The notes under the pieces are model-generated. The model saw nothing but the letters and a program-made list of their open reading frames with translations, ran no database searches and was not told the DNA's origin. From positions 1 through 45,187 of the forward strand of contig JAGVAH010000057.1 of the NCBI GenBank assembly GCA_020060385.1: a stretch of 45,187 nt of DNA, written 5' to 3'. Positions 1 to 45,187 of this stretch are shown here, one piece after another; the stretch's first letter is position 1; each line of letters starts with the position of its first letter. This DNA is from Syntrophobacterales bacterium. GTDB taxonomy: Bacteria > Desulfobacterota > Desulfobaccia > Desulfobaccales > 0-14-0-80-60-11. The translations under genes and the position numbers were made by a program.

Positions 1-68
1 AAGAAAAAAAATCGCCTCCGGGTGAAATTTTTTCGATGACACTTACTGGTCATCATATGCAAGTTCCT

Positions 69-117
69 AACCGGACACTGCTGCCTAAATCCCCCTTTTC
101 CAAAGGGGGACTTAAAA
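69..117. repeat. Dispersed palindromic repeat, copy at left end
   Basis: The segment contains the hairpin CCCCCTTT-tcc-AAAGGGGG (91-109) preceded by ACCGGACACTGCTGCCTAAAT. The same sequence, reverse-complemented and with only a few differences, is present at 45092-45140, and a related C-rich/G-rich element lies at 36555-36635. It looks like a small non-autonomous palindromic repeat rather than a gene. Nothing else coding was seen in positions 1-285. Confidence 0.75.
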
Positions 118-214
118 ACAGTTCCCAAACCCTCTTTCAGGTCGATAACTTATTTGTAGCCCGATTAGGTTTTGAAATAGGTTATAGCATTGGCCACAAA
201 TTCTTTCCTCTTTT

Positions 215-240
215 CCCTCTCCCCCCGCGGGGGGAGAGGG
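215..240. repeat. Perfect 26-bp palindrome
   Basis: The stretch starting CCCTCTCCCCCCGC is a perfect 26-bp palindrome centred on CGCG, followed by GCCAGGGTGAGGGG. This is the style of REP-like elements seen between genes in many GC-rich genomes. It lies 46 bp downstream of the NifU-like gene. It has no T-tract on either strand, so a classical intrinsic terminator is not supported, although it could stabilise a 3' end. Confidence 0.6.
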
Positions 241-285
241 CCAGGGTGAGGGGGGGAGGAAAAAACTTTTGGCAACAAATATACG

Positions 286-705
286 TCAGTTGGTAGGCTT
301 TATACCCGGATGCGCAGCCTGGTGATAATAATCGGCAATGGCTTCTCCCAGGGTATTGATGGCCAGGCGGGCGCAGTGCAGGTGATCTGCCGGCAGGCCT
401 CCCAGGGCGGTGACCACATCTTGGGGTTCCAGTTCCAGGGCCCGCTCCAGATCCCGCCCCTTAGCCAGCTCGCTCATGGCGCTGGCGCAGACCAGGGTGT
501 AAACGCATCCCCGGGGGAGCACTTTGATCTCGGCAATGGCCCCGGTCTCGATGCGCAGCGAGACTTCGATGGAATCTCCGCATTGACCCACAGCCAGGCC
601 CCTGCCGCAGGGATTTTCAAGGCAGCCGATGTTTTTGGGATATCGAGCCAGGCAGAGGAACTGCTCCCCCACTTGGCCGGACCCGGGGAAATCGCCATTA
701 GACAC
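286..705 (-). CDS. NifU/IscU-like iron-sulfur scaffold protein
   Basis: This 139-residue protein resembles the N-terminal scaffold domain of NifU/IscU, on which Fe-S clusters are built before transfer to target proteins. The three expected cysteine neighbourhoods are visible: GCLENPCG...QCGD near residues 27-43, PRGCVYT near 63-69, and HLHCARLA near 107-114, followed by the helix ending AIADYYHQ. The GTG start is chosen because GGAGG lies 8 bases upstream. It is the last gene of a minus-strand operon, 21 bp after the NifX-like gene. No cysteine desulfurase is nearby, so it may receive sulfur from elsewhere or act as a dedicated scaffold for this cluster. The family is clear; the client protein is inferred. 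Confidence 0.85.
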   Translation of the reverse strand: MSNGDFPGSGQVGEQFLCLARYPKNIGCLENPCGRGLAVGQCGDSIEVSLRIETGAIAEIKVLPRGCVYTLVCASAMSELAKGRDLERALELEPQDVVTALGGLPADHLHCARLAINTLGEAIADYYHQAAHPGIKPTN

Positions 706-726
706 GGTGATGCCCTCCCCTGCTGC

Positions 727-1131
727 TCAAAACCCGCCCAGCAGCGGCATCCCGCCGCCGCCGCCGCAAGTAAACTCGGTGGTGAAGCGTTGCAGCCTTC
801 CCTCCAAGAGGGCCTCTACCGCCTCGGCTACGGTTTGGGCGCCGCCGCCGTACAGGACGTCGATGCCCATCTGGTTGAACCCCAGCAGCGGCCGCAGGCC
901 CATGCCGCCGGCAATGAGGATCTGGACGCCGTGTTGGGCCAGGTGGTTGACCGGGGCCATGCAGCCCCCCTGCTGATGGGGCACGTTGGGCAAGGTGGCC
1001 ACTTCCGCCACTTCCCCGGCCGCGACTTTTACCAGGGTGTAGAGGTCGCAGTGGCCAAAATGGGCCCCCAGGGGGGCGTCGAGGCCGCCGGGATGGGAGG
1101 AGGGAATGGCAACAATGGTGATGTTGTTCAT
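727..1131 (-). CDS. NifX/MTH1175-family (PF02579) cofactor-binding protein
   Basis: This is a 134-residue member of the dinitrogenase iron-molybdenum cofactor biosynthesis family, small RNase-H-fold proteins that bind or carry metal-sulfur clusters. Visible family features are an early DAPLGAHFGHCDLYTLV segment and the central ILIAGGMGLRPLLGF stretch (about residues 72-86), then a GIDVLYGGG strand. Unlike its paralogues it carries GGCMAPV and a C-terminal CGGGGGMPLLGGF tail, so Cys/His ligands for a metal are possible. AAGGAG lies 6 bases before the ATG. It follows the methyltransferase and precedes the NifU-like gene in the same direction. The exact metal cluster cannot be read from sequence. 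Confidence 0.85.
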   Translation of the reverse strand: MNNITIVAIPSSHPGGLDAPLGAHFGHCDLYTLVKVAAGEVAEVATLPNVPHQQGGCMAPVNHLAQHGVQILIAGGMGLRPLLGFNQMGIDVLYGGGAQTVAEAVEALLEGRLQRFTTEFTCGGGGGMPLLGGF

Positions 1132-1175
1132 GTCAATCTCCTTAACTCGATTTCATCATGCGCTTGCGCGGTGAT

Positions 1176-1739
1176 TTATTTTTTCTTCTCGAAGAGTTGC
1201 AGATAAAAAAACGGTCCCACATCCGTTAACTTGAGCGGCGATAACTCAATGACTTCTCTTAATTCTTGGGGGGAAAACCTGAGATCCAAAGGCGGCCCGA
1301 AAGGAGTGGGTTCTTTTTTTATTTCAATGATGGCCAAAATCCCCTGGGGTTTGAGCAGGCGCCTGACTTCTTTTAGAAATCCCTCTCTTTCGCCTTGGGT
1401 AAAGCCATGGAACACCGCGGCCAGATAGATTAAATCCACCGATGCTTCTTCTATTTCCGTTCTTTGGGTGATATCGCCTAATATGGGGGTAATGTTGGTA
1501 TCTTTTGTTTCTGCCAATAGGGCGCCGATGGCTTGCTCATCAGGATCAAGGGCATAAACCTGGCCGGTATTCTTTAAGATGCGGGAAAACTCCTTGGACA
1601 TATAGCCGTTGCCGCAACCGGCATCAAGGATTATTTCCCCCGGGAAGATATGCAGTTCTTTGAGAATAATCTCTTTATTCAAGTATTTTTCCGAAGACTT
1701 CCCGGCGTGGTGATGGTGGCCTTTACTTTCCTGGCGCAT
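1176..1739 (-). CDS. Class I SAM-dependent methyltransferase (small)
   Basis: This 187-residue protein has the methyltransferase-11/25 type Rossmann fold. Motif I is LDAGCGNGYMS near residue 39, the acidic end of strand 2 is ALDPD near 64, and motif IV is DLIYLAAVFHG near 104. The N-terminus begins with a His-rich KGHHHHAGK segment, which could bind metal. Its substrate is unknown; small relatives are often annotated UbiE-like, which is unlikely to be meaningful here. It lies between a MinD-type ATPase gene and a NifX-like gene and is probably co-transcribed with them. AGGAA precedes the ATG by 7 bases. Assignment to the superfamily is firm; any role in cofactor maturation is inference. Confidence 0.85.
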   Translation of the reverse strand: MRQESKGHHHHAGKSSEKYLNKEIILKELHIFPGEIILDAGCGNGYMSKEFSRILKNTGQVYALDPDEQAIGALLAETKDTNITPILGDITQRTEIEEASVDLIYLAAVFHGFTQGEREGFLKEVRRLLKPQGILAIIEIKKEPTPFGPPLDLRFSPQELREVIELSPLKLTDVGPFFYLQLFEKKK

Positions 1740-1769
1740 TTCTTAGTTCCTTTAATCCGCCCTGCGGCG

Positions 1770-2678
1770 TTATGACTCTCCCCCAGGGGCTGCGTTTCCC
1801 TGACAGCCGAGGCCAGCCAGTCCCTTGATGCGGCTCCAGGTCCGCTTGAGCCCCAGGCTAAAGGCCGTGTCCGGCAGCTCGGTGACCACCAGGCCCCGGA
1901 GCATGGCCGCGGTAACTGACAAATCATGGGGCAGCCGCCCCACCACCGGATAGCTCCTTTCCCGGCAAAACCCGGCAATACGGCCGGTCTCCTCGGGATT
2001 GAGGTCATATTTGTTAATAACTACCGCCAGGGGGATCTGAAAATGGCCGCACAGATCGGCCACCCTTTCCAGGTCGTGCCTTCCTGAGGGCGTGGGCTCG
2101 GTGACGGCCACGGCCAGGTGCGCCCCCGAAAGGGAGCTGATCACCGGACAGCCGATCCCCGGCGCGCCGTCGCAGAGAAGGAGAGCAGCCCCCCGGGCCT
2201 GGGCCAGTTCCCGGGCCTGCTGCTTCAGGACCATCACCAGCCGGCCCGAGTTCTCCCTTCCCGGCAGGAGCTGGGCATGCACCAGGGGGCCGAAGCGGGT
2301 GGAAGATAAATACCACTGGCCGCAGTGTTTCTCCGGGAAGGCTATGGCCTCCATCGGGCAGAAGGCCACGCAGACCTTGCAGCCCTCACACCTGAGAGGA
2401 TCAATGGCCAGGCCCCCGCCATTCTCCCGGATGGCCCCAAACTGGCAGAGGGAAGCGCAGAGACCACAGCCGTCGCATTGGGCGGGATCGATCCGGGCCT
2501 CATGCCCCGAGTAAAACTCCTCCCGCCGCTCCCTCTGCGGTTTCAGGAGCAGGTGCAGGTCCGGGGCGTCCACGTCTAGATCGCAGATGACCTGGCCCCC
2601 GGCCAGATGGGCAAAGGCCCCGGTCAGGGAAGTCTTGCCCGTGCCCCCCTTGCCGCTGAGGATGATTATTTCACGCAT
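1770..2678 (-). CDS. MinD-family ATPase with two 4Fe-4S motifs
   Basis: This 302-residue P-loop ATPase of the MinD/Mrp class has a ferredoxin insert. The deviant Walker A motif SGKGGTGKT is at residues 8-16, with signature lysines K10 and K15. Two 4Fe-4S motifs follow: C68/C71/C74/C78 and C97/C100/C103/C107. Later conserved strands include LLLCDGAPGIGCPV and VAVTEPTPSG. The ATG at 2678 is chosen because the codons before it, in the upstream gene, encode no homologous protein; its 8-bp overlap with that gene suggests translational coupling. Paired MinD-type ATPases with NifX-like proteins are the hallmark of the orange-protein system in Desulfovibrio, where they accompany a Mo-Cu protein. The function here is inferred from that parallel. 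Confidence 0.9.
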   Translation of the reverse strand: MREIIILSGKGGTGKTSLTGAFAHLAGGQVICDLDVDAPDLHLLLKPQRERREEFYSGHEARIDPAQCDGCGLCASLCQFGAIRENGGGLAIDPLRCEGCKVCVAFCPMEAIAFPEKHCGQWYLSSTRFGPLVHAQLLPGRENSGRLVMVLKQQARELAQARGAALLLCDGAPGIGCPVISSLSGAHLAVAVTEPTPSGRHDLERVADLCGHFQIPLAVVINKYDLNPEETGRIAGFCRERSYPVVGRLPHDLSVTAAMLRGLVVTELPDTAFSLGLKRTWSRIKGLAGLGCQGNAAPGGES

Positions 2679-3552
2679 GCACGGCCTTTCGGGGACGGCA
2701 TTGCCTGGCCAGGTCGCCAATCTTGCCCCGCAGGGAGAGGAAGGTCTCCCGGAGCTCCGGGGATAGGTCCGCGACGATACGGCCCCGGGCGTAGGCCGCG
2801 GCAATGTCCCGGTCATAGGGGATCTCGGCCAGCAGGGGCAGCCCCTGGTCCCGGCAGAAGCGGTAAACCGCGTCATGGCCCAATCCGGCCCGATTGACCA
2901 CCACTCCCAGGGGTTTTCCCAGGGGGGCAAAGGCCTGCCAGGCGAGCCGGAAGTCATAGAAGCCAAAGGGGGTGGGCTCAGTGACCAGCAGGATCACATC
3001 GCTGTCCAGCACCGCGTTCACCGCAGGGCAGCTCACCCCCGGGGGCGCGTCGATGATGGCGTCGCCGCCAACGCTGCCCAGCATCTGCTGCAGCCTGCCC
3101 TTCACCCGGCGCATCAGGGGCGGGCTCATGGCCTCCCCCACCCGCAGCCTGCCGGAGAGAAAATCCACGGGGCCGCTGCGTCCCCAGCTGATCTCCCCCA
3201 GCTCCCGCTGGCCGCAAGAGAGGGCCTTTTCAGGGCAGACCGCAAAACAACCGCCACAGCCATGGCACATCTCCGGAAAGGTCAGGATCACCGAGCCCAT
3301 GACGCTGATGGCCGCAAACTGGCAAAGATCGGCGCAGGCGCGGCAACAGTTGCATCTGGCCTCATCCACCACCGGCACGGTCAGGTGGGCCTTTTCCCGG
3401 CCTTCGATAGTGGGACGGAGAAAGAGATGGAGGTTGGGTTCTTCCACATCCAGGTCCACGGCCACCAGGGGTCCGCCCCAGACAGTGGCCAAGGATGCGG
3501 TTACCGTGGTCTTGCCGGTACCGCCCTTGCCGCTGGCCACGGCCGCGATCAT
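2671..3552 (-). CDS. MinD-family ATPase with two 4Fe-4S motifs (second copy)
   Basis: This 293-residue paralogue of the adjacent ATPase has Walker A SGKGGTGKT near residues 7-15 with K9 and K14. A first cluster motif contains C67, C70, C73 and C77 plus an extra cysteine at 69, and a second contains C96, C99, C102 and C106. The catalytic strand IIDAPPGVSCP and the VTEPTPFG segment are conserved. It overlaps the NifX-like gene upstream by 4 bp (ATGA type) and the next ATPase by 8 bp, so the trio is almost certainly translated together. The two ATPases are similar but not identical and may form a heterodimer, as deviant Walker A ATPases dimerise; that pairing is inference. Confidence 0.9.
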   Translation of the reverse strand: MIAAVASGKGGTGKTTVTASLATVWGGPLVAVDLDVEEPNLHLFLRPTIEGREKAHLTVPVVDEARCNCCRACADLCQFAAISVMGSVILTFPEMCHGCGGCFAVCPEKALSCGQRELGEISWGRSGPVDFLSGRLRVGEAMSPPLMRRVKGRLQQMLGSVGGDAIIDAPPGVSCPAVNAVLDSDVILLVTEPTPFGFYDFRLAWQAFAPLGKPLGVVVNRAGLGHDAVYRFCRDQGLPLLAEIPYDRDIAAAYARGRIVADLSPELRETFLSLRGKIGDLARQCRPRKAVHA

Positions 3553-3920
3553 CGTCCCCCCCGTCCCGCCCTGTTGGCCCCTGACGCCACCTCGATGCCG
3601 CCGCTCTTAAACCGCTTCAGGGCCTGGCGGATGGTCAGCCCCTCCAGATTCTGCCCCACCTTGATACCGGTGGCGCTCAAAGCCTTGAAGGCCTTGGGAC
3701 CCACGAAACCGGTGAGCACCCAGCCCGCGCCCGCCCGGGCCACCAGTTGCGCGGCCTGGATGCCCGCCCCCTGAGCCATCACCTGGGACTGGCCATTGTC
3801 AATATACCGGGTATCCATGGTCTCCAGATCCACGATGAGGAAACCCGCAGCCCGGCCGAAGCGGGGATCCACTTGATCATCCAGTGATGGACCGGTACTC
3901 GTTATCGCGATCATGGTCAT
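3549..3920 (-). CDS. NifX/MTH1175-family protein, first gene of ATPase operon
   Basis: This 123-residue PF02579 protein opens with the typical strand MIAITSTGPSLDDQVDPRFGR. It continues with FLIVDLETM and the mid-domain segment VLTGFVGPKAFKAL near residue 70, ending in a helix and a basic Gly/Arg tail. It is the first gene of the minus-strand operon NifX-MinD-MinD-methyltransferase-NifX-NifU. A near-consensus sigma-54 promoter lies about 84 bases upstream of the ATG, with an activator-type site further upstream. The VDPRFGRA...GPKAFKAL signature matches the paralogue at 4981-5361 more closely than the one at 727-1131. It is probably the metal-cluster carrier partner of the two ATPases. Confidence 0.9.
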   Translation of the reverse strand: MTMIAITSTGPSLDDQVDPRFGRAAGFLIVDLETMDTRYIDNGQSQVMAQGAGIQAAQLVARAGAGWVLTGFVGPKAFKALSATGIKVGQNLEGLTIRQALKRFKSGGIEVASGANRAGRGGR

Positions 3921-4012
3921 ACTTCAAGCCTTTTCAACTCGTTCTGCTCCCAAGGTTTTCCCCCCCAGGCCATCAAGGCACTTATGCCGGCACTGGGCAA
4001 CCCTTGGCCTGA

Positions 4013-4029
4013 AAGCAAGCCCCATGCCA
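4013..4029 (-). promoter_or_regulatory. Sigma-54 (-24/-12) promoter of the NifX-MinD operon
   Basis: On the minus strand the sequence reads TGGCATG-GGGC-TTGCT, with GG at 4028-4027 and GC at 4016-4015, exactly 10 bases apart. It matches the consensus TGGCACG-N4-TTGCW at nearly every position. Transcription would start near 4004, giving a leader of about 84 bases before the ATG at 3920. This is a manual pattern match without a matrix score, but its position directly upstream of the operon supports it. Confidence 0.75.
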
Positions 4030-4124
4030 TCGGCCGGGAAATAGGGAACCGGAGGATCCCCGGGTCCGCCCAGTTGTTAAGCGGATAATTTTAAACCTTG
4101 CTGATTCCTCTTAAGATTGCTTCA

Positions 4125-4141
4125 GGGTGCAAAATGCGTCC
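4125..4141 (-). promoter_or_regulatory. Putative activator site (GCAAAATGC core)
   Basis: The plus strand reads GGGTGCAAAATGCGTCC, with the 9-bp core GCAAAATGC at 4129-4137. The same core occurs at 6140-6148, 6172-6180 and 9558-9566. Its centre is about 130 bp upstream of the predicted sigma-54 start near 4004, within the usual range for enhancer-type activator sites. Binding by the activator encoded at 6999-8282 is inference. Confidence 0.55.
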
Positions 4142-4154
4142 ATGTCCCTGGCCG

Positions 4155-4192
4155 TAAAACTCCCTGCCCCGGCTCTTAGGGCCGGGGCAGGG
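4155..4192 (-). terminator. Rho-independent terminator after the DUF5320 gene
   Basis: A 12-bp perfect stem (CCCTGCCCCGGC at 4162-4173 pairing with GCCGGGGCAGGG at 4181-4192) has a 7-base loop. On the minus strand it is followed by AGTTTTA. It lies 14 bp beyond the stop codon of the DUF5320 gene and would end the operon that starts upstream at 5361 or 6018, insulating it from the next sigma-54 promoter. Confidence 0.75.
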
Positions 4193-4206
4193 GCCGAAGT
4201 TAAAGA

Positions 4207-4533
4207 TCAGGAACCCTCCATGGCGGCCAGGCGCCGCTTGATGGCTTCCAATTCACCTTCCAGGTAGGCGGCTTCCTCCCGCAGGGCTGCGGCTTCCTCC
4301 TCAGGAGCGGCATAACCTCTTTTCCTCCCCGACAGAGAGATGCCGAACCCCCAGGGACCATAACCCCAGCGGGGAGGGCCGCCAAAGCTGAGAAGCGGAT
4401 TCTGCTTCCAGCCGCGGCCGCGAAAACCCTGGCCCCGGCCGGACAATCTCCGCCAGCCGGCGCCGCAGGGTCCCCGGCCCCAACCGGTGGCCGGTCCCTG
4501 GCCCCTGGGCCCGGAGTTGTCGAAACCTGGCAT
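4207..4533 (-). CDS. DUF5320-family small protein
   Basis: This is a 108-residue protein of the DUF5320 type, a family of unknown function regularly found beside NifX-like proteins in anaerobes. The N-terminal half is Gly/Arg/Trp-rich and contains the family signature MPGFDNSGPRGQGPATG, followed by a GxGR-rich low-complexity stretch. The last 30 residues (about 78-108) are charged and alanine-rich and should form a coiled coil. The second of two possible ATGs is preferred because AGGAGG lies at a better spacing (about 9 bases). It sits downstream of the zinc-ribbon gene in the same operon and is followed by a strong terminator. No function can be assigned. Confidence 0.8.
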   Translation of the reverse strand: MPGFDNSGPRGQGPATGWGRGPCGAGWRRLSGRGQGFRGRGWKQNPLLSFGGPPRWGYGPWGFGISLSGRKRGYAAPEEEAAALREEAAYLEGELEAIKRRLAAMEGS

Positions 4534-4595
4534 GATCATTTCCCTCCTTATTCAGAAAAATCCCTCATATTCAGGATACTGGTTCCAGGGGATGC

Positions 4596-4823
4596 CTATC
4601 GTTCCCGGGTCATCATGGCCCCGCAGCCGGGACACTTGACTTCAAAACAGGGGAATCCCTGCTGGTGCGGCGCTTTTTGACCGCAGGCCGGACAGACACA
4701 GAAGCCGCCGGGGCCCGGGCGGAAACCGCCCCCCCGGCCGCCGCCTAGACCGCGGCCTCCGCCACCGCCTTGGCCGCGGCCCGCCCCGCCACCCGGACCT
4801 TGACTCCTGGCAGAACCTGGCAT
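4596..4823 (-). CDS. Small Gly-rich zinc-ribbon protein
   Basis: This 75-residue protein has a Gly/Arg-rich N-terminal half (low complexity, no fold predicted) and a C-terminal ribbon, CVCPACGQKAPHQQGFPC then KCPGCGAM. Two CPxCG-like knuckles could hold zinc or iron in a rubredoxin-like manner. The start is the ATG with AGGAGG 7 bases upstream. The same ribbon occurs as the C-terminal domain of the NifX-like protein at 8845-9414, so this looks like a detached module of that protein. The context between NifX-like and DUF5320 genes suggests an accessory role in the same system. Function is unknown. Confidence 0.75.
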   Translation of the reverse strand: MPGSARSQGPGGGAGRGQGGGGGRGLGGGRGGGFRPGPGGFCVCPACGQKAPHQQGFPCFEVKCPGCGAMMTRER

Positions 4824-4980
4824 AGATGGACCTCCTTTCCCCAATTAGCCATCCCTTTGCTCCTGGCTCCTGCACCCCAACATCAAACTCGGTTGCTTTC
4901 AGGAGGCTCCAAGGTATAGATGGCCTATGGCAATTCTGAAGATCTTTCCCTAAGGCAAAGGGATCGCCTGTAAAGGCCCT

Positions 4981-5361
4981 TTACCGTTCGTGCCCCCCGA
5001 ATTGGGGCACATTGGGTCCCGAGGCCTCCTCCAAGGCGCCCCGGCGCAACTCGCTCAACACGTGGCGCAACGAGCCCCGGGCATTAAGGAAAACCTTGAC
5101 TCCCGCGGCCTGTAACTCTTTAAAGGCCTTTGGCCCGCAGTGTCCCGTGACCACGGTTTCCACCACCTGATTCCTGGTCAAATTTTTGGCTGTGAGAATC
5201 CCCACGTCCATCAGGGAAGAGAGGTTGGCCATATTATCAAGGGTTTCCCAATCTTCCGTGGCGGGGTCCACCAGGACAAAAAAACGGGCCCGGCCGAAGC
5301 GGGGTTCCACACAAGAGTCGAGATCCTTGCCACTGGCACTGATGGCTACGGTTTTCATCAT
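4981..5361 (-). CDS. NifX/MTH1175-family protein
   Basis: This 126-residue PF02579 member shows the full signature: AISASGKDLDSCVEPRFGRA at the N-terminus, FFVLVDPATEDWETLDN, VVTGHCGPKAFKEL near residues 70-83 and GVKVFLNARG near 87. The single cysteines in DSCVEPRF and GHCGPKAF are possible metal ligands not shared by the paralogue at 3549-3920. AGGAGG lies just upstream; either of two adjacent ATGs (5361 or 5358) could be used. It heads a three-gene minus-strand group with the zinc-ribbon and DUF5320 genes. Its closest functional model is the orange protein of Desulfovibrio, which is in the same family. Confidence 0.9.
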   Translation of the reverse strand: MMKTVAISASGKDLDSCVEPRFGRARFFVLVDPATEDWETLDNMANLSSLMDVGILTAKNLTRNQVVETVVTGHCGPKAFKELQAAGVKVFLNARGSLRHVLSELRRGALEEASGPNVPQFGGHER

Positions 5362-5823
5362 TAGTCCTCCTTTGGGGAACTGCCGGTTGATGGGCTAATT
5401 GCCCTGCACCCCTGTCCGGGGATGCTGCGGGTGCGCCTGCTCAACCTGACCTATCTTGTTTTAAGGAGAACCTTCTCCACCGGAGTCTTAACGGCTGGGG
5501 ACAGTTATCCCCCCTCGCACCGACTACCGGCAACTAGAATCACACCAAAAGCCAGGCCGGTCTGATCAAGCAGGCCGCTGCTTTCCGTTTCTCTCACCCT
5601 TCCTCCTTTCCGGGTGGTCCTCACCACCCCGGAATTTCACGGCGTGTTTGCCGGCCAGAAACCAAAATCCCTAAAATTTCAAACCTGCTTTCCCCCTGGC
5701 GGGAGGGAAGAGGGAGAGGGAGGTTATCCATGCCGAGTTAAATGGATAAGGCCCTTCCCCTCCCGCCAAGGAGGAAAGGTGGTGTCGGGACGGCCGCCGC
5801 GCCATCCGTGGGAAGACGATTCC
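5362..5823. other. 462-bp gap with dyad and long imperfect hairpin
   Basis: No convincing gene was found here. Two structures stand out. A perfect dyad GGAGAA-CC-TTCTCC lies at 5465-5478, about 105 bp before the NifX-like ATG. A long imperfect inverted repeat spans 5689-5777 (listed separately). No sigma-54 promoter matching both elements was found directly before 5361, so this NifX-like gene may be read from the promoter near 6069-6084. Confidence 0.5.
5689..5777. repeat. Long imperfect inverted repeat
   Basis: The left arm (5689-5714, containing GGCGGGAGGG) pairs with the right arm (5752-5777, containing CCCTCCCGCC). An inner pair, TTATCCAT at 5724-5731 and ATGGATAA at 5742-5749, extends the hairpin. 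It is the size and style of a dispersed palindromic element. It lies between the small NifX-like gene and the next NifX-like gene on the same strand, so it would fold in their shared transcript. Confidence 0.6.
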
Positions 5824-6018
5824 TCAATGGTCACAGACGTTGGGGCCGCTCCCCAAAGTCCCGGCAAGGTAACCCCGGACCAGGGTCTCCGTTTCCTGGC
5901 TGGGGCTGCCGGTGATCACCCTGATACCTTGTGCGGCCAGACGGGATTCGTCTGCCCCTCCCCGGAAATTATTCTGGAGTCCGCCCTGTCTCCCCCGGCC
6001 GCTTCGACAGGTGCTCAT
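5824..6018 (-). CDS. Half-length NifX-like protein (C-terminal part only)
   Basis: This short 64-residue gene ends GIRVITGSPSQETETLVRGYLAG...GPNVCDH. That is the characteristic C-terminal half of PF02579 proteins of the MTH1175 type, which commonly end in an N-V-C-D-H pentad. The N-terminal strand and the DxxFGR region are absent, replaced by a basic Gly/Arg-rich leader. It does not look like a decayed remnant of a longer gene, because AAGGAG is placed 9 bases before the ATG (a TTG six bases earlier is less well placed) and a sigma-54-like promoter lies just upstream. It could pair with a full-length paralogue or be a truncation. I am fairly sure of the family and unsure whether it functions. 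Confidence 0.6.
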   Translation of the reverse strand: MSTCRSGRGRQGGLQNNFRGGADESRLAAQGIRVITGSPSQETETLVRGYLAGTLGSGPNVCDH

Positions 6019-6068
6019 ATCCAACCACTCCTTTTGGGAAAACCGGTTATTATTTGTGAATCCATTTG

Positions 6069-6084
6069 ATCAAATACTATGCCA
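6069..6084 (-). promoter_or_regulatory. Sigma-54-like promoter before the half-NifX gene
   Basis: The minus strand reads TGGCATA-GTAT-TTGAT with correct -24/-12 spacing. It departs from consensus at the critical -12 position (GA instead of GC), which may make it weak. The start would be near 6058, about 40 bases before the ATG at 6018. Two copies of the GCAAAATGC core lie about 80-120 bp further upstream, which strengthens the call. Confidence 0.5.
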
Positions 6085-6134
6085 ACGATAAATTTGAGCA
6101 GGATAGAGGATTCTGCCAGGACGCTATGAGTTTT

Positions 6135-6189
6135 AAGGAGCAAAATGCTCCCTAAGTTCGCCAGAAAGGAAGCAAAATGCTCCCTAAGT
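6135..6189 (-). promoter_or_regulatory. Tandem activator sites (two GCAAAATGC dyads)
   Basis: Two near-identical 23-24-bp direct repeats lie at 6135-6157 and 6166-6189. Each has a dyad around GCAAAATGC (GGA-GCAAAATGC-TCC in the first) followed by CTAAGT. The cores are 32 bp apart, close to three helical turns, so two dimers could bind the same face. They sit at activator distance from the promoter at 6069-6084. Binding by the neighbouring sigma-54 activator is inferred. Confidence 0.6.
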
Positions 6190-6267
6190 CCTCAGGACGC
6201 AGACCCCCATCTTTTCTCTTCCATAAAAAATTTCCTGGTATTTCAGGATGGGCAGACAGTCCGGAGG

Positions 6268-6981
6268 TTAGGGCGGGGTGATCCCCTTCCGGGCCACCAT
6301 GACCAGGCAGGCCCCGGTGGGGAGATGCAACTTTTTTCCCAGCTTTTCCAGATAAGGATAATAGCGCAAAAGGCGGCGATTCTTCCAAGGAGGAAAGAAG
6401 ACGGCCTGGCCGCGGCGGAGATCTGCCAGCTCCGGGCAGCCGGAGAGGAGGCGCCTTAAGCCTCTGGCAGTGAGGAAATGGACCTGGCGCCACAGGGAAG
6501 GCCGGAACCAGGACCTGATGAGCCGTTTCAGGGTCCAGGGGCTGTAGCGGTTCAGCACGGCCACCGCCACAAACCCTCCGGCGCGCAGCACCCGGACCAT
6601 CTCCTGAAGGACCGTCTCCCGCTCCCTCATGAAGTCCAGGGCCAGAACGCATAATACTCCATCGAAACTTGCATCCCCAAAGGGTAGAAGGGAGGCCAGG
6701 CCCTGGACCCAGGCGAGGGCCGGGCCTTCCGGCCTGCTCTTGTCTCGGGCCCGGGCCAGCATGGGGCCGGAGGCGTCGAGTCCCACCACCCCTGCCCCCC
6801 GCCGGGCCAGGGCCAGGGAGAGGTTGCCGGTGCCGCAGCCAACTTCCAGGAGGCGCAGACCACTAATCTCAGGGAGGAGGGCAAAGATGGCCTCCTGCTC
6901 CACCCGGTCCACCAACTGCCCCAGGGGGGTGCGGTACCAGCGGTCATAAGCCGCGGCTTGGCCGCCGAAGGTTGGACCCAT
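6268..6981 (-). CDS. Class I SAM-dependent methyltransferase
   Basis: This 237-residue protein is of the methyltransferase-11 type. Motif I LLEVGCGTGNLSLAL is near residue 48, the acidic residue ending strand 2 is in VGLDASGPM near 70, and LPFGDASFDGVLCVLAL near 100 carries motif IV. The C-terminal third is basic and aromatic (NRRLLRYYPYLEKLGKKL) and may bind the substrate. The ATG at 6981 is used because the residues upstream belong to another frame, inside the activator gene. It lies 17 bp after the activator stop and is likely co-transcribed. UbiE/BioC-like annotations would be generic; the substrate is unknown. A second methyltransferase (1176-1739) sits in the neighbouring operon. Confidence 0.85.
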   Translation of the reverse strand: MGPTFGGQAAAYDRWYRTPLGQLVDRVEQEAIFALLPEISGLRLLEVGCGTGNLSLALARRGAGVVGLDASGPMLARARDKSRPEGPALAWVQGLASLLPFGDASFDGVLCVLALDFMRERETVLQEMVRVLRAGGFVAVAVLNRYSPWTLKRLIRSWFRPSLWRQVHFLTARGLRRLLSGCPELADLRRGQAVFFPPWKNRRLLRYYPYLEKLGKKLHLPTGACLVMVARKGITPP

Positions 6982-6998
6982 GGACCCGGATTTTTTCC

Positions 6999-8282
6999 TT
7001 AGATGGCTTTCCTGGGGGGGGTGAGCCCGTAGCGGGTGATTTTGCGGCGCAGGGTGCCTTTGTCGATGCCCAGTTCCCGGGCGGTGGCCAGGCGCCGCCA
7101 CTGATGGCGTTCCAGCGCCTCCCCCAGGGCCCTTTTTTCGATCTCCGCCAAGGTCATGCCGGTGAGGAGCAGACCCGACTGATCTTCCGGTTGCAGGTGC
7201 TCCGGCAGATGCCGGGGCTGGATAAGTCCCGAGGGGCAGAGGATGAAGGCGTGTTCGATGGCGTTTTCCAGTTCCCGGACGTTGCCCGGCCAGCCGTGTT
7301 CCATGAAGACGGCCAGCACCTCGTGGCTCAAGCCCAGGATCCTTTTTTCCTTCAGCTTGTTGAACCGCTCGATGAAGTGCTGGGCCAACAGGGGGATGTC
7401 CTCTTTGCGTTCGGCCAGCCGGGGCAAGGTCAGCTTCACCACATTGATGCGGTAGTAGAGATCGGTGCGAAAGGCCCCTTCTGCCACCAGCTTGGGCAGG
7501 TCCCGATGGGTGGCGGTGATGATGCGCACGTCGGCCTTGAGGCTTTTGGAAGATCCCAGGGGCATATAGGACCGATCTTCCAGGACCCGGAGCAGCCGCA
7601 CCTGCAGGGCCGGAGAAATGTCGCCGATTTCGTCCAGGAACAGGGTCCCTTTTTCCGCCAGGGCAAAGCGGCCCAGTCTGTCCTTCCGGGCATCGGTGAA
7701 GGCCCCGGCGGTGTGCCCGAAGAGCTCCGATTCCAACAGGGTATCCGGAAGCGCCCCGCAGTTTACCGCCACGAAGGGGCCTTGAGCCCGGCGGCTCAGG
7801 TTGTGCAGGGCCCGGGCCACCAGTTCCTTGCCGGTGCCGGACTCCCCCTGGATGAGCACGGTGCTGTCGGAGCGGGCGATCTCCGGCAGCATGGCGAAGA
7901 TTTTGCGCATCTGGGGAGACTTGGACAGGATGTCCCCCAGGCGGTATTGCCGGTGGATCTCCCGGCGCAGTTCCTCCACCAGGCTTAGATCCCGGAAGGT
8001 CTCCACCCCGCCGATGATCTCCCCGCTCTCGTCCTTGAGGAGGGCGGTACTGACGCTGATGGGGATTTCCCTGCCGTCGGCCCGGAGGATGGCGATGGCC
8101 CGGTTGACCACGGGCTTGCCGGTCTCCAGGGTGTGCCGCAGCACACAGGCCGATTCACAGACGCTGGCCCGGAAGACTTCGCAGCACGGCTGCCCCAGGG
8201 CTTCCGCCGCGGGTAAGCCGATGATCTCCTCCGCGGCCTGGTTGAAAAAAGTCACCCGCCAGTCCAGGTCCACCGTGAACAC
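6999..8282 (-). CDS. PAS-AAA+-Fis sigma-54-dependent transcriptional activator
   Basis: The frame encodes a bacterial enhancer-binding protein of at least 427 residues. A PAS domain (residues 1-100) contains an unusual cluster C33, C34, C42 and C46. The AAA+ domain has Walker A GESGTGKE at 146-153, a sigma-54 contact loop GAFTDA at 193-198 in place of GAFTGA, and Walker B LFLDEIGD at 214-221. A Fis-type helix-turn-helix follows at about 385-425. The GTG at 8282 is only the first usual start codon. The frame stays open upstream and encodes the expected PAS beginning (ILNSIADG), so the true N-terminus is longer or the frame is shifted. It probably controls the sigma-54 promoters in this block, as a cognate activator does for the Desulfovibrio ORP operons. 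Confidence 0.88.
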   Translation of the reverse strand: MFTVDLDWRVTFFNQAAEEIIGLPAAEALGQPCCEVFRASVCESACVLRHTLETGKPVVNRAIAILRADGREIPISVSTALLKDESGEIIGGVETFRDLSLVEELRREIHRQYRLGDILSKSPQMRKIFAMLPEIARSDSTVLIQGESGTGKELVARALHNLSRRAQGPFVAVNCGALPDTLLESELFGHTAGAFTDARKDRLGRFALAEKGTLFLDEIGDISPALQVRLLRVLEDRSYMPLGSSKSLKADVRIITATHRDLPKLVAEGAFRTDLYYRINVVKLTLPRLAERKEDIPLLAQHFIERFNKLKEKRILGLSHEVLAVFMEHGWPGNVRELENAIEHAFILCPSGLIQPRHLPEHLQPEDQSGLLLTGMTLAEIEKRALGEALERHQWRRLATARELGIDKGTLRRKITRYGLTPPRKAI

Positions 8283-8299
8283 GCCGTCGGCTATGCTGT

Positions 8300-8473
8300 T
8301 CAGGATGATTGCGGTTTGGGTGGGGAGGTGGGGCGCAGGTCTGACTTGGGCGCGCTCCTGGCTTGAGTCCCTCTGGCCGCGCGCCCCTGGAGCTGCCGCC
8401 CCGGGATTTGCTTTTCTAACCGTTCCCAGACCTCCTGGAGAAGTTCCTGTAATTTCATATTATTATATTCCAT
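8300..8473 (-). CDS. Small ORF upstream of and overlapping the activator frame
   Basis: This 57-residue ORF starts MEYNNMKLQELLQEVW and has an amphipathic helical first half (residues 6-25) and a Ser/Pro/Arg-rich tail. Its last 150 bases overlap the open upstream extension of the activator reading frame in another phase. One explanation is a real small protein. Another is that it is the true N-terminus of the activator, joined by a frameshift somewhere in the C-rich stretch 8300-8420. The helical first half looks like coding sequence; the tail does not. No known family was recognised. Confidence 0.4.
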   Translation of the reverse strand: MEYNNMKLQELLQEVWERLEKQIPGRQLQGRAARGTQARSAPKSDLRPTSPPKPQSS

Positions 8474-8516
8474 TATCGTCCCGCCTTCAAGCCGCCCCGG
8501 GTGCAAAAGGTGACGG

Positions 8517-8690
8517 TTAATAGCTCACTTCCCCTTGGTTTTCCAAATAAGAGAGCTCTTTTCGCAGCCACTCGTTTTCCTTCTCCAGTTCCTCCACCCT
8601 TTTCACCAGCCAGGCTGCTTCTTCCCGGCTTAAGCCGTCCGGGCCTTGAGCCAGCTTATCCTTGATCTGGGCCATTCTGGTGCTCATCAT
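8517..8690 (-). CDS. Small coiled-coil protein
   Basis: This 57-residue acidic helical protein is supported by a very good ribosome binding site, AGGAGG 6 bases before the ATG at 8690 (a second ATG follows immediately). The central part reads SREEAAWLVKRVEELEKENE and continues as a leucine-heptad coiled coil to about residue 50. It lies between the NifX/zinc-ribbon fusion gene and the activator gene on the same strand, so it is probably part of that operon. No known domain was recognised. It may be a partner or oligomerisation factor, but nothing in the sequence shows its target. Confidence 0.65.
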   Translation of the reverse strand: MMSTRMAQIKDKLAQGPDGLSREEAAWLVKRVEELEKENEWLRKELSYLENQGEVSY

Positions 8691-8838
8691 CGGCTGCCTC
8701 CTGGGGGTTTATGCATTTCCGGCCTGGGGTCATCAAGCCAATGACCGTTTGCTGCTTGGCTAGCGCCAGAGCGGTAACGATCCTGCTCTTCCCGCTACCG
8801 CCCGGGACGCAGGCTCGAAGGTTAATCAGCAGGCGCAT
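8656..8838 (-). pseudogene. Possible remnant of a MinD-type ATPase
   Basis: A 60-residue ORF begins 6 bp after the stop of the NifX/zinc-ribbon gene and contains VPGGSGKSRIVTALALAKQQ. This resembles the KGGTGKT deviant Walker A and first helix of MinD/Mrp ATPases but lacks the signature lysine. It then loses similarity and runs into the small coiled-coil gene. It may be a decayed start of a third ATPase, or a chance similarity. Confidence 0.25.
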
Positions 8839-8844
8839 TTTTCT

Positions 8845-9414
8845 TTAGGCCCGTTCGGTGAGCTGATGGCACCGGGGGCATCGGACCTCCGCGCAAGGAA
8901 TGCCCTGTTCATGGGGGACCCGGAACCCGCAGGCCGGGCACTGACAGAACCCACCCGGCCCTAATCCACGTGCGGCCGGGGGACTGGCGGGACCGCGGTC
9001 TATGCCCCGTCTTCTGGTCTTAGACTGCCCCTGGCAGGGGGACCCCTTTTCCTCCCGCCAGCCGCTGCGGTAGCGGCGCAGCCCCCGGCAGCCGGGCAGC
9101 CAAAACCTGGGATGATCCAGGGTGTTCTGCCAGTATGATTGCACGACTTCCGGCACCTCCCCGGCCACGCCGCTCACCACGGTGAGGCCGAGGTGCCGGG
9201 CATAGCGCAGGAGGTCGGCGCTCAAGGCCCCGCAGATCAAGGTGGTGACCCCCTGGTTCCGCAACTCTTGCAGGCGTTGGGCCGCATCCAGATGGGGCAG
9301 CGCCAGTTCCTGCCCTGCGCTCGCCGGGGCGGGCTCTTCCGGGAAAATCCGAATCCGGGAACACCAGTTCAATACGGGGGCCACCCGGGACCGCAAGACT
9401 GCAATGCCCAGCAT
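8845..9414 (-). CDS. NifX-like protein fused to a zinc ribbon
   Basis: This is a 189-residue two-domain protein. Residues 1-105 are a divergent PF02579 domain: MLGIAVLRSRVAPVLNWCSR, then the helix and strand QGVTTLICGALSADLLRYAR and GLTVVSGVAGEVPEVVQSYW. A basic, low-complexity linker (about 110-150) leads to a ribbon, FCQCPACGFRVPHEQGIPC then RCPRCHQL. This ribbon is nearly the same as the stand-alone protein at 4596-4823. The N-terminal DxxFGR motif is not conserved, so cluster binding may have changed. A sigma-54 promoter at 9487-9501 and a GGGAG sequence 6 bases before the ATG support the start. It appears to head the operon that also holds the activator gene, which suggests autoregulation. 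Confidence 0.8.
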   Translation of the reverse strand: MLGIAVLRSRVAPVLNWCSRIRIFPEEPAPASAGQELALPHLDAAQRLQELRNQGVTTLICGALSADLLRYARHLGLTVVSGVAGEVPEVVQSYWQNTLDHPRFWLPGCRGLRRYRSGWREEKGSPCQGQSKTRRRGIDRGPASPPAARGLGPGGFCQCPACGFRVPHEQGIPCAEVRCPRCHQLTERA

Positions 9415-9484
9415 TCTAAACTCCCACCAGGCTCAACCTGTGCAAACGGAGCGATAACAAAATGCAGATAGTTCTCAAACCACT

Positions 9485-9501
9485 TAGCAGATTGCGTGCC
9501 A
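9485..9501 (-). promoter_or_regulatory. Sigma-54 promoter of the NifX/zinc-ribbon-activator operon
   Basis: The minus strand reads TGGCACG-CAAT-CTGCT, with the -24 GG at 9500-9499 and the -12 GC at 9488-9487. It has a single departure from the consensus TGGCACG-N4-TTGCW. The start would be near 9475, about 60 bases before the ATG at 9414. It is divergent from the promoter at 9688-9703. Confidence 0.7.
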
Positions 9502-9553
9502 ATCCCCTTTATCAGCGCATCTCTGGGCTTGGATCAGCAGACCCAATTTTTCG

Positions 9554-9571
9554 GGCCGCAAAATGCACCCC
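9554..9571. promoter_or_regulatory. Putative activator site shared by divergent promoters
   Basis: The plus strand reads GGCCGCAAAATGCACCCC, with the shared core GCAAAATGC at 9558-9566. It lies about 87 bp upstream of the leftward sigma-54 start (about 9475) and about 152 bp upstream of the rightward one (about 9714). One site could therefore serve both. The rest of the 393-bp gap 9415-9807 shows no convincing gene. Confidence 0.5.
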
Positions 9572-9687
9572 GTTTCCGAGAATATCTTGTTTCCGACTTT
9601 TAGCGAGTTGTGCAGTTGCTTTTCCCCAAGACCCAGAAACACCTGATAGAGGCCACTGCCTTGTCTGGGCCGGGAGAATCTGGCACA

Positions 9688-9703
9688 TGGCATAGACCTT
9701 GCT
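9688..9703 (+). promoter_or_regulatory. Sigma-54 promoter of the HdrA-like gene
   Basis: The plus strand reads TGGCATA-GACC-TTGCT, with GG at 9689-9690 and GC at 9701-9702 in exact spacing, a near-perfect -24/-12 element. The start would be near 9714, leaving a leader of about 94 bases before the ATG at 9808, which has GGAGG 6 bases upstream. Confidence 0.75.
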
Positions 9704-9807
9704 CACAACCCAAAAATAACCTTAGGCAATTTTGGCAGGAGATCTTCCAGCTTCAGCCTCCAGGGATTTGACCTTCAAAGCCGCTTGGGGGGTTCGGGAG
9801 GGCTAAC

Positions 9808-11433
9808 ATGGGTAATCGGACCGGGAGGAAAGTGGGCGCCATCCTGGTGGCAGGCGGCGGCATCGCCGGGATGCAGGCCAGCCTGGATGCCGCGGCCGCG
9901 GGGTTTAAGGTCTATCTCGCGGAGCGGGACATCTCCATCGGCGGGGTGATGGCCCAGTTGGACAAGACCTTCCCCACCAACGACTGCTCCACCTGCCTCA
10001 TATCCCCCAAGCTCATCGAAATCGCCAAGCACCCGGACATCGAGATCCTGACCCAGGCAGAAATCGTGCGCCTGGAGGGGGAAGCGGGGCATTTTACCTT
10101 GACGCTTAAGCGGCAACCCCGTTATATTGACGCGGCCAAGTGCAATGCCTGCGGCGCCTGCGCGGCGGCCTGCCCGGTGCAATTTCCTTCCAACTTCGAC
10201 GAGGGCCTGGGAACCCGCCCCGCGGCCTACCGCCATTTCCCCCAGGCAGTGCCCTCCACCTTTGCCATCAAGAAATACGACCGGGCTCCCTGCCGCGGAA
10301 CCTGTCCCGCGGGCATCAACGTCCAGGGTTATGTGCAGCTCATCAAGATCGGCAAATACCAGGAAGCGATGCAGCTCATCATGGAGCGCCTGCCCCTGCC
10401 CGGGGTCCTGGGGCGTATTTGCCCCCACCCTTGCGAGGACCAATGCCGCCGCCGGGAGGTGGATGCCCCGGTGGCCATCTGCGGGCTCAAGCGCTTCGCC
10501 GCGGACCAGGTGGATCTGGGGGTCATCTCCCTGCCCCTGGTGGCAGCCAGGGCGGAAAGGATTGCCATTATCGGCTCCGGCCCCGCGGGCCTGGCCTGCG
10601 CCTATCATCTGGCCCGGCGGGGTTACCGGCCCACCATTTTCGAAGCCCTGCCCTTACCCGGGGGCATGCTCCGGGTGGGCATCCCTGACTACCGCCTCCC
10701 CAAGGAGGTGTTGGATCGGGAGATCGACCATATTTTGCGGCTGGGAGTGAGATTGCAGACCAATACCGCGCTGGGCCGGGATTTCACCCTGGATGATCTA
10801 TTTAAGCAGGGCTATCAAGCCGTGTTCCTGGGGATCGGCTGCCACCGGGGCAAACCCCTGGGCATTCCCGGAGAGGAGGCGGACGGCGTCATTCAAGGGG
10901 TGGAGTTTCTCAGGCGACAAAACCTGTCCGAGCCCTTAACGTTGGGACGGAGGCTGGCCGTCATCGGCGGCGGCAACGTGGCCCTGGACGTGGCCTGCAC
11001 CGCGCGTCGCCTGGGCGCGCAAGTGACCATCGTCTACCGCCGCTCCCGGGAAGAGATGCCCGCGTTCGCCCATGAAATCGAGCAGGCCCTGTGCGAAGGG
11101 GTGGAGATCCTTTACCTGGCCGCGCCCCTTAAAGTGGTGACCGGCAGCCACGGCCAAGTCACCGCCTTGCTCTGCCAGAAGATGGAACTGGGGGAGCCCG
11201 ACCCCTCGGGCCGCCGCCAGCCGGTGCCCCTTCCCGGAGCCACCTTCCAGCTGCCGCTGGAGATGGTGGTCCCGGCCATCGGCCAGGAAGCGGCCCCGGA
11301 GCCGCTTAAAGCCTGCGGCCTCAAACTCTCCCGCCGGGGGACCATAGAAGTCAACGCTGTAACCTACGAGACTTCCCGGCCTGGGGTCTTTGCCGGGGGG
11401 GGACGTGCACACCGGCCCCTGGATCGCCATTGA
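9808..11433 (+). CDS. hdrA: HdrA-GltD-HdrA flavoprotein, 5' part (frame broken at G8 run)
   Basis: This is the first 541 codons of a very large HdrA-family oxidoreductase. The FAD-binding motif AGGGIAG is at residues 15-21, with HdrA's C60 and C63 in PTNDCSTCLISPK and a 4Fe-4S motif at C112/C115/C118/C122. From about residue 150 a complete glutamate-synthase small-subunit (GltD-like) module is inserted: CRGTCPAGINVQGY, three cysteines at 205/209/213, FAD motif GSGPAG at 256-261 and NADPH motif GGGN at 387-390. The GltD similarity runs to FAGG and continues one frame over as DVHTGPWIAIEAVAGG. The break falls in eight consecutive G at 11395-11402, where seven would keep the frame. HdrA proteins branch electrons between flavin and Fe-S partners; NAD(P)H is the likely donor or acceptor through the insert. 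Confidence 0.88.
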   Translation: MGNRTGRKVGAILVAGGGIAGMQASLDAAAAGFKVYLAERDISIGGVMAQLDKTFPTNDCSTCLISPKLIEIAKHPDIEILTQAEIVRLEGEAGHFTLTLKRQPRYIDAAKCNACGACAAACPVQFPSNFDEGLGTRPAAYRHFPQAVPSTFAIKKYDRAPCRGTCPAGINVQGYVQLIKIGKYQEAMQLIMERLPLPGVLGRICPHPCEDQCRRREVDAPVAICGLKRFAADQVDLGVISLPLVAARAERIAIIGSGPAGLACAYHLARRGYRPTIFEALPLPGGMLRVGIPDYRLPKEVLDREIDHILRLGVRLQTNTALGRDFTLDDLFKQGYQAVFLGIGCHRGKPLGIPGEEADGVIQGVEFLRRQNLSEPLTLGRRLAVIGGGNVALDVACTARRLGAQVTIVYRRSREEMPAFAHEIEQALCEGVEILYLAAPLKVVTGSHGQVTALLCQKMELGEPDPSGRRQPVPLPGATFQLPLEMVVPAIGQEAAPEPLKACGLKLSRRGTIEVNAVTYETSRPGVFAGGGRAHRPLDRH

Positions 11434-14281
11434 GGCGGTGGCCGGGGGGATGGAGGCCGCGGCATCCATTGACCGCTATCTCCAGGGCCTGGACCTGAGC
11501 TCCGGCCGCGGCCAGGGCCAGGAAGCCCAACGGCGCTGGGCGGCAATTGCCAAGGACCTGGAAGCTCGGCCCCGGGAAGTGATGTCCGCCCTGCCCCCGG
11601 ATTACACCTGCGCCTGTTTCGACGAGATTGCCCAGGGCTTTACTGCCGAGCAGGCCCAGAAGGAGGCCGACCGCTGTCTCAACTGCGGCGGCTGTTCTGA
11701 ATGTATTCAGTGCGTGGAGGCCTGCCAGGCCGGGGCCATAGACCACCTGCAGACGCCCCGGGAGCAGACCCTGGAAGTGGGCGCCTTGATCCTGGCCCCG
11801 GGGTTCAGGCCCGTCGATGCCCATTTGAAGCCTGAGTACGGCTACGGCCGCTATCCCAATGTCATCACCTCCCTGGAGTTCGAGCGGGTGCTGTCCGCCA
11901 CCGGTCCTTTCGGCGGCCGCGTGCAGCGGCCCAGCGACGGCCAGGAGCCCAAGAAAATCGCCTGGATTCAGTGTGTGGGCTCCCGGGACCCGTCCATGGG
12001 CCGGGAATATTGCTCCTACGTCTGCTGCATGTACGCGGCCAAGCAGGCCATCATTACCCGGGAACACGCCCCCCAGATTGAGCCCACCATCTTTTTCATC
12101 GACTTCCGGGCCCAGGGCAAGGGGTTCGACCGCTACTACGAGCGGGCCCGGAGCGAGCACGGGGTGCGCTTCATCCGGGCCATGATCTCCCGGGTGGCCC
12201 AAGACCCCCGCTCCCATAACCTGGAGCTGAATTACGTGGACGGGGATGACCGCATGCAGACGGAGGAATTCCACCTGGTGGTGCTCTCGGTGGGTCTCAC
12301 CCCCCACCCGGCCTCCCGGCAACTGGCCCTGGTGTGCGGCATCGATACGGATAAATGGGGCTTCGTGGCCAACCCGCCCTTTAAGATGGTGGAGACCAGC
12401 CGCAAGGGGGTCTTCACCTGCGGGGTCTACCAGTCGCCTAAGGATATCCCCGAGAGCGTGGTCCAGGCCTCTGCGGCCGCGGGGGCTGCGGCCACACTTT
12501 TGAGCGAGGCCCGGGGCACTTTATTATCCAAGGAAGAATATCCCCCGGAACAAGATACCTCCGGGGCGGAACCCCGCATCGGCGTTTTTGTCTGCCATTG
12601 CGGCATCAACATCGCCGGGGTGGTGGACGTGGCGAAGGTCAGCGATTACTGTCTCACGCTGCCGCACGTGGTTTATGCGGATCACTACACCTTCACCTGC
12701 GCCACCGACTCTTTAGAGGCCATGCGCCAGGTGATCGAGGAGCACCGGCTCAATCGGGTAGTGGTGGCTTCCTGCAGTCCCCGGACCCACGAAGCCCTGT
12801 TCCAGGACAACCTGCGCAAGGCCGGTCTCAACAAGTATCTGTTCGAGATGGCCAATATCCGGGACCAGGACTCCTGGGTGCACCAGAAAAACCCCGGTCT
12901 GGCCACCGAGAAGGCCAAGGAACTGGTGAAAATGGCGGTGGCCCGGGCCGCAGTGCTGGAGCCCTTAAGGGAAATGCCGGTCCCGGTCAATCAACGGGCC
13001 CTGGTGGTGGGCGGCGGCCTCGCAGGTTTGACCGCGGCCCAAACCATCGCCGATGCGGGATATCGGGTCTATCTTCCTGACCTGCAACAGCGCTTCGGGG
13101 GAAGCCTGGCCCAAGACATGCGCTACACCCTGGAAGGCCATGCCATCCAACCCTTTGTGCACGAAGTGGTGACCCGGGTGGAAATGCATCCCAATATCCG
13201 TTGGTGGGAAGAGGCCCGAATCATCGGCTTCTCCGGACACCAGGGGAATTTCCGGTGTGAATTGGAGTCGCCCCGGGGCAAGTGGGCGGTTCACATCGGC
13301 GCAGTGGTGGTGGCCACCGGCGGCCAGGAATGCCCCCCCCAGGATTATCTGTACGGGGAGCATACCAAGGTGTTGACCCAAATCGAGTTGGAAGCCCTAT
13401 TGGCGGATGCGCCGAGGGACTTGGGCGAGGCCCCCACGGTGGCCATGATTCAATGCGTGGGCTCCCGGGAGCCGGAGCATCCGTATTGCAGCCGCATCTG
13501 CTGCGGCGAGGCCGTGAAAAATGCCCTGAAAATCAAGGAAATCCGTTCCCAGGCCCAAGTATATATCCTCTACCGGGACATGCGCACTTACGGCCTAAAG
13601 GAGATCTACTATAAAAAGGCCCGGGATCTGGGGGTGCGCTTCATCCGCTATGAACCTCCCCGCAAACCGGAGGTGAGCCCCGCAGGTGAGGGCCTGATGG
13701 TCTCCGTCTTTGATCAGAACCTGAAGGCCACCATCCACCTGCAAGCTGATTATCTGGCCCTGTCCGCGGCCATCCGGCCCCATCCGGTGGCTCAGGAGAT
13801 TGCCGCTCTCATGAAGCTGCCCCTGGACGCAGACGGCTATTTCATGGAAGCCCACCTAAAACTGCGGCCCCTGGACTTTGCGGTCAATGGCATCTTTCTC
13901 TGCGGCCTGGCCCACAGCCCCAAGTTCATCGAAGAGTCTATCGCCCAGGGCCAGGGAGCCGCGGCCCGGGCCCTGGGGGTCCTGGCCCAGAGGGTCATGT
14001 ACGTGGGCGGCGCGGTGGCCGTGGTGGACCCCCAAAAATGCGCCATTTGCCTCACCTGCCTGCGCACCTGCCCCTTCGGGGTGCCCCGGGTGGACCCCGC
14101 CGAAGGCGTCATTACCATTGACGCCGCGGCCTGCCAGGGCTGCGGCAGCTGCGCCAGCGCCTGCCCCAGGAAGGCCATTGAAGTGATGCATTACCGGGAT
14201 CGGCAATTTCTCCCCAAGATTGGCGCGATTCAAAGTTCTGATGCTTCTGATAGTGTTATTGACGGCAGGGCAGGTCATTAA
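11390..14281 (+). CDS. hdrA: HdrA-GltD-HdrA flavoprotein, 3' part (second HdrA unit)
   Basis: This 963-codon frame continues the protein above from the end of the GltD module. It contains a Cys-rich cluster at 96-112 (CLNCGGCSECIQCVEAC), the rest of the first HdrA unit (IQCVGSRD, YCSYVCCMYA), and then a second HdrA unit starting near residue 405 with VFVCHCGINIAG. The second unit has its own FAD motif VGGGLAGLTAA near 540 and a second IQCVGSRE. It ends in a ferredoxin domain with two 4Fe-4S motifs (CAICLTCLRTC and CQGCGSCASAC). The HdrA interface sequence SCSPRTHEALFQ is intact. Joined, the product is about 1,490 residues. No hdrB, hdrC or mvhD gene is adjacent, so its partners are unknown. 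The apparent start at 11390 is an artefact of the frame break. Confidence 0.88.
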   Translation: MPGGDVHTGPWIAIEAVAGGMEAAASIDRYLQGLDLSSGRGQGQEAQRRWAAIAKDLEARPREVMSALPPDYTCACFDEIAQGFTAEQAQKEADRCLNCGGCSECIQCVEACQAGAIDHLQTPREQTLEVGALILAPGFRPVDAHLKPEYGYGRYPNVITSLEFERVLSATGPFGGRVQRPSDGQEPKKIAWIQCVGSRDPSMGREYCSYVCCMYAAKQAIITREHAPQIEPTIFFIDFRAQGKGFDRYYERARSEHGVRFIRAMISRVAQDPRSHNLELNYVDGDDRMQTEEFHLVVLSVGLTPHPASRQLALVCGIDTDKWGFVANPPFKMVETSRKGVFTCGVYQSPKDIPESVVQASAAAGAAATLLSEARGTLLSKEEYPPEQDTSGAEPRIGVFVCHCGINIAGVVDVAKVSDYCLTLPHVVYADHYTFTCATDSLEAMRQVIEEHRLNRVVVASCSPRTHEALFQDNLRKAGLNKYLFEMANIRDQDSWVHQKNPGLATEKAKELVKMAVARAAVLEPLREMPVPVNQRALVVGGGLAGLTAAQTIADAGYRVYLPDLQQRFGGSLAQDMRYTLEGHAIQPFVHEVVTRVEMHPNIRWWEEARIIGFSGHQGNFRCELESPRGKWAVHIGAVVVATGGQECPPQDYLYGEHTKVLTQIELEALLADAPRDLGEAPTVAMIQCVGSREPEHPYCSRICCGEAVKNALKIKEIRSQAQVYILYRDMRTYGLKEIYYKKARDLGVRFIRYEPPRKPEVSPAGEGLMVSVFDQNLKATIHLQADYLALSAAIRPHPVAQEIAALMKLPLDADGYFMEAHLKLRPLDFAVNGIFLCGLAHSPKFIEESIAQGQGAAARALGVLAQRVMYVGGAVAVVDPQKCAICLTCLRTCPFGVPRVDPAEGVITIDAAACQGCGSCASACPRKAIEVMHYRDRQFLPKIGAIQSSDASDSVIDGRAGH

Positions 14282-14328
14282 TCCCCTTTATCTACTTATG
14301 CCATTTTGCAATCAAAAGACATTGAACT

Positions 14329-14386
14329 GTAGGGGCGAATCTTGTATTCGCCCTGTGCGGGCGGGCGAACACAAGGTCCGCCCCTA
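14329..14386. repeat. Palindromic dispersed repeat
   Basis: GTAGGGGCGAAT...ATTCGCCC is followed by GGGCGAAC...GTCCGCCCCTAC, giving a 58-bp imperfect palindrome. Its ends pair as GTAGGGGCG / CGCCCCTAC. This is the form of small non-autonomous repeats scattered in anaerobe genomes. It lies in the convergent gap between the HdrA-like gene and nuoN and may act as a two-way transcript end. Confidence 0.65.
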
Positions 14387-14426
14387 CAAGAAAATTGCCG
14401 TTAGATTGCGACTTGCTATTTTTCTT

Positions 14427-14491
14427 GTCACCCTGAGCCGCAGGCGAAGGGTCTAGTTATGGAAATTACTAGATTCTTCGCTCAGAAGGAC
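14427..14491. repeat. Palindromic repeat of the CACCCTGAG/CTCAGAA family
   Basis: GTCACCCTGAG...GAAGGGTCTAG is mirrored by CTAGATTCTTCGCTCAGAAGGAC. Related sequences with the same AGATTCTTC and TCAGAATGAC pieces occur at 36731-36819. It is intergenic, between convergent genes, and non-coding. Confidence 0.6.
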
Positions 14492-14524
14492 AATATGGCA
14501 GATCAGGAGGTTTCGCCATAGCTT

Positions 14525-15973
14525 CTAGCGAGAAAGAAAGATGGAGATTTGTTCGATAACTGACCATAAGGGACCGGGGTGGATACCCAGCAGAAAAACG
14601 AGGAGGAAAATGGCGCCGCTGGCCAAGCCCACGGCCAAGTCCGGAGGGGTTATCAAGAATTCCCGGCGGCGCGGCCGCAAATAGAGGGAAGTCAGCACCT
14701 TGAAGTAGTAATAGATGGAAAAGACCACCGTGGTGATGCCGATGACCGCCAGGATAAGGCAATCCGCCTTGATGAGGGCCCAAAATAAAAAGATCTTTCC
14801 CAGGAATCCCGCGGTGGGAGGCAGGCCGGCCAGGGAGAGCAAGCAGCAGGCAAAGACCGCGCTCCGCCAGGGATGGGAAAAGCCCAGGCCCTGAAAATCC
14901 TCCAGTTCATCCAGGTCTGCCTGGGGTTCCGAAAGGCTGCCGAGGATGCCGAAGGCACCCAGGTCCATCAAGGCATAGACTGTCAGATAGAAGAGCAATG
15001 CCGGGAGGCTGCCCTGTTTCACGGCCACCAGAGCCATGAGCAGATAACCCATCTGGGCCACCGAAGAGTAGGCCAGCAATCGCTTGACCTTGGTCTGATA
15101 GACCGCGGTGATATTGCCCAGGGCCATGGTGAGCACGGCCAGAACCCAGAGGACCGGCCAGGCCATCTCCCAGGCGGGCTCCCCCAGGTTGAGGGCCAGG
15201 CGCAGCAGCGCGGCAAAGAGGGCCACCTTGGAGCCGGTGGAGAGGAAGGCGGTCACCGGCGCCGGGGCCCCTTCGTAAACGTCCGGGGTCCAGAGGTGGA
15301 AGGGCACCAGGGAGATTTTAAAGCCGATGCCCACGAAAATGAGGCTTAGAGCCAGGAAATAAAGGGGCATAGGTACAGCCTGGGAGACCCCGGCCAGGGA
15401 AGCCTTGATCTCCAGGGTGCCGGTGGCCGCATAGAGCAAGGCGATGCCGAAGGTCAGGAAGGCAGAGGCCACCGCGCCCAGGATGAAGTACTTCACACCG
15501 GCTTCCAGGGCCGTGGTCTCCCGGCGGCGGCTAGCAATGAGTACGTAAAGGGAGAGGGACAGCAATTCCAGGCCCAAAAAGAAGATGAGCCAATGCACGG
15601 CGGCGGCGACCAACACCATCCCCAAAGCGGCATAGATCATCAGGGCAAAAAGCTCGTCCCCGGCGAAGTTACGCACCTGGGCATAGCGGTGCAGGAAAAA
15701 CAGGCTGAGGAGGGTGATGGACATCAAGAGGATGGTAAAGAACCGGGAGTAACTCCCCAGGTCCACCATGCCCAGGAAAGCGGCGGAGCCGGGGGCCATC
15801 AGGAGCGCGGCCAATCCGGCCCCCAACGCCGTCAGGGAGGCCAGACCGAACAGTACCCAGGAAGGACGGCGGGGCAGGAAGGCGCCGGCGCCGAAAATTG
15901 CCAAGCCCCCGGCGGACAGGATGAGCAGCGGCAGAATATCCAACCAATGTATCAGCATAACGGGCAAATTCAC
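14525..15973 (-). CDS. nuoN: NADH-quinone oxidoreductase subunit N
   Basis: This 482-residue antiporter-like membrane subunit of complex I carries one of the proton channels. About 14 hydrophobic segments are seen. Key family features are the glutamate in FFLGLELLSLSLYVL (about residue 134), the lysine-bearing IGFKISLVPFHLWTPDVYEG (about 220-240), TGSKVALFAA, and AYSSVAQMGYLL with the broken-helix lysine of KVKRLLAYSS before it. It is the last gene of the nuo operon on the minus strand, separated from nuoM by a phospholipase-D-family gene. The GTG at 15973 is the first start; an ATG five codons later is also possible, since neither has a strong ribosome site. Confidence 0.95.
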   Translation of the reverse strand: MNLPVMLIHWLDILPLLILSAGGLAIFGAGAFLPRRPSWVLFGLASLTALGAGLAALLMAPGSAAFLGMVDLGSYSRFFTILLMSITLLSLFFLHRYAQVRNFAGDELFALMIYAALGMVLVAAAVHWLIFFLGLELLSLSLYVLIASRRRETTALEAGVKYFILGAVASAFLTFGIALLYAATGTLEIKASLAGVSQAVPMPLYFLALSLIFVGIGFKISLVPFHLWTPDVYEGAPAPVTAFLSTGSKVALFAALLRLALNLGEPAWEMAWPVLWVLAVLTMALGNITAVYQTKVKRLLAYSSVAQMGYLLMALVAVKQGSLPALLFYLTVYALMDLGAFGILGSLSEPQADLDELEDFQGLGFSHPWRSAVFACCLLSLAGLPPTAGFLGKIFLFWALIKADCLILAVIGITTVVFSIYYYFKVLTSLYLRPRRREFLITPPDLAVGLASGAIFLLVFLLGIHPGPLWSVIEQISIFLSR

Positions 15974-16099
15974 CAGCCGCCGCGGCCTTGGAATCGCGGC
16001 GCCCCGGAAATATTCCCTAGGGCCACGGTCCGGCGCGCCGTTTGGTGGGGCCTCAGAAGCGCGGCGGCTCTTTGCGGCATTGCCGCTAGTTGCTTCCCT

Positions 16100-17815
16100 C
16101 TAAGCGAAGAGTTCCCGATCACGAATCTTCCGGGCATCAGTATAGTCCTCGTCCCACCAGGGCACCTCCCCCGCACTGCGGGGAGGCTTGGCCAGCACCA
16201 GCTTCTTTTTGGCCTTCTTCACCTCCTGCCGCTTTACCCGAAAATGGTAGTGGTCGAAGAGGCGCAGCGCCTCGACAACATAAGAGACTGCAATGCGGCG
16301 GTCCCTTATGAGTAGCAGGTTTTCCCCGTTCTTTGTGTCCGCGGTGGAGGAGAAGTTATAGGAGCCGAGATAGACCCGGGCCGTGGGCTTGTCGAAATCG
16401 ATGACCACGAATTTGTGGTGCATGCGGTTACCGCCACCGCCCTTGGGCTCCGCGGAGAACGGTTCCGGGATGTTCTTGGTGAGGGCCCCGGGGTACACCG
16501 GCGCCACATTGCCATCGGGTTTCAGCAAATCGATACCGCCCACCTTACGGTCGGAAATACCATAGACGAAGATGGAGTCGTCTTGGGTAACTGCCTTAAT
16601 GGCCTCCAGAATGACCCCCGGGGTCTGGTAGAGGAACGCCAGGGAATAGAACAGGCTCGACTTGGTCTGCGTCCCGATGTCCTCGGCAATCTCCTGCAAC
16701 AGGGCGTTCTTGGGTGCATGGGGCGAGAATCCCACCCGCGCGTCTATCCCTGCTAATCCGAGATCCCTCCATTGGGCCGCGGCTGTTTTTCCAAATCCGG
16801 AAGCATCGTCATTTTGCCAGTAGGCGTCAAAGGCTGCGAGGAAGGCCTGGACCGCGTTTTGGCCTTGCATCACCACGGCGTTATTCGCTTGCACAAAGAA
16901 CCCCCGCCAGGAGAAATTGGTGGAGCCGCACACCACTGTCTGCACCTGGGGACCGTCGACCACGATGGTCTTGTTATGCTGCAATTTGCCCAGGTGTTGG
17001 CGCTTCACCTGGTCCTTACCGGCTGAGAGTGACAACCGCTTCTCCGCCAGCGTCTCAGCCGCCTGGGCCGCGCCATGGGGTCCATCATTGTCGATGATTA
17101 CCCTCAGCCTTGGGCCGAGCTGTTCCAGGCGTGAGACGACCTCCGGTTGGTTAAGATCATAGGCCACCACTCGCACCTGAGCCTGCTGGTCGGCGAGCGC
17201 CCGGTCAAGCACCTCGAGGATGGCGTCCCGGGCCTCGAACCCCATCCACGCCAGGGCCTCTTCAGCCTTGGGATGGGTGGGCTCGAAGGTCAATCCTTTG
17301 TCTGCCTCCGGCGGCAGCAGCTGGTCGATGGGCCCCGCGGCTTCGTATCTTTCCACGAAGGCCTGGGAAGACACGAAGCCGCGGGTGAAGGCCACGTTGA
17401 GCTGTCCCGGATAGGTCTCCCGCCGCAGTTCGATTGCAGCCTTCTGGGTCTCCCCGTAGCTCAGCTCCTCTGCTTCGTTCATGAAAACCGGAGCGACCTG
17501 GTAGATGAATTCGCCGGGGAGGTCGGCATGGCGCGGGAAATGCACCCAACGGAATTTCTGGATCGGTGCGAGTCTGGTGGGTTGAGGCTTCGGGTTTACC
17601 TTGCCATCGACGCCGAGGAAAGACAGGCGATTTTTCAAGGGGAAGAACTGGTAGCCGCCGGGTTCCTGATACTCAATGGCAAAGCCTACGAAATCCTGGG
17701 GTGGCTTGCCGTTTCTCCAGTTCATTGCCAGGAGGGTCATACCGTCGCCGCGATGAAGTTTCAGTGTAAACAACGCGGCCGCGTTCCTGCCACTAACCTG
17801 AAATTCACCACTCAT
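16100..17815 (-). CDS. Phospholipase-D-superfamily protein with two HKD motifs
   Basis: This 571-residue protein has two HxK(x4)D catalytic motifs: HNKTIVVD followed by CGSTNFSWRG in the middle, and HHKFVVID followed by LGSYNFSS near the C-terminus. Both motif pairs look intact, so one active site per monomer is expected. The N-terminal 180 residues match no family I recognise. No signal peptide or membrane helix is visible, which points to a cytoplasmic phosphodiesterase or nuclease rather than a secreted lipase. GGAGG lies 7 bases before the ATG at 17815. It interrupts the nuo operon between nuoM and nuoN, with gaps of 116 and 126 bp, and is not a complex I subunit. It was probably inserted later. 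The substrate is unknown. Confidence 0.88.
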   Translation of the reverse strand: MSGEFQVSGRNAAALFTLKLHRGDGMTLLAMNWRNGKPPQDFVGFAIEYQEPGGYQFFPLKNRLSFLGVDGKVNPKPQPTRLAPIQKFRWVHFPRHADLPGEFIYQVAPVFMNEAEELSYGETQKAAIELRRETYPGQLNVAFTRGFVSSQAFVERYEAAGPIDQLLPPEADKGLTFEPTHPKAEEALAWMGFEARDAILEVLDRALADQQAQVRVVAYDLNQPEVVSRLEQLGPRLRVIIDNDGPHGAAQAAETLAEKRLSLSAGKDQVKRQHLGKLQHNKTIVVDGPQVQTVVCGSTNFSWRGFFVQANNAVVMQGQNAVQAFLAAFDAYWQNDDASGFGKTAAAQWRDLGLAGIDARVGFSPHAPKNALLQEIAEDIGTQTKSSLFYSLAFLYQTPGVILEAIKAVTQDDSIFVYGISDRKVGGIDLLKPDGNVAPVYPGALTKNIPEPFSAEPKGGGGNRMHHKFVVIDFDKPTARVYLGSYNFSSTADTKNGENLLLIRDRRIAVSYVVEALRLFDHYHFRVKRQEVKKAKKKLVLAKPPRSAGEVPWWDEDYTDARKIRDRELFA

Positions 17816-17931
17816 AGTCAATCCTCCAAGTAAGAATTAAGGTCGGGTAACTGCCTCAAAAATGGACACGAAATGCCTAACAACTTCATATTATATGCCT
17901 CACCTTGCCGCCACGGCCAGGTCTGTGAGGC

Positions 17932-19440
17932 TCAACCTCCAAGGCTTCGGGCCAGCATGGGGAACTGACCCCACATGACTTGTAGGGAAGACTCGAACAA
18001 TCGCAAGACCGGTCCCGGGTGCAGACCGATATAGAGCACCGGCAGGGCCATGACCGCCAGGATCAACACTTCCCGGGGGGTAACATCCCGGAGGGGCTGG
18101 ACACGGCGGCTTTCACCAAAGAGGCTGTCCTGGACCATCCGCAAGATGTAGATAACCGTGAGGAGGACCCCCACGAAGGCCAGGACGGCAATGAGCGGCC
18201 GGATCTGGAAAGCGCCCAGGAGAATCAAGATCTCCCCCACGAAATTGTTGAGTCCCGGCAACCCCATGGAGGATAGGGCAAAGAACAGGAAAAACGCGGA
18301 AAACACCGGCATCTGTTGCCAGAGGCCGCCCATGTCCTGAAAATTCCGGGACCCCAGGCGTTCATCCAACATGCCCACCATCACAAAGAGGGCCGACGTG
18401 GAAATGCCGTGGTTGAACAGTTGCAAGAGGGAGCCGCTCAGGGCCATGAGGTTCCAGATACCCAGGGCGAGGACCATCAGGCCCATGTGGCCGATGCTGG
18501 AATAGGCCACCAGACGTTTGATATCCGTTTGGGCCAGGGCGATCCAGGCCGCGTAAAACATCCCCACCAACCCCAGGGCCAGGAGCAGGGGGATGGAGGC
18601 CTGAGCCGCTCCGGGAAACAGGGGAAAGGCAAACCGGAAGAAGGCATAAAACCCGGTTTTCAGAAGGAGTCCGGCCAGGTCCACGCTGCCCGCGGTGGGG
18701 GCCTCGGTGTGGGCGTCCGGCAGCCAGGTATGCAGCGGCACCAGGGGAATCTTGACCGCGAAGGCCAGCAGAAAGGCGGCATAGAGCCAACCCTCCACGG
18801 TGGGGCTCAAGGGGGTCTGGCTCAATTGATAGAGGGAGAAGGTGTACTCCCCGGTCTGGTGGCCGTGGAGGACATAGAGGACCAAGAGGGCGATCAACAT
18901 AAAGAGGCTGCCGCCAAAAGTGAACAAAACAAATTTGACCGCGGCGTAGATCCGCCGGGCATGGCCCCAGATTCCCAGCAAAAAGAACATGGGAATGAGC
19001 TGAATCTCCCAGAAGAGGTAGAAGAGCAGGAGATCGGTGGCCATAAAGAGGCCCATGAGGCAGCCCTCCAGGAACAGCAGGAAAAAGTGGAAGAGCCCCA
19101 CCTTGAGGTTGATGGCGGTCCAGGAGATGAGTACGGAGATCACCGTCAGGAAGGCGGTAAGCCAGAGGAGCAACAGACTCAGCCCATCCAGCCCGAGGCT
19201 AAAGCGGGCCCCTATTCCCTCCAGCCAGGGGTAGTCCACCGCCAGGAGCCAGGTGCCCGTAGGGCCCGAGTGGGGCTGGAGGTCCAGGAAGAAAAGGAGG
19301 CTGATCAAGGCCATTTGCATCAGGGAAAGGATCAGGCTGACCCACCGGCAGAGGCGCGGCTGGTAGCCGGCCCCGAGAGCCAAGAGGCTCCCCGCCAAGG
19401 GAAAAAAGACCAGCACCAGCAGCAAGGAATCAGCAGTCAT
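17932..19440 (-). CDS. nuoM: NADH-quinone oxidoreductase subunit M
   Basis: This 502-residue antiporter-like subunit of complex I has about 14 transmembrane helices. The conserved glutamate lies in FYLFWEIQLIPMFFLLG (about residue 131-147), followed by the lysine segment FAVKIPLVPLHTWLPDAHTE, LLKTGFYAFFRF, and TDIKRLVAYSSIGHMG with the proton-path lysine. The ATG at 19440 is preferred; the TTG one codon earlier is equally possible. It begins 15 bp after the nuoL stop and is followed by the PLD gene rather than nuoN. Confidence 0.95.
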   Translation of the reverse strand: MTADSLLLVLVFFPLAGSLLALGAGYQPRLCRWVSLILSLMQMALISLLFFLDLQPHSGPTGTWLLAVDYPWLEGIGARFSLGLDGLSLLLLWLTAFLTVISVLISWTAINLKVGLFHFFLLFLEGCLMGLFMATDLLLFYLFWEIQLIPMFFLLGIWGHARRIYAAVKFVLFTFGGSLFMLIALLVLYVLHGHQTGEYTFSLYQLSQTPLSPTVEGWLYAAFLLAFAVKIPLVPLHTWLPDAHTEAPTAGSVDLAGLLLKTGFYAFFRFAFPLFPGAAQASIPLLLALGLVGMFYAAWIALAQTDIKRLVAYSSIGHMGLMVLALGIWNLMALSGSLLQLFNHGISTSALFVMVGMLDERLGSRNFQDMGGLWQQMPVFSAFFLFFALSSMGLPGLNNFVGEILILLGAFQIRPLIAVLAFVGVLLTVIYILRMVQDSLFGESRRVQPLRDVTPREVLILAVMALPVLYIGLHPGPVLRLFESSLQVMWGQFPMLARSLGG

Positions 19441-19455
19441 CAAACCCCTGCCCCA

Positions 19456-21330
19456 TCAGAGAAAAAACTTCAGCGCCAAAGCGGTTAACAACAGAGTCAA
19501 GCCCACCAGCAACATCTTCACATAGGTGGACAGCCGGCCGCTGGTCCCATGCCCCAGCCCCCGGGAGAGCACCTCGACGCCGGCCGCCGCGCCCTTCAAC
19601 CCCCGGTCTATCCCCCCTTCATCCGCGCCTTGCCACCAGAAAACGGCCAGCCGGCGGTACGGCCCCACCAGGAGGTATTGATAGAGTTTATCCAGGTAAA
19701 AAGCCTCAAAGAGGAGGGCCTGCCAGCCGGGAGCCCTCCAGGCCGGGCCGGGAGGCCGGTAGAGATAACAGGTGAGGATGATCACGGCCACGATGATCAG
19801 GGCGCTGCCCACGCCCATGCCCAGCTCATAGGCCAGGGGGGCCCCCAGGTCCACCCGGCTCCCCGGCATAGAGGACAGATAAACCCCCAACCATCTCTTT
19901 CCCGGGCCGAAGGGCAGGTTCAGCATGCCGTCTAACAGGGCCAGCAGCGCCAGGGGCCACAAAATATAGGCCATAAAATTGGGCACCGGCTTGATTTCCT
20001 CCGGGGTGCTGCCATCGGGCCGGTCCTGAAAAACCAGGCAAAAGAGGCGAAAGGTATAAAGGGGGGTGATGAAAGCCGCCACCGTCGCCAACACCCAAAA
20101 CACCTTATAGCTGACCCCGGGGCTGATGAAGGTGGCCAGGAGGATGCGGTCCTTGCTGAAAAAGCCGCCGATCATGGGAAAGGCGCTCAAGGCCAGGGCG
20201 CCGATCAAGAAGGGCCAATAGATATGGGGCAGGAGACGGCGCAGGTTGCCCATTTTAAAGATGTCATGCTCCCCGGCCAGGGCCTGAATCACATAGCCCG
20301 CGGTCAGAAAGAGGAGAGACTTGAAAAAGGCATGGGACAGGAGGTGAAACATGCCGCCGATGATATCCGCGGCGCCCACGGCCAGCACCATGTAGCCCAC
20401 CTGGCTGATGGTGGAATAGGCCAGGACCCGCTTGATATCCCGCTGGCCCAAAGCCGCTGCGGCCCCGTAGATGGTGGTGACCGCGCCCACCCCGGCGATG
20501 ATCATCAAGGCCAGGGGCGATTGGCTGACTATGGGAAACATCCGTATCAGGAGGTAGACGCCGGCGGTGACCATAGTGGCCGCGTGAATCAGGGCGGAGA
20601 CCGGGGTGGGTCCGGCCATGGCGTCCGGCAGCCACACCGTCAGGGGTAGTTGCGCGGACTTGCCCATGGCCGCCCACAAAAGCAGCAGGCTCAACAGGGC
20701 AGCCAGACCCGGGCTCAGCATGGTGGCATGGTGGTGGAGGTCACTAAGGGAGAGGCTGTGGAACAGGTAGACCAACAGGGCTAAGGCAATGCCGAAGGCC
20801 ACGTCGCCGATGCGGGTGACCACAAAGGCCTTGCGGCCGGCCGCGGCGTTGGCCGGATCGCTATACCAGAAGCCGATAAGGGCATAGGAGCAGAAACCCA
20901 CCCCTTCCCAGCCCAGATAGAAAAAGAGCAGGTTGTCCGCCAGGGTGATCACCAGCATGGCGAAGACAAAAAGGTTCAGGTAGCAGAAATACCGGGCCCA
21001 GTCCTCATCCTCCCTCATGAAGCCGACGGAGTAAAGGTGGATAATATTGGAGACGAAGGTGACCATCAGGGCCATGAGCGCGGCCAGGGGATTATACAGG
21101 AGACTGAAGGAGACGGAAAAATCCCCCACCGCCAGCCAGTCCAGCAGAGTTACCTGCAGGGTGCCCTGCCCCAGGAGGACAAAGCCGGCCACCGCCATGA
21201 CCAGGGCCCCCAGCACTGCGGCGCAAGCCACCCCCTCCCCCAGCCGCCGGGGTAAACGCCACCCCACCAGGGCATTGAACATCGCCCCGATTAAGGGAAA
21301 AAGCAGCATGAAGGTAAGAATAAGGTCCAC
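19456..21330 (-). CDS. nuoL: NADH-quinone oxidoreductase subunit L
   Basis: This 624-residue subunit is the largest antiporter-like proton pump of complex I. Visible features are YLGWEGVGFCSYALIGFW (glutamate near residue 130), WAAMGKSAQLPLTVWLPDAM with its channel lysine, ALIHAATMVTAGVYLLIRM and RDIKRVLAYSTISQVGYM. The C-terminal part, from about 500, contains FYLDKLYQYLLVGPYRR and a final membrane helix, consistent with the long lateral helix. The GTG at 21330 is chosen because it follows the nuoK stop by one base; an ATG seven codons later is the alternative. Confidence 0.95.
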   Translation of the reverse strand: MDLILTFMLLFPLIGAMFNALVGWRLPRRLGEGVACAAVLGALVMAVAGFVLLGQGTLQVTLLDWLAVGDFSVSFSLLYNPLAALMALMVTFVSNIIHLYSVGFMREDEDWARYFCYLNLFVFAMLVITLADNLLFFYLGWEGVGFCSYALIGFWYSDPANAAAGRKAFVVTRIGDVAFGIALALLVYLFHSLSLSDLHHHATMLSPGLAALLSLLLLWAAMGKSAQLPLTVWLPDAMAGPTPVSALIHAATMVTAGVYLLIRMFPIVSQSPLALMIIAGVGAVTTIYGAAAALGQRDIKRVLAYSTISQVGYMVLAVGAADIIGGMFHLLSHAFFKSLLFLTAGYVIQALAGEHDIFKMGNLRRLLPHIYWPFLIGALALSAFPMIGGFFSKDRILLATFISPGVSYKVFWVLATVAAFITPLYTFRLFCLVFQDRPDGSTPEEIKPVPNFMAYILWPLALLALLDGMLNLPFGPGKRWLGVYLSSMPGSRVDLGAPLAYELGMGVGSALIIVAVIILTCYLYRPPGPAWRAPGWQALLFEAFYLDKLYQYLLVGPYRRLAVFWWQGADEGGIDRGLKGAAAGVEVLSRGLGHGTSGRLSTYVKMLLVGLTLLLTALALKFFL

Positions 21331-21331
21331 G

Positions 21332-21637
21332 TCAGCCCTGCAATTGTTGGTAGTCGTCGGCCTTGACCGAGCCGGTGCGCCGTTGGGCATAGACGATGAG
21401 GGCCAGACCCACCGCCACTTCGGCCGCGGCTACCGCGAAGATAAAGATGACAAAGGCCTGGCCATCCAGATGCCGCCAGCGGAGGGAGGCCGCGATAAAG
21501 GCCAGGGCTGCAGCATTTAACATAATCTCCACGCCGATGAGGATCATGATCAGGCTGCGCCGGGCGGCGGCGCAGGCTGCGCCCATGAGGAAAAGGAGCG
21601 AAGCCAGGATGAGGATGTGACTGTAAGGGGCGATCAT
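21332..21637 (-). CDS. nuoK: NADH-quinone oxidoreductase subunit K
   Basis: This 101-residue membrane subunit has three helices. It carries the conserved glutamates of IMILIGVEIMLNAAALAF (E36 region) and the later FIFAVAAAEVAVGLALIV (E near 72), which line the proton path between the quinone site and the antiporter subunits. The length is typical. It overlaps nuoJ by 4 bp (ATGA) and ends one base before the nuoL GTG, so the three are tightly coupled. Confidence 0.95.
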   Translation of the reverse strand: MIAPYSHILILASLLFLMGAACAAARRSLIMILIGVEIMLNAAALAFIAASLRWRHLDGQAFVIFIFAVAAAEVAVGLALIVYAQRRTGSVKADDYQQLQG

Positions 21638-22149
21638 GGTTTTTCCTCGGGGTTAGTGTCCTTGCGGCCCAGATAAAAGGCCCCCGCCAGGGCCACCAAG
21701 AGCAGGAAGGAGGCGATTTCCACGGCAAACCAGTAGCGGCGGTAGACAAAGAGGCCAAACTCCCGGGGGCTGGCCTGGGCCAGGGGGAGCAGGGTCTGCG
21801 GGGCGGGCCCCTGCCAAATCAAGAATACCATAGTCAACCCGGAGATGGCGCTCAAGGACAGGGCCGGGAACCACTGTTTAAGCCATTGGCCCGCAGATAC
21901 CGGAGTAACGTCGATTTTAAGCATCATGACGATGAAGATGAACAGCACCATGATGGCCCCGGCGTAGATGATGATCTCCAGCAGCGCCAGCAGGGGCGCG
22001 CCCAGGAGATAAAAGAGGGGGGCCAGGCCGAAAAAGGAGACGATCAGATAGATGACCGCGTGCATGGGGTTACGCCGGGTGATGGCCAGGGCGGTGGCCG
22101 CCAGGATGATGATTCCCAGAACGTAGAAAATGACGCCGTAGAATGTCAT
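21634..22149 (-). CDS. nuoJ: NADH-quinone oxidoreductase subunit J
   Basis: This 171-residue membrane subunit has five hydrophobic helices. The family's pi-bulge helix is recognisable in LLEIIIYAGAIMVLFIFIVMML (about residues 56-77), preceded by RRNPMHAVIYLIVSFFGLA. The C-terminal loop before the last helix is variable, as usual. It starts 19 bp after nuoI and overlaps nuoK. Confidence 0.93.
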   Translation of the reverse strand: MTFYGVIFYVLGIIILAATALAITRRNPMHAVIYLIVSFFGLAPLFYLLGAPLLALLEIIIYAGAIMVLFIFIVMMLKIDVTPVSAGQWLKQWFPALSLSAISGLTMVFLIWQGPAPQTLLPLAQASPREFGLFVYRRYWFAVEIASFLLLVALAGAFYLGRKDTNPEEKP

Positions 22150-22168
22150 AGCCGGTTACCTCGCTACC

Positions 22169-22723
22169 TCATGGCAGGTTGCTCCGGCGATTTACCGGCT
22201 TGGCTTCCTGGAGGTGCTCGCCTTTACCCCCCACCGCGGTCACCCCGGCATGGCGGTAAAAATTGTAGTCCCGGTTCTTGCCCCCATGGTCCACCAGGAG
22301 GTCTTCCTTTTCCGCCACCAGGGTCAAGATGTCGTATTGGCAGGTTTCGAAATGCGGAGTCAGTTGGATGGCCAGGGTGGGACAGGCCTCTTCGCATAAG
22401 CCGCAATAGATGCACCTGGCAAAGTTAATGCGAAACCAGGAGGCAAAGCGGCGGCCGTCTTCCCGCTGGCTGGACTGCATGGAGATGCAGCTCACCGGGC
22501 AGACCCCGGAGCAGAGGTAACAGGCCACGCAACGTTCGTCGCCGTCCGGGTCCCGGGTAAGAATGATGCGGGCCCGGGAGCGCTCCGGCAGCGGCCGGTG
22601 GTATTCCGGATAAGCCTCGGTGATGGGCCGCCGGAAGAGGTGGATGAAGGTGGTGGCGAACCCCCGGACCAACTCCCCCAGGCCTTCCCAGGCCGCTGCC
22701 AGAAAATTTCTCCTTGGCTCCAT
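22169..22723 (-). CDS. nuoI: NADH-quinone oxidoreductase subunit I
   Basis: This 184-residue ferredoxin-like peripheral subunit carries clusters N6a and N6b. Two complete 4Fe-4S motifs are visible: CVACYLCSGVCPVSCI near residues 62-77 and CIYCGLCEEACPTLAI near 101-116. The N-terminal helix LVRGFATTFIHLFRRPITEAYP anchors it at the membrane arm. It starts 2 bp after the nuoH stop. A C-terminal extension of about 45 residues goes beyond the core domain. Confidence 0.95.
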   Translation of the reverse strand: MEPRRNFLAAAWEGLGELVRGFATTFIHLFRRPITEAYPEYHRPLPERSRARIILTRDPDGDERCVACYLCSGVCPVSCISMQSSQREDGRRFASWFRINFARCIYCGLCEEACPTLAIQLTPHFETCQYDILTLVAEKEDLLVDHGGKNRDYNFYRHAGVTAVGGKGEHLQEAKPVNRRSNLP

Positions 22724-22725
22724 GT

Positions 22726-23721
22726 TCAGGCCCTCAAAAGGAGCAGAACGGCTCCGGTCACCACGATGTTCAGCAGGGCCAGGGGCACCAGCAGCTTCCA
22801 GCCCAGGTGCATGAGCTGGTCATACCGCAGACGGGGCAGCGTGCCCCGCATCCAGATCATGAAAAACACCACCCCCAGGACCTTGAGGAAGAACCAGACC
22901 AGGGGCGGCAACCAGGGCCCCCGCCAGCCCCCCAGGAAAAAGACGGCCACCAGGGACCCCATGACCACCATGGTCACGTACTCCCCCAGGAAGAAGAGCC
23001 CGAAGCGCATGCCGCTATATTCCGTATGGTACCCGGCCACCAATTCGTTCTCCGCTTCCGGCAGGTCGAAGGGGATCCTCTTGGTCTCCGCCACCGCGCT
23101 CACGAAAAAAATGAGGAAACTGAGAGGCTGCACCAGCAGGAAGGGGTAGCGGCTCTGGGCCGCCACGATCTCCACCAGACTGAAGGAGCCCGCCAGCATG
23201 ACCACCGGCACCAGGGCCAGCCCCAGGGAGAGCTCGTAGCTGATCATCTGGGCCGCCCCCCGGATGCCCCCCAGAAGGGCGTACTTGGAGTTGGAAGACC
23301 AGCCCCCCAATGCCACGCCATAGACGCCGATGGAGGACAGGGCCAGGGCATAGAGCAGGCCCACGTTCAGGTCGGCCACCACCAGGGGGATGCGGCGGCC
23401 GCCGATAACCCAATCCTGACCGAAAGGCACCACCGCGAAGATGAGCAGGGCCGTGGCCGCCACCACCGCCGGGGCCAGGAGGAAAATCAGGCGGTCGGCC
23501 TTTGCCGGCGCCAGATCTTCTTTGGTGAGGAGCTTGACCGCGTCCGCCAGGGGTTGCATGAGACCCAAGGGGCCGGCCCGGTTGGGTCCCAGGCGGATCT
23601 GCAGCCTGGCCAGCAACTTGCGCTCGGCCAACACCAGATAGGCGGCCAGGAGCAATAGGCCCACCAGCACGATGCCGAGTTTCAGCAACAAAATGAGACA
23701 GCCGGTGATCCAGGCGGTCAT
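22726..23721 (-). CDS. nuoH: NADH-quinone oxidoreductase subunit H
   Basis: This 331-residue subunit is the membrane part that forms the quinone chamber. It has about eight helices. Conserved pieces are [39 protein letters not shown] (residues 30-68), [50 protein letters not shown] and the late arginine-rich [18 protein letters not shown]. It overlaps nuoG by 4 bp and precedes nuoI directly. Confidence 0.96.
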
Positions 23722-26231
23722 AGCGGCTCCGACAATTTCTTAATGTTCTCTGGAGGCAGCCATACAGGCCCATCCCCCGTTTTTTGCCAATGCAGCCGCC
23801 GATGCCGGGGCATGATGGCTACCCCGGGCGCCATGTTCTGAGCAGTTTGCAGACGCACCGTCACCTCCCCACCCGGCAGAAGCAGGGCCACCTGCTCTCC
23901 CGGGGCCAAGCCCAGGTCCGCCGCCAGATCGGTATGGAGAAGAAGATGTGGCTCTTCCTCCACTTTCTGGAGAGGCGCGGCATAGCTACCCAGTTCTTCC
24001 GTGCCGAAGGTCTGGTCCACCAGCAACAATTCCAACTGCCCGGCCGGGGGCTCCGGCGGTTTTTCTCCAGGTTCCGGGGACCAAGCGGGCTCCTGGGCTT
24101 CTGCGGGCAGGAGGTGCACTCCTTCACCCAGTGCGGATGCCGTTAGAGACGCAAGCTGGGAGAACCCTTCATGTTCCCCGGAGAGGTAGTCCCAGAGGTC
24201 TCCTGCCGTTGGGGGCGCGGGCTCTCCGGACAAGGCCGCAGCCAGGTCCGCCAAAATCCCGGCCCCGGGGCGCGGCTCCCCTCCGGGAATGGCGTCCAGG
24301 AAGGTCCGGGGCGGGTGGCTGCCCTGGCCCACCTGGATGATGGGCGTGCCCCCCTGGTGCAGGGGGACGGCCTGCTGCAGCCTGCCCTCCTGATTGATGA
24401 AATGAGAGAATTCTTTTTCGAACACCGTGGTGGTGGGCAAGAATATCTGGCTCCGGGCCGCGGTGGCCGATGGCAGATAATCCAACCCCACCAGAAGCTC
24501 CAGGTTATCCAGAGCCCGCAGCAGGCGCTCTTGGTCGGGGCACGACCCCAGGGGATCGTTCTCCACCACCACCAGGGCCTTCACCCCGCCCTGTTCCATG
24601 GCCGCCAGAAGATCGACTTCCTCCCTTCCGGCCAGCAGGGCTGCGCCATAGGCGTTAGGGCCCGGCAGCAGATAGAACAAACCGGCCTGGCCTTTGTCTG
24701 CTTGCAGGAGCCGGGCCTGGTCCGCGGCCCGGGCCGGGGTGGTTTCCCGGACCATATCGGTATTGCAGACAATAACAGGGCGCAGGCAGTCTTGCAGTTT
24801 CCGCCCCAGGGCCAGCAGACGCTCCTGCAAAAGGGGGTCTTCCAGGTTAGTGCTGGTCAGGAGGCCGTAAAAGCGCGCCGCGTCCGGCTCCAGCTTTCCC
24901 GTCGCGGCCTCTTCGCTGCGAGCGGCCTGGGACAACAGGTTGAGACACAGGTCGATGTCGCCGGGAGATACCGGGAGATGTTCGTACTCCAGGGGCAGGA
25001 AGACGGGGCGGGGATCGATGACCGCCACGGTGGCGCCCCGGCGCGCGGCCTGGCGCAGGGCCAGGGCCAGCATGGGGGCCTCCTGCACCGGGTCCGCACC
25101 CGCCACCACAATAAAATCCGCGTTTTCCAAATCCCTCAGGGACACGGCCATGCCTGTATCCAGCCGGGCAACCGCGGCCTTGACCCGGCGTGCCAGGGAG
25201 GCCTGGGGGAAAAACTGCGGCCCCCTCCAACCCTGGTCCTGGCAAAGCCACTGCAACATCCCCAGGGTTTCCAGGCTGCTCCGGGTCGAACCCCAAGCGG
25301 CCACGGCCCCGGGACCGTATCTTTCGCGGATTTGCCCCAGCCTCTGGGCCGCAGTCTTCAGGGCCTGGTCCAGAGGCGCTGCCTCTTCTCCCACCCGGGC
25401 CTGGCGGGGGCGGTCGGGGTGATTGGCATAAGCAAAGCCGTATCTGCCCCGGTCGCAGATGAAATAGCCATTCACCGCCCCGTGAAAGCGGGCCTCCACC
25501 CTGATCATTTCCCGATAACGGGCGCTGCCCACCAGGTTGCAGCCCAAAGAGCAATGCAGGCAGAGGGACGGCCCCCGTTGCAAATCCCAGCGCCGCCCCT
25601 TATAGCGGGATGGCTTGTCAGTGAGCACCCCGGTGGGGCAAAGATCGATGATATTGCCGGCAAAGGGGCTTTCCAGGGGGCCGGGGGCAAAACGGCCGAA
25701 GTACATGCGGTTGCCGATCTGCATGGCCCCGTAATCGAAATAGCCTGCGAACTCCTGATAAAAGCGGCGGCAGCGCCAACAGTGAATGCAGCGGTTCATT
25801 TCATGCTGCACGAACTCCCCCAGGTACTGGTCCTCGAAGGTGCGCTTCAAACCCTGGTAGCGCCGCAGCCCGTGCCCCCCGGACACGGTTTCGTCCTGGA
25901 GGAGACACTGCCCCCCTGCGTCGCAGATCGGGCAGTCGTGGGGGTGGTTGAGCATGAGCCACTCGATGACGTAGCGGCGGAACTCCATGGCTTCCGGGTC
26001 GGTGGTGGAAACCACCATGCCGTCCGCGGCCTCCACCATGCAGCTCATCTCCACGCCTTTCACTGGACCTTCCATAAACTTCACCGCGCACATGCGGCAG
26101 GCTCCCAAAGAGCCCAGGGCCGGATGATAGCAAAACCTGGGGATCATAATCCCCAGCTTTTCCGCGGCTTCGATGACCTTGGTCCCCTGGGGGACCGAGA
26201 TCTCCCGCTGGTCGATCCTCAGGGTGGGCAT
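23718..26231 (-). CDS. nuoG: NADH-quinone oxidoreductase subunit G
   Basis: This 837-residue Fe-S subunit has an N-terminal 2Fe-2S ferredoxin domain (C34, then GACRMC), a His/Cys cluster region (HDCPICDAGGQCLLQ), and a double 4Fe-4S region (NRCIHCWRCRRF). A further cluster motif, CLHCSLGCNLVGSA near 223-232, is followed by a molybdopterin-oxidoreductase-type domain without an obvious cofactor site. The last part, from about 740, resembles the molybdopterin dinucleotide-binding fold (DLAADLGLAPGEQVALLLPG). AAGGGAA precedes the ATG. The whole N-terminus is also seen in NADH-dependent formate dehydrogenases and hydrogenases, but the nuo context decides the assignment. Confidence 0.95.
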   Translation of the reverse strand: MPTLRIDQREISVPQGTKVIEAAEKLGIMIPRFCYHPALGSLGACRMCAVKFMEGPVKGVEMSCMVEAADGMVVSTTDPEAMEFRRYVIEWLMLNHPHDCPICDAGGQCLLQDETVSGGHGLRRYQGLKRTFEDQYLGEFVQHEMNRCIHCWRCRRFYQEFAGYFDYGAMQIGNRMYFGRFAPGPLESPFAGNIIDLCPTGVLTDKPSRYKGRRWDLQRGPSLCLHCSLGCNLVGSARYREMIRVEARFHGAVNGYFICDRGRYGFAYANHPDRPRQARVGEEAAPLDQALKTAAQRLGQIRERYGPGAVAAWGSTRSSLETLGMLQWLCQDQGWRGPQFFPQASLARRVKAAVARLDTGMAVSLRDLENADFIVVAGADPVQEAPMLALALRQAARRGATVAVIDPRPVFLPLEYEHLPVSPGDIDLCLNLLSQAARSEEAATGKLEPDAARFYGLLTSTNLEDPLLQERLLALGRKLQDCLRPVIVCNTDMVRETTPARAADQARLLQADKGQAGLFYLLPGPNAYGAALLAGREEVDLLAAMEQGGVKALVVVENDPLGSCPDQERLLRALDNLELLVGLDYLPSATAARSQIFLPTTTVFEKEFSHFINQEGRLQQAVPLHQGGTPIIQVGQGSHPPRTFLDAIPGGEPRPGAGILADLAAALSGEPAPPTAGDLWDYLSGEHEGFSQLASLTASALGEGVHLLPAEAQEPAWSPEPGEKPPEPPAGQLELLLVDQTFGTEELGSYAAPLQKVEEEPHLLLHTDLAADLGLAPGEQVALLLPGGEVTVRLQTAQNMAPGVAIMPRHRRLHWQKTGDGPVWLPPENIKKLSEPL

Positions 26232-26233
26232 GT

Positions 26234-27493
26234 TTACTTCCCTTTAAAGGGACATTGGCGCTGGCTGATGTGTTCCCGAATTTCTGCTTCGAAGTGATGC
26301 AACAGCCCCAATACCGGGGAGGCCGCGCCCGGCGCGAAGGCGCAATAGGCCTTGAACATATGGTGGGCCATCTGCTTCAGCATGGGGATGAATTCTTCTT
26401 TTCCTTCCCCATGCTCCAGGCGCAGGAGCAGGTCCCGGATAAAAGGCAGACCTTCCCGGCAGGGGGTGCAAAAACCGCAGGACTCCCGGGTGAAGTAATC
26501 CAGCAGATTCAACGTGGCCCCCACCAGGCAGGTGTTCTGGTCAAAGACCATGATGGCCCCGGTCCCCAGGCGGTTGCCGGTCTCCTTCAGGGGCTCGAAA
26601 TCCATCTGCACCTGGGAGAATTTCGGGGGCATAAAACTGGTGGACGCGCCCCCGGGCAGGAAGGCCTTCAGCTCACTGCCGGGGGACATGCCCCCGGCCT
26701 CGTCCAGGATTTCGTTAAAGGGGGTGCCCATGGGCATTTCATAACAACCGGGCCGGTTCACCCGGCCGGACACACAAAAGAGTTTGGTACCCGCGCCGTC
26801 TTTGCTGCGGGCCAGACCTTTGAACCAGTCGGGGCCTTTGCGCAAAATGGCGGGCACACAGGCCAGGGTCTCCACGTTGTTGACGATGGTGGGTTTGCCC
26901 CAGAGCCCCGCATCCGTCATGTGGACTTCCTTGTTGGGGTGGGGCCGCCGGCCCATGATGGCGTTCACCTGGGCCGAGGCCTCGCCGCAGATATAGCGCC
27001 CGGCGCTGCGGTGCACCACCAGATCGAAGGAGAAATCGCTGCCTAAGATATTCTCCCCCAGGAACCCGGCCTCCCGGGCCACCCCCAGTTCCCTTTCAAT
27101 GAGCTCTGCGTCCATCTCATAGGAGGGCCGGATAAAGAAGATGCCCTTGGCCGCGGAAATGGCATAGGCCGACAGAATAATCCCCTCCAGCACCAGGTGG
27201 GGATTGACATTCACCAGCACCCGATCCTTAAAGGTGCCGGGTTCCATCTCATCGGTATTGGGAATCAGGTAGCGTGGATGGCCTTTGCCGATGAAGCTCC
27301 ACTTCTTGCCCGCAGGAAAGCCGGCGCCCCCCCGGCCCCGGAGGCCGGAAGCCAGCACCAACTGCCGCAGCTCTTCAGGGGTTCTTTTTCCCACCGCGGC
27401 CATCAGGGCTTCATAACCGCCGCTCTGCCGGTATTCCTCCAAGGACAGGGGACGGTCCGGCTGCCTGTTTAATAGAAGGACTTGCTCTCCCAT
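26234..27493 (-). CDS. nuoF: NADH-quinone oxidoreductase subunit F (NADH/FMN site)
   Basis: This 419-residue subunit binds NADH and FMN. The nucleotide and flavin region GLRGRGGAGFPAGKKWSF is at about 49-66, followed by LIPNTDEMEPGTFKDR and the YICGEASAQVNAIMG segment. The N3 4Fe-4S ligands are SCGFCTPC and the later YCAFAPGA. ATG 27493 begins 4 bp after the nuoE stop; the codons before it belong to nuoE in another frame. Its presence with NuoE and NuoG indicates a complete NADH-oxidising module rather than a ferredoxin- or F420-linked variant. Confidence 0.95.
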   Translation of the reverse strand: MGEQVLLLNRQPDRPLSLEEYRQSGGYEALMAAVGKRTPEELRQLVLASGLRGRGGAGFPAGKKWSFIGKGHPRYLIPNTDEMEPGTFKDRVLVNVNPHLVLEGIILSAYAISAAKGIFFIRPSYEMDAELIERELGVAREAGFLGENILGSDFSFDLVVHRSAGRYICGEASAQVNAIMGRRPHPNKEVHMTDAGLWGKPTIVNNVETLACVPAILRKGPDWFKGLARSKDGAGTKLFCVSGRVNRPGCYEMPMGTPFNEILDEAGGMSPGSELKAFLPGGASTSFMPPKFSQVQMDFEPLKETGNRLGTGAIMVFDQNTCLVGATLNLLDYFTRESCGFCTPCREGLPFIRDLLLRLEHGEGKEEFIPMLKQMAHHMFKAYCAFAPGAASPVLGLLHHFEAEIREHISQRQCPFKGK

Positions 27494-27497
27494 CAGC

Positions 27498-27998
27498 TCA
27501 CCGGCAAATGACCAAATCGCAATATTCCCGGCGCAGTTTCTCCAGGATGGCGTCAATCTTCTCCGGGTTGAGATGGCCGTAAAAAACGCCGTTGATCAGC
27601 ATGGCCGGAGCGTGATCGCAGAAACCGAGACAGGCGCTGGGGAGCACGGTAAACATCCCGTCCGCGCTTACCCCCCCGGCGCAGACCCCCAATTTTTCGC
27701 AGAGATAATCGAACACCGACCCCTCGTGAAACATCCAACACACCACCCCGTCACACACATGAATGACGAATTTGCCCACCGCTTCCCGGTAGATAAAGTC
27801 ATAAAAGGTGGCCAATTCTTCCACCTCTAAGGGGGTCATATCCAGGAGCGCCGCGGCTTCCTCCACCGCCTCGTCACTCATGTAGCCGTAATGTTTTTGC
27901 AGCACGTACATGATGTTGATCACCTGCTCCCGGGGGTGGTCGGCCGCGGCGACTTGTTGTGCCAATTCTGTCTGGAGCTCAGGGGGCAAGGTGGACAT
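27498..27998 (-). CDS. nuoE: NADH-quinone oxidoreductase subunit E
   Basis: This 166-residue thioredoxin-fold subunit has a 2Fe-2S cluster (N1a). Its ligands are seen as HVCDGVVC (near residue 88) and SACLGFCDHAP (near 128), with the usual spacing. The N-terminal helical part (REQVINIMYVLQKHYGYMSDEAVEEAA) is typical. ATG 27998 is used because upstream codons show no homology and belong to the nuoD end region. It lies 10 bp after the nuoBCD stop. Confidence 0.94.
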   Translation of the reverse strand: MSTLPPELQTELAQQVAAADHPREQVINIMYVLQKHYGYMSDEAVEEAAALLDMTPLEVEELATFYDFIYREAVGKFVIHVCDGVVCWMFHEGSVFDYLCEKLGVCAGGVSADGMFTVLPSACLGFCDHAPAMLINGVFYGHLNPEKIDAILEKLRREYCDLVICR

Positions 27999-28008
27999 CA
28001 GCAGCCTC

Positions 28009-30405
28009 TCAGCGGTCCGTATCCGGCAGGATATAATCCAGGGAGCCGATAATAGCGATGAGATCTGGTAACAAGCAGCCTTTAACCATCCGGGGCAGGA
28101 CCTGGAGATTGGCAAAATCCGGGGCGCGGATGCGCAGGCGGTAGGCCATGTTGAGCCCGTCGCTGACCACGTAGTAACCCTGCTCCCCCCGGGGCACTTC
28201 CGTGGCGTGGTAGGCCTCGCCCCGGGGAATCTTGGGGCCCCGGGTGGCGTTGATGAAATGGTGAATCAGGGTTTCGATGTCTTGCAGGGTGTCTTCCTTC
28301 CGGGGAATGACATAGCGGTAATCATCGCAGATATACCGGCCTGGAGGCATCTGCTTGGCGGCCTGCTCGATGATGCGCAGGCTTTGGCGCATTTCCTCCA
28401 CCCGCACCAGATAGCGGGCATAGCAGTCCCCTTCGGGGCGGCAGGGAACGTCAAAGTCGAAGGCCTCGTAACCCGAGTAGGGAATCTTCTTCCGGAGGTC
28501 CCACTCCAGGCCGCAGGCCCGGAGCACCGGACCGGTCACCCCCCATTCCAGGGCGTCCTCCAGGGAGAGGCAGCCCACCCCCCGGGTGCGGGCCAGAAAG
28601 ATGGGGTTTTTGGTGATCAGGGCCTCGTATTCCTTGAGCCGGGCGGGAAAGATCTTGACAAAGTCATCCACCAGCTCTTTCCAGCCCGCGGGCAGGTCCG
28701 CGGCCACCCCCCCCAGACGGAACCAGGAGGGGTGGAGGCGTCCGCCAGTGATCAGCTCCACCAGGTCCATGATCTTCTCCCGCTCCCTGAAGGTGTAGAA
28801 GTTGGGAGTCATGGCCCCGCAGTCATGGGCTAAGGTGGCCAAGGCCACCAGGTGATTGCTGATCCGGAAAAACTCGGTGAGCATCACCCGGATAAACTGG
28901 GCCCGATCCGGCACCTTGAGGTCGGCCAGGGTCTCCACCGCGCTGAGGTAGGAGAGATTGTTGGCCACCCCGCTCAAATAATCCACCCGGTCCGTATAAG
29001 GGATGAACTGGTGCCAGGACTGGCGCTCCCCGATCTTCTCCACCCCCCGGTGGTGGTAGCCGATGTCCATATCGAGGCCGGTGATCTCTTCGCCCCGGAG
29101 GGAAACCAGGAATCGCATCAGGCCGTGGGTGCTGGGGTGATGGGGCCCCACATTGAGGATTAACTCTTCTTCTGCTTCTGCCTGTTGGAGATAGATACCC
29201 GCGTCCAGGGGCTGGCGCCGGCGGGCATCCTCAATGGTATAGGGAGCCATGGCCGTGGCCCGGTCCGGGTAGCCCTTCCGCAGGGGGTGACCCTCCCAGT
29301 CGTGGGGCATGAGGAGGCGGCGCAAGTGGGGGTGACCCCGGAAGCGGATGCCGAAGAGGTCAAAGGCTTCCCGCTCATACCAGTTGGCCGCGGGCCAGAT
29401 ATCGGTGATGCTCTCCGTCTCCGGCTCATTCTCCGCCAGGTTCACCTTGAGGCGCAGGCGGCTCGCGGTTTCGTAGGACAGGAGATGGTACACCAGGGTG
29501 AAAACATGACCGTCCTGCCGGTGCTGCCGCGCGGATTCATCCACGGCGGTGAGGTCCTCCAGGCGGCGGAAGGGAGGCTGGGCCTCGGTTTTTAAGAATC
29601 GCAACACCTCTTTGAGGCGGTCCTGGTCCACCGTGAAAGTGGCCATGTCCGCAGTCTCAGGGGCCACCGCCACCGCCGCCCCGAACCGCGCCGTCAAGGT
29701 CCGGGCCAGGGATTGATCCGCCTCCGTCAGCTCCAGGCGCCTGGCCGGCGGGGTCCACATCAGCCGGGAGCGGCTCTCCCAAAACGCCGGGGGCGTCTCC
29801 GAGGTGCCCCTTAAAGGGATGCCGTTATATCCCGGCCCCCGGGCATCCCGGGCCTTGGTGAGGCCGTCCACCAGGAGGGGCTTCCGGGTGCCCTGGCTGC
29901 CACCGGGAAGGTGCAGGATGGCCCGGCCGGGATTTTCCCGCCTGATCTTTTCCTGGAGCCGCAACAGGCCGTGCATCACCGCTTCGGGCCGGGGCGGGCA
30001 TCCCGGGATGTAGACGTCCACCGGCAGGATCTGGTCCACCCCCTGGACCACGCTGTAGACGTCATACATGCCCCCGCAATTGGCGCAGGAGCCCATGGAC
30101 ATCACCCACTTGGGCTCCGCCATCTGTTCATAAAGCCTGAGGACCACCGGCGCGATTTTTTTGAAGACCGTGCCGGAAACGATGAGCAGATCGGCCTGGC
30201 GGGGAGAGCCCCTGAGGACCTCCGCTCCGAAGCGGCTCAAGTCGTACCTGGAGGTTAGAACCGTGGCCTCTTCGATAAAGCAGCAGGACAGGCCGAAGAA
30301 GAGCGGCCAGAGACTGTATTGCCGGGACCAGTTGACTAAGAGGTCAATGGTGCTCAGGAAGGGGTTGCCTTCCCTGGCGGCGCGCTGCGGCTCAGGGGCC
30401 CCCAA
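28009..30405 (-). CDS. nuoBCD: Fused NADH-quinone oxidoreductase subunits B, C and D
   Basis: A single 798-residue frame encodes three complex I subunits. NuoB (about 1-160) has the N2 cluster ligands in [21 protein letters not shown] and PGCPPRPEA. NuoC (about 215-390) has [21 protein letters not shown]. NuoD (about 410-798) has [27 protein letters not shown] and the C-terminal [19 protein letters not shown]. NuoCD fusions are common and a B-C-D fusion is rarer. The start is a TTG at 30405, chosen because AGGAGG is 6 bases upstream; no ATG or GTG is suitably placed. The first 52 bases overlap the end of nuoA. The quinone site lies at the B/D interface. Confidence 0.93.
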
Positions 30406-30791
30406 TCCAGTCCTCCTTTCTTCCAGAGATAAAAGAGACTTACCAGCAGGACGATGATGAAAAAGGACATCTGCAGCCAGCCGGCCCACCCCAGGGGTTG
30501 AAAGGCTATGGCCCAGGTGAAAATGAAGGCAGCTTCCACTTCGAAGATAAGGAAAAAGATGGCCACCAGATAAAAAGGCACGGGATGGTGCAACCGCGCC
30601 AGACCGGTGGGGATGACCCCGCATTCATACGCCCTGAGTTTTTCCGGATTGCTCTTTTTCTCCCCCAGCCAGCCCGCCAGAAAGAGGATGACTCCGAGAA
30701 GGGCCACGACCATGGAGGTATAGACGGCCAGGCTGAAAAAACCCGGCTCCCAAGGGGAGAGCAACGCCCCGGCAGGAAGAGTAAGCTCCAT
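30354..30791 (-). CDS. nuoA: NADH-quinone oxidoreductase subunit A
   Basis: This 145-residue membrane subunit has three helices. The family signature is clear: [44 protein letters not shown], with the loop cysteine and the conserved acidic residues in the second helix. The C-terminal tail after [11 protein letters not shown] is longer than usual because the frame runs over the start of nuoBCD. It is the first gene of the operon. Confidence 0.94.
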
Positions 30792-31113
30792 ACTTTCTGA
30801 TAAAAAATGCTGGTTGGAAGAAAATTAAGATCTCGTGGATCAACGCTTCGGCAGTCTGTCGAAACCCCGGCCTCTTTTTAAGAGGTAAGTTCCCGGCGGG
30901 ATAATGTCAAGGCGGCCCTAACTACCTCGATGCAGGGGCAACCCCAAAATAGAAGCAGGCTTGCCACCGGTAAGGCGCTGACTAATCCGCTCCCCGGGCA
31001 ATTTTGAGTTGACCTGGAGAAGCATTTTTGGTAAGTAGGGACGGAATCCCCTTTTTTTGGCCCGTGACCGAAAATTCCCCGCATTTGCTAGTATTTTTGC
31101 CAAAAGAGTTGCC
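30792..31113. other. Divergent gap between nuoA and the M23 peptidase
   Basis: This 322-bp gap must hold the nuo promoter (minus) and the peptidase promoter (plus). A TTGACA hexamer is readable on the minus strand at 30910-30905, but no good -10 follows at 16-18 bases. A short inverted repeat CCTCTT-ttt-AAGAGG lies at 30871-30885 within the likely nuo leader. No sigma-54 element or GCAAAATGC core was seen, so nuo looks separate from the regulon to the left. Confidence 0.4.
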
Positions 31114-32223
31114 ATGTTGCCCAAGGGAGTCTGGTTCCTCATCGCTGGAGTTCTACTGCTGGGCCCTACTCCCGCAGCGGCTGCCCCTTACCTCCGGGTC
31201 CAGAAAAACGGGGTCATCTACTACTATTTCAGCAACCAGGGCCCGAAGCAACCGGGTCTGACTAGCCCGGGGGGGCCGGCAGCGGTCCCAGCCCCCAACC
31301 AGTTGGCCACCAAGGTCCATCATCCCGCCCCCTCTCCTATAGGCGCCCCGGGCCCGGTCCACTTAAAACCGAAAACCCCAGAGGTTTCAGAAAATATTTG
31401 GGCCGCCATCCGCTACCCCATCAAAATGCTCACCAAATTGGGGTGCTTTGCCCCCCTGGCGCAACCCGGCGCGGAGAGCGGTCCCCAAGGGGCGGACGGC
31501 CCTAAGATCGCCCCCTCCCCCCAGAAACCTCCAGGCGCGGCCCCGGATGGGGGGGTAAATTCCCTTAACCCTGCCCAGGGTTTGCCTCCTGCCTGGGGCC
31601 AGGGGCTACAGAATCCAGGATACTTGACCTGGTCGCCTGCCCGGGGTTACTGCTTCCCGGTGGGCGGCCCTTATTCCTTTAAGGACACCTGGGGCGAACC
31701 CCGCCCCGGGGGCAGACGGCACCGGGCGGTGGATATCTTTGCCCGGGAAGGGACCCCGGTCTGTGCCGTAACCGCCGGGGTCATCCACACCTTAGCCACC
31801 TATCCAGGCGCGGGCATTACCCTGAAGATGCTGGGCCAAGACGGCCGGGGCTACGGCTATATGCACTTGCAGGGGTACGCCCCGGGCATTATGCCAGGCA
31901 AGTTGGTGAGAACGGGAGAAGTAATCGGCTATGTAGGCCGCACCGGCATCCGGCGGGGGCATGCGCACCTGCATTTTCAGGTCTATGCCGACCATTGCCT
32001 GGGTAAAGATGAACTCCTGAACCCTTACCATTTTCTGGCGCAATTGTGCCAGGGCATCGGGGTCGAGGATCTCTACCGCCAGAGAGTGGCCCGCCTGGAG
32101 AATCCGGAGATTAGAGCCAGCAGGATCCAGGTTTACCGGCGGCCGGAGCTTCCCGCTTCCAGGACCCGGGGTAATCGACGGAGCCCCAAGGACTCCGGGG
32201 TCCTGGTAATCAGAAATTTTTGA
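31114..32223 (+). CDS. Secreted M23-family peptidase (LytM-type)
   Basis: This 369-residue protein starts with a signal peptide (MLPKGVWFLIAGVLLLGPTPAAAAP, cleavage near residue 24). A long Pro/Gly-rich spacer is followed by a zinc metallopeptidase domain at about 180-300. Metal ligands are HRAVD (the HxxxD motif) and GHAHLHF (the HxH motif), so the enzyme should be active on peptidoglycan cross-links. The segment PYLRVQKNGVIYYYFS just after the signal peptide resembles the start of some secreted transglycosylases. ATG 31114 is chosen because it places the signal peptide at the N-terminus; the earlier TTG at 31057 would add a charged extension. It is monocistronic and convergent with the PhoH-like gene. 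Confidence 0.88.
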   Translation: MLPKGVWFLIAGVLLLGPTPAAAAPYLRVQKNGVIYYYFSNQGPKQPGLTSPGGPAAVPAPNQLATKVHHPAPSPIGAPGPVHLKPKTPEVSENIWAAIRYPIKMLTKLGCFAPLAQPGAESGPQGADGPKIAPSPQKPPGAAPDGGVNSLNPAQGLPPAWGQGLQNPGYLTWSPARGYCFPVGGPYSFKDTWGEPRPGGRRHRAVDIFAREGTPVCAVTAGVIHTLATYPGAGITLKMLGQDGRGYGYMHLQGYAPGIMPGKLVRTGEVIGYVGRTGIRRGHAHLHFQVYADHCLGKDELLNPYHFLAQLCQGIGVEDLYRQRVARLENPEIRASRIQVYRRPELPASRTRGNRRSPKDSGVLVIRNF

Positions 32224-32335
32224 AAATGGGGCGCTACTCTGAGTTAAGACTGCGGCATTTTGACTGGGCCCATAACTTCTCTTCCAGGCCAGACTCCCCC
32301 CGGCCCCTGCTCCCCCAAATTTTAGGCAGGCTTTT

Positions 32336-33637
32336 TTATAACAGGCGGGCCCCTAATTCGGCGACGTCCGACCTCTCCCCCTTTACCAGGGTGATATGGC
32401 CGGAAATACTTTCTTCCTTGATTCTTTCCACTAAATAGCTCAAGCCGTTGGAAGAGGCGTCGAGATAGGGATGGTCGATCTGTTCCGGGTCACCGGTGAA
32501 GACGATCTTACTGCCTTTGCCGACGCGGGTGAGAATGGTTTTGATCACATGGGGGGTGAGATTCTGGCTTTCGTCGCAAATAATAAACTGCCGGGGTATG
32601 CTGCGGCCCCGGATATAAGTCAAGGCCTCCAAATCGATCTTGCCATTATTCATGAGATAATCGATGCTGCCATTGTGATGCAGATGATCGTTGCATAGAT
32701 ACTCCAGGTTGTCATAAATGGGCTGCATCCACGGCCTGATCTTGTCCTCTTTGTCCCCGGGGAGATAGCCCAAGTCGTTGCCTAAGGGCACGATGGGCCT
32801 GGTGATCAGCATGCGGTTGTATTTCCCGTCATCCTCGTAAACCTTTTCCAGCCCCGCGGCCAAGGCCAGGATGGTCTTCCCGGTCCCGGCCTTGCCCACC
32901 AGGGTGACGATCCTCACCTGGTCATCCAGCAGGAGGTCTAAGGCAAATTTCTGCTCCTTATTCAGTGACTTTATGCCATAGACGGTCTTCCCCTCATAAA
33001 ATAGTCTGTTTAGCTTCTGGCCATGGTGTCTGGCTAAAGCCGACATGGAGGGATTTTCCCGGACTTTCAGGATACAGAACTGGTGGGGATGGAGATAATT
33101 CTGGTTAAAATTCAAAAAACCGTCTTGATAAAACCGGTCTATTTCTTGTTCGGAGAAGTATAATTCGCAAACTCCATTGTATAACTTGGAATAATCAACT
33201 TTATCGCTATAAAAATCCTCCGTGGCAATCCCCAAAACATCGGCTTTGATTCTCAGGTTCAGGTCTTTGGTAACCAGAACCACCGGATTATTTTCATTAG
33301 CGGTCAGGAAATAGGCCAAGGCCAGGATTCTATTATCAACATTATTTAAATCGATGCCCTCCAGCAGCTCGTAGGCTTTGTTGCCGTTGAACTCAATTCT
33401 AATGGACCCGCCCCTGGGGAGTTCCACCCCTTCCGACAACCGGCCCAGCAGCCTCAGGTCATCCAGCTTTCTGGAAGCGTCCCGGGCATTTCTGCCGATA
33501 TCATCTCCTCTTCTCTTGATGCGATCCAATTCCTCAATTACGGAAAGGGGTAAAACAATGGAATTTTCTTCGAAAGAGAATAACGATTCCGGGTCATGTA
33601 AAAGTACATTGGTATCCAAAATATAGGTTTTTTTCAT
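32336..33637 (-). CDS. PIN-PhoH family ATPase/ribonuclease
   Basis: This 433-residue fusion joins an N-terminal PIN nuclease domain to a PhoH-type ATPase. The PIN domain is seen in YILDTNVLLHDPESL with further acidic positions at EELDRIK and DNRILALAY. The ATPase has Walker A LVGKAGTGKTILALAAG near residue 250 and Walker B FIICDESQNLTP near 350, followed by VFTGDPEQIDHPYLD. This is the YlaK/PhoH2 type; relatives act on RNA as ATP-dependent nuclease-helicases. Base composition is lower in GC than in the nuo operon, and the upstream region is strikingly AT-rich. It is a single gene, convergent with the peptidase gene. Confidence 0.92.
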   Translation of the reverse strand: MKKTYILDTNVLLHDPESLFSFEENSIVLPLSVIEELDRIKRRGDDIGRNARDASRKLDDLRLLGRLSEGVELPRGGSIRIEFNGNKAYELLEGIDLNNVDNRILALAYFLTANENNPVVLVTKDLNLRIKADVLGIATEDFYSDKVDYSKLYNGVCELYFSEQEIDRFYQDGFLNFNQNYLHPHQFCILKVRENPSMSALARHHGQKLNRLFYEGKTVYGIKSLNKEQKFALDLLLDDQVRIVTLVGKAGTGKTILALAAGLEKVYEDDGKYNRMLITRPIVPLGNDLGYLPGDKEDKIRPWMQPIYDNLEYLCNDHLHHNGSIDYLMNNGKIDLEALTYIRGRSIPRQFIICDESQNLTPHVIKTILTRVGKGSKIVFTGDPEQIDHPYLDASSNGLSYLVERIKEESISGHITLVKGERSDVAELGARLL

Positions 33638-34068
33638 TAATTAACCTTTCTTATTTGGATATATCTTTGTTAAAAAAATAGTAATTATATTATTTTATTA
33701 ATTATAATTGGATATAAACCCTTAACCTGGTTAAACTCAGCACTATTTTGCCATAGGTGATAAATTTTGGGAAGAATTTTTCTCAAAATCTAATTTGTTA
33801 ATATTCTTATAAATTGGGGACTTGATAAAATTAATCAATCTCTAACAAATAATTCATTAAATCATAACTTTGCGGCCTCCGCCATAAATCCTGCTTTTTC
33901 TATTGATTAGGGGTTGTTAGGTAATATTTGCCCTCCAGGCCCTGGGGGTCTCCGCCAGTACCTCTCCTGCCCACCTCCAGGGAAGCGCAATTTTCCCCAG
34001 TTTGCAAAAACCGGGAGAGGTATTATGATACTTTTTGGGAAGAACGGACCAGGGAGGAATCCGGCCTC
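33638..34068. other. AT-rich divergent intergenic region
   Basis: Most of this 431-bp gap, especially 33640-33900, is far richer in A and T than the rest of the window. It contains several ATTATA/TATAAT-like hexamers that could serve the PhoH-like gene on the minus strand. A 13-bp dyad, TTAACC-T-GGTTAA, lies at 33722-33734 and may be an operator. No gene is supported here; the frame upstream of the dehydrogenase ATG at 34069 shows no homology. Confidence 0.45.
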
Positions 34069-35046
34069 ATGAAAGTTCTGGTGACTATCAAACTGCCCCC
34101 AGAGGTCTTATCCTTGATTGCCCGGGAGCATCAGGTGGAGGGTTACGACGCCGACCCCCCCCTGGCAAGACGGCAACTCCTGAAGAGTATTACCGACAAG
34201 GAGGGGCTCCTGTGCACCATTACCGACCGCATCGACGCCGAGGTCCTGGATCGCGCGCCGGCCCTCAAAGTCATTGCCAACTACGGCGTGGGCTTCGAGC
34301 ACCTGGATATTGAGGCCGCCACCCGGAGAGGCATTATGGTGACCAACACCCCGGGGGTGCTCACGGAAACCACGGCGGACGCGGCCTTTGCCCTCATCCT
34401 GGCCGCCGCCCGCCGGGTGGTGGAAGGCGACCGCCGGGTCCGGGAGGGAGAGTTCCGGTACTGGGCCCCTTTCCTGTTTTTAGGGCAGGAGGTGCACGGC
34501 AAGACCCTGGGGATCATCGGCATGGGGCGGATTGGCCAGGCCGTGGCCAGGCGGGCCAGGGGGTTCGCCATGAAGATCATCTACCACAGCCGCACCCGGC
34601 TGGCGCCGGCCGGGGAGCAAGAACTCCAGGCCTCGGCGGTCCCCCTGGAGACCCTCCTCAGGGAAGCCGATTTCGTCACCCTCCATGTCCCCCTGACCCC
34701 CCAAACCCGGCACCTCATGGGCAGCCGGGAGTTGGAGATGATGAAACCCACGGCCTACCTGATCAACACCGCCCGAGGCCCGGTGGTGGACGAAGCGGTC
34801 CTGGTGGCGGCCCTGCGCCAGGGGGTGATCCGGGGGGCCGGACTGGATGTCTATGAAAGGGAGCCCCAACTCACCCCAGGGCTTACCGACCTGGACAACG
34901 TGGTGCTCCTGCCCCACGTGGGCAGCGCCACGGTGGAAACCCGCACCCGCATGGCGGAGATGGCGGCCGAAAATCTTTTGGTGGGACTCAGGGGTGATCA
35001 CCCCCCCAACTGTCTCAACTGGGCGGAAATCCAGGAGAAAAAATAG
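34069..35046 (+). CDS. D-2-hydroxyacid dehydrogenase (glyoxylate/hydroxypyruvate reductase type)
   Basis: This 325-residue NAD(P)-dependent enzyme reduces 2-oxo acids. The nucleotide-binding motif GIIGMGRIGQAVARRARG is at about 144-161. The active-site trio is seen as the arginine in INTARGPVVDE, the glutamate in DVYEREPQLTP and the histidine in VLLPHVGSAT. The substrate loop VIANYGVGFEHLD fits glyoxylate or hydroxypyruvate reductases. ATG 34069 has GGAGG 11 bases upstream. It is followed 61 bp later by a glycerate 2-kinase gene, so hydroxypyruvate reduction to glycerate is the likeliest reaction. Phosphonate or formate dehydrogenase activity is less likely given the context. Confidence 0.9.
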   Translation: MKVLVTIKLPPEVLSLIAREHQVEGYDADPPLARRQLLKSITDKEGLLCTITDRIDAEVLDRAPALKVIANYGVGFEHLDIEAATRRGIMVTNTPGVLTETTADAAFALILAAARRVVEGDRRVREGEFRYWAPFLFLGQEVHGKTLGIIGMGRIGQAVARRARGFAMKIIYHSRTRLAPAGEQELQASAVPLETLLREADFVTLHVPLTPQTRHLMGSRELEMMKPTAYLINTARGPVVDEAVLVAALRQGVIRGAGLDVYEREPQLTPGLTDLDNVVLLPHVGSATVETRTRMAEMAAENLLVGLRGDHPPNCLNWAEIQEKK

Positions 35047-35107
35047 GAAGGCGGCTTTCTATCGTTTCTTCTAAGAGGCCGGGGGATAAGTTCTAAAGGC
35101 AAACTGC

Positions 35108-36454
35108 ATGGAAACGGAGGACCTCTCCAGGGCCCAGGAACGTCAGCGCCTCCTGGGGGAAATCTTCCTGGCCGGGCTGGCCGCGGTTGATCCGGCAAGG
35201 ATTATCCGCGGCCAGGTGCGCCGCCAGGGCCGGCGCCTGCGCCTGGGGGACCGGACCTGCGACCTGGGTGAGTTCCAGCGGGTCTTTCTCATCGGCGCGG
35301 GCAAGGCCACCGGGCTGATGGCCCAGGCCCTGGAGGAACTTCTCGGGGATTCTCTCACCGGGGGCCTGATCCTGGTCAAGTATGGCCATGGCGCGGCCCT
35401 GGGCCGCACCCGGGTCAGAGAGGCAGGTCATCCCCTGCCGGATCAGTCCGGACTGGAGGGCACGGCCGAAATGCTTTCGCTGCTGGAGCAATGCACCGCC
35501 AGGGACCTGGTAATCTGCGCCCTCTCCGGGGGCGCCAGCGCCCTGATGCCCGCGCCCGTGCCCCCCCTGGATCTCCAGCAGAAACAAATAACTACCCGGC
35601 TTCTCCTGGAATGCGGGGCCGGCATCGGGGAAATCAACAGCATCCGCAAGCACCTGTCCCGGAGCAAAGGGGGCGGGCTCGCCCGGGCCGCGTATCCCGC
35701 CACCCTGGTCTCCCTGATCCTCTCGGACGTGGTGGGCGACCGGCTGGACGTCATTGCCTCCGGCCCCACGGTGGCCGATGCCAGCAGTTTCCGGGATTGT
35801 CTGTCTATCATTGACCGCTACGGCCTGGCTGCCCGGTTGCCCGCCCCGGTCCGGCAGTTCCTTAAAGACGGCGCGGCCGGCCACCATCCGGAGACCCCCA
35901 AGGCCGGCGACCCCATCTTCGCCCGGGTCCACAACCTGGTGGTGGGCAATAACCACACGGCCCTGCTGGCCGCCAAGGACCGGGCTGAGGCCCTGGGCTT
36001 TCGCACCCTGCTGCTCACCTCTGACCTCGAAGGGGAGGCCCGCCAGGTGGGGCGGCTGTTGGTCGGGGTGGGCAAAGAAATCCGTCTGTCCGGTCAGCCC
36101 CTGGCTCCCCCTGCCTGTGTGCTGGCCGGAGGGGAGACCACCGTTACCCTTAAAGGCCAAGGCAAAGGGGGGCGCAACCAGGAGATGGCATTGGCCGCGG
36201 CCCTGGCCCTGGACGGGGAGAGCCGTATCAGCCTCTTAAGCGCCGGCACCGATGGCACCGACGGTCCCACGGATGCTGCGGGGGCTTATGTGGACGGCTC
36301 CACCTGCCGCCGGGCCCATGCCCGGGGGTTAAACCCCGGGGAATTCCTCGCCCGCCATGATTCCTACCACTTCTTTCAATCCCTGGGGGATTTGCTGATC
36401 ACCGGCCCCACCCGCACGAACGTCATGGACATCATCTGTTTGCTGATTGATTGA
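35108..36454 (+). CDS. Glycerate 2-kinase (DUF4147/MOFRL type)
   Basis: This 448-residue protein is of the GckA/TtuD class, which phosphorylates D-glycerate to 2-phosphoglycerate. The N-terminal domain has FLIGAGKATGLMAQALEE and ALSGGASALMPAP. The linker region has INSIRKHLSRSKGGGLA and ILSDVVGDRLDVIASGPT. The C-terminal MOFRL domain has LAGGETTVTLKGQGKGGRNQEMAL and SAGTDGTDGPTDAAGA. The length is normal and no motif is missing. Together with the upstream dehydrogenase it forms a route from hydroxypyruvate to glycolysis. The ribosome site is weak (AAAGG, 7 bases), so coupling to the upstream gene is possible. Confidence 0.92.
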   Translation: METEDLSRAQERQRLLGEIFLAGLAAVDPARIIRGQVRRQGRRLRLGDRTCDLGEFQRVFLIGAGKATGLMAQALEELLGDSLTGGLILVKYGHGAALGRTRVREAGHPLPDQSGLEGTAEMLSLLEQCTARDLVICALSGGASALMPAPVPPLDLQQKQITTRLLLECGAGIGEINSIRKHLSRSKGGGLARAAYPATLVSLILSDVVGDRLDVIASGPTVADASSFRDCLSIIDRYGLAARLPAPVRQFLKDGAAGHHPETPKAGDPIFARVHNLVVGNNHTALLAAKDRAEALGFRTLLLTSDLEGEARQVGRLLVGVGKEIRLSGQPLAPPACVLAGGETTVTLKGQGKGGRNQEMALAAALALDGESRISLLSAGTDGTDGPTDAAGAYVDGSTCRRAHARGLNPGEFLARHDSYHFFQSLGDLLITGPTRTNVMDIICLLID

Positions 36455-36554
36455 GCCTAAGACCTTTTTAACACCAAGAAATCATTTCAGAACCTATTCT
36501 GAGGATGCAGATAGGTTATCAACGCCCAAAAGGATGGCAGGAAGATTCTTGGAG

Positions 36555-36635
36555 CCCCCCTTTTCTAAAGGGGGATTTAGGGGGATTATCAGGCGCTTAT
36601 ATAATCCCCCCAGCCCCCCTTTAGAAAAGGGGGGT
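36555..36635. repeat. Palindromic repeat related to the window-end repeats
   Basis: GCCCCCCTTTTCTAAAGGGG with GATTTAGGGGGATTAT forms one arm, and ATAATCCCCCCAGCCCCCC with TTTAGAAAAGGGGGG forms the other. Arms of about 34 bp are separated by a short centre. It shares the CCCCCTTTTC...AAAGGGGG core with 91-109 and 45100-45118. It lies downstream of the glycerate kinase gene. Confidence 0.7.
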
Positions 36636-36730
36636 AATCTTTTTGCCAATTAAACCCTCCTGCATAAGCCAAAAAGACCGCAAAAATCGGCTTTGCAATG
36701 ACGAGACCTCCGCGAAAGTCATTACAATTT

Positions 36731-36887
36731 GTCATTCTGAGGGAGCGGAGCGACCGAAGAATCTCATAGTAACAGTAAATACGAGATTCTTCACTCCACT
36801 GCGCTCCGTTCAGAATGACAGAAAGGGACTTTCCCAGAAGTCTCTATTTAGAGATTCTGCGGCGGTCTGCGGCTCCTTCAGAATGAC
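36731..36887. repeat. Inverted repeat pair plus a partial third arm
   Basis: GTCATTCTGAGGGAGCGGAG...GAAGAATCTC (36731-36765) is mirrored by GAGATTCTTC...CGTTCAGAATGAC (36783-36819). A degenerate further copy (AGATTCTGCGG...TTCAGAATGAC) lies at 36852-36887. The family also occurs at 14427-14491. The open frame across it is repeat-derived and not a gene. Apart from this and the repeat at 36555-36635, the 484-bp gap 36455-36938 shows nothing. Confidence 0.65.
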
Positions 36888-36938
36888 CAAAGAAATGGCA
36901 TTGTCTCGTCTCTCAATGCTTAAATACACAGAAGCCGA

Positions 36939-37403
36939 CTAAAGGATGATCTCCGGGACGAGCATCCAATCCACCGCCCATTGGCCGCCCTCCATACGCC
37001 GCAGGCGGACCACGCCCCCCATCTGGAAATTAATAACACTTCTCCCTTGATCCCCGCTCACCAAGATGGCGGCCAACCGGCCCAGATGGGGGAGGTGACC
37101 CACCAGCATAATATCCTCAGCCATTTGGGCTATCCGCCCCGCCCAGATTTCCGGGTCATCCAAAGGCGCCAGCCCCGGGGCTTCTGCGACCCCGGCCGGC
37201 GACTGGAGATGCTGGCCCAGGACCCTGGCGGTGCTTTGGGCCCTGGTCTTGCCGCTGTGAAAGATCCGCTTGACCTGCACCCCGAGCCGTTTCAGGAGAT
37301 GGGACACCCTCTCAATATCCAGGCGGCCCTTCTCCGTCAGGTCCCGGGCCGGGTCTTCCTCTTCTCTTTTGGCCTCGGCATGTTGGACCAAATAAAGGAA
37401 CAT
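36939..37403 (-). CDS. sixA: SixA-type phosphohistidine phosphatase
   Basis: This 154-residue member of the histidine phosphatase superfamily has the usual RHG motif as VQHAEAK at residues 6-12, as in many SixA proteins, with the catalytic H8. The second catalytic histidine lies in MLVGHLPHLGRLA near 120. FHSGKTRAQSTA supplies the phosphate-binding arginine. SixA removes phosphate from protein histidines in phosphorelays or the nitrogen PTS. It is a single gene, divergent from trkA across a 209-bp gap in which no clear promoter could be fixed. Confidence 0.88.
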   Translation of the reverse strand: MFLYLVQHAEAKREEEDPARDLTEKGRLDIERVSHLLKRLGVQVKRIFHSGKTRAQSTARVLGQHLQSPAGVAEAPGLAPLDDPEIWAGRIAQMAEDIMLVGHLPHLGRLAAILVSGDQGRSVINFQMGGVVRLRRMEGGQWAVDWMLVPEIIL

Positions 37404-37612
37404 ATTGCACCTCCTCTAAACAAGGGTCTATCAACTATCTTGAAATATAGAGAGCCTACCGATACTTTCGCGCCCCTGGATTATTGGCCTATTCTAGAGT
37501 TAATCAAAATCAATGTAATTTTTTTTATATCAATTTCCCGCTTTGGCTTTATAAGATAAGTATCACCGCCGCAGGTGGGCAAGGCCGCCCGGGATAACGG
37601 GAGGGTAAATCT

Positions 37613-38968
37613 TTGAAGATCGTCATTGTGGGCGCCGGGGAGGTGGGCTATCACTTCGCCGAATGGCTGGCCCAGGAGAAAAAGGAAGTGGTGGTCATCG
37701 ACATCGCCCCCGAAGCCCTGATGCGGGTGAGCGACCACCTGGATGTGCAGATCCTCCAGGGCTCCGGCTCCAACCCCAAAATCCTGGAAGAGTCCAGCCT
37801 GAAGACGGCCGATATCATCCTGGCGGTCACCGACAAAGACGAAGTCAACCTCATCGCCTGCTTTTTCGCCAACGTCATCGCCCCGGACATCCAGAAAGTC
37901 GCCCTGATCCGCAACCCCGACTACATCGACTACCGGGAGGCCCTGGCCCGGGATATCCTCAACATCGGCCTGGTCATCAACCCGGAGATGGAAGTGGTCA
38001 ACTCCGTTTTGCGTATCTTGAGCGCGCCGGACGTGGAGGAGGTCAACGACTTCGTGGGCGGCCGCATCAAGATGCTGGGGAAATACCTCCTCCCGGAAAG
38101 CCCCTTAAATGGCCTGAAACTCACGCGCCTGCCGGAGAAGATCGAGAGAAACCGTATGATCATCGCCGCGCTGCTTAGGGAGGAGCAGCTCATCATCCCC
38201 AAGGGCAAGGACACTTTGCGGGCCGGGGACTTCGTCTATTTCGTCTGCCAGAGCCAGGACATCGATAGAATTCTCAGGCTCTTCGGCAAGACGGCCACCT
38301 CCATGAAGAACATCCTGGTGGTGGGCGGCGGGAACATCGGCTTTCCCCTGGCCCGGGAACTGGAAGCCCGGCGCTTCAATGTGAAGCTCATCGAAAAGGA
38401 CCCCCGGCGCTGCCAGGAGATCTCCGGCAAGCTCAACCGCACCCTGGTGTTGCAGGGTTTGGCCACCGATCAGAAATTCCTGGAGCAGGAAAACATCGGC
38501 CACATGGACATGGTGGTGGCGGTGACCTGGGATGAGGAGATGAACATCCTCTCCTGCCTTTTGGCCAAACGCATGGGGGCCAAAAAGACCATCGCCCGGG
38601 TGAACAAAATGCCCTACATCCCCCTGGTCCAGGCGGTGGGCATCGACCATATCGTCAGCCCCCGGCTTTCGGCCATTAACAGCCTCTTTCCCTACCTGCG
38701 CCGGGGCAAGGTCATCTCCACGGTCACCATCCGGGGCAAGGCCGCGGAAGTCCTGGAAGCCGAGGCCCTGGCCCGATCGGCCATTGTGGGCAAACCCCTC
38801 AAGGACCTGTCATTTCCCAAGGAAGCCCTCATCCTCTGCATCTTCCGGGGGGACGAAGTCTTTATTCCCAGCGGGGAGACCAGCATCGAGCCGGGGGACC
38901 GAGTGCTGATCCTCTCCACCAGTGCGGTCATTCCCCTGGTGGAACAAGCCCTGATGGCCAAACGGTGA
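37613..38968 (+). CDS. trkA: Trk potassium uptake regulator TrkA
   Basis: This 451-residue cytoplasmic gating protein of the Trk K+ channel has two RCK modules. Nucleotide-binding motifs are VIVGAGEVGYHFAEWL at residues 3-18 and ILVVGGGNIGFPLARELE near 233-250. Each is followed by a TrkA-C domain (for example LLPESPLNGLKLTRLP, and VGKPLKDLSFPKEALIL near the end). The start is a TTG with GGAGGG 8 bases upstream; no ATG is better placed. It is followed 7 bp later by trkH, so the two form an operon. NAD(H)/ATP binding controls channel opening in this family. Confidence 0.95.
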   Translation: MKIVIVGAGEVGYHFAEWLAQEKKEVVVIDIAPEALMRVSDHLDVQILQGSGSNPKILEESSLKTADIILAVTDKDEVNLIACFFANVIAPDIQKVALIRNPDYIDYREALARDILNIGLVINPEMEVVNSVLRILSAPDVEEVNDFVGGRIKMLGKYLLPESPLNGLKLTRLPEKIERNRMIIAALLREEQLIIPKGKDTLRAGDFVYFVCQSQDIDRILRLFGKTATSMKNILVVGGGNIGFPLARELEARRFNVKLIEKDPRRCQEISGKLNRTLVLQGLATDQKFLEQENIGHMDMVVAVTWDEEMNILSCLLAKRMGAKKTIARVNKMPYIPLVQAVGIDHIVSPRLSAINSLFPYLRRGKVISTVTIRGKAAEVLEAEALARSAIVGKPLKDLSFPKEALILCIFRGDEVFIPSGETSIEPGDRVLILSTSAVIPLVEQALMAKR

Positions 38969-38975
38969 CTGGACC

Positions 38976-40430
38976 ATGATCCGCTGGCCCTTCATGCTCC
39001 ATATCCTGGGCTCCCTGACCATCTGCATCGGCTTGTGCATGCTCCTCCCCCTGGGCTTTTCTTTCTACTACCGGGACGGCAGCGCCCTGCCCCTCATCAC
39101 CTCCGCGGCCATCACCGCCGGGGTGGGCCTGTGCCTCTATCTCCTCTTCCGTAACAGCCAGGCAAAAGGGGCCATCAGCCATCGGGAAGGCATGGCCATC
39201 ACCACCCTGGGGTGGGTGGCGGCCTGCCTCTTCGGGGCCCTGCCCTTTTATTTCTCAGGGGTTCTGCCCCGGCCGGTGGACTGTATCTTTGAAACCGTCT
39301 CCGGCTTCACCACCACCGGGGCGTCGGTGATCCGCGACGTGGAGATCTTGGCCCCGGGCATCCTCTTCTGGCGCAGCCTCACCCATTGGCTGGGAGGCCT
39401 GGGCATAGTCGTTCTGGGACTGGCCATCCTGCCCTTCCTGGGAGTGGGGGGCATGCAGCTTTACAAGGCCGAGGTGCCCGGGCCGGTGGTGGATAAGCTC
39501 AAGCCCCGCCTCAAAGACACGGCCATGATCCTCTGGAAGGTTTACGTGGCCTTCACCGTGGCCGAAACCATCCTCCTGTTGCTGGGGGGCATGAATCTCC
39601 TGGACGCCCTCTGCCACACCTTCGGCACCCTGGCCACCGGCGGTTTCTCCACCAAGAATAATTCCATCGGCTTTTATAATAGTGTCTACATCGATGTGGT
39701 GGTCACCGTCTTCATGCTCCTGGGGGGGATCAACTTCGCCCTGCACTTTCAGTTTTTCCGGGGGAAACCCCTGGCCATGTGGCGAGACCCGGAGTTCCGC
39801 TTTTTCATGGGCTTTTGGCTGCTCCTCACCCTGATCATCTCCCTCAACTGCTGGGGCCAGACCTATGCCTCCTTTTGGAAATCTTTGCAGTACGCCTCCT
39901 TCACCGTGGCCTCCATCACCACCACCACCGGCTATGCCACCGGCAATTTCGAAATCTGGCCGCCTCTTTCCTTATGCCTTCTGCTTCTCTGCATGGTGGT
40001 GGGGGCTTCCGTGGGCTCCACCGGGGGCAGCATCAAGTGCATGCGCATCATGGTGGTCCTGAAGCACGGCTACCGGGAGTTGATCCGCCTCATCCATCCC
40101 CGGGCGGTGGTGCCCCTAAAGATGGGCCAGCAGGCCGTGCCCCCGGAAATCTTTGCCAGCATTGCCGGCTTTATCTTTCTCTACCTGGGACTGGCCGCAG
40201 TCTCCATGTTCCTGGTGGCCGCGTGCGGGGTGGACTTGGTCACCACCTTTTCCTCGGTCATGGCCTGTATCGGCAATGTGGGGCCGGGCTTGGGAGAGGT
40301 GGGCCCCATGGACAATTACGCGGGGATGCCGGAGTTCGCCAAGTGGATTCTCGCCCTGGACATGCTCCTGGGCCGTTTGGAAATCTATACGGTCATTATT
40401 CTCTTCGTCCCCAGGTTCTATAAGAAATAA
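38976..40430 (+). CDS. trkH: Trk potassium channel subunit TrkH
   Basis: This 484-residue integral membrane K+ channel protein has about ten or more hydrophobic segments. Four selectivity-filter-like repeats are visible: SGFTTTGASV, TLATGGFST, TTTTGYATG and IGNVGPGLG, each preceded by a pore helix. WRSLTHWLGGLGIVVL is a strong TrkH signature. It works with the TrkA protein encoded just upstream. The gene ends 16 bp before the convergent malic enzyme gene, so transcription from both sides may collide. Confidence 0.95.
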   Translation: MIRWPFMLHILGSLTICIGLCMLLPLGFSFYYRDGSALPLITSAAITAGVGLCLYLLFRNSQAKGAISHREGMAITTLGWVAACLFGALPFYFSGVLPRPVDCIFETVSGFTTTGASVIRDVEILAPGILFWRSLTHWLGGLGIVVLGLAILPFLGVGGMQLYKAEVPGPVVDKLKPRLKDTAMILWKVYVAFTVAETILLLLGGMNLLDALCHTFGTLATGGFSTKNNSIGFYNSVYIDVVVTVFMLLGGINFALHFQFFRGKPLAMWRDPEFRFFMGFWLLLTLIISLNCWGQTYASFWKSLQYASFTVASITTTTGYATGNFEIWPPLSLCLLLLCMVVGASVGSTGGSIKCMRIMVVLKHGYRELIRLIHPRAVVPLKMGQQAVPPEIFASIAGFIFLYLGLAAVSMFLVAACGVDLVTTFSSVMACIGNVGPGLGEVGPMDNYAGMPEFAKWILALDMLLGRLEIYTVIILFVPRFYKK

Positions 40431-40446
40431 GGGACGGCAGAACAAG

Positions 40447-42969
40447 TTAAAGCAACGACAGTCTCTCGTCGTAGATGAATTCCCGGGTGTGCCGCCCTAC
40501 CCTTTCCGGTTCGATCTGTATGCGGGCGCTGCCGGTGGCCATGGAGGCCCGGGCCACGGCTTCGGCCACCGCAGGAGGCACCCGGAAGTCCATGGCCCCG
40601 GGGAGGATGTAGCCGGGAGATAAATCATCCCCCACCAGGGCGGCGATGGCGTGGGCCGCGGCCACATTCATCTCGTCATCGATGGTCCGGGCCCGGACGT
40701 CCAGTGCGCCCCGGAAGATGCCGGGAAAGGCCAGGCAGTTGTTCACCTGGTTGGGGAAATCGGAGCGGCCGGTGGCGATGACCGCCGCGCCCCCCTGCCG
40801 GGCCGCGTCCGGATGAATCTCCGGCACCGGATTGGCCAGGGCGAAGACAATGGGGTCCGGGGCCATGGAGCGCACCATCTCCTGGGTCAAGACGTTGGGG
40901 CCGGAGAGACCGATGAAGACCTCGGCGCCCTGGAGCACGTCCGCCAGGGCGCCCTGCAGCCGGTCCGGGTTGGTGAGGGCCGCCAGTTCCTCCTTGATGA
41001 AATTCATCCCCTGGCTGCGGCCCTGATAGACCACGCCGCTGGTGTCGCAGACGATGATCTGCCTGGCCCCGGCTTTGAGCAAAATCTTGACCGAGGCAAT
41101 GGCCGAAGCCCCGGCGCCGTTGACCACGATCTTCACCTCTGCCAGTTTCCGGTCCACGATCTTCAGGGCGTTCATCAGGCCCGCCAGGGCCACCACCGCG
41201 GTGCCGTGCTGGTCGTCGTGAAACACCGGAATCTCCAGCCTCTCAATGAGCTTCTTCTCGATTTCAAAGCAGCGGGGGGAGGAGATGTCCTCCAGATTGA
41301 TGCCCGCGAACGCGGGGGCGATGTTTTCCACCAGGCTGACTATCTTGTCCGGCTCCTGGGTGCTGATGCAGATGGGAAAGGCCTCTACCCCCCCGAAGGT
41401 TTTAAAGAGGATGGCCTTCCCCTCCATGACCGGCAATGCGGCCCGGGGCCCCAGGTTGCCGAAACCCAGCACCGCGCTGCCGTCGGTGACAATGGCCACC
41501 AGGTTGTTCTTGCAGGTGAAATCATAGGCGGCCATGGGCTCCTGGAGGATCTTTTGCACCACCTGGGCCACCGGCTGGGGGGCGTAGAGCTGGTTATAGA
41601 TGACTTCGTCCTTGATGGGCACCTTGGTATTCACCTGGATGCAGCCTTGATAGCGGCGGTGCAGCTCCAGGGCCTCCTCTTCGATGCTCATCTTCCCGTA
41701 ATCCTGGCCCTCCGAGGGCAGCCAGGCCATCTCCCCTTCATAGATATAACTTTCGGTGCGTTCATGAATCCGTTCCGGGGTGATCACCTCCGGGCCCAGT
41801 TGGGCCACCCCGGTTTCCTGGGCGGCCCGGGCCACGGCCTCGGAGACCACCGGGGAGATGTGCCAGTCCATCTGCCGGGGAATAATATTTTGGGAGGCGA
41901 GCTTGTGATCGGGGATCATACCCGCCAGGGCCCGGGCCGCGGCCAGGTACATGTGGATATTGACCTGATTGGCCCCCACATCCAGGCAGCCCCGGAAGAA
42001 TCCCGGGGTCACCAGGGAGGAGCGGATCTGGTTGACGCTGTCCGATAAGCCGGTGGCCACCACCGCCGCGCCCCCCCCCAGGGCTTCGGCCTCGCTGATC
42101 TCCGGCTCCGGCAAGGCCAGGGCAAAGACGATGGGGGCTGGGGCCATGCTGGCCACCATCTCTGCGGTGATCAAACCTCCCGAAGACATGCCGATAAAGA
42201 CGTCGGCCCCCTTGATAACCTCAGCCAGGGTCCCCCTGACATCCTGGGGGCTCACCAGGCGGGCGATCTCCGACTTGGCCCAGTTCATGCCCACCTGCCG
42301 GTAAACCCGCAAGGCCCCCTGGCGGTCGCAGAGGACGATGTTCTTCATGCCGGCCACCATCAACCCCTTGGCCACGCCGATGCCGGAGGCCCCGGCGCCG
42401 CTGATGACGATGCGCACCTCCGCCAGTCCCTTCCCCACCACCTTCAGGGCATTGATGAGAGCAGCCAGGGTTATGATGCCCGCAGCGTGGAATTCATGGT
42501 GCAAGACCGCCACCCGCACGGCCTTGCGGATATGGTGCTCCACGGTGAAGCACTTGGGCGCGGCGATGCCCTCCAGGCAGATGCCCCCGTAAGAAGGCGC
42601 CAGGTTGCGGACGATCTCCACGATCTCCTCCGCGTCCTGGGTCTTTAAGGCGATAGGCACGGCGTCCACGTTGGCAAAGGTCTTGTAGACCACCGACTTG
42701 GCTTCCAGTTTGGGAAGAGCCGCCAGGGCCCCCACATTGCCGAATTCATAGACCGCACTGCCGTCGGAGATGAGGGCGATGGAATTGCCCCGGCAGGTAT
42801 GGCTGTAGGAGGCCAGGGGGGTTTTCTCGATCTCTTTGCAAACCGCCCCCACTCCGGGGGTGTAGATGCGGCTCATCACCGACATGTCCCGGATGGGCAT
42901 CTTGCTCTTCACGCCGATCAGACCGCGGTAGCGCCGCCGGTAGGAGAGGGCATCGCCTTCAGTCGTCAT
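40447..42969 (-). CDS. Tandem malic enzyme with one degenerate half
   Basis: This 840-residue protein is made of two consecutive malic-enzyme units of about 420 residues. The C-terminal unit keeps the metal and catalytic region: GINLEDISSPRCFEIE and PVFHDDQHGTAVVALAG, with the NAD(P) motif NGAGASAIASVKILL. The N-terminal unit has YTPGVGAVCKEIEK and the dinucleotide motif SGAGASGIGVAKGL. In it, the metal-binding LED is LEG and DDQHG is replaced by HEFHA, so it is probably not catalytic. The usual partner of malic enzymes is a C-terminal phosphotransacetylase-like domain, absent here. The reaction would be malate to pyruvate plus CO2 and NAD(P)H. It follows the CBS-ACT gene by 85 bp on the same strand. 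Confidence 0.9.
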   Translation of the reverse strand: MTTEGDALSYRRRYRGLIGVKSKMPIRDMSVMSRIYTPGVGAVCKEIEKTPLASYSHTCRGNSIALISDGSAVYEFGNVGALAALPKLEAKSVVYKTFANVDAVPIALKTQDAEEIVEIVRNLAPSYGGICLEGIAAPKCFTVEHHIRKAVRVAVLHHEFHAAGIITLAALINALKVVGKGLAEVRIVISGAGASGIGVAKGLMVAGMKNIVLCDRQGALRVYRQVGMNWAKSEIARLVSPQDVRGTLAEVIKGADVFIGMSSGGLITAEMVASMAPAPIVFALALPEPEISEAEALGGGAAVVATGLSDSVNQIRSSLVTPGFFRGCLDVGANQVNIHMYLAAARALAGMIPDHKLASQNIIPRQMDWHISPVVSEAVARAAQETGVAQLGPEVITPERIHERTESYIYEGEMAWLPSEGQDYGKMSIEEEALELHRRYQGCIQVNTKVPIKDEVIYNQLYAPQPVAQVVQKILQEPMAAYDFTCKNNLVAIVTDGSAVLGFGNLGPRAALPVMEGKAILFKTFGGVEAFPICISTQEPDKIVSLVENIAPAFAGINLEDISSPRCFEIEKKLIERLEIPVFHDDQHGTAVVALAGLMNALKIVDRKLAEVKIVVNGAGASAIASVKILLKAGARQIIVCDTSGVVYQGRSQGMNFIKEELAALTNPDRLQGALADVLQGAEVFIGLSGPNVLTQEMVRSMAPDPIVFALANPVPEIHPDAARQGGAAVIATGRSDFPNQVNNCLAFPGIFRGALDVRARTIDDEMNVAAAHAIAALVGDDLSPGYILPGAMDFRVPPAVAEAVARASMATGSARIQIEPERVGRHTREFIYDERLSLL

Positions 42970-43054
42970 TTCCTGGACCTCGCAGATTCATGGACTCATT
43001 TTCCCCGGGCATCACCCGGGAGGGCCTTCAGCCCGTAAAGGGGCGACCTCAGGG

Positions 43055-43711
43055 TTATTCCACCTTCTCATGGAGAAAATAGAGGATTTTTGTCTTGCCG
43101 CGCAACTCCTGCTGCAGGGCTTCGGCATCCGTCAAGTCCCGGGCGCGGATGTAAACGTGGCGGCAGCCCGGGGGCGCCCATTCATAGCCGGTCAAGATGC
43201 TGGCGATGCGCCCCCCGTGGGCCCGGATGACGTCGGTGACCTCTTTGATGGACCCGGGCCGGTCTTCCAGCTCAAAACCCATGGCCCACTCTCCCTGGAA
43301 AATCCCGGAGATGGAGACAAAGGCCCGGAAGATGTCCCCCTTGGTGATGATGCCCTCCAGAGCCCCTGCCGGGTTGACCACCGGCAAGGCCGAGATGTTG
43401 TGCTTGAGCATCAGGGCCGCGGCCTTCTCCACGGTATCCAGCGGCGCGATGGTGAAGAGCCTGGAGGCCATGACGCTCCCCACGGTGATCTTGTCCAGCA
43501 GGTAGTAAAGCTCATGGATATCCAGGGCCGTGGCCTTGGAAGGGGAAGCCTCCTTCAGGTCCCGGTCGGAGACAATGCCCGCCAGCGCCCCCTTTCTGAG
43601 GACGGGCAGATGTTGAATCTTGTTAGCCTGCATGAGCTTGGAGGCCTTCATAATGGTGTCCTCCACGTCCACCGTAATCAGTTTTTTGGTCATTAATTCC
43701 CTGACGGGCAT
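43055..43711 (-). CDS. CBS-CBS-ACT domain protein (AcuB-like)
   Basis: This 218-residue protein has two CBS domains and an ACT-like domain. The first CBS is MTKKLITVDVEDTIMKASKLMQ...HLPVLRKGALAGIVSDRDL. The second is VMASRLFTIAPLDTVEKAAALMLKHNISALPVV...GIITKGDIFRAF. The ACT-type segment (about 145-215) is FELEDRPGSIKEVTDVIRAHGGRIASI. CBS pairs bind adenine nucleotides and ACT domains bind amino acids, so this is a likely energy or metabolite sensor. ATG 43711 is fixed by AGGAGG 7 bases upstream. It is adjacent to and co-directional with the tandem malic enzyme gene, which suggests it regulates that enzyme, though this is inferred. Confidence 0.88.
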   Translation of the reverse strand: MPVRELMTKKLITVDVEDTIMKASKLMQANKIQHLPVLRKGALAGIVSDRDLKEASPSKATALDIHELYYLLDKITVGSVMASRLFTIAPLDTVEKAAALMLKHNISALPVVNPAGALEGIITKGDIFRAFVSISGIFQGEWAMGFELEDRPGSIKEVTDVIRAHGGRIASILTGYEWAPPGCRHVYIRARDLTDAEALQQELRGKTKILYFLHEKVE

Positions 43712-43860
43712 GGGTGAACCTCCTTGGGGCGGCGTGGGGCTGCAAGGCGAGCAGACACCCAGGTACGCCTGTTGCCCCTGGTCGTGGGTCAAAGACTCCT
43801 GTCCGCGGCTGGAGAGCGCCGCGCCGCGACAGATAGACAAGATAATAGGGAGAAAAATAT

Positions 43861-43897
43861 TAAAATCAACCGCCGCCTCCTGAAGGCGGTTCTTTTA
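43861..43897. terminator. Probable hairpin terminator after the alcohol dehydrogenase
   Basis: CCGCCT (43873-43878) pairs with AGGCGG (43884-43889) around a 5-base loop. The flanks are T-rich on both strands (TTCTTTT on plus, TTGATTTT on minus). It lies about 90 bp beyond the stop of the dehydrogenase gene on the minus strand and would also insulate the CBS-ACT gene. Confidence 0.5.
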
Positions 43898-43978
43898 TCG
43901 GTTCAGGAGAACAGTTCGGCTCATAATATAATATCTTAAATTTTTACGATTTCAGGATTTATTGCTTAGACCAGGCAA

Positions 43979-45010
43979 CTATCCGGCGATGCGCAACACC
44001 TTGGCCCCCCGGATCTTTCTCTCCTTCAGTTCCACCAGGGCCCGATTCGCTTCCTCCAGGGGGTATTCCTGAAACTCCGGTTTCAGGGGGATTTGGGCGG
44101 CCAGCTCCAAAAATTCGGCCACGTCCTGGCGGCTGACATTGGCCACGCTCTTGATCTCCTTCTCCAGCCAGAGATGCCGGGCATAATCGATGGTTAAAAG
44201 GGCCTCCTTATCCGCTTCCTCCTTGCGGATGGCATTGATCACCAGCCTCCCCCCTTGGTCCAGGTTCTTCAAGGCCTCCACAATGGGCCGCCAGACCGGG
44301 GTGGTGTCAATGGCCCGCTGCAGCCTTTCCGGAGTTTCCTCCCCAAAGTCCCCGGCCCAGACGGCCCCCAGTTCCCTGGCGAAATCCCTCTCGGCCTGGG
44401 TCCGGGAAAATACGAAAACCTTGCTCCGGGGATAGCGGCGCCGCACCATCTTCAGGACCAGATGGGCCGAGGCCCCGAAACCCACCAGACCCAGGTTGTC
44501 GCCGTCCTGCATCTGGGTCAGCCTTAGGGAACGATAGCCGATGGCCCCCGCGCACAGGAGGGGCGCAGCTTCCCCATCGCTAAAGACCTCCGGGATCAGG
44601 TAGGCGAAATCCCCGGGGACCACCGTATATTCGGCATAGCCGCCGTCCGCGTCTCTGCCGGTGGCCTTAAAGTCACTGCATAAATTCTCGTTTCCCTGGC
44701 GGCAGAAAGAGCACCGGCCACAGGCCCCATGGATCCAGCCGATGCCCACCCGGTCGCCCAGCCGGAATTTGGTCACCTCCTTGCCCATTTTCTCAACCCT
44801 GCCGACAATCTGGTGCCCCAAGACGATGGGAAACCTCTCCGGCGGGGTTCTCCCCTCGATTTCATCCAATTCGGTGTGGCAGACCCCGCAGACCGTCACC
44901 CGCACCAGAATTTCATGTTCTTGGGGCTCCGGGACCGGCAGGTCCGCCAGCTGGAGGGGGGATTTATTCCGGGCCAGATCAGTGATTCCCGGTAGAACCA
45001 TGGCTTTCAT
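43979..45010 (-). CDS. Zinc-dependent alcohol dehydrogenase (MDR family)
   Basis: This 343-residue medium-chain dehydrogenase has catalytic zinc ligands in VCGVCHTELDE and FPIVLGHQIVG. Structural zinc cysteines are CGRCSFCRQGNENLC (about 90-104). The nucleotide-binding segment is LGLVGFGASAHLVLK; the usual GxGxxG is GFGASA, still suited to a dinucleotide fold. It belongs to the AdhP-like group that oxidises primary alcohols or reduces aldehydes. The ATG at 45010 has GAGGA 6 bases before it; an in-frame start 12 codons earlier adds only basic residues. It is a single gene on the minus strand at the window edge. Confidence 0.9.
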   Translation of the reverse strand: MKAMVLPGITDLARNKSPLQLADLPVPEPQEHEILVRVTVCGVCHTELDEIEGRTPPERFPIVLGHQIVGRVEKMGKEVTKFRLGDRVGIGWIHGACGRCSFCRQGNENLCSDFKATGRDADGGYAEYTVVPGDFAYLIPEVFSDGEAAPLLCAGAIGYRSLRLTQMQDGDNLGLVGFGASAHLVLKMVRRRYPRSKVFVFSRTQAERDFARELGAVWAGDFGEETPERLQRAIDTTPVWRPIVEALKNLDQGGRLVINAIRKEEADKEALLTIDYARHLWLEKEIKSVANVSRQDVAEFLELAAQIPLKPEFQEYPLEEANRALVELKERKIRGAKVLRIAG

Positions 45011-45091
45011 GGGCTTTCCTCTTCCTTTTCTAATATAGCGCTTCATAAACAGGATATTATTGAATCAGATACAAGTCTGCGCCTAGAAGGT

Positions 45092-45140
45092 ATTAAAGTC
45101 CCCCTTTGAAAAAGGGGGATTTAGGCAGCAGTGTCCGGTT
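45092..45140. repeat. Dispersed palindromic repeat, inverted copy at right end
   Basis: The reverse complement reads AACCGGACACTGCTGCCTAA followed by the hairpin CCCCCTTT...AAAGGGGG. It matches 69-117 with only a few differences over nearly 50 bp. The two copies are in opposite orientation about 45 kb apart. It is non-coding; the remaining bases to the window end show no gene. Confidence 0.75.
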
Positions 45141-45187
45141 AAGTTTTTGCAAAGGCATAGTTTTTTTGCCGTTGAAGCTCTGGGAGA

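Follow-up and report, generated by a model that had tools for sequence, protein, structure and literature searches.

Fusions of heterodisulfide reductase with glutamate synthase were described in Desulfobacterium autotrophicum in 2009 and named HdrL (PMC2702500). The HdrA subunit of the MetFV-HdrABC-MvhD complex of Moorella thermoacetica follows the same order of parts over 1,487 residues, carries two Glu/Lys pairs and displays NADH:viologen activity (PMC9430772; reviewed in PMC5861303). In the type III HdrA of ANME-1 and Bathyarchaeota, a GltD module resides in the HdrA ferredoxin domain and has been proposed as the entry point of NAD(P)H (PMC12054007). GltD-less double HdrA proteins of MetFV complexes have two HdrA units, no GltD insert, and occur in the same operons as the GltD-bearing kind. 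Finally, Nfn and Stn enzymes employ a GltD-type FAD/NADPH module that feeds the Fe-S chains of a bifurcating enzyme; they contain no HdrA, and their bifurcating flavin is in the NfnB or StnAB module.

The gene studied here lies in a stretch of 45,187 nucleotides from a Syntrophobacterales bacterium (assembly GCA_020060385.1, contig JAGVAH010000057.1), hereafter the window. Positions 9808-14281 of the + strand encode an HdrA FAD/ferredoxin part, a GltD module, the rest of HdrA, a second HdrA unit and a double ferredoxin tail. This is the order given in a preliminary description of the locus, and a Pfam domain search on the joined protein (1,490 residues) recovers it, with GltD inside HdrA unit 1. 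While this outline stands, the same description also claimed a single chain and a second full HdrA: the window itself is in two frames, and unit 2 is incomplete. Nor is the arrangement novel, the architecture being already known as HdrL and as Moorella HdrA. The layout below is based on Pfam and on alignments to solved chains, with HdrA equivalents in 5ODC HdrA numbering; C67 and C18 denote paralogues in the same genome and L061 an orthologue from the same genus.

9808-11433, + strand: ORF 1 (541 aa, from the ORF list), N-terminal half of HdrA unit 1 and most of the GltD module
9832-10272, + strand: HdrA unit 1, first half (residues ~9-155; alignments to solved chains, cysteine conservation)
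10276-11674, + strand: GltD cassette (residues ~157-622; Pfam, alignments)
10300-11632, + strand: exchanged piece, a C18-like segment (residues 165-608) in an otherwise C67-like gene (breakpoint scan)
11390-14281, + strand: ORF 2 (963 aa, from the ORF list), final part of GltD, remaining HdrA unit 1 and second HdrA unit
11395-11402, + strand: run of eight G (G8) with a single-base frame break (comparison with orthologue L061)
11675-12523, + strand: HdrA unit 1, second half (residues ~623-905; alignments, residue conservation)
12566-12994, + strand: HdrA N-terminal domain ahead of unit 2 (residues ~920-1062), with cysteines 929, 931, 964 and 989
12995-14008, + strand: HdrA unit 2 (residues ~1063-1400; alignments, residue conservation)
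14021-14188, + strand: C-terminal two-cluster ferredoxin domain (residues ~1405-1460)

Unit 1 begins straight at the FAD domain (HdrA residue ~147), with no N-terminal domain ahead. Its first half holds a FAD dinucleotide motif, Cys60 and Cys63, equivalent to Cys194 and Cys197 of 5ODC HdrA, and the ligands of the first cluster of the inserted ferredoxin domain (C112, C115, C118 and C122). HdrA residues up to 290 align before the GltD module and those from 292 after it; the module thus separates the two inserted-ferredoxin clusters, as in archaeal type III proteins. The cassette contains two Fe-S clusters, a FAD site and an NAD(P)H site with the sequence YRRSREEMPA. Beyond it, the second half of unit 1 contributes the second inserted-ferredoxin cluster and a flavin-near Fe-S cluster (C722, C735, C739 and C740). 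Unit 2 has a FAD motif of its own and Fe-S cysteines 1216, 1227, 1231 and 1232; it is not a full HdrA, since it lacks the Cys197 ligand as well as an inserted ferredoxin domain. As first counted, three FAD sites are recognisable in the joined protein (residues ~10, 251 and 1064), and the fully conserved cysteines allow about nine [4Fe-4S] clusters, where seven or more had been announced. Both units carry the Glu/Lys pair known from bifurcating HdrA flavins (E692/K745 and E1195/K1237). It is invariant in unit 1 (52 of 52 rows), while the unit-2 Glu and Lys are present in 31 and 32 of the 52 rows, respectively.

The one-unit layout of canonical HdrA, as in HdrABC, is therefore not what we observe: N-terminal domain, inserted ferredoxin, Cys197 and C-terminal ferredoxin domain are divided between the two units. 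In the solved structure of HdrABC, a dimer, Cys197 of one copy supplies the missing ligand to the N-domain cluster of its partner (PMC9012536). The window chain, then, probably adopts such a dimeric fold within itself, an arrangement which the same study proposes for fused HdrAs. The type II fused double HdrA described there likewise has two units, which lack Cys197 and the N-terminal domain in a complementary way; in these ANME fusions, however, the two features occupy opposite halves compared with the window chain. Structure prediction for the HdrA1-GltD part of a relative (12 rows) gave a mean pLDDT of 67 and a pTM of 0.48, with a good GltD core and poor ferredoxin linkers. Foldseek recovered the GltD fold and an HdrA match spanning the insert (8rwn).

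The resemblance to Moorella HdrA (PMC9430772) extends to length, domain order, GltD inside unit 1 and a unit 2 without inserted ferredoxin domain, and the spacing of the Glu/Lys pairs is near-identical (696/750 and 1204/1246 in Moorella, 692/745 and 1195/1237 here). Unlike the Moorella complex, the window copy has no adjacent hdrBC, mvhD or metVF and its frame is broken; its GltD carries the YRR loop discussed below, whereas the Moorella enzyme is described as NADH-dependent and would be expected to have a GltD of the LES type. By published description, HdrL1-3 of Desulfobacterium autotrophicum HRM2 (PMC2702500) share with it the HdrA/glutamate synthase fusion, an NADH site, a sulfate-reducing host and the presence of several paralogues per genome. 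However, each of them is next to mvhD, and two of the three are selenoproteins; no mvhD accompanies the window copy, and its sequence contains no Sec codon. Type III HdrA differs by its single HdrA unit; here a second unit spans residues 920-1460. As to Nfn/Stn, the GltD module is present, but Pfam detects no NfnS or HydBC-type partner domain in the window chain.

ORF 1 and ORF 2 are in different frames and overlap at the G8 run, 3' of which ORF 1 goes out of frame, so that no single chain is open in the window as sequenced. Dropping one G restores the expected GltD reading ...VFAGGDVHTGPW... The orthologue L061 (89% identity, intact frame of 1,499 aa) has one base fewer at the break and no G run (GCCGCGGGAGACGTG vs GCCGGGGGGGGACGTG), and reads GCC GCG GGA GAC GTG at this position. 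The chain of about 1,490 residues proposed initially is therefore genuine, and the break is private to the window genome or its assembly. Three paralogues in the same genome align end to end with the joined protein (C67, 70%; C18, 59%; C89, 50%), each being one single ORF of 1,487-1,498 aa, and the same domain order is seen in dozens of relatives. These intact homologues, obtained by the search for the same order that had been suggested at the outset, rule out separate genes joined by assembly error.

Whether the break is biological is another matter. A redundant hdrL duplicate, freshly inactivated by an insertion in the G run, would account for the extra base relative to the orthologue and for the orphan position of this copy. 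In addition, further G/C runs of eight or nine in the window lie within long ORFs: errors at such runs are not a general feature of this assembly, which leaves room for a real mutation at G8. However, just one lesion is present in 4.5 kb, every cofactor ligand is retained, the orthologous frame is intact, and dN/dS against the orthologue is 0.18 on the 5' side of the break and 0.16 on the 3' side, values that do not indicate long-standing decay. We thus regard a pseudogene as rather unlikely, and the break as either a sequencing or assembly error or a mutation that arose very recently, in a gene previously under purifying selection. The run sits exactly at the junction of the overlapping ORFs, where programmed frameshifting or transcript slippage could yield the full chain; such use is very improbable, as a +1 (or -2) shift would be required and the orthologue, devoid of the G run, requires no shift. 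An Rfam search of the whole window and a tRNA search gave no match.

GltD modules fall into two types according to one loop of the NAD(P) Rossmann fold, which follows its second strand: the window copy and C18 have YRR, C67 and C89 have LES or LET. Residues after beta strand 2 are a classical determinant of the choice between NADP and NAD. The solved NADP(H)-linked homologues whose alignments were inspected (NfnA/NfnABC, StnC and NfnB/NfnI) have YRR, and in the other type an acidic residue takes its place. From this we infer an NADP(H)-type module in the window copy and an NADH-type module in C67; the YRR GltD would make the window copy NADP(H)-dependent, while its closest paralogue would be NADH-dependent. 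It may also be that the two loops mark two lineages using the same nucleotide, and that GltD was exchanged without any change of cofactor. The second Rossmann motif does read GGGN[VA]A in all rows inspected, while GXGXXG was taken as a sign of NADH in the work on archaeal type III proteins (PMC12054007), and our literature search found no enzyme assay of a YRR-type HdrL. Weighed against the loop residues and their state in the solved NADP(H) enzymes, a common nucleotide appears doubtful to us, and we retain the assignment of two cofactor types.

Comparison with the paralogues reveals two different affinities within the window gene. Its HdrA parts are 75-85% identical to those of C67 and its GltD only 50%; with C18, GltD is 78% identical and the HdrA parts 46-61%. 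A breakpoint scan delimits a segment, residues 165-608, that is C18-like at 136 of 159 informative sites, the sequence outside being C67-like at 316 of 365 (0/5000 shuffles); it falls within the insert limits, 157-622, that were set against GltD-less proteins. Judged from its sequence, the window copy is a C67-type body with a C18-type GltD, candidate donors being C18-type, L100-type or other YRR lineages. Phylogenies agree: in the GltD tree, the YRR and LES/LET types are separated by a fully supported branch (100/100), and constraining the window copy with C67 is rejected by the AU test (p = 3.6e-8); in the HdrA tree, constraining all YRR rows together is rejected as well (p = 5e-39). The states YRR, LES and no insert require 14 changes on the tree of HdrA parts and 16 on a tree from unit 2 alone, which is far from the insert. 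The GltD insert has thus been gained, lost or switched at least 14 times on the HdrA-body tree, to be compared with the two insertion events reported for type III HdrA (PMC12054007). Locus L100 (8991-11624) holds another mosaic hdrL, whose first ~630 residues are C18-like and the remainder not. Its breakpoints differ from those of the window copy, indicating that recombination between these paralogues is recurrent.

We found nothing in a literature search on GltD-module exchange between HdrA paralogues. What is new here is that GltD, along with the cofactor type predicted for it, has been gained, lost and exchanged repeatedly; the window gene illustrates this clearly. On balance, we lean towards viewing the insert as an exchangeable cofactor cassette: recombination between paralogues would repeatedly place an NADH-type, an NADP(H)-type or no GltD at the same site of the scaffold, so that the hdrCB-hdrA-mvhD-metVF system exists in three electron-donor versions. 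If true, a sulfate reducer would possess NADH and NADPH versions of the same subunit. A scaffold and operon occurring with either module or with none constitute a natural experiment on the electron donor, and show how moving one module can re-wire a bifurcating enzyme.

Which partners may serve the window copy? The preliminary description saw no adjacent hdrB or hdrC; our marker search found neither gene anywhere in the window, nor mvhD, metV or metF. The neighbourhood of the orthologue L061 has none of these genes either, save one weak MvhD-like match (33%). Marker searches in relatives reveal a recurring operon, hdrC-hdrB-X-mvhD-metV-metF followed by another HdrA-like gene, and a second one, metF-X-mvhD-metV-metF. 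X is a double HdrA with GltD insert (e.g. L050, L069, L092, L065; L011, L071) or, at the same operon position, a double HdrA without it (L075; L088). The genes mvhD-metV-metF are also found at C67 and C18. In the orphan-bearing genomes of the genus (G000 and G003), hdrB-hdrC accompany a histidine kinase and a response regulator with no hdrL between them (C73/L094; L101). In G002 and G004, an hdrL is kept with this set of hdrB-hdrC and kinase genes and the orphan is absent, the G004 case extending over two contigs; the other three of the seven genus genomes have neither the orphan nor an hdrL with hdrB-hdrC/kinase. With seven genomes, HdrBC as an in-trans partner of the orphan hdrL is only a lead. 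Candidate partners encoded elsewhere in the genome would be HdrBC on contig C73 and MvhD-MetVF on contig C67.

Several features of these neighbourhoods deserve mention for their own sake. On contig C73, the hdrB-hdrC, kinase and regulator genes at 3216-7107 of L094 lack the hdrL that a relative, L070, has there. In the window, ~4 kb between a conserved upstream gene and hdrL (5619-9685) are absent from the orthologous locus L061; they contain a methyltransferase-like ORF, a sigma-54-type regulator and a small ORF. At 16103-17821 on the - strand, a protein with two HxK-type motifs reads as phospholipase D family-like, and its ORF sits between nuoN- and nuoM-like genes of what reads as a complex I cluster. 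A GltD-less double HdrA of the same genome (L012, 172-6108, - strand) adjoins two mvhD-like genes and two ORFs that read as molybdopterin oxidoreductase/formate dehydrogenase-like, a neighbourhood that suggests a formate-linked version of the double-HdrA scaffold.

Taken as a whole, the window gene is likely to be an orphan paralogue of the HdrL/Moorella HdrA type, of the YRR, NADP(H)-type class, with partners in trans and predicted bifurcation. It is best read as a putative variant in which an NADH-type HdrA subunit has become NADP(H)-type; it would use HdrBC, MvhD and perhaps MetVF encoded elsewhere. NAD(P)H would reduce the FAD of the inserted GltD module, and electrons would travel through the clusters of GltD and of the inserted ferredoxin domain to the unit-1 FAD. 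This flavin would split them, or join them in the reverse direction, between a high-potential acceptor reached via HdrBC/MvhD and a low-potential carrier. In metVF operons, the high-potential acceptor is plausibly methylene-THF via MetVF (methylene-/methyl-THF E0' -200 mV, PMC5861303). The NAD(P)H-linked, probably bifurcating HdrA-type enzyme envisaged at first is well supported by homology, given that Moorella HdrA oxidises NADH (PMC9430772) and that the Glu/Lys pairs are present, and we would expect the window enzyme to bifurcate. The partners of the window copy would be supplied from elsewhere in the genome. The M. thermoacetica complex, studied by Mock in 2014, is said to have given no methylene-THF reduction with NAD(P)H in vitro, which leaves bifurcation unproven even in the best-studied relative. 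The manner in which MetVF-type methylene-THF reductases are coupled to energy conservation remains to be settled, both for acetogens and for sulfate reducers that have the Wood-Ljungdahl pathway; the window genome encodes acetyl-CoA synthase and DsrAB, and thus has marker genes for this pathway and for dissimilatory sulfite reduction.

We may also hypothesize a transhydrogenase-like hub of the Nfn/Stn kind, connecting NADP(H) with ferredoxin and a third acceptor but having no link to methylene-THF. The chains nearest to the GltD module are indeed NfnA/NfnABC and StnC, and metVF is not adjacent. However, the nearest HdrA bodies are found in hdrL-mvhD-metVF operons, the chain has no NfnS-, HydB- or NuoF-type partner domain, and the FAD of StnC-type GltD is not the bifurcating flavin (PMC10482914). 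We consider such a hub unlikely and favor the NADP(H)-type HdrA subunit with partners in trans.

HdrA-type matches occur in the relatives from all 59 same-phylum genomes, many of them with full-length versions; named relatives include groundwater and sediment Deltaproteobacteria/Syntrophales bins, Desulfobulbaceae, Asgard archaea and Chloroflexi. Some HdrL and GltD-less double HdrA genes have an in-frame TGA at the Cys197 equivalent (FPTNDCAMU): L039, L044, L052 (two genes) and L014 (8180-11734, + strand), one of these genes being in the window's own genome (contig C93). At this shared cluster ligand, the codon probably specifies selenocysteine. The survey from which type III HdrA took its name covered archaea only (PMC12054007); we observed the type III layout, with GltD inserted in an HdrA of one unit, at L053, L055 and L073, where mvhD and a further HdrA-type gene come next. 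These loci are in Desulfobulbaceae-type bins and in G002, a genome of the window's genus.
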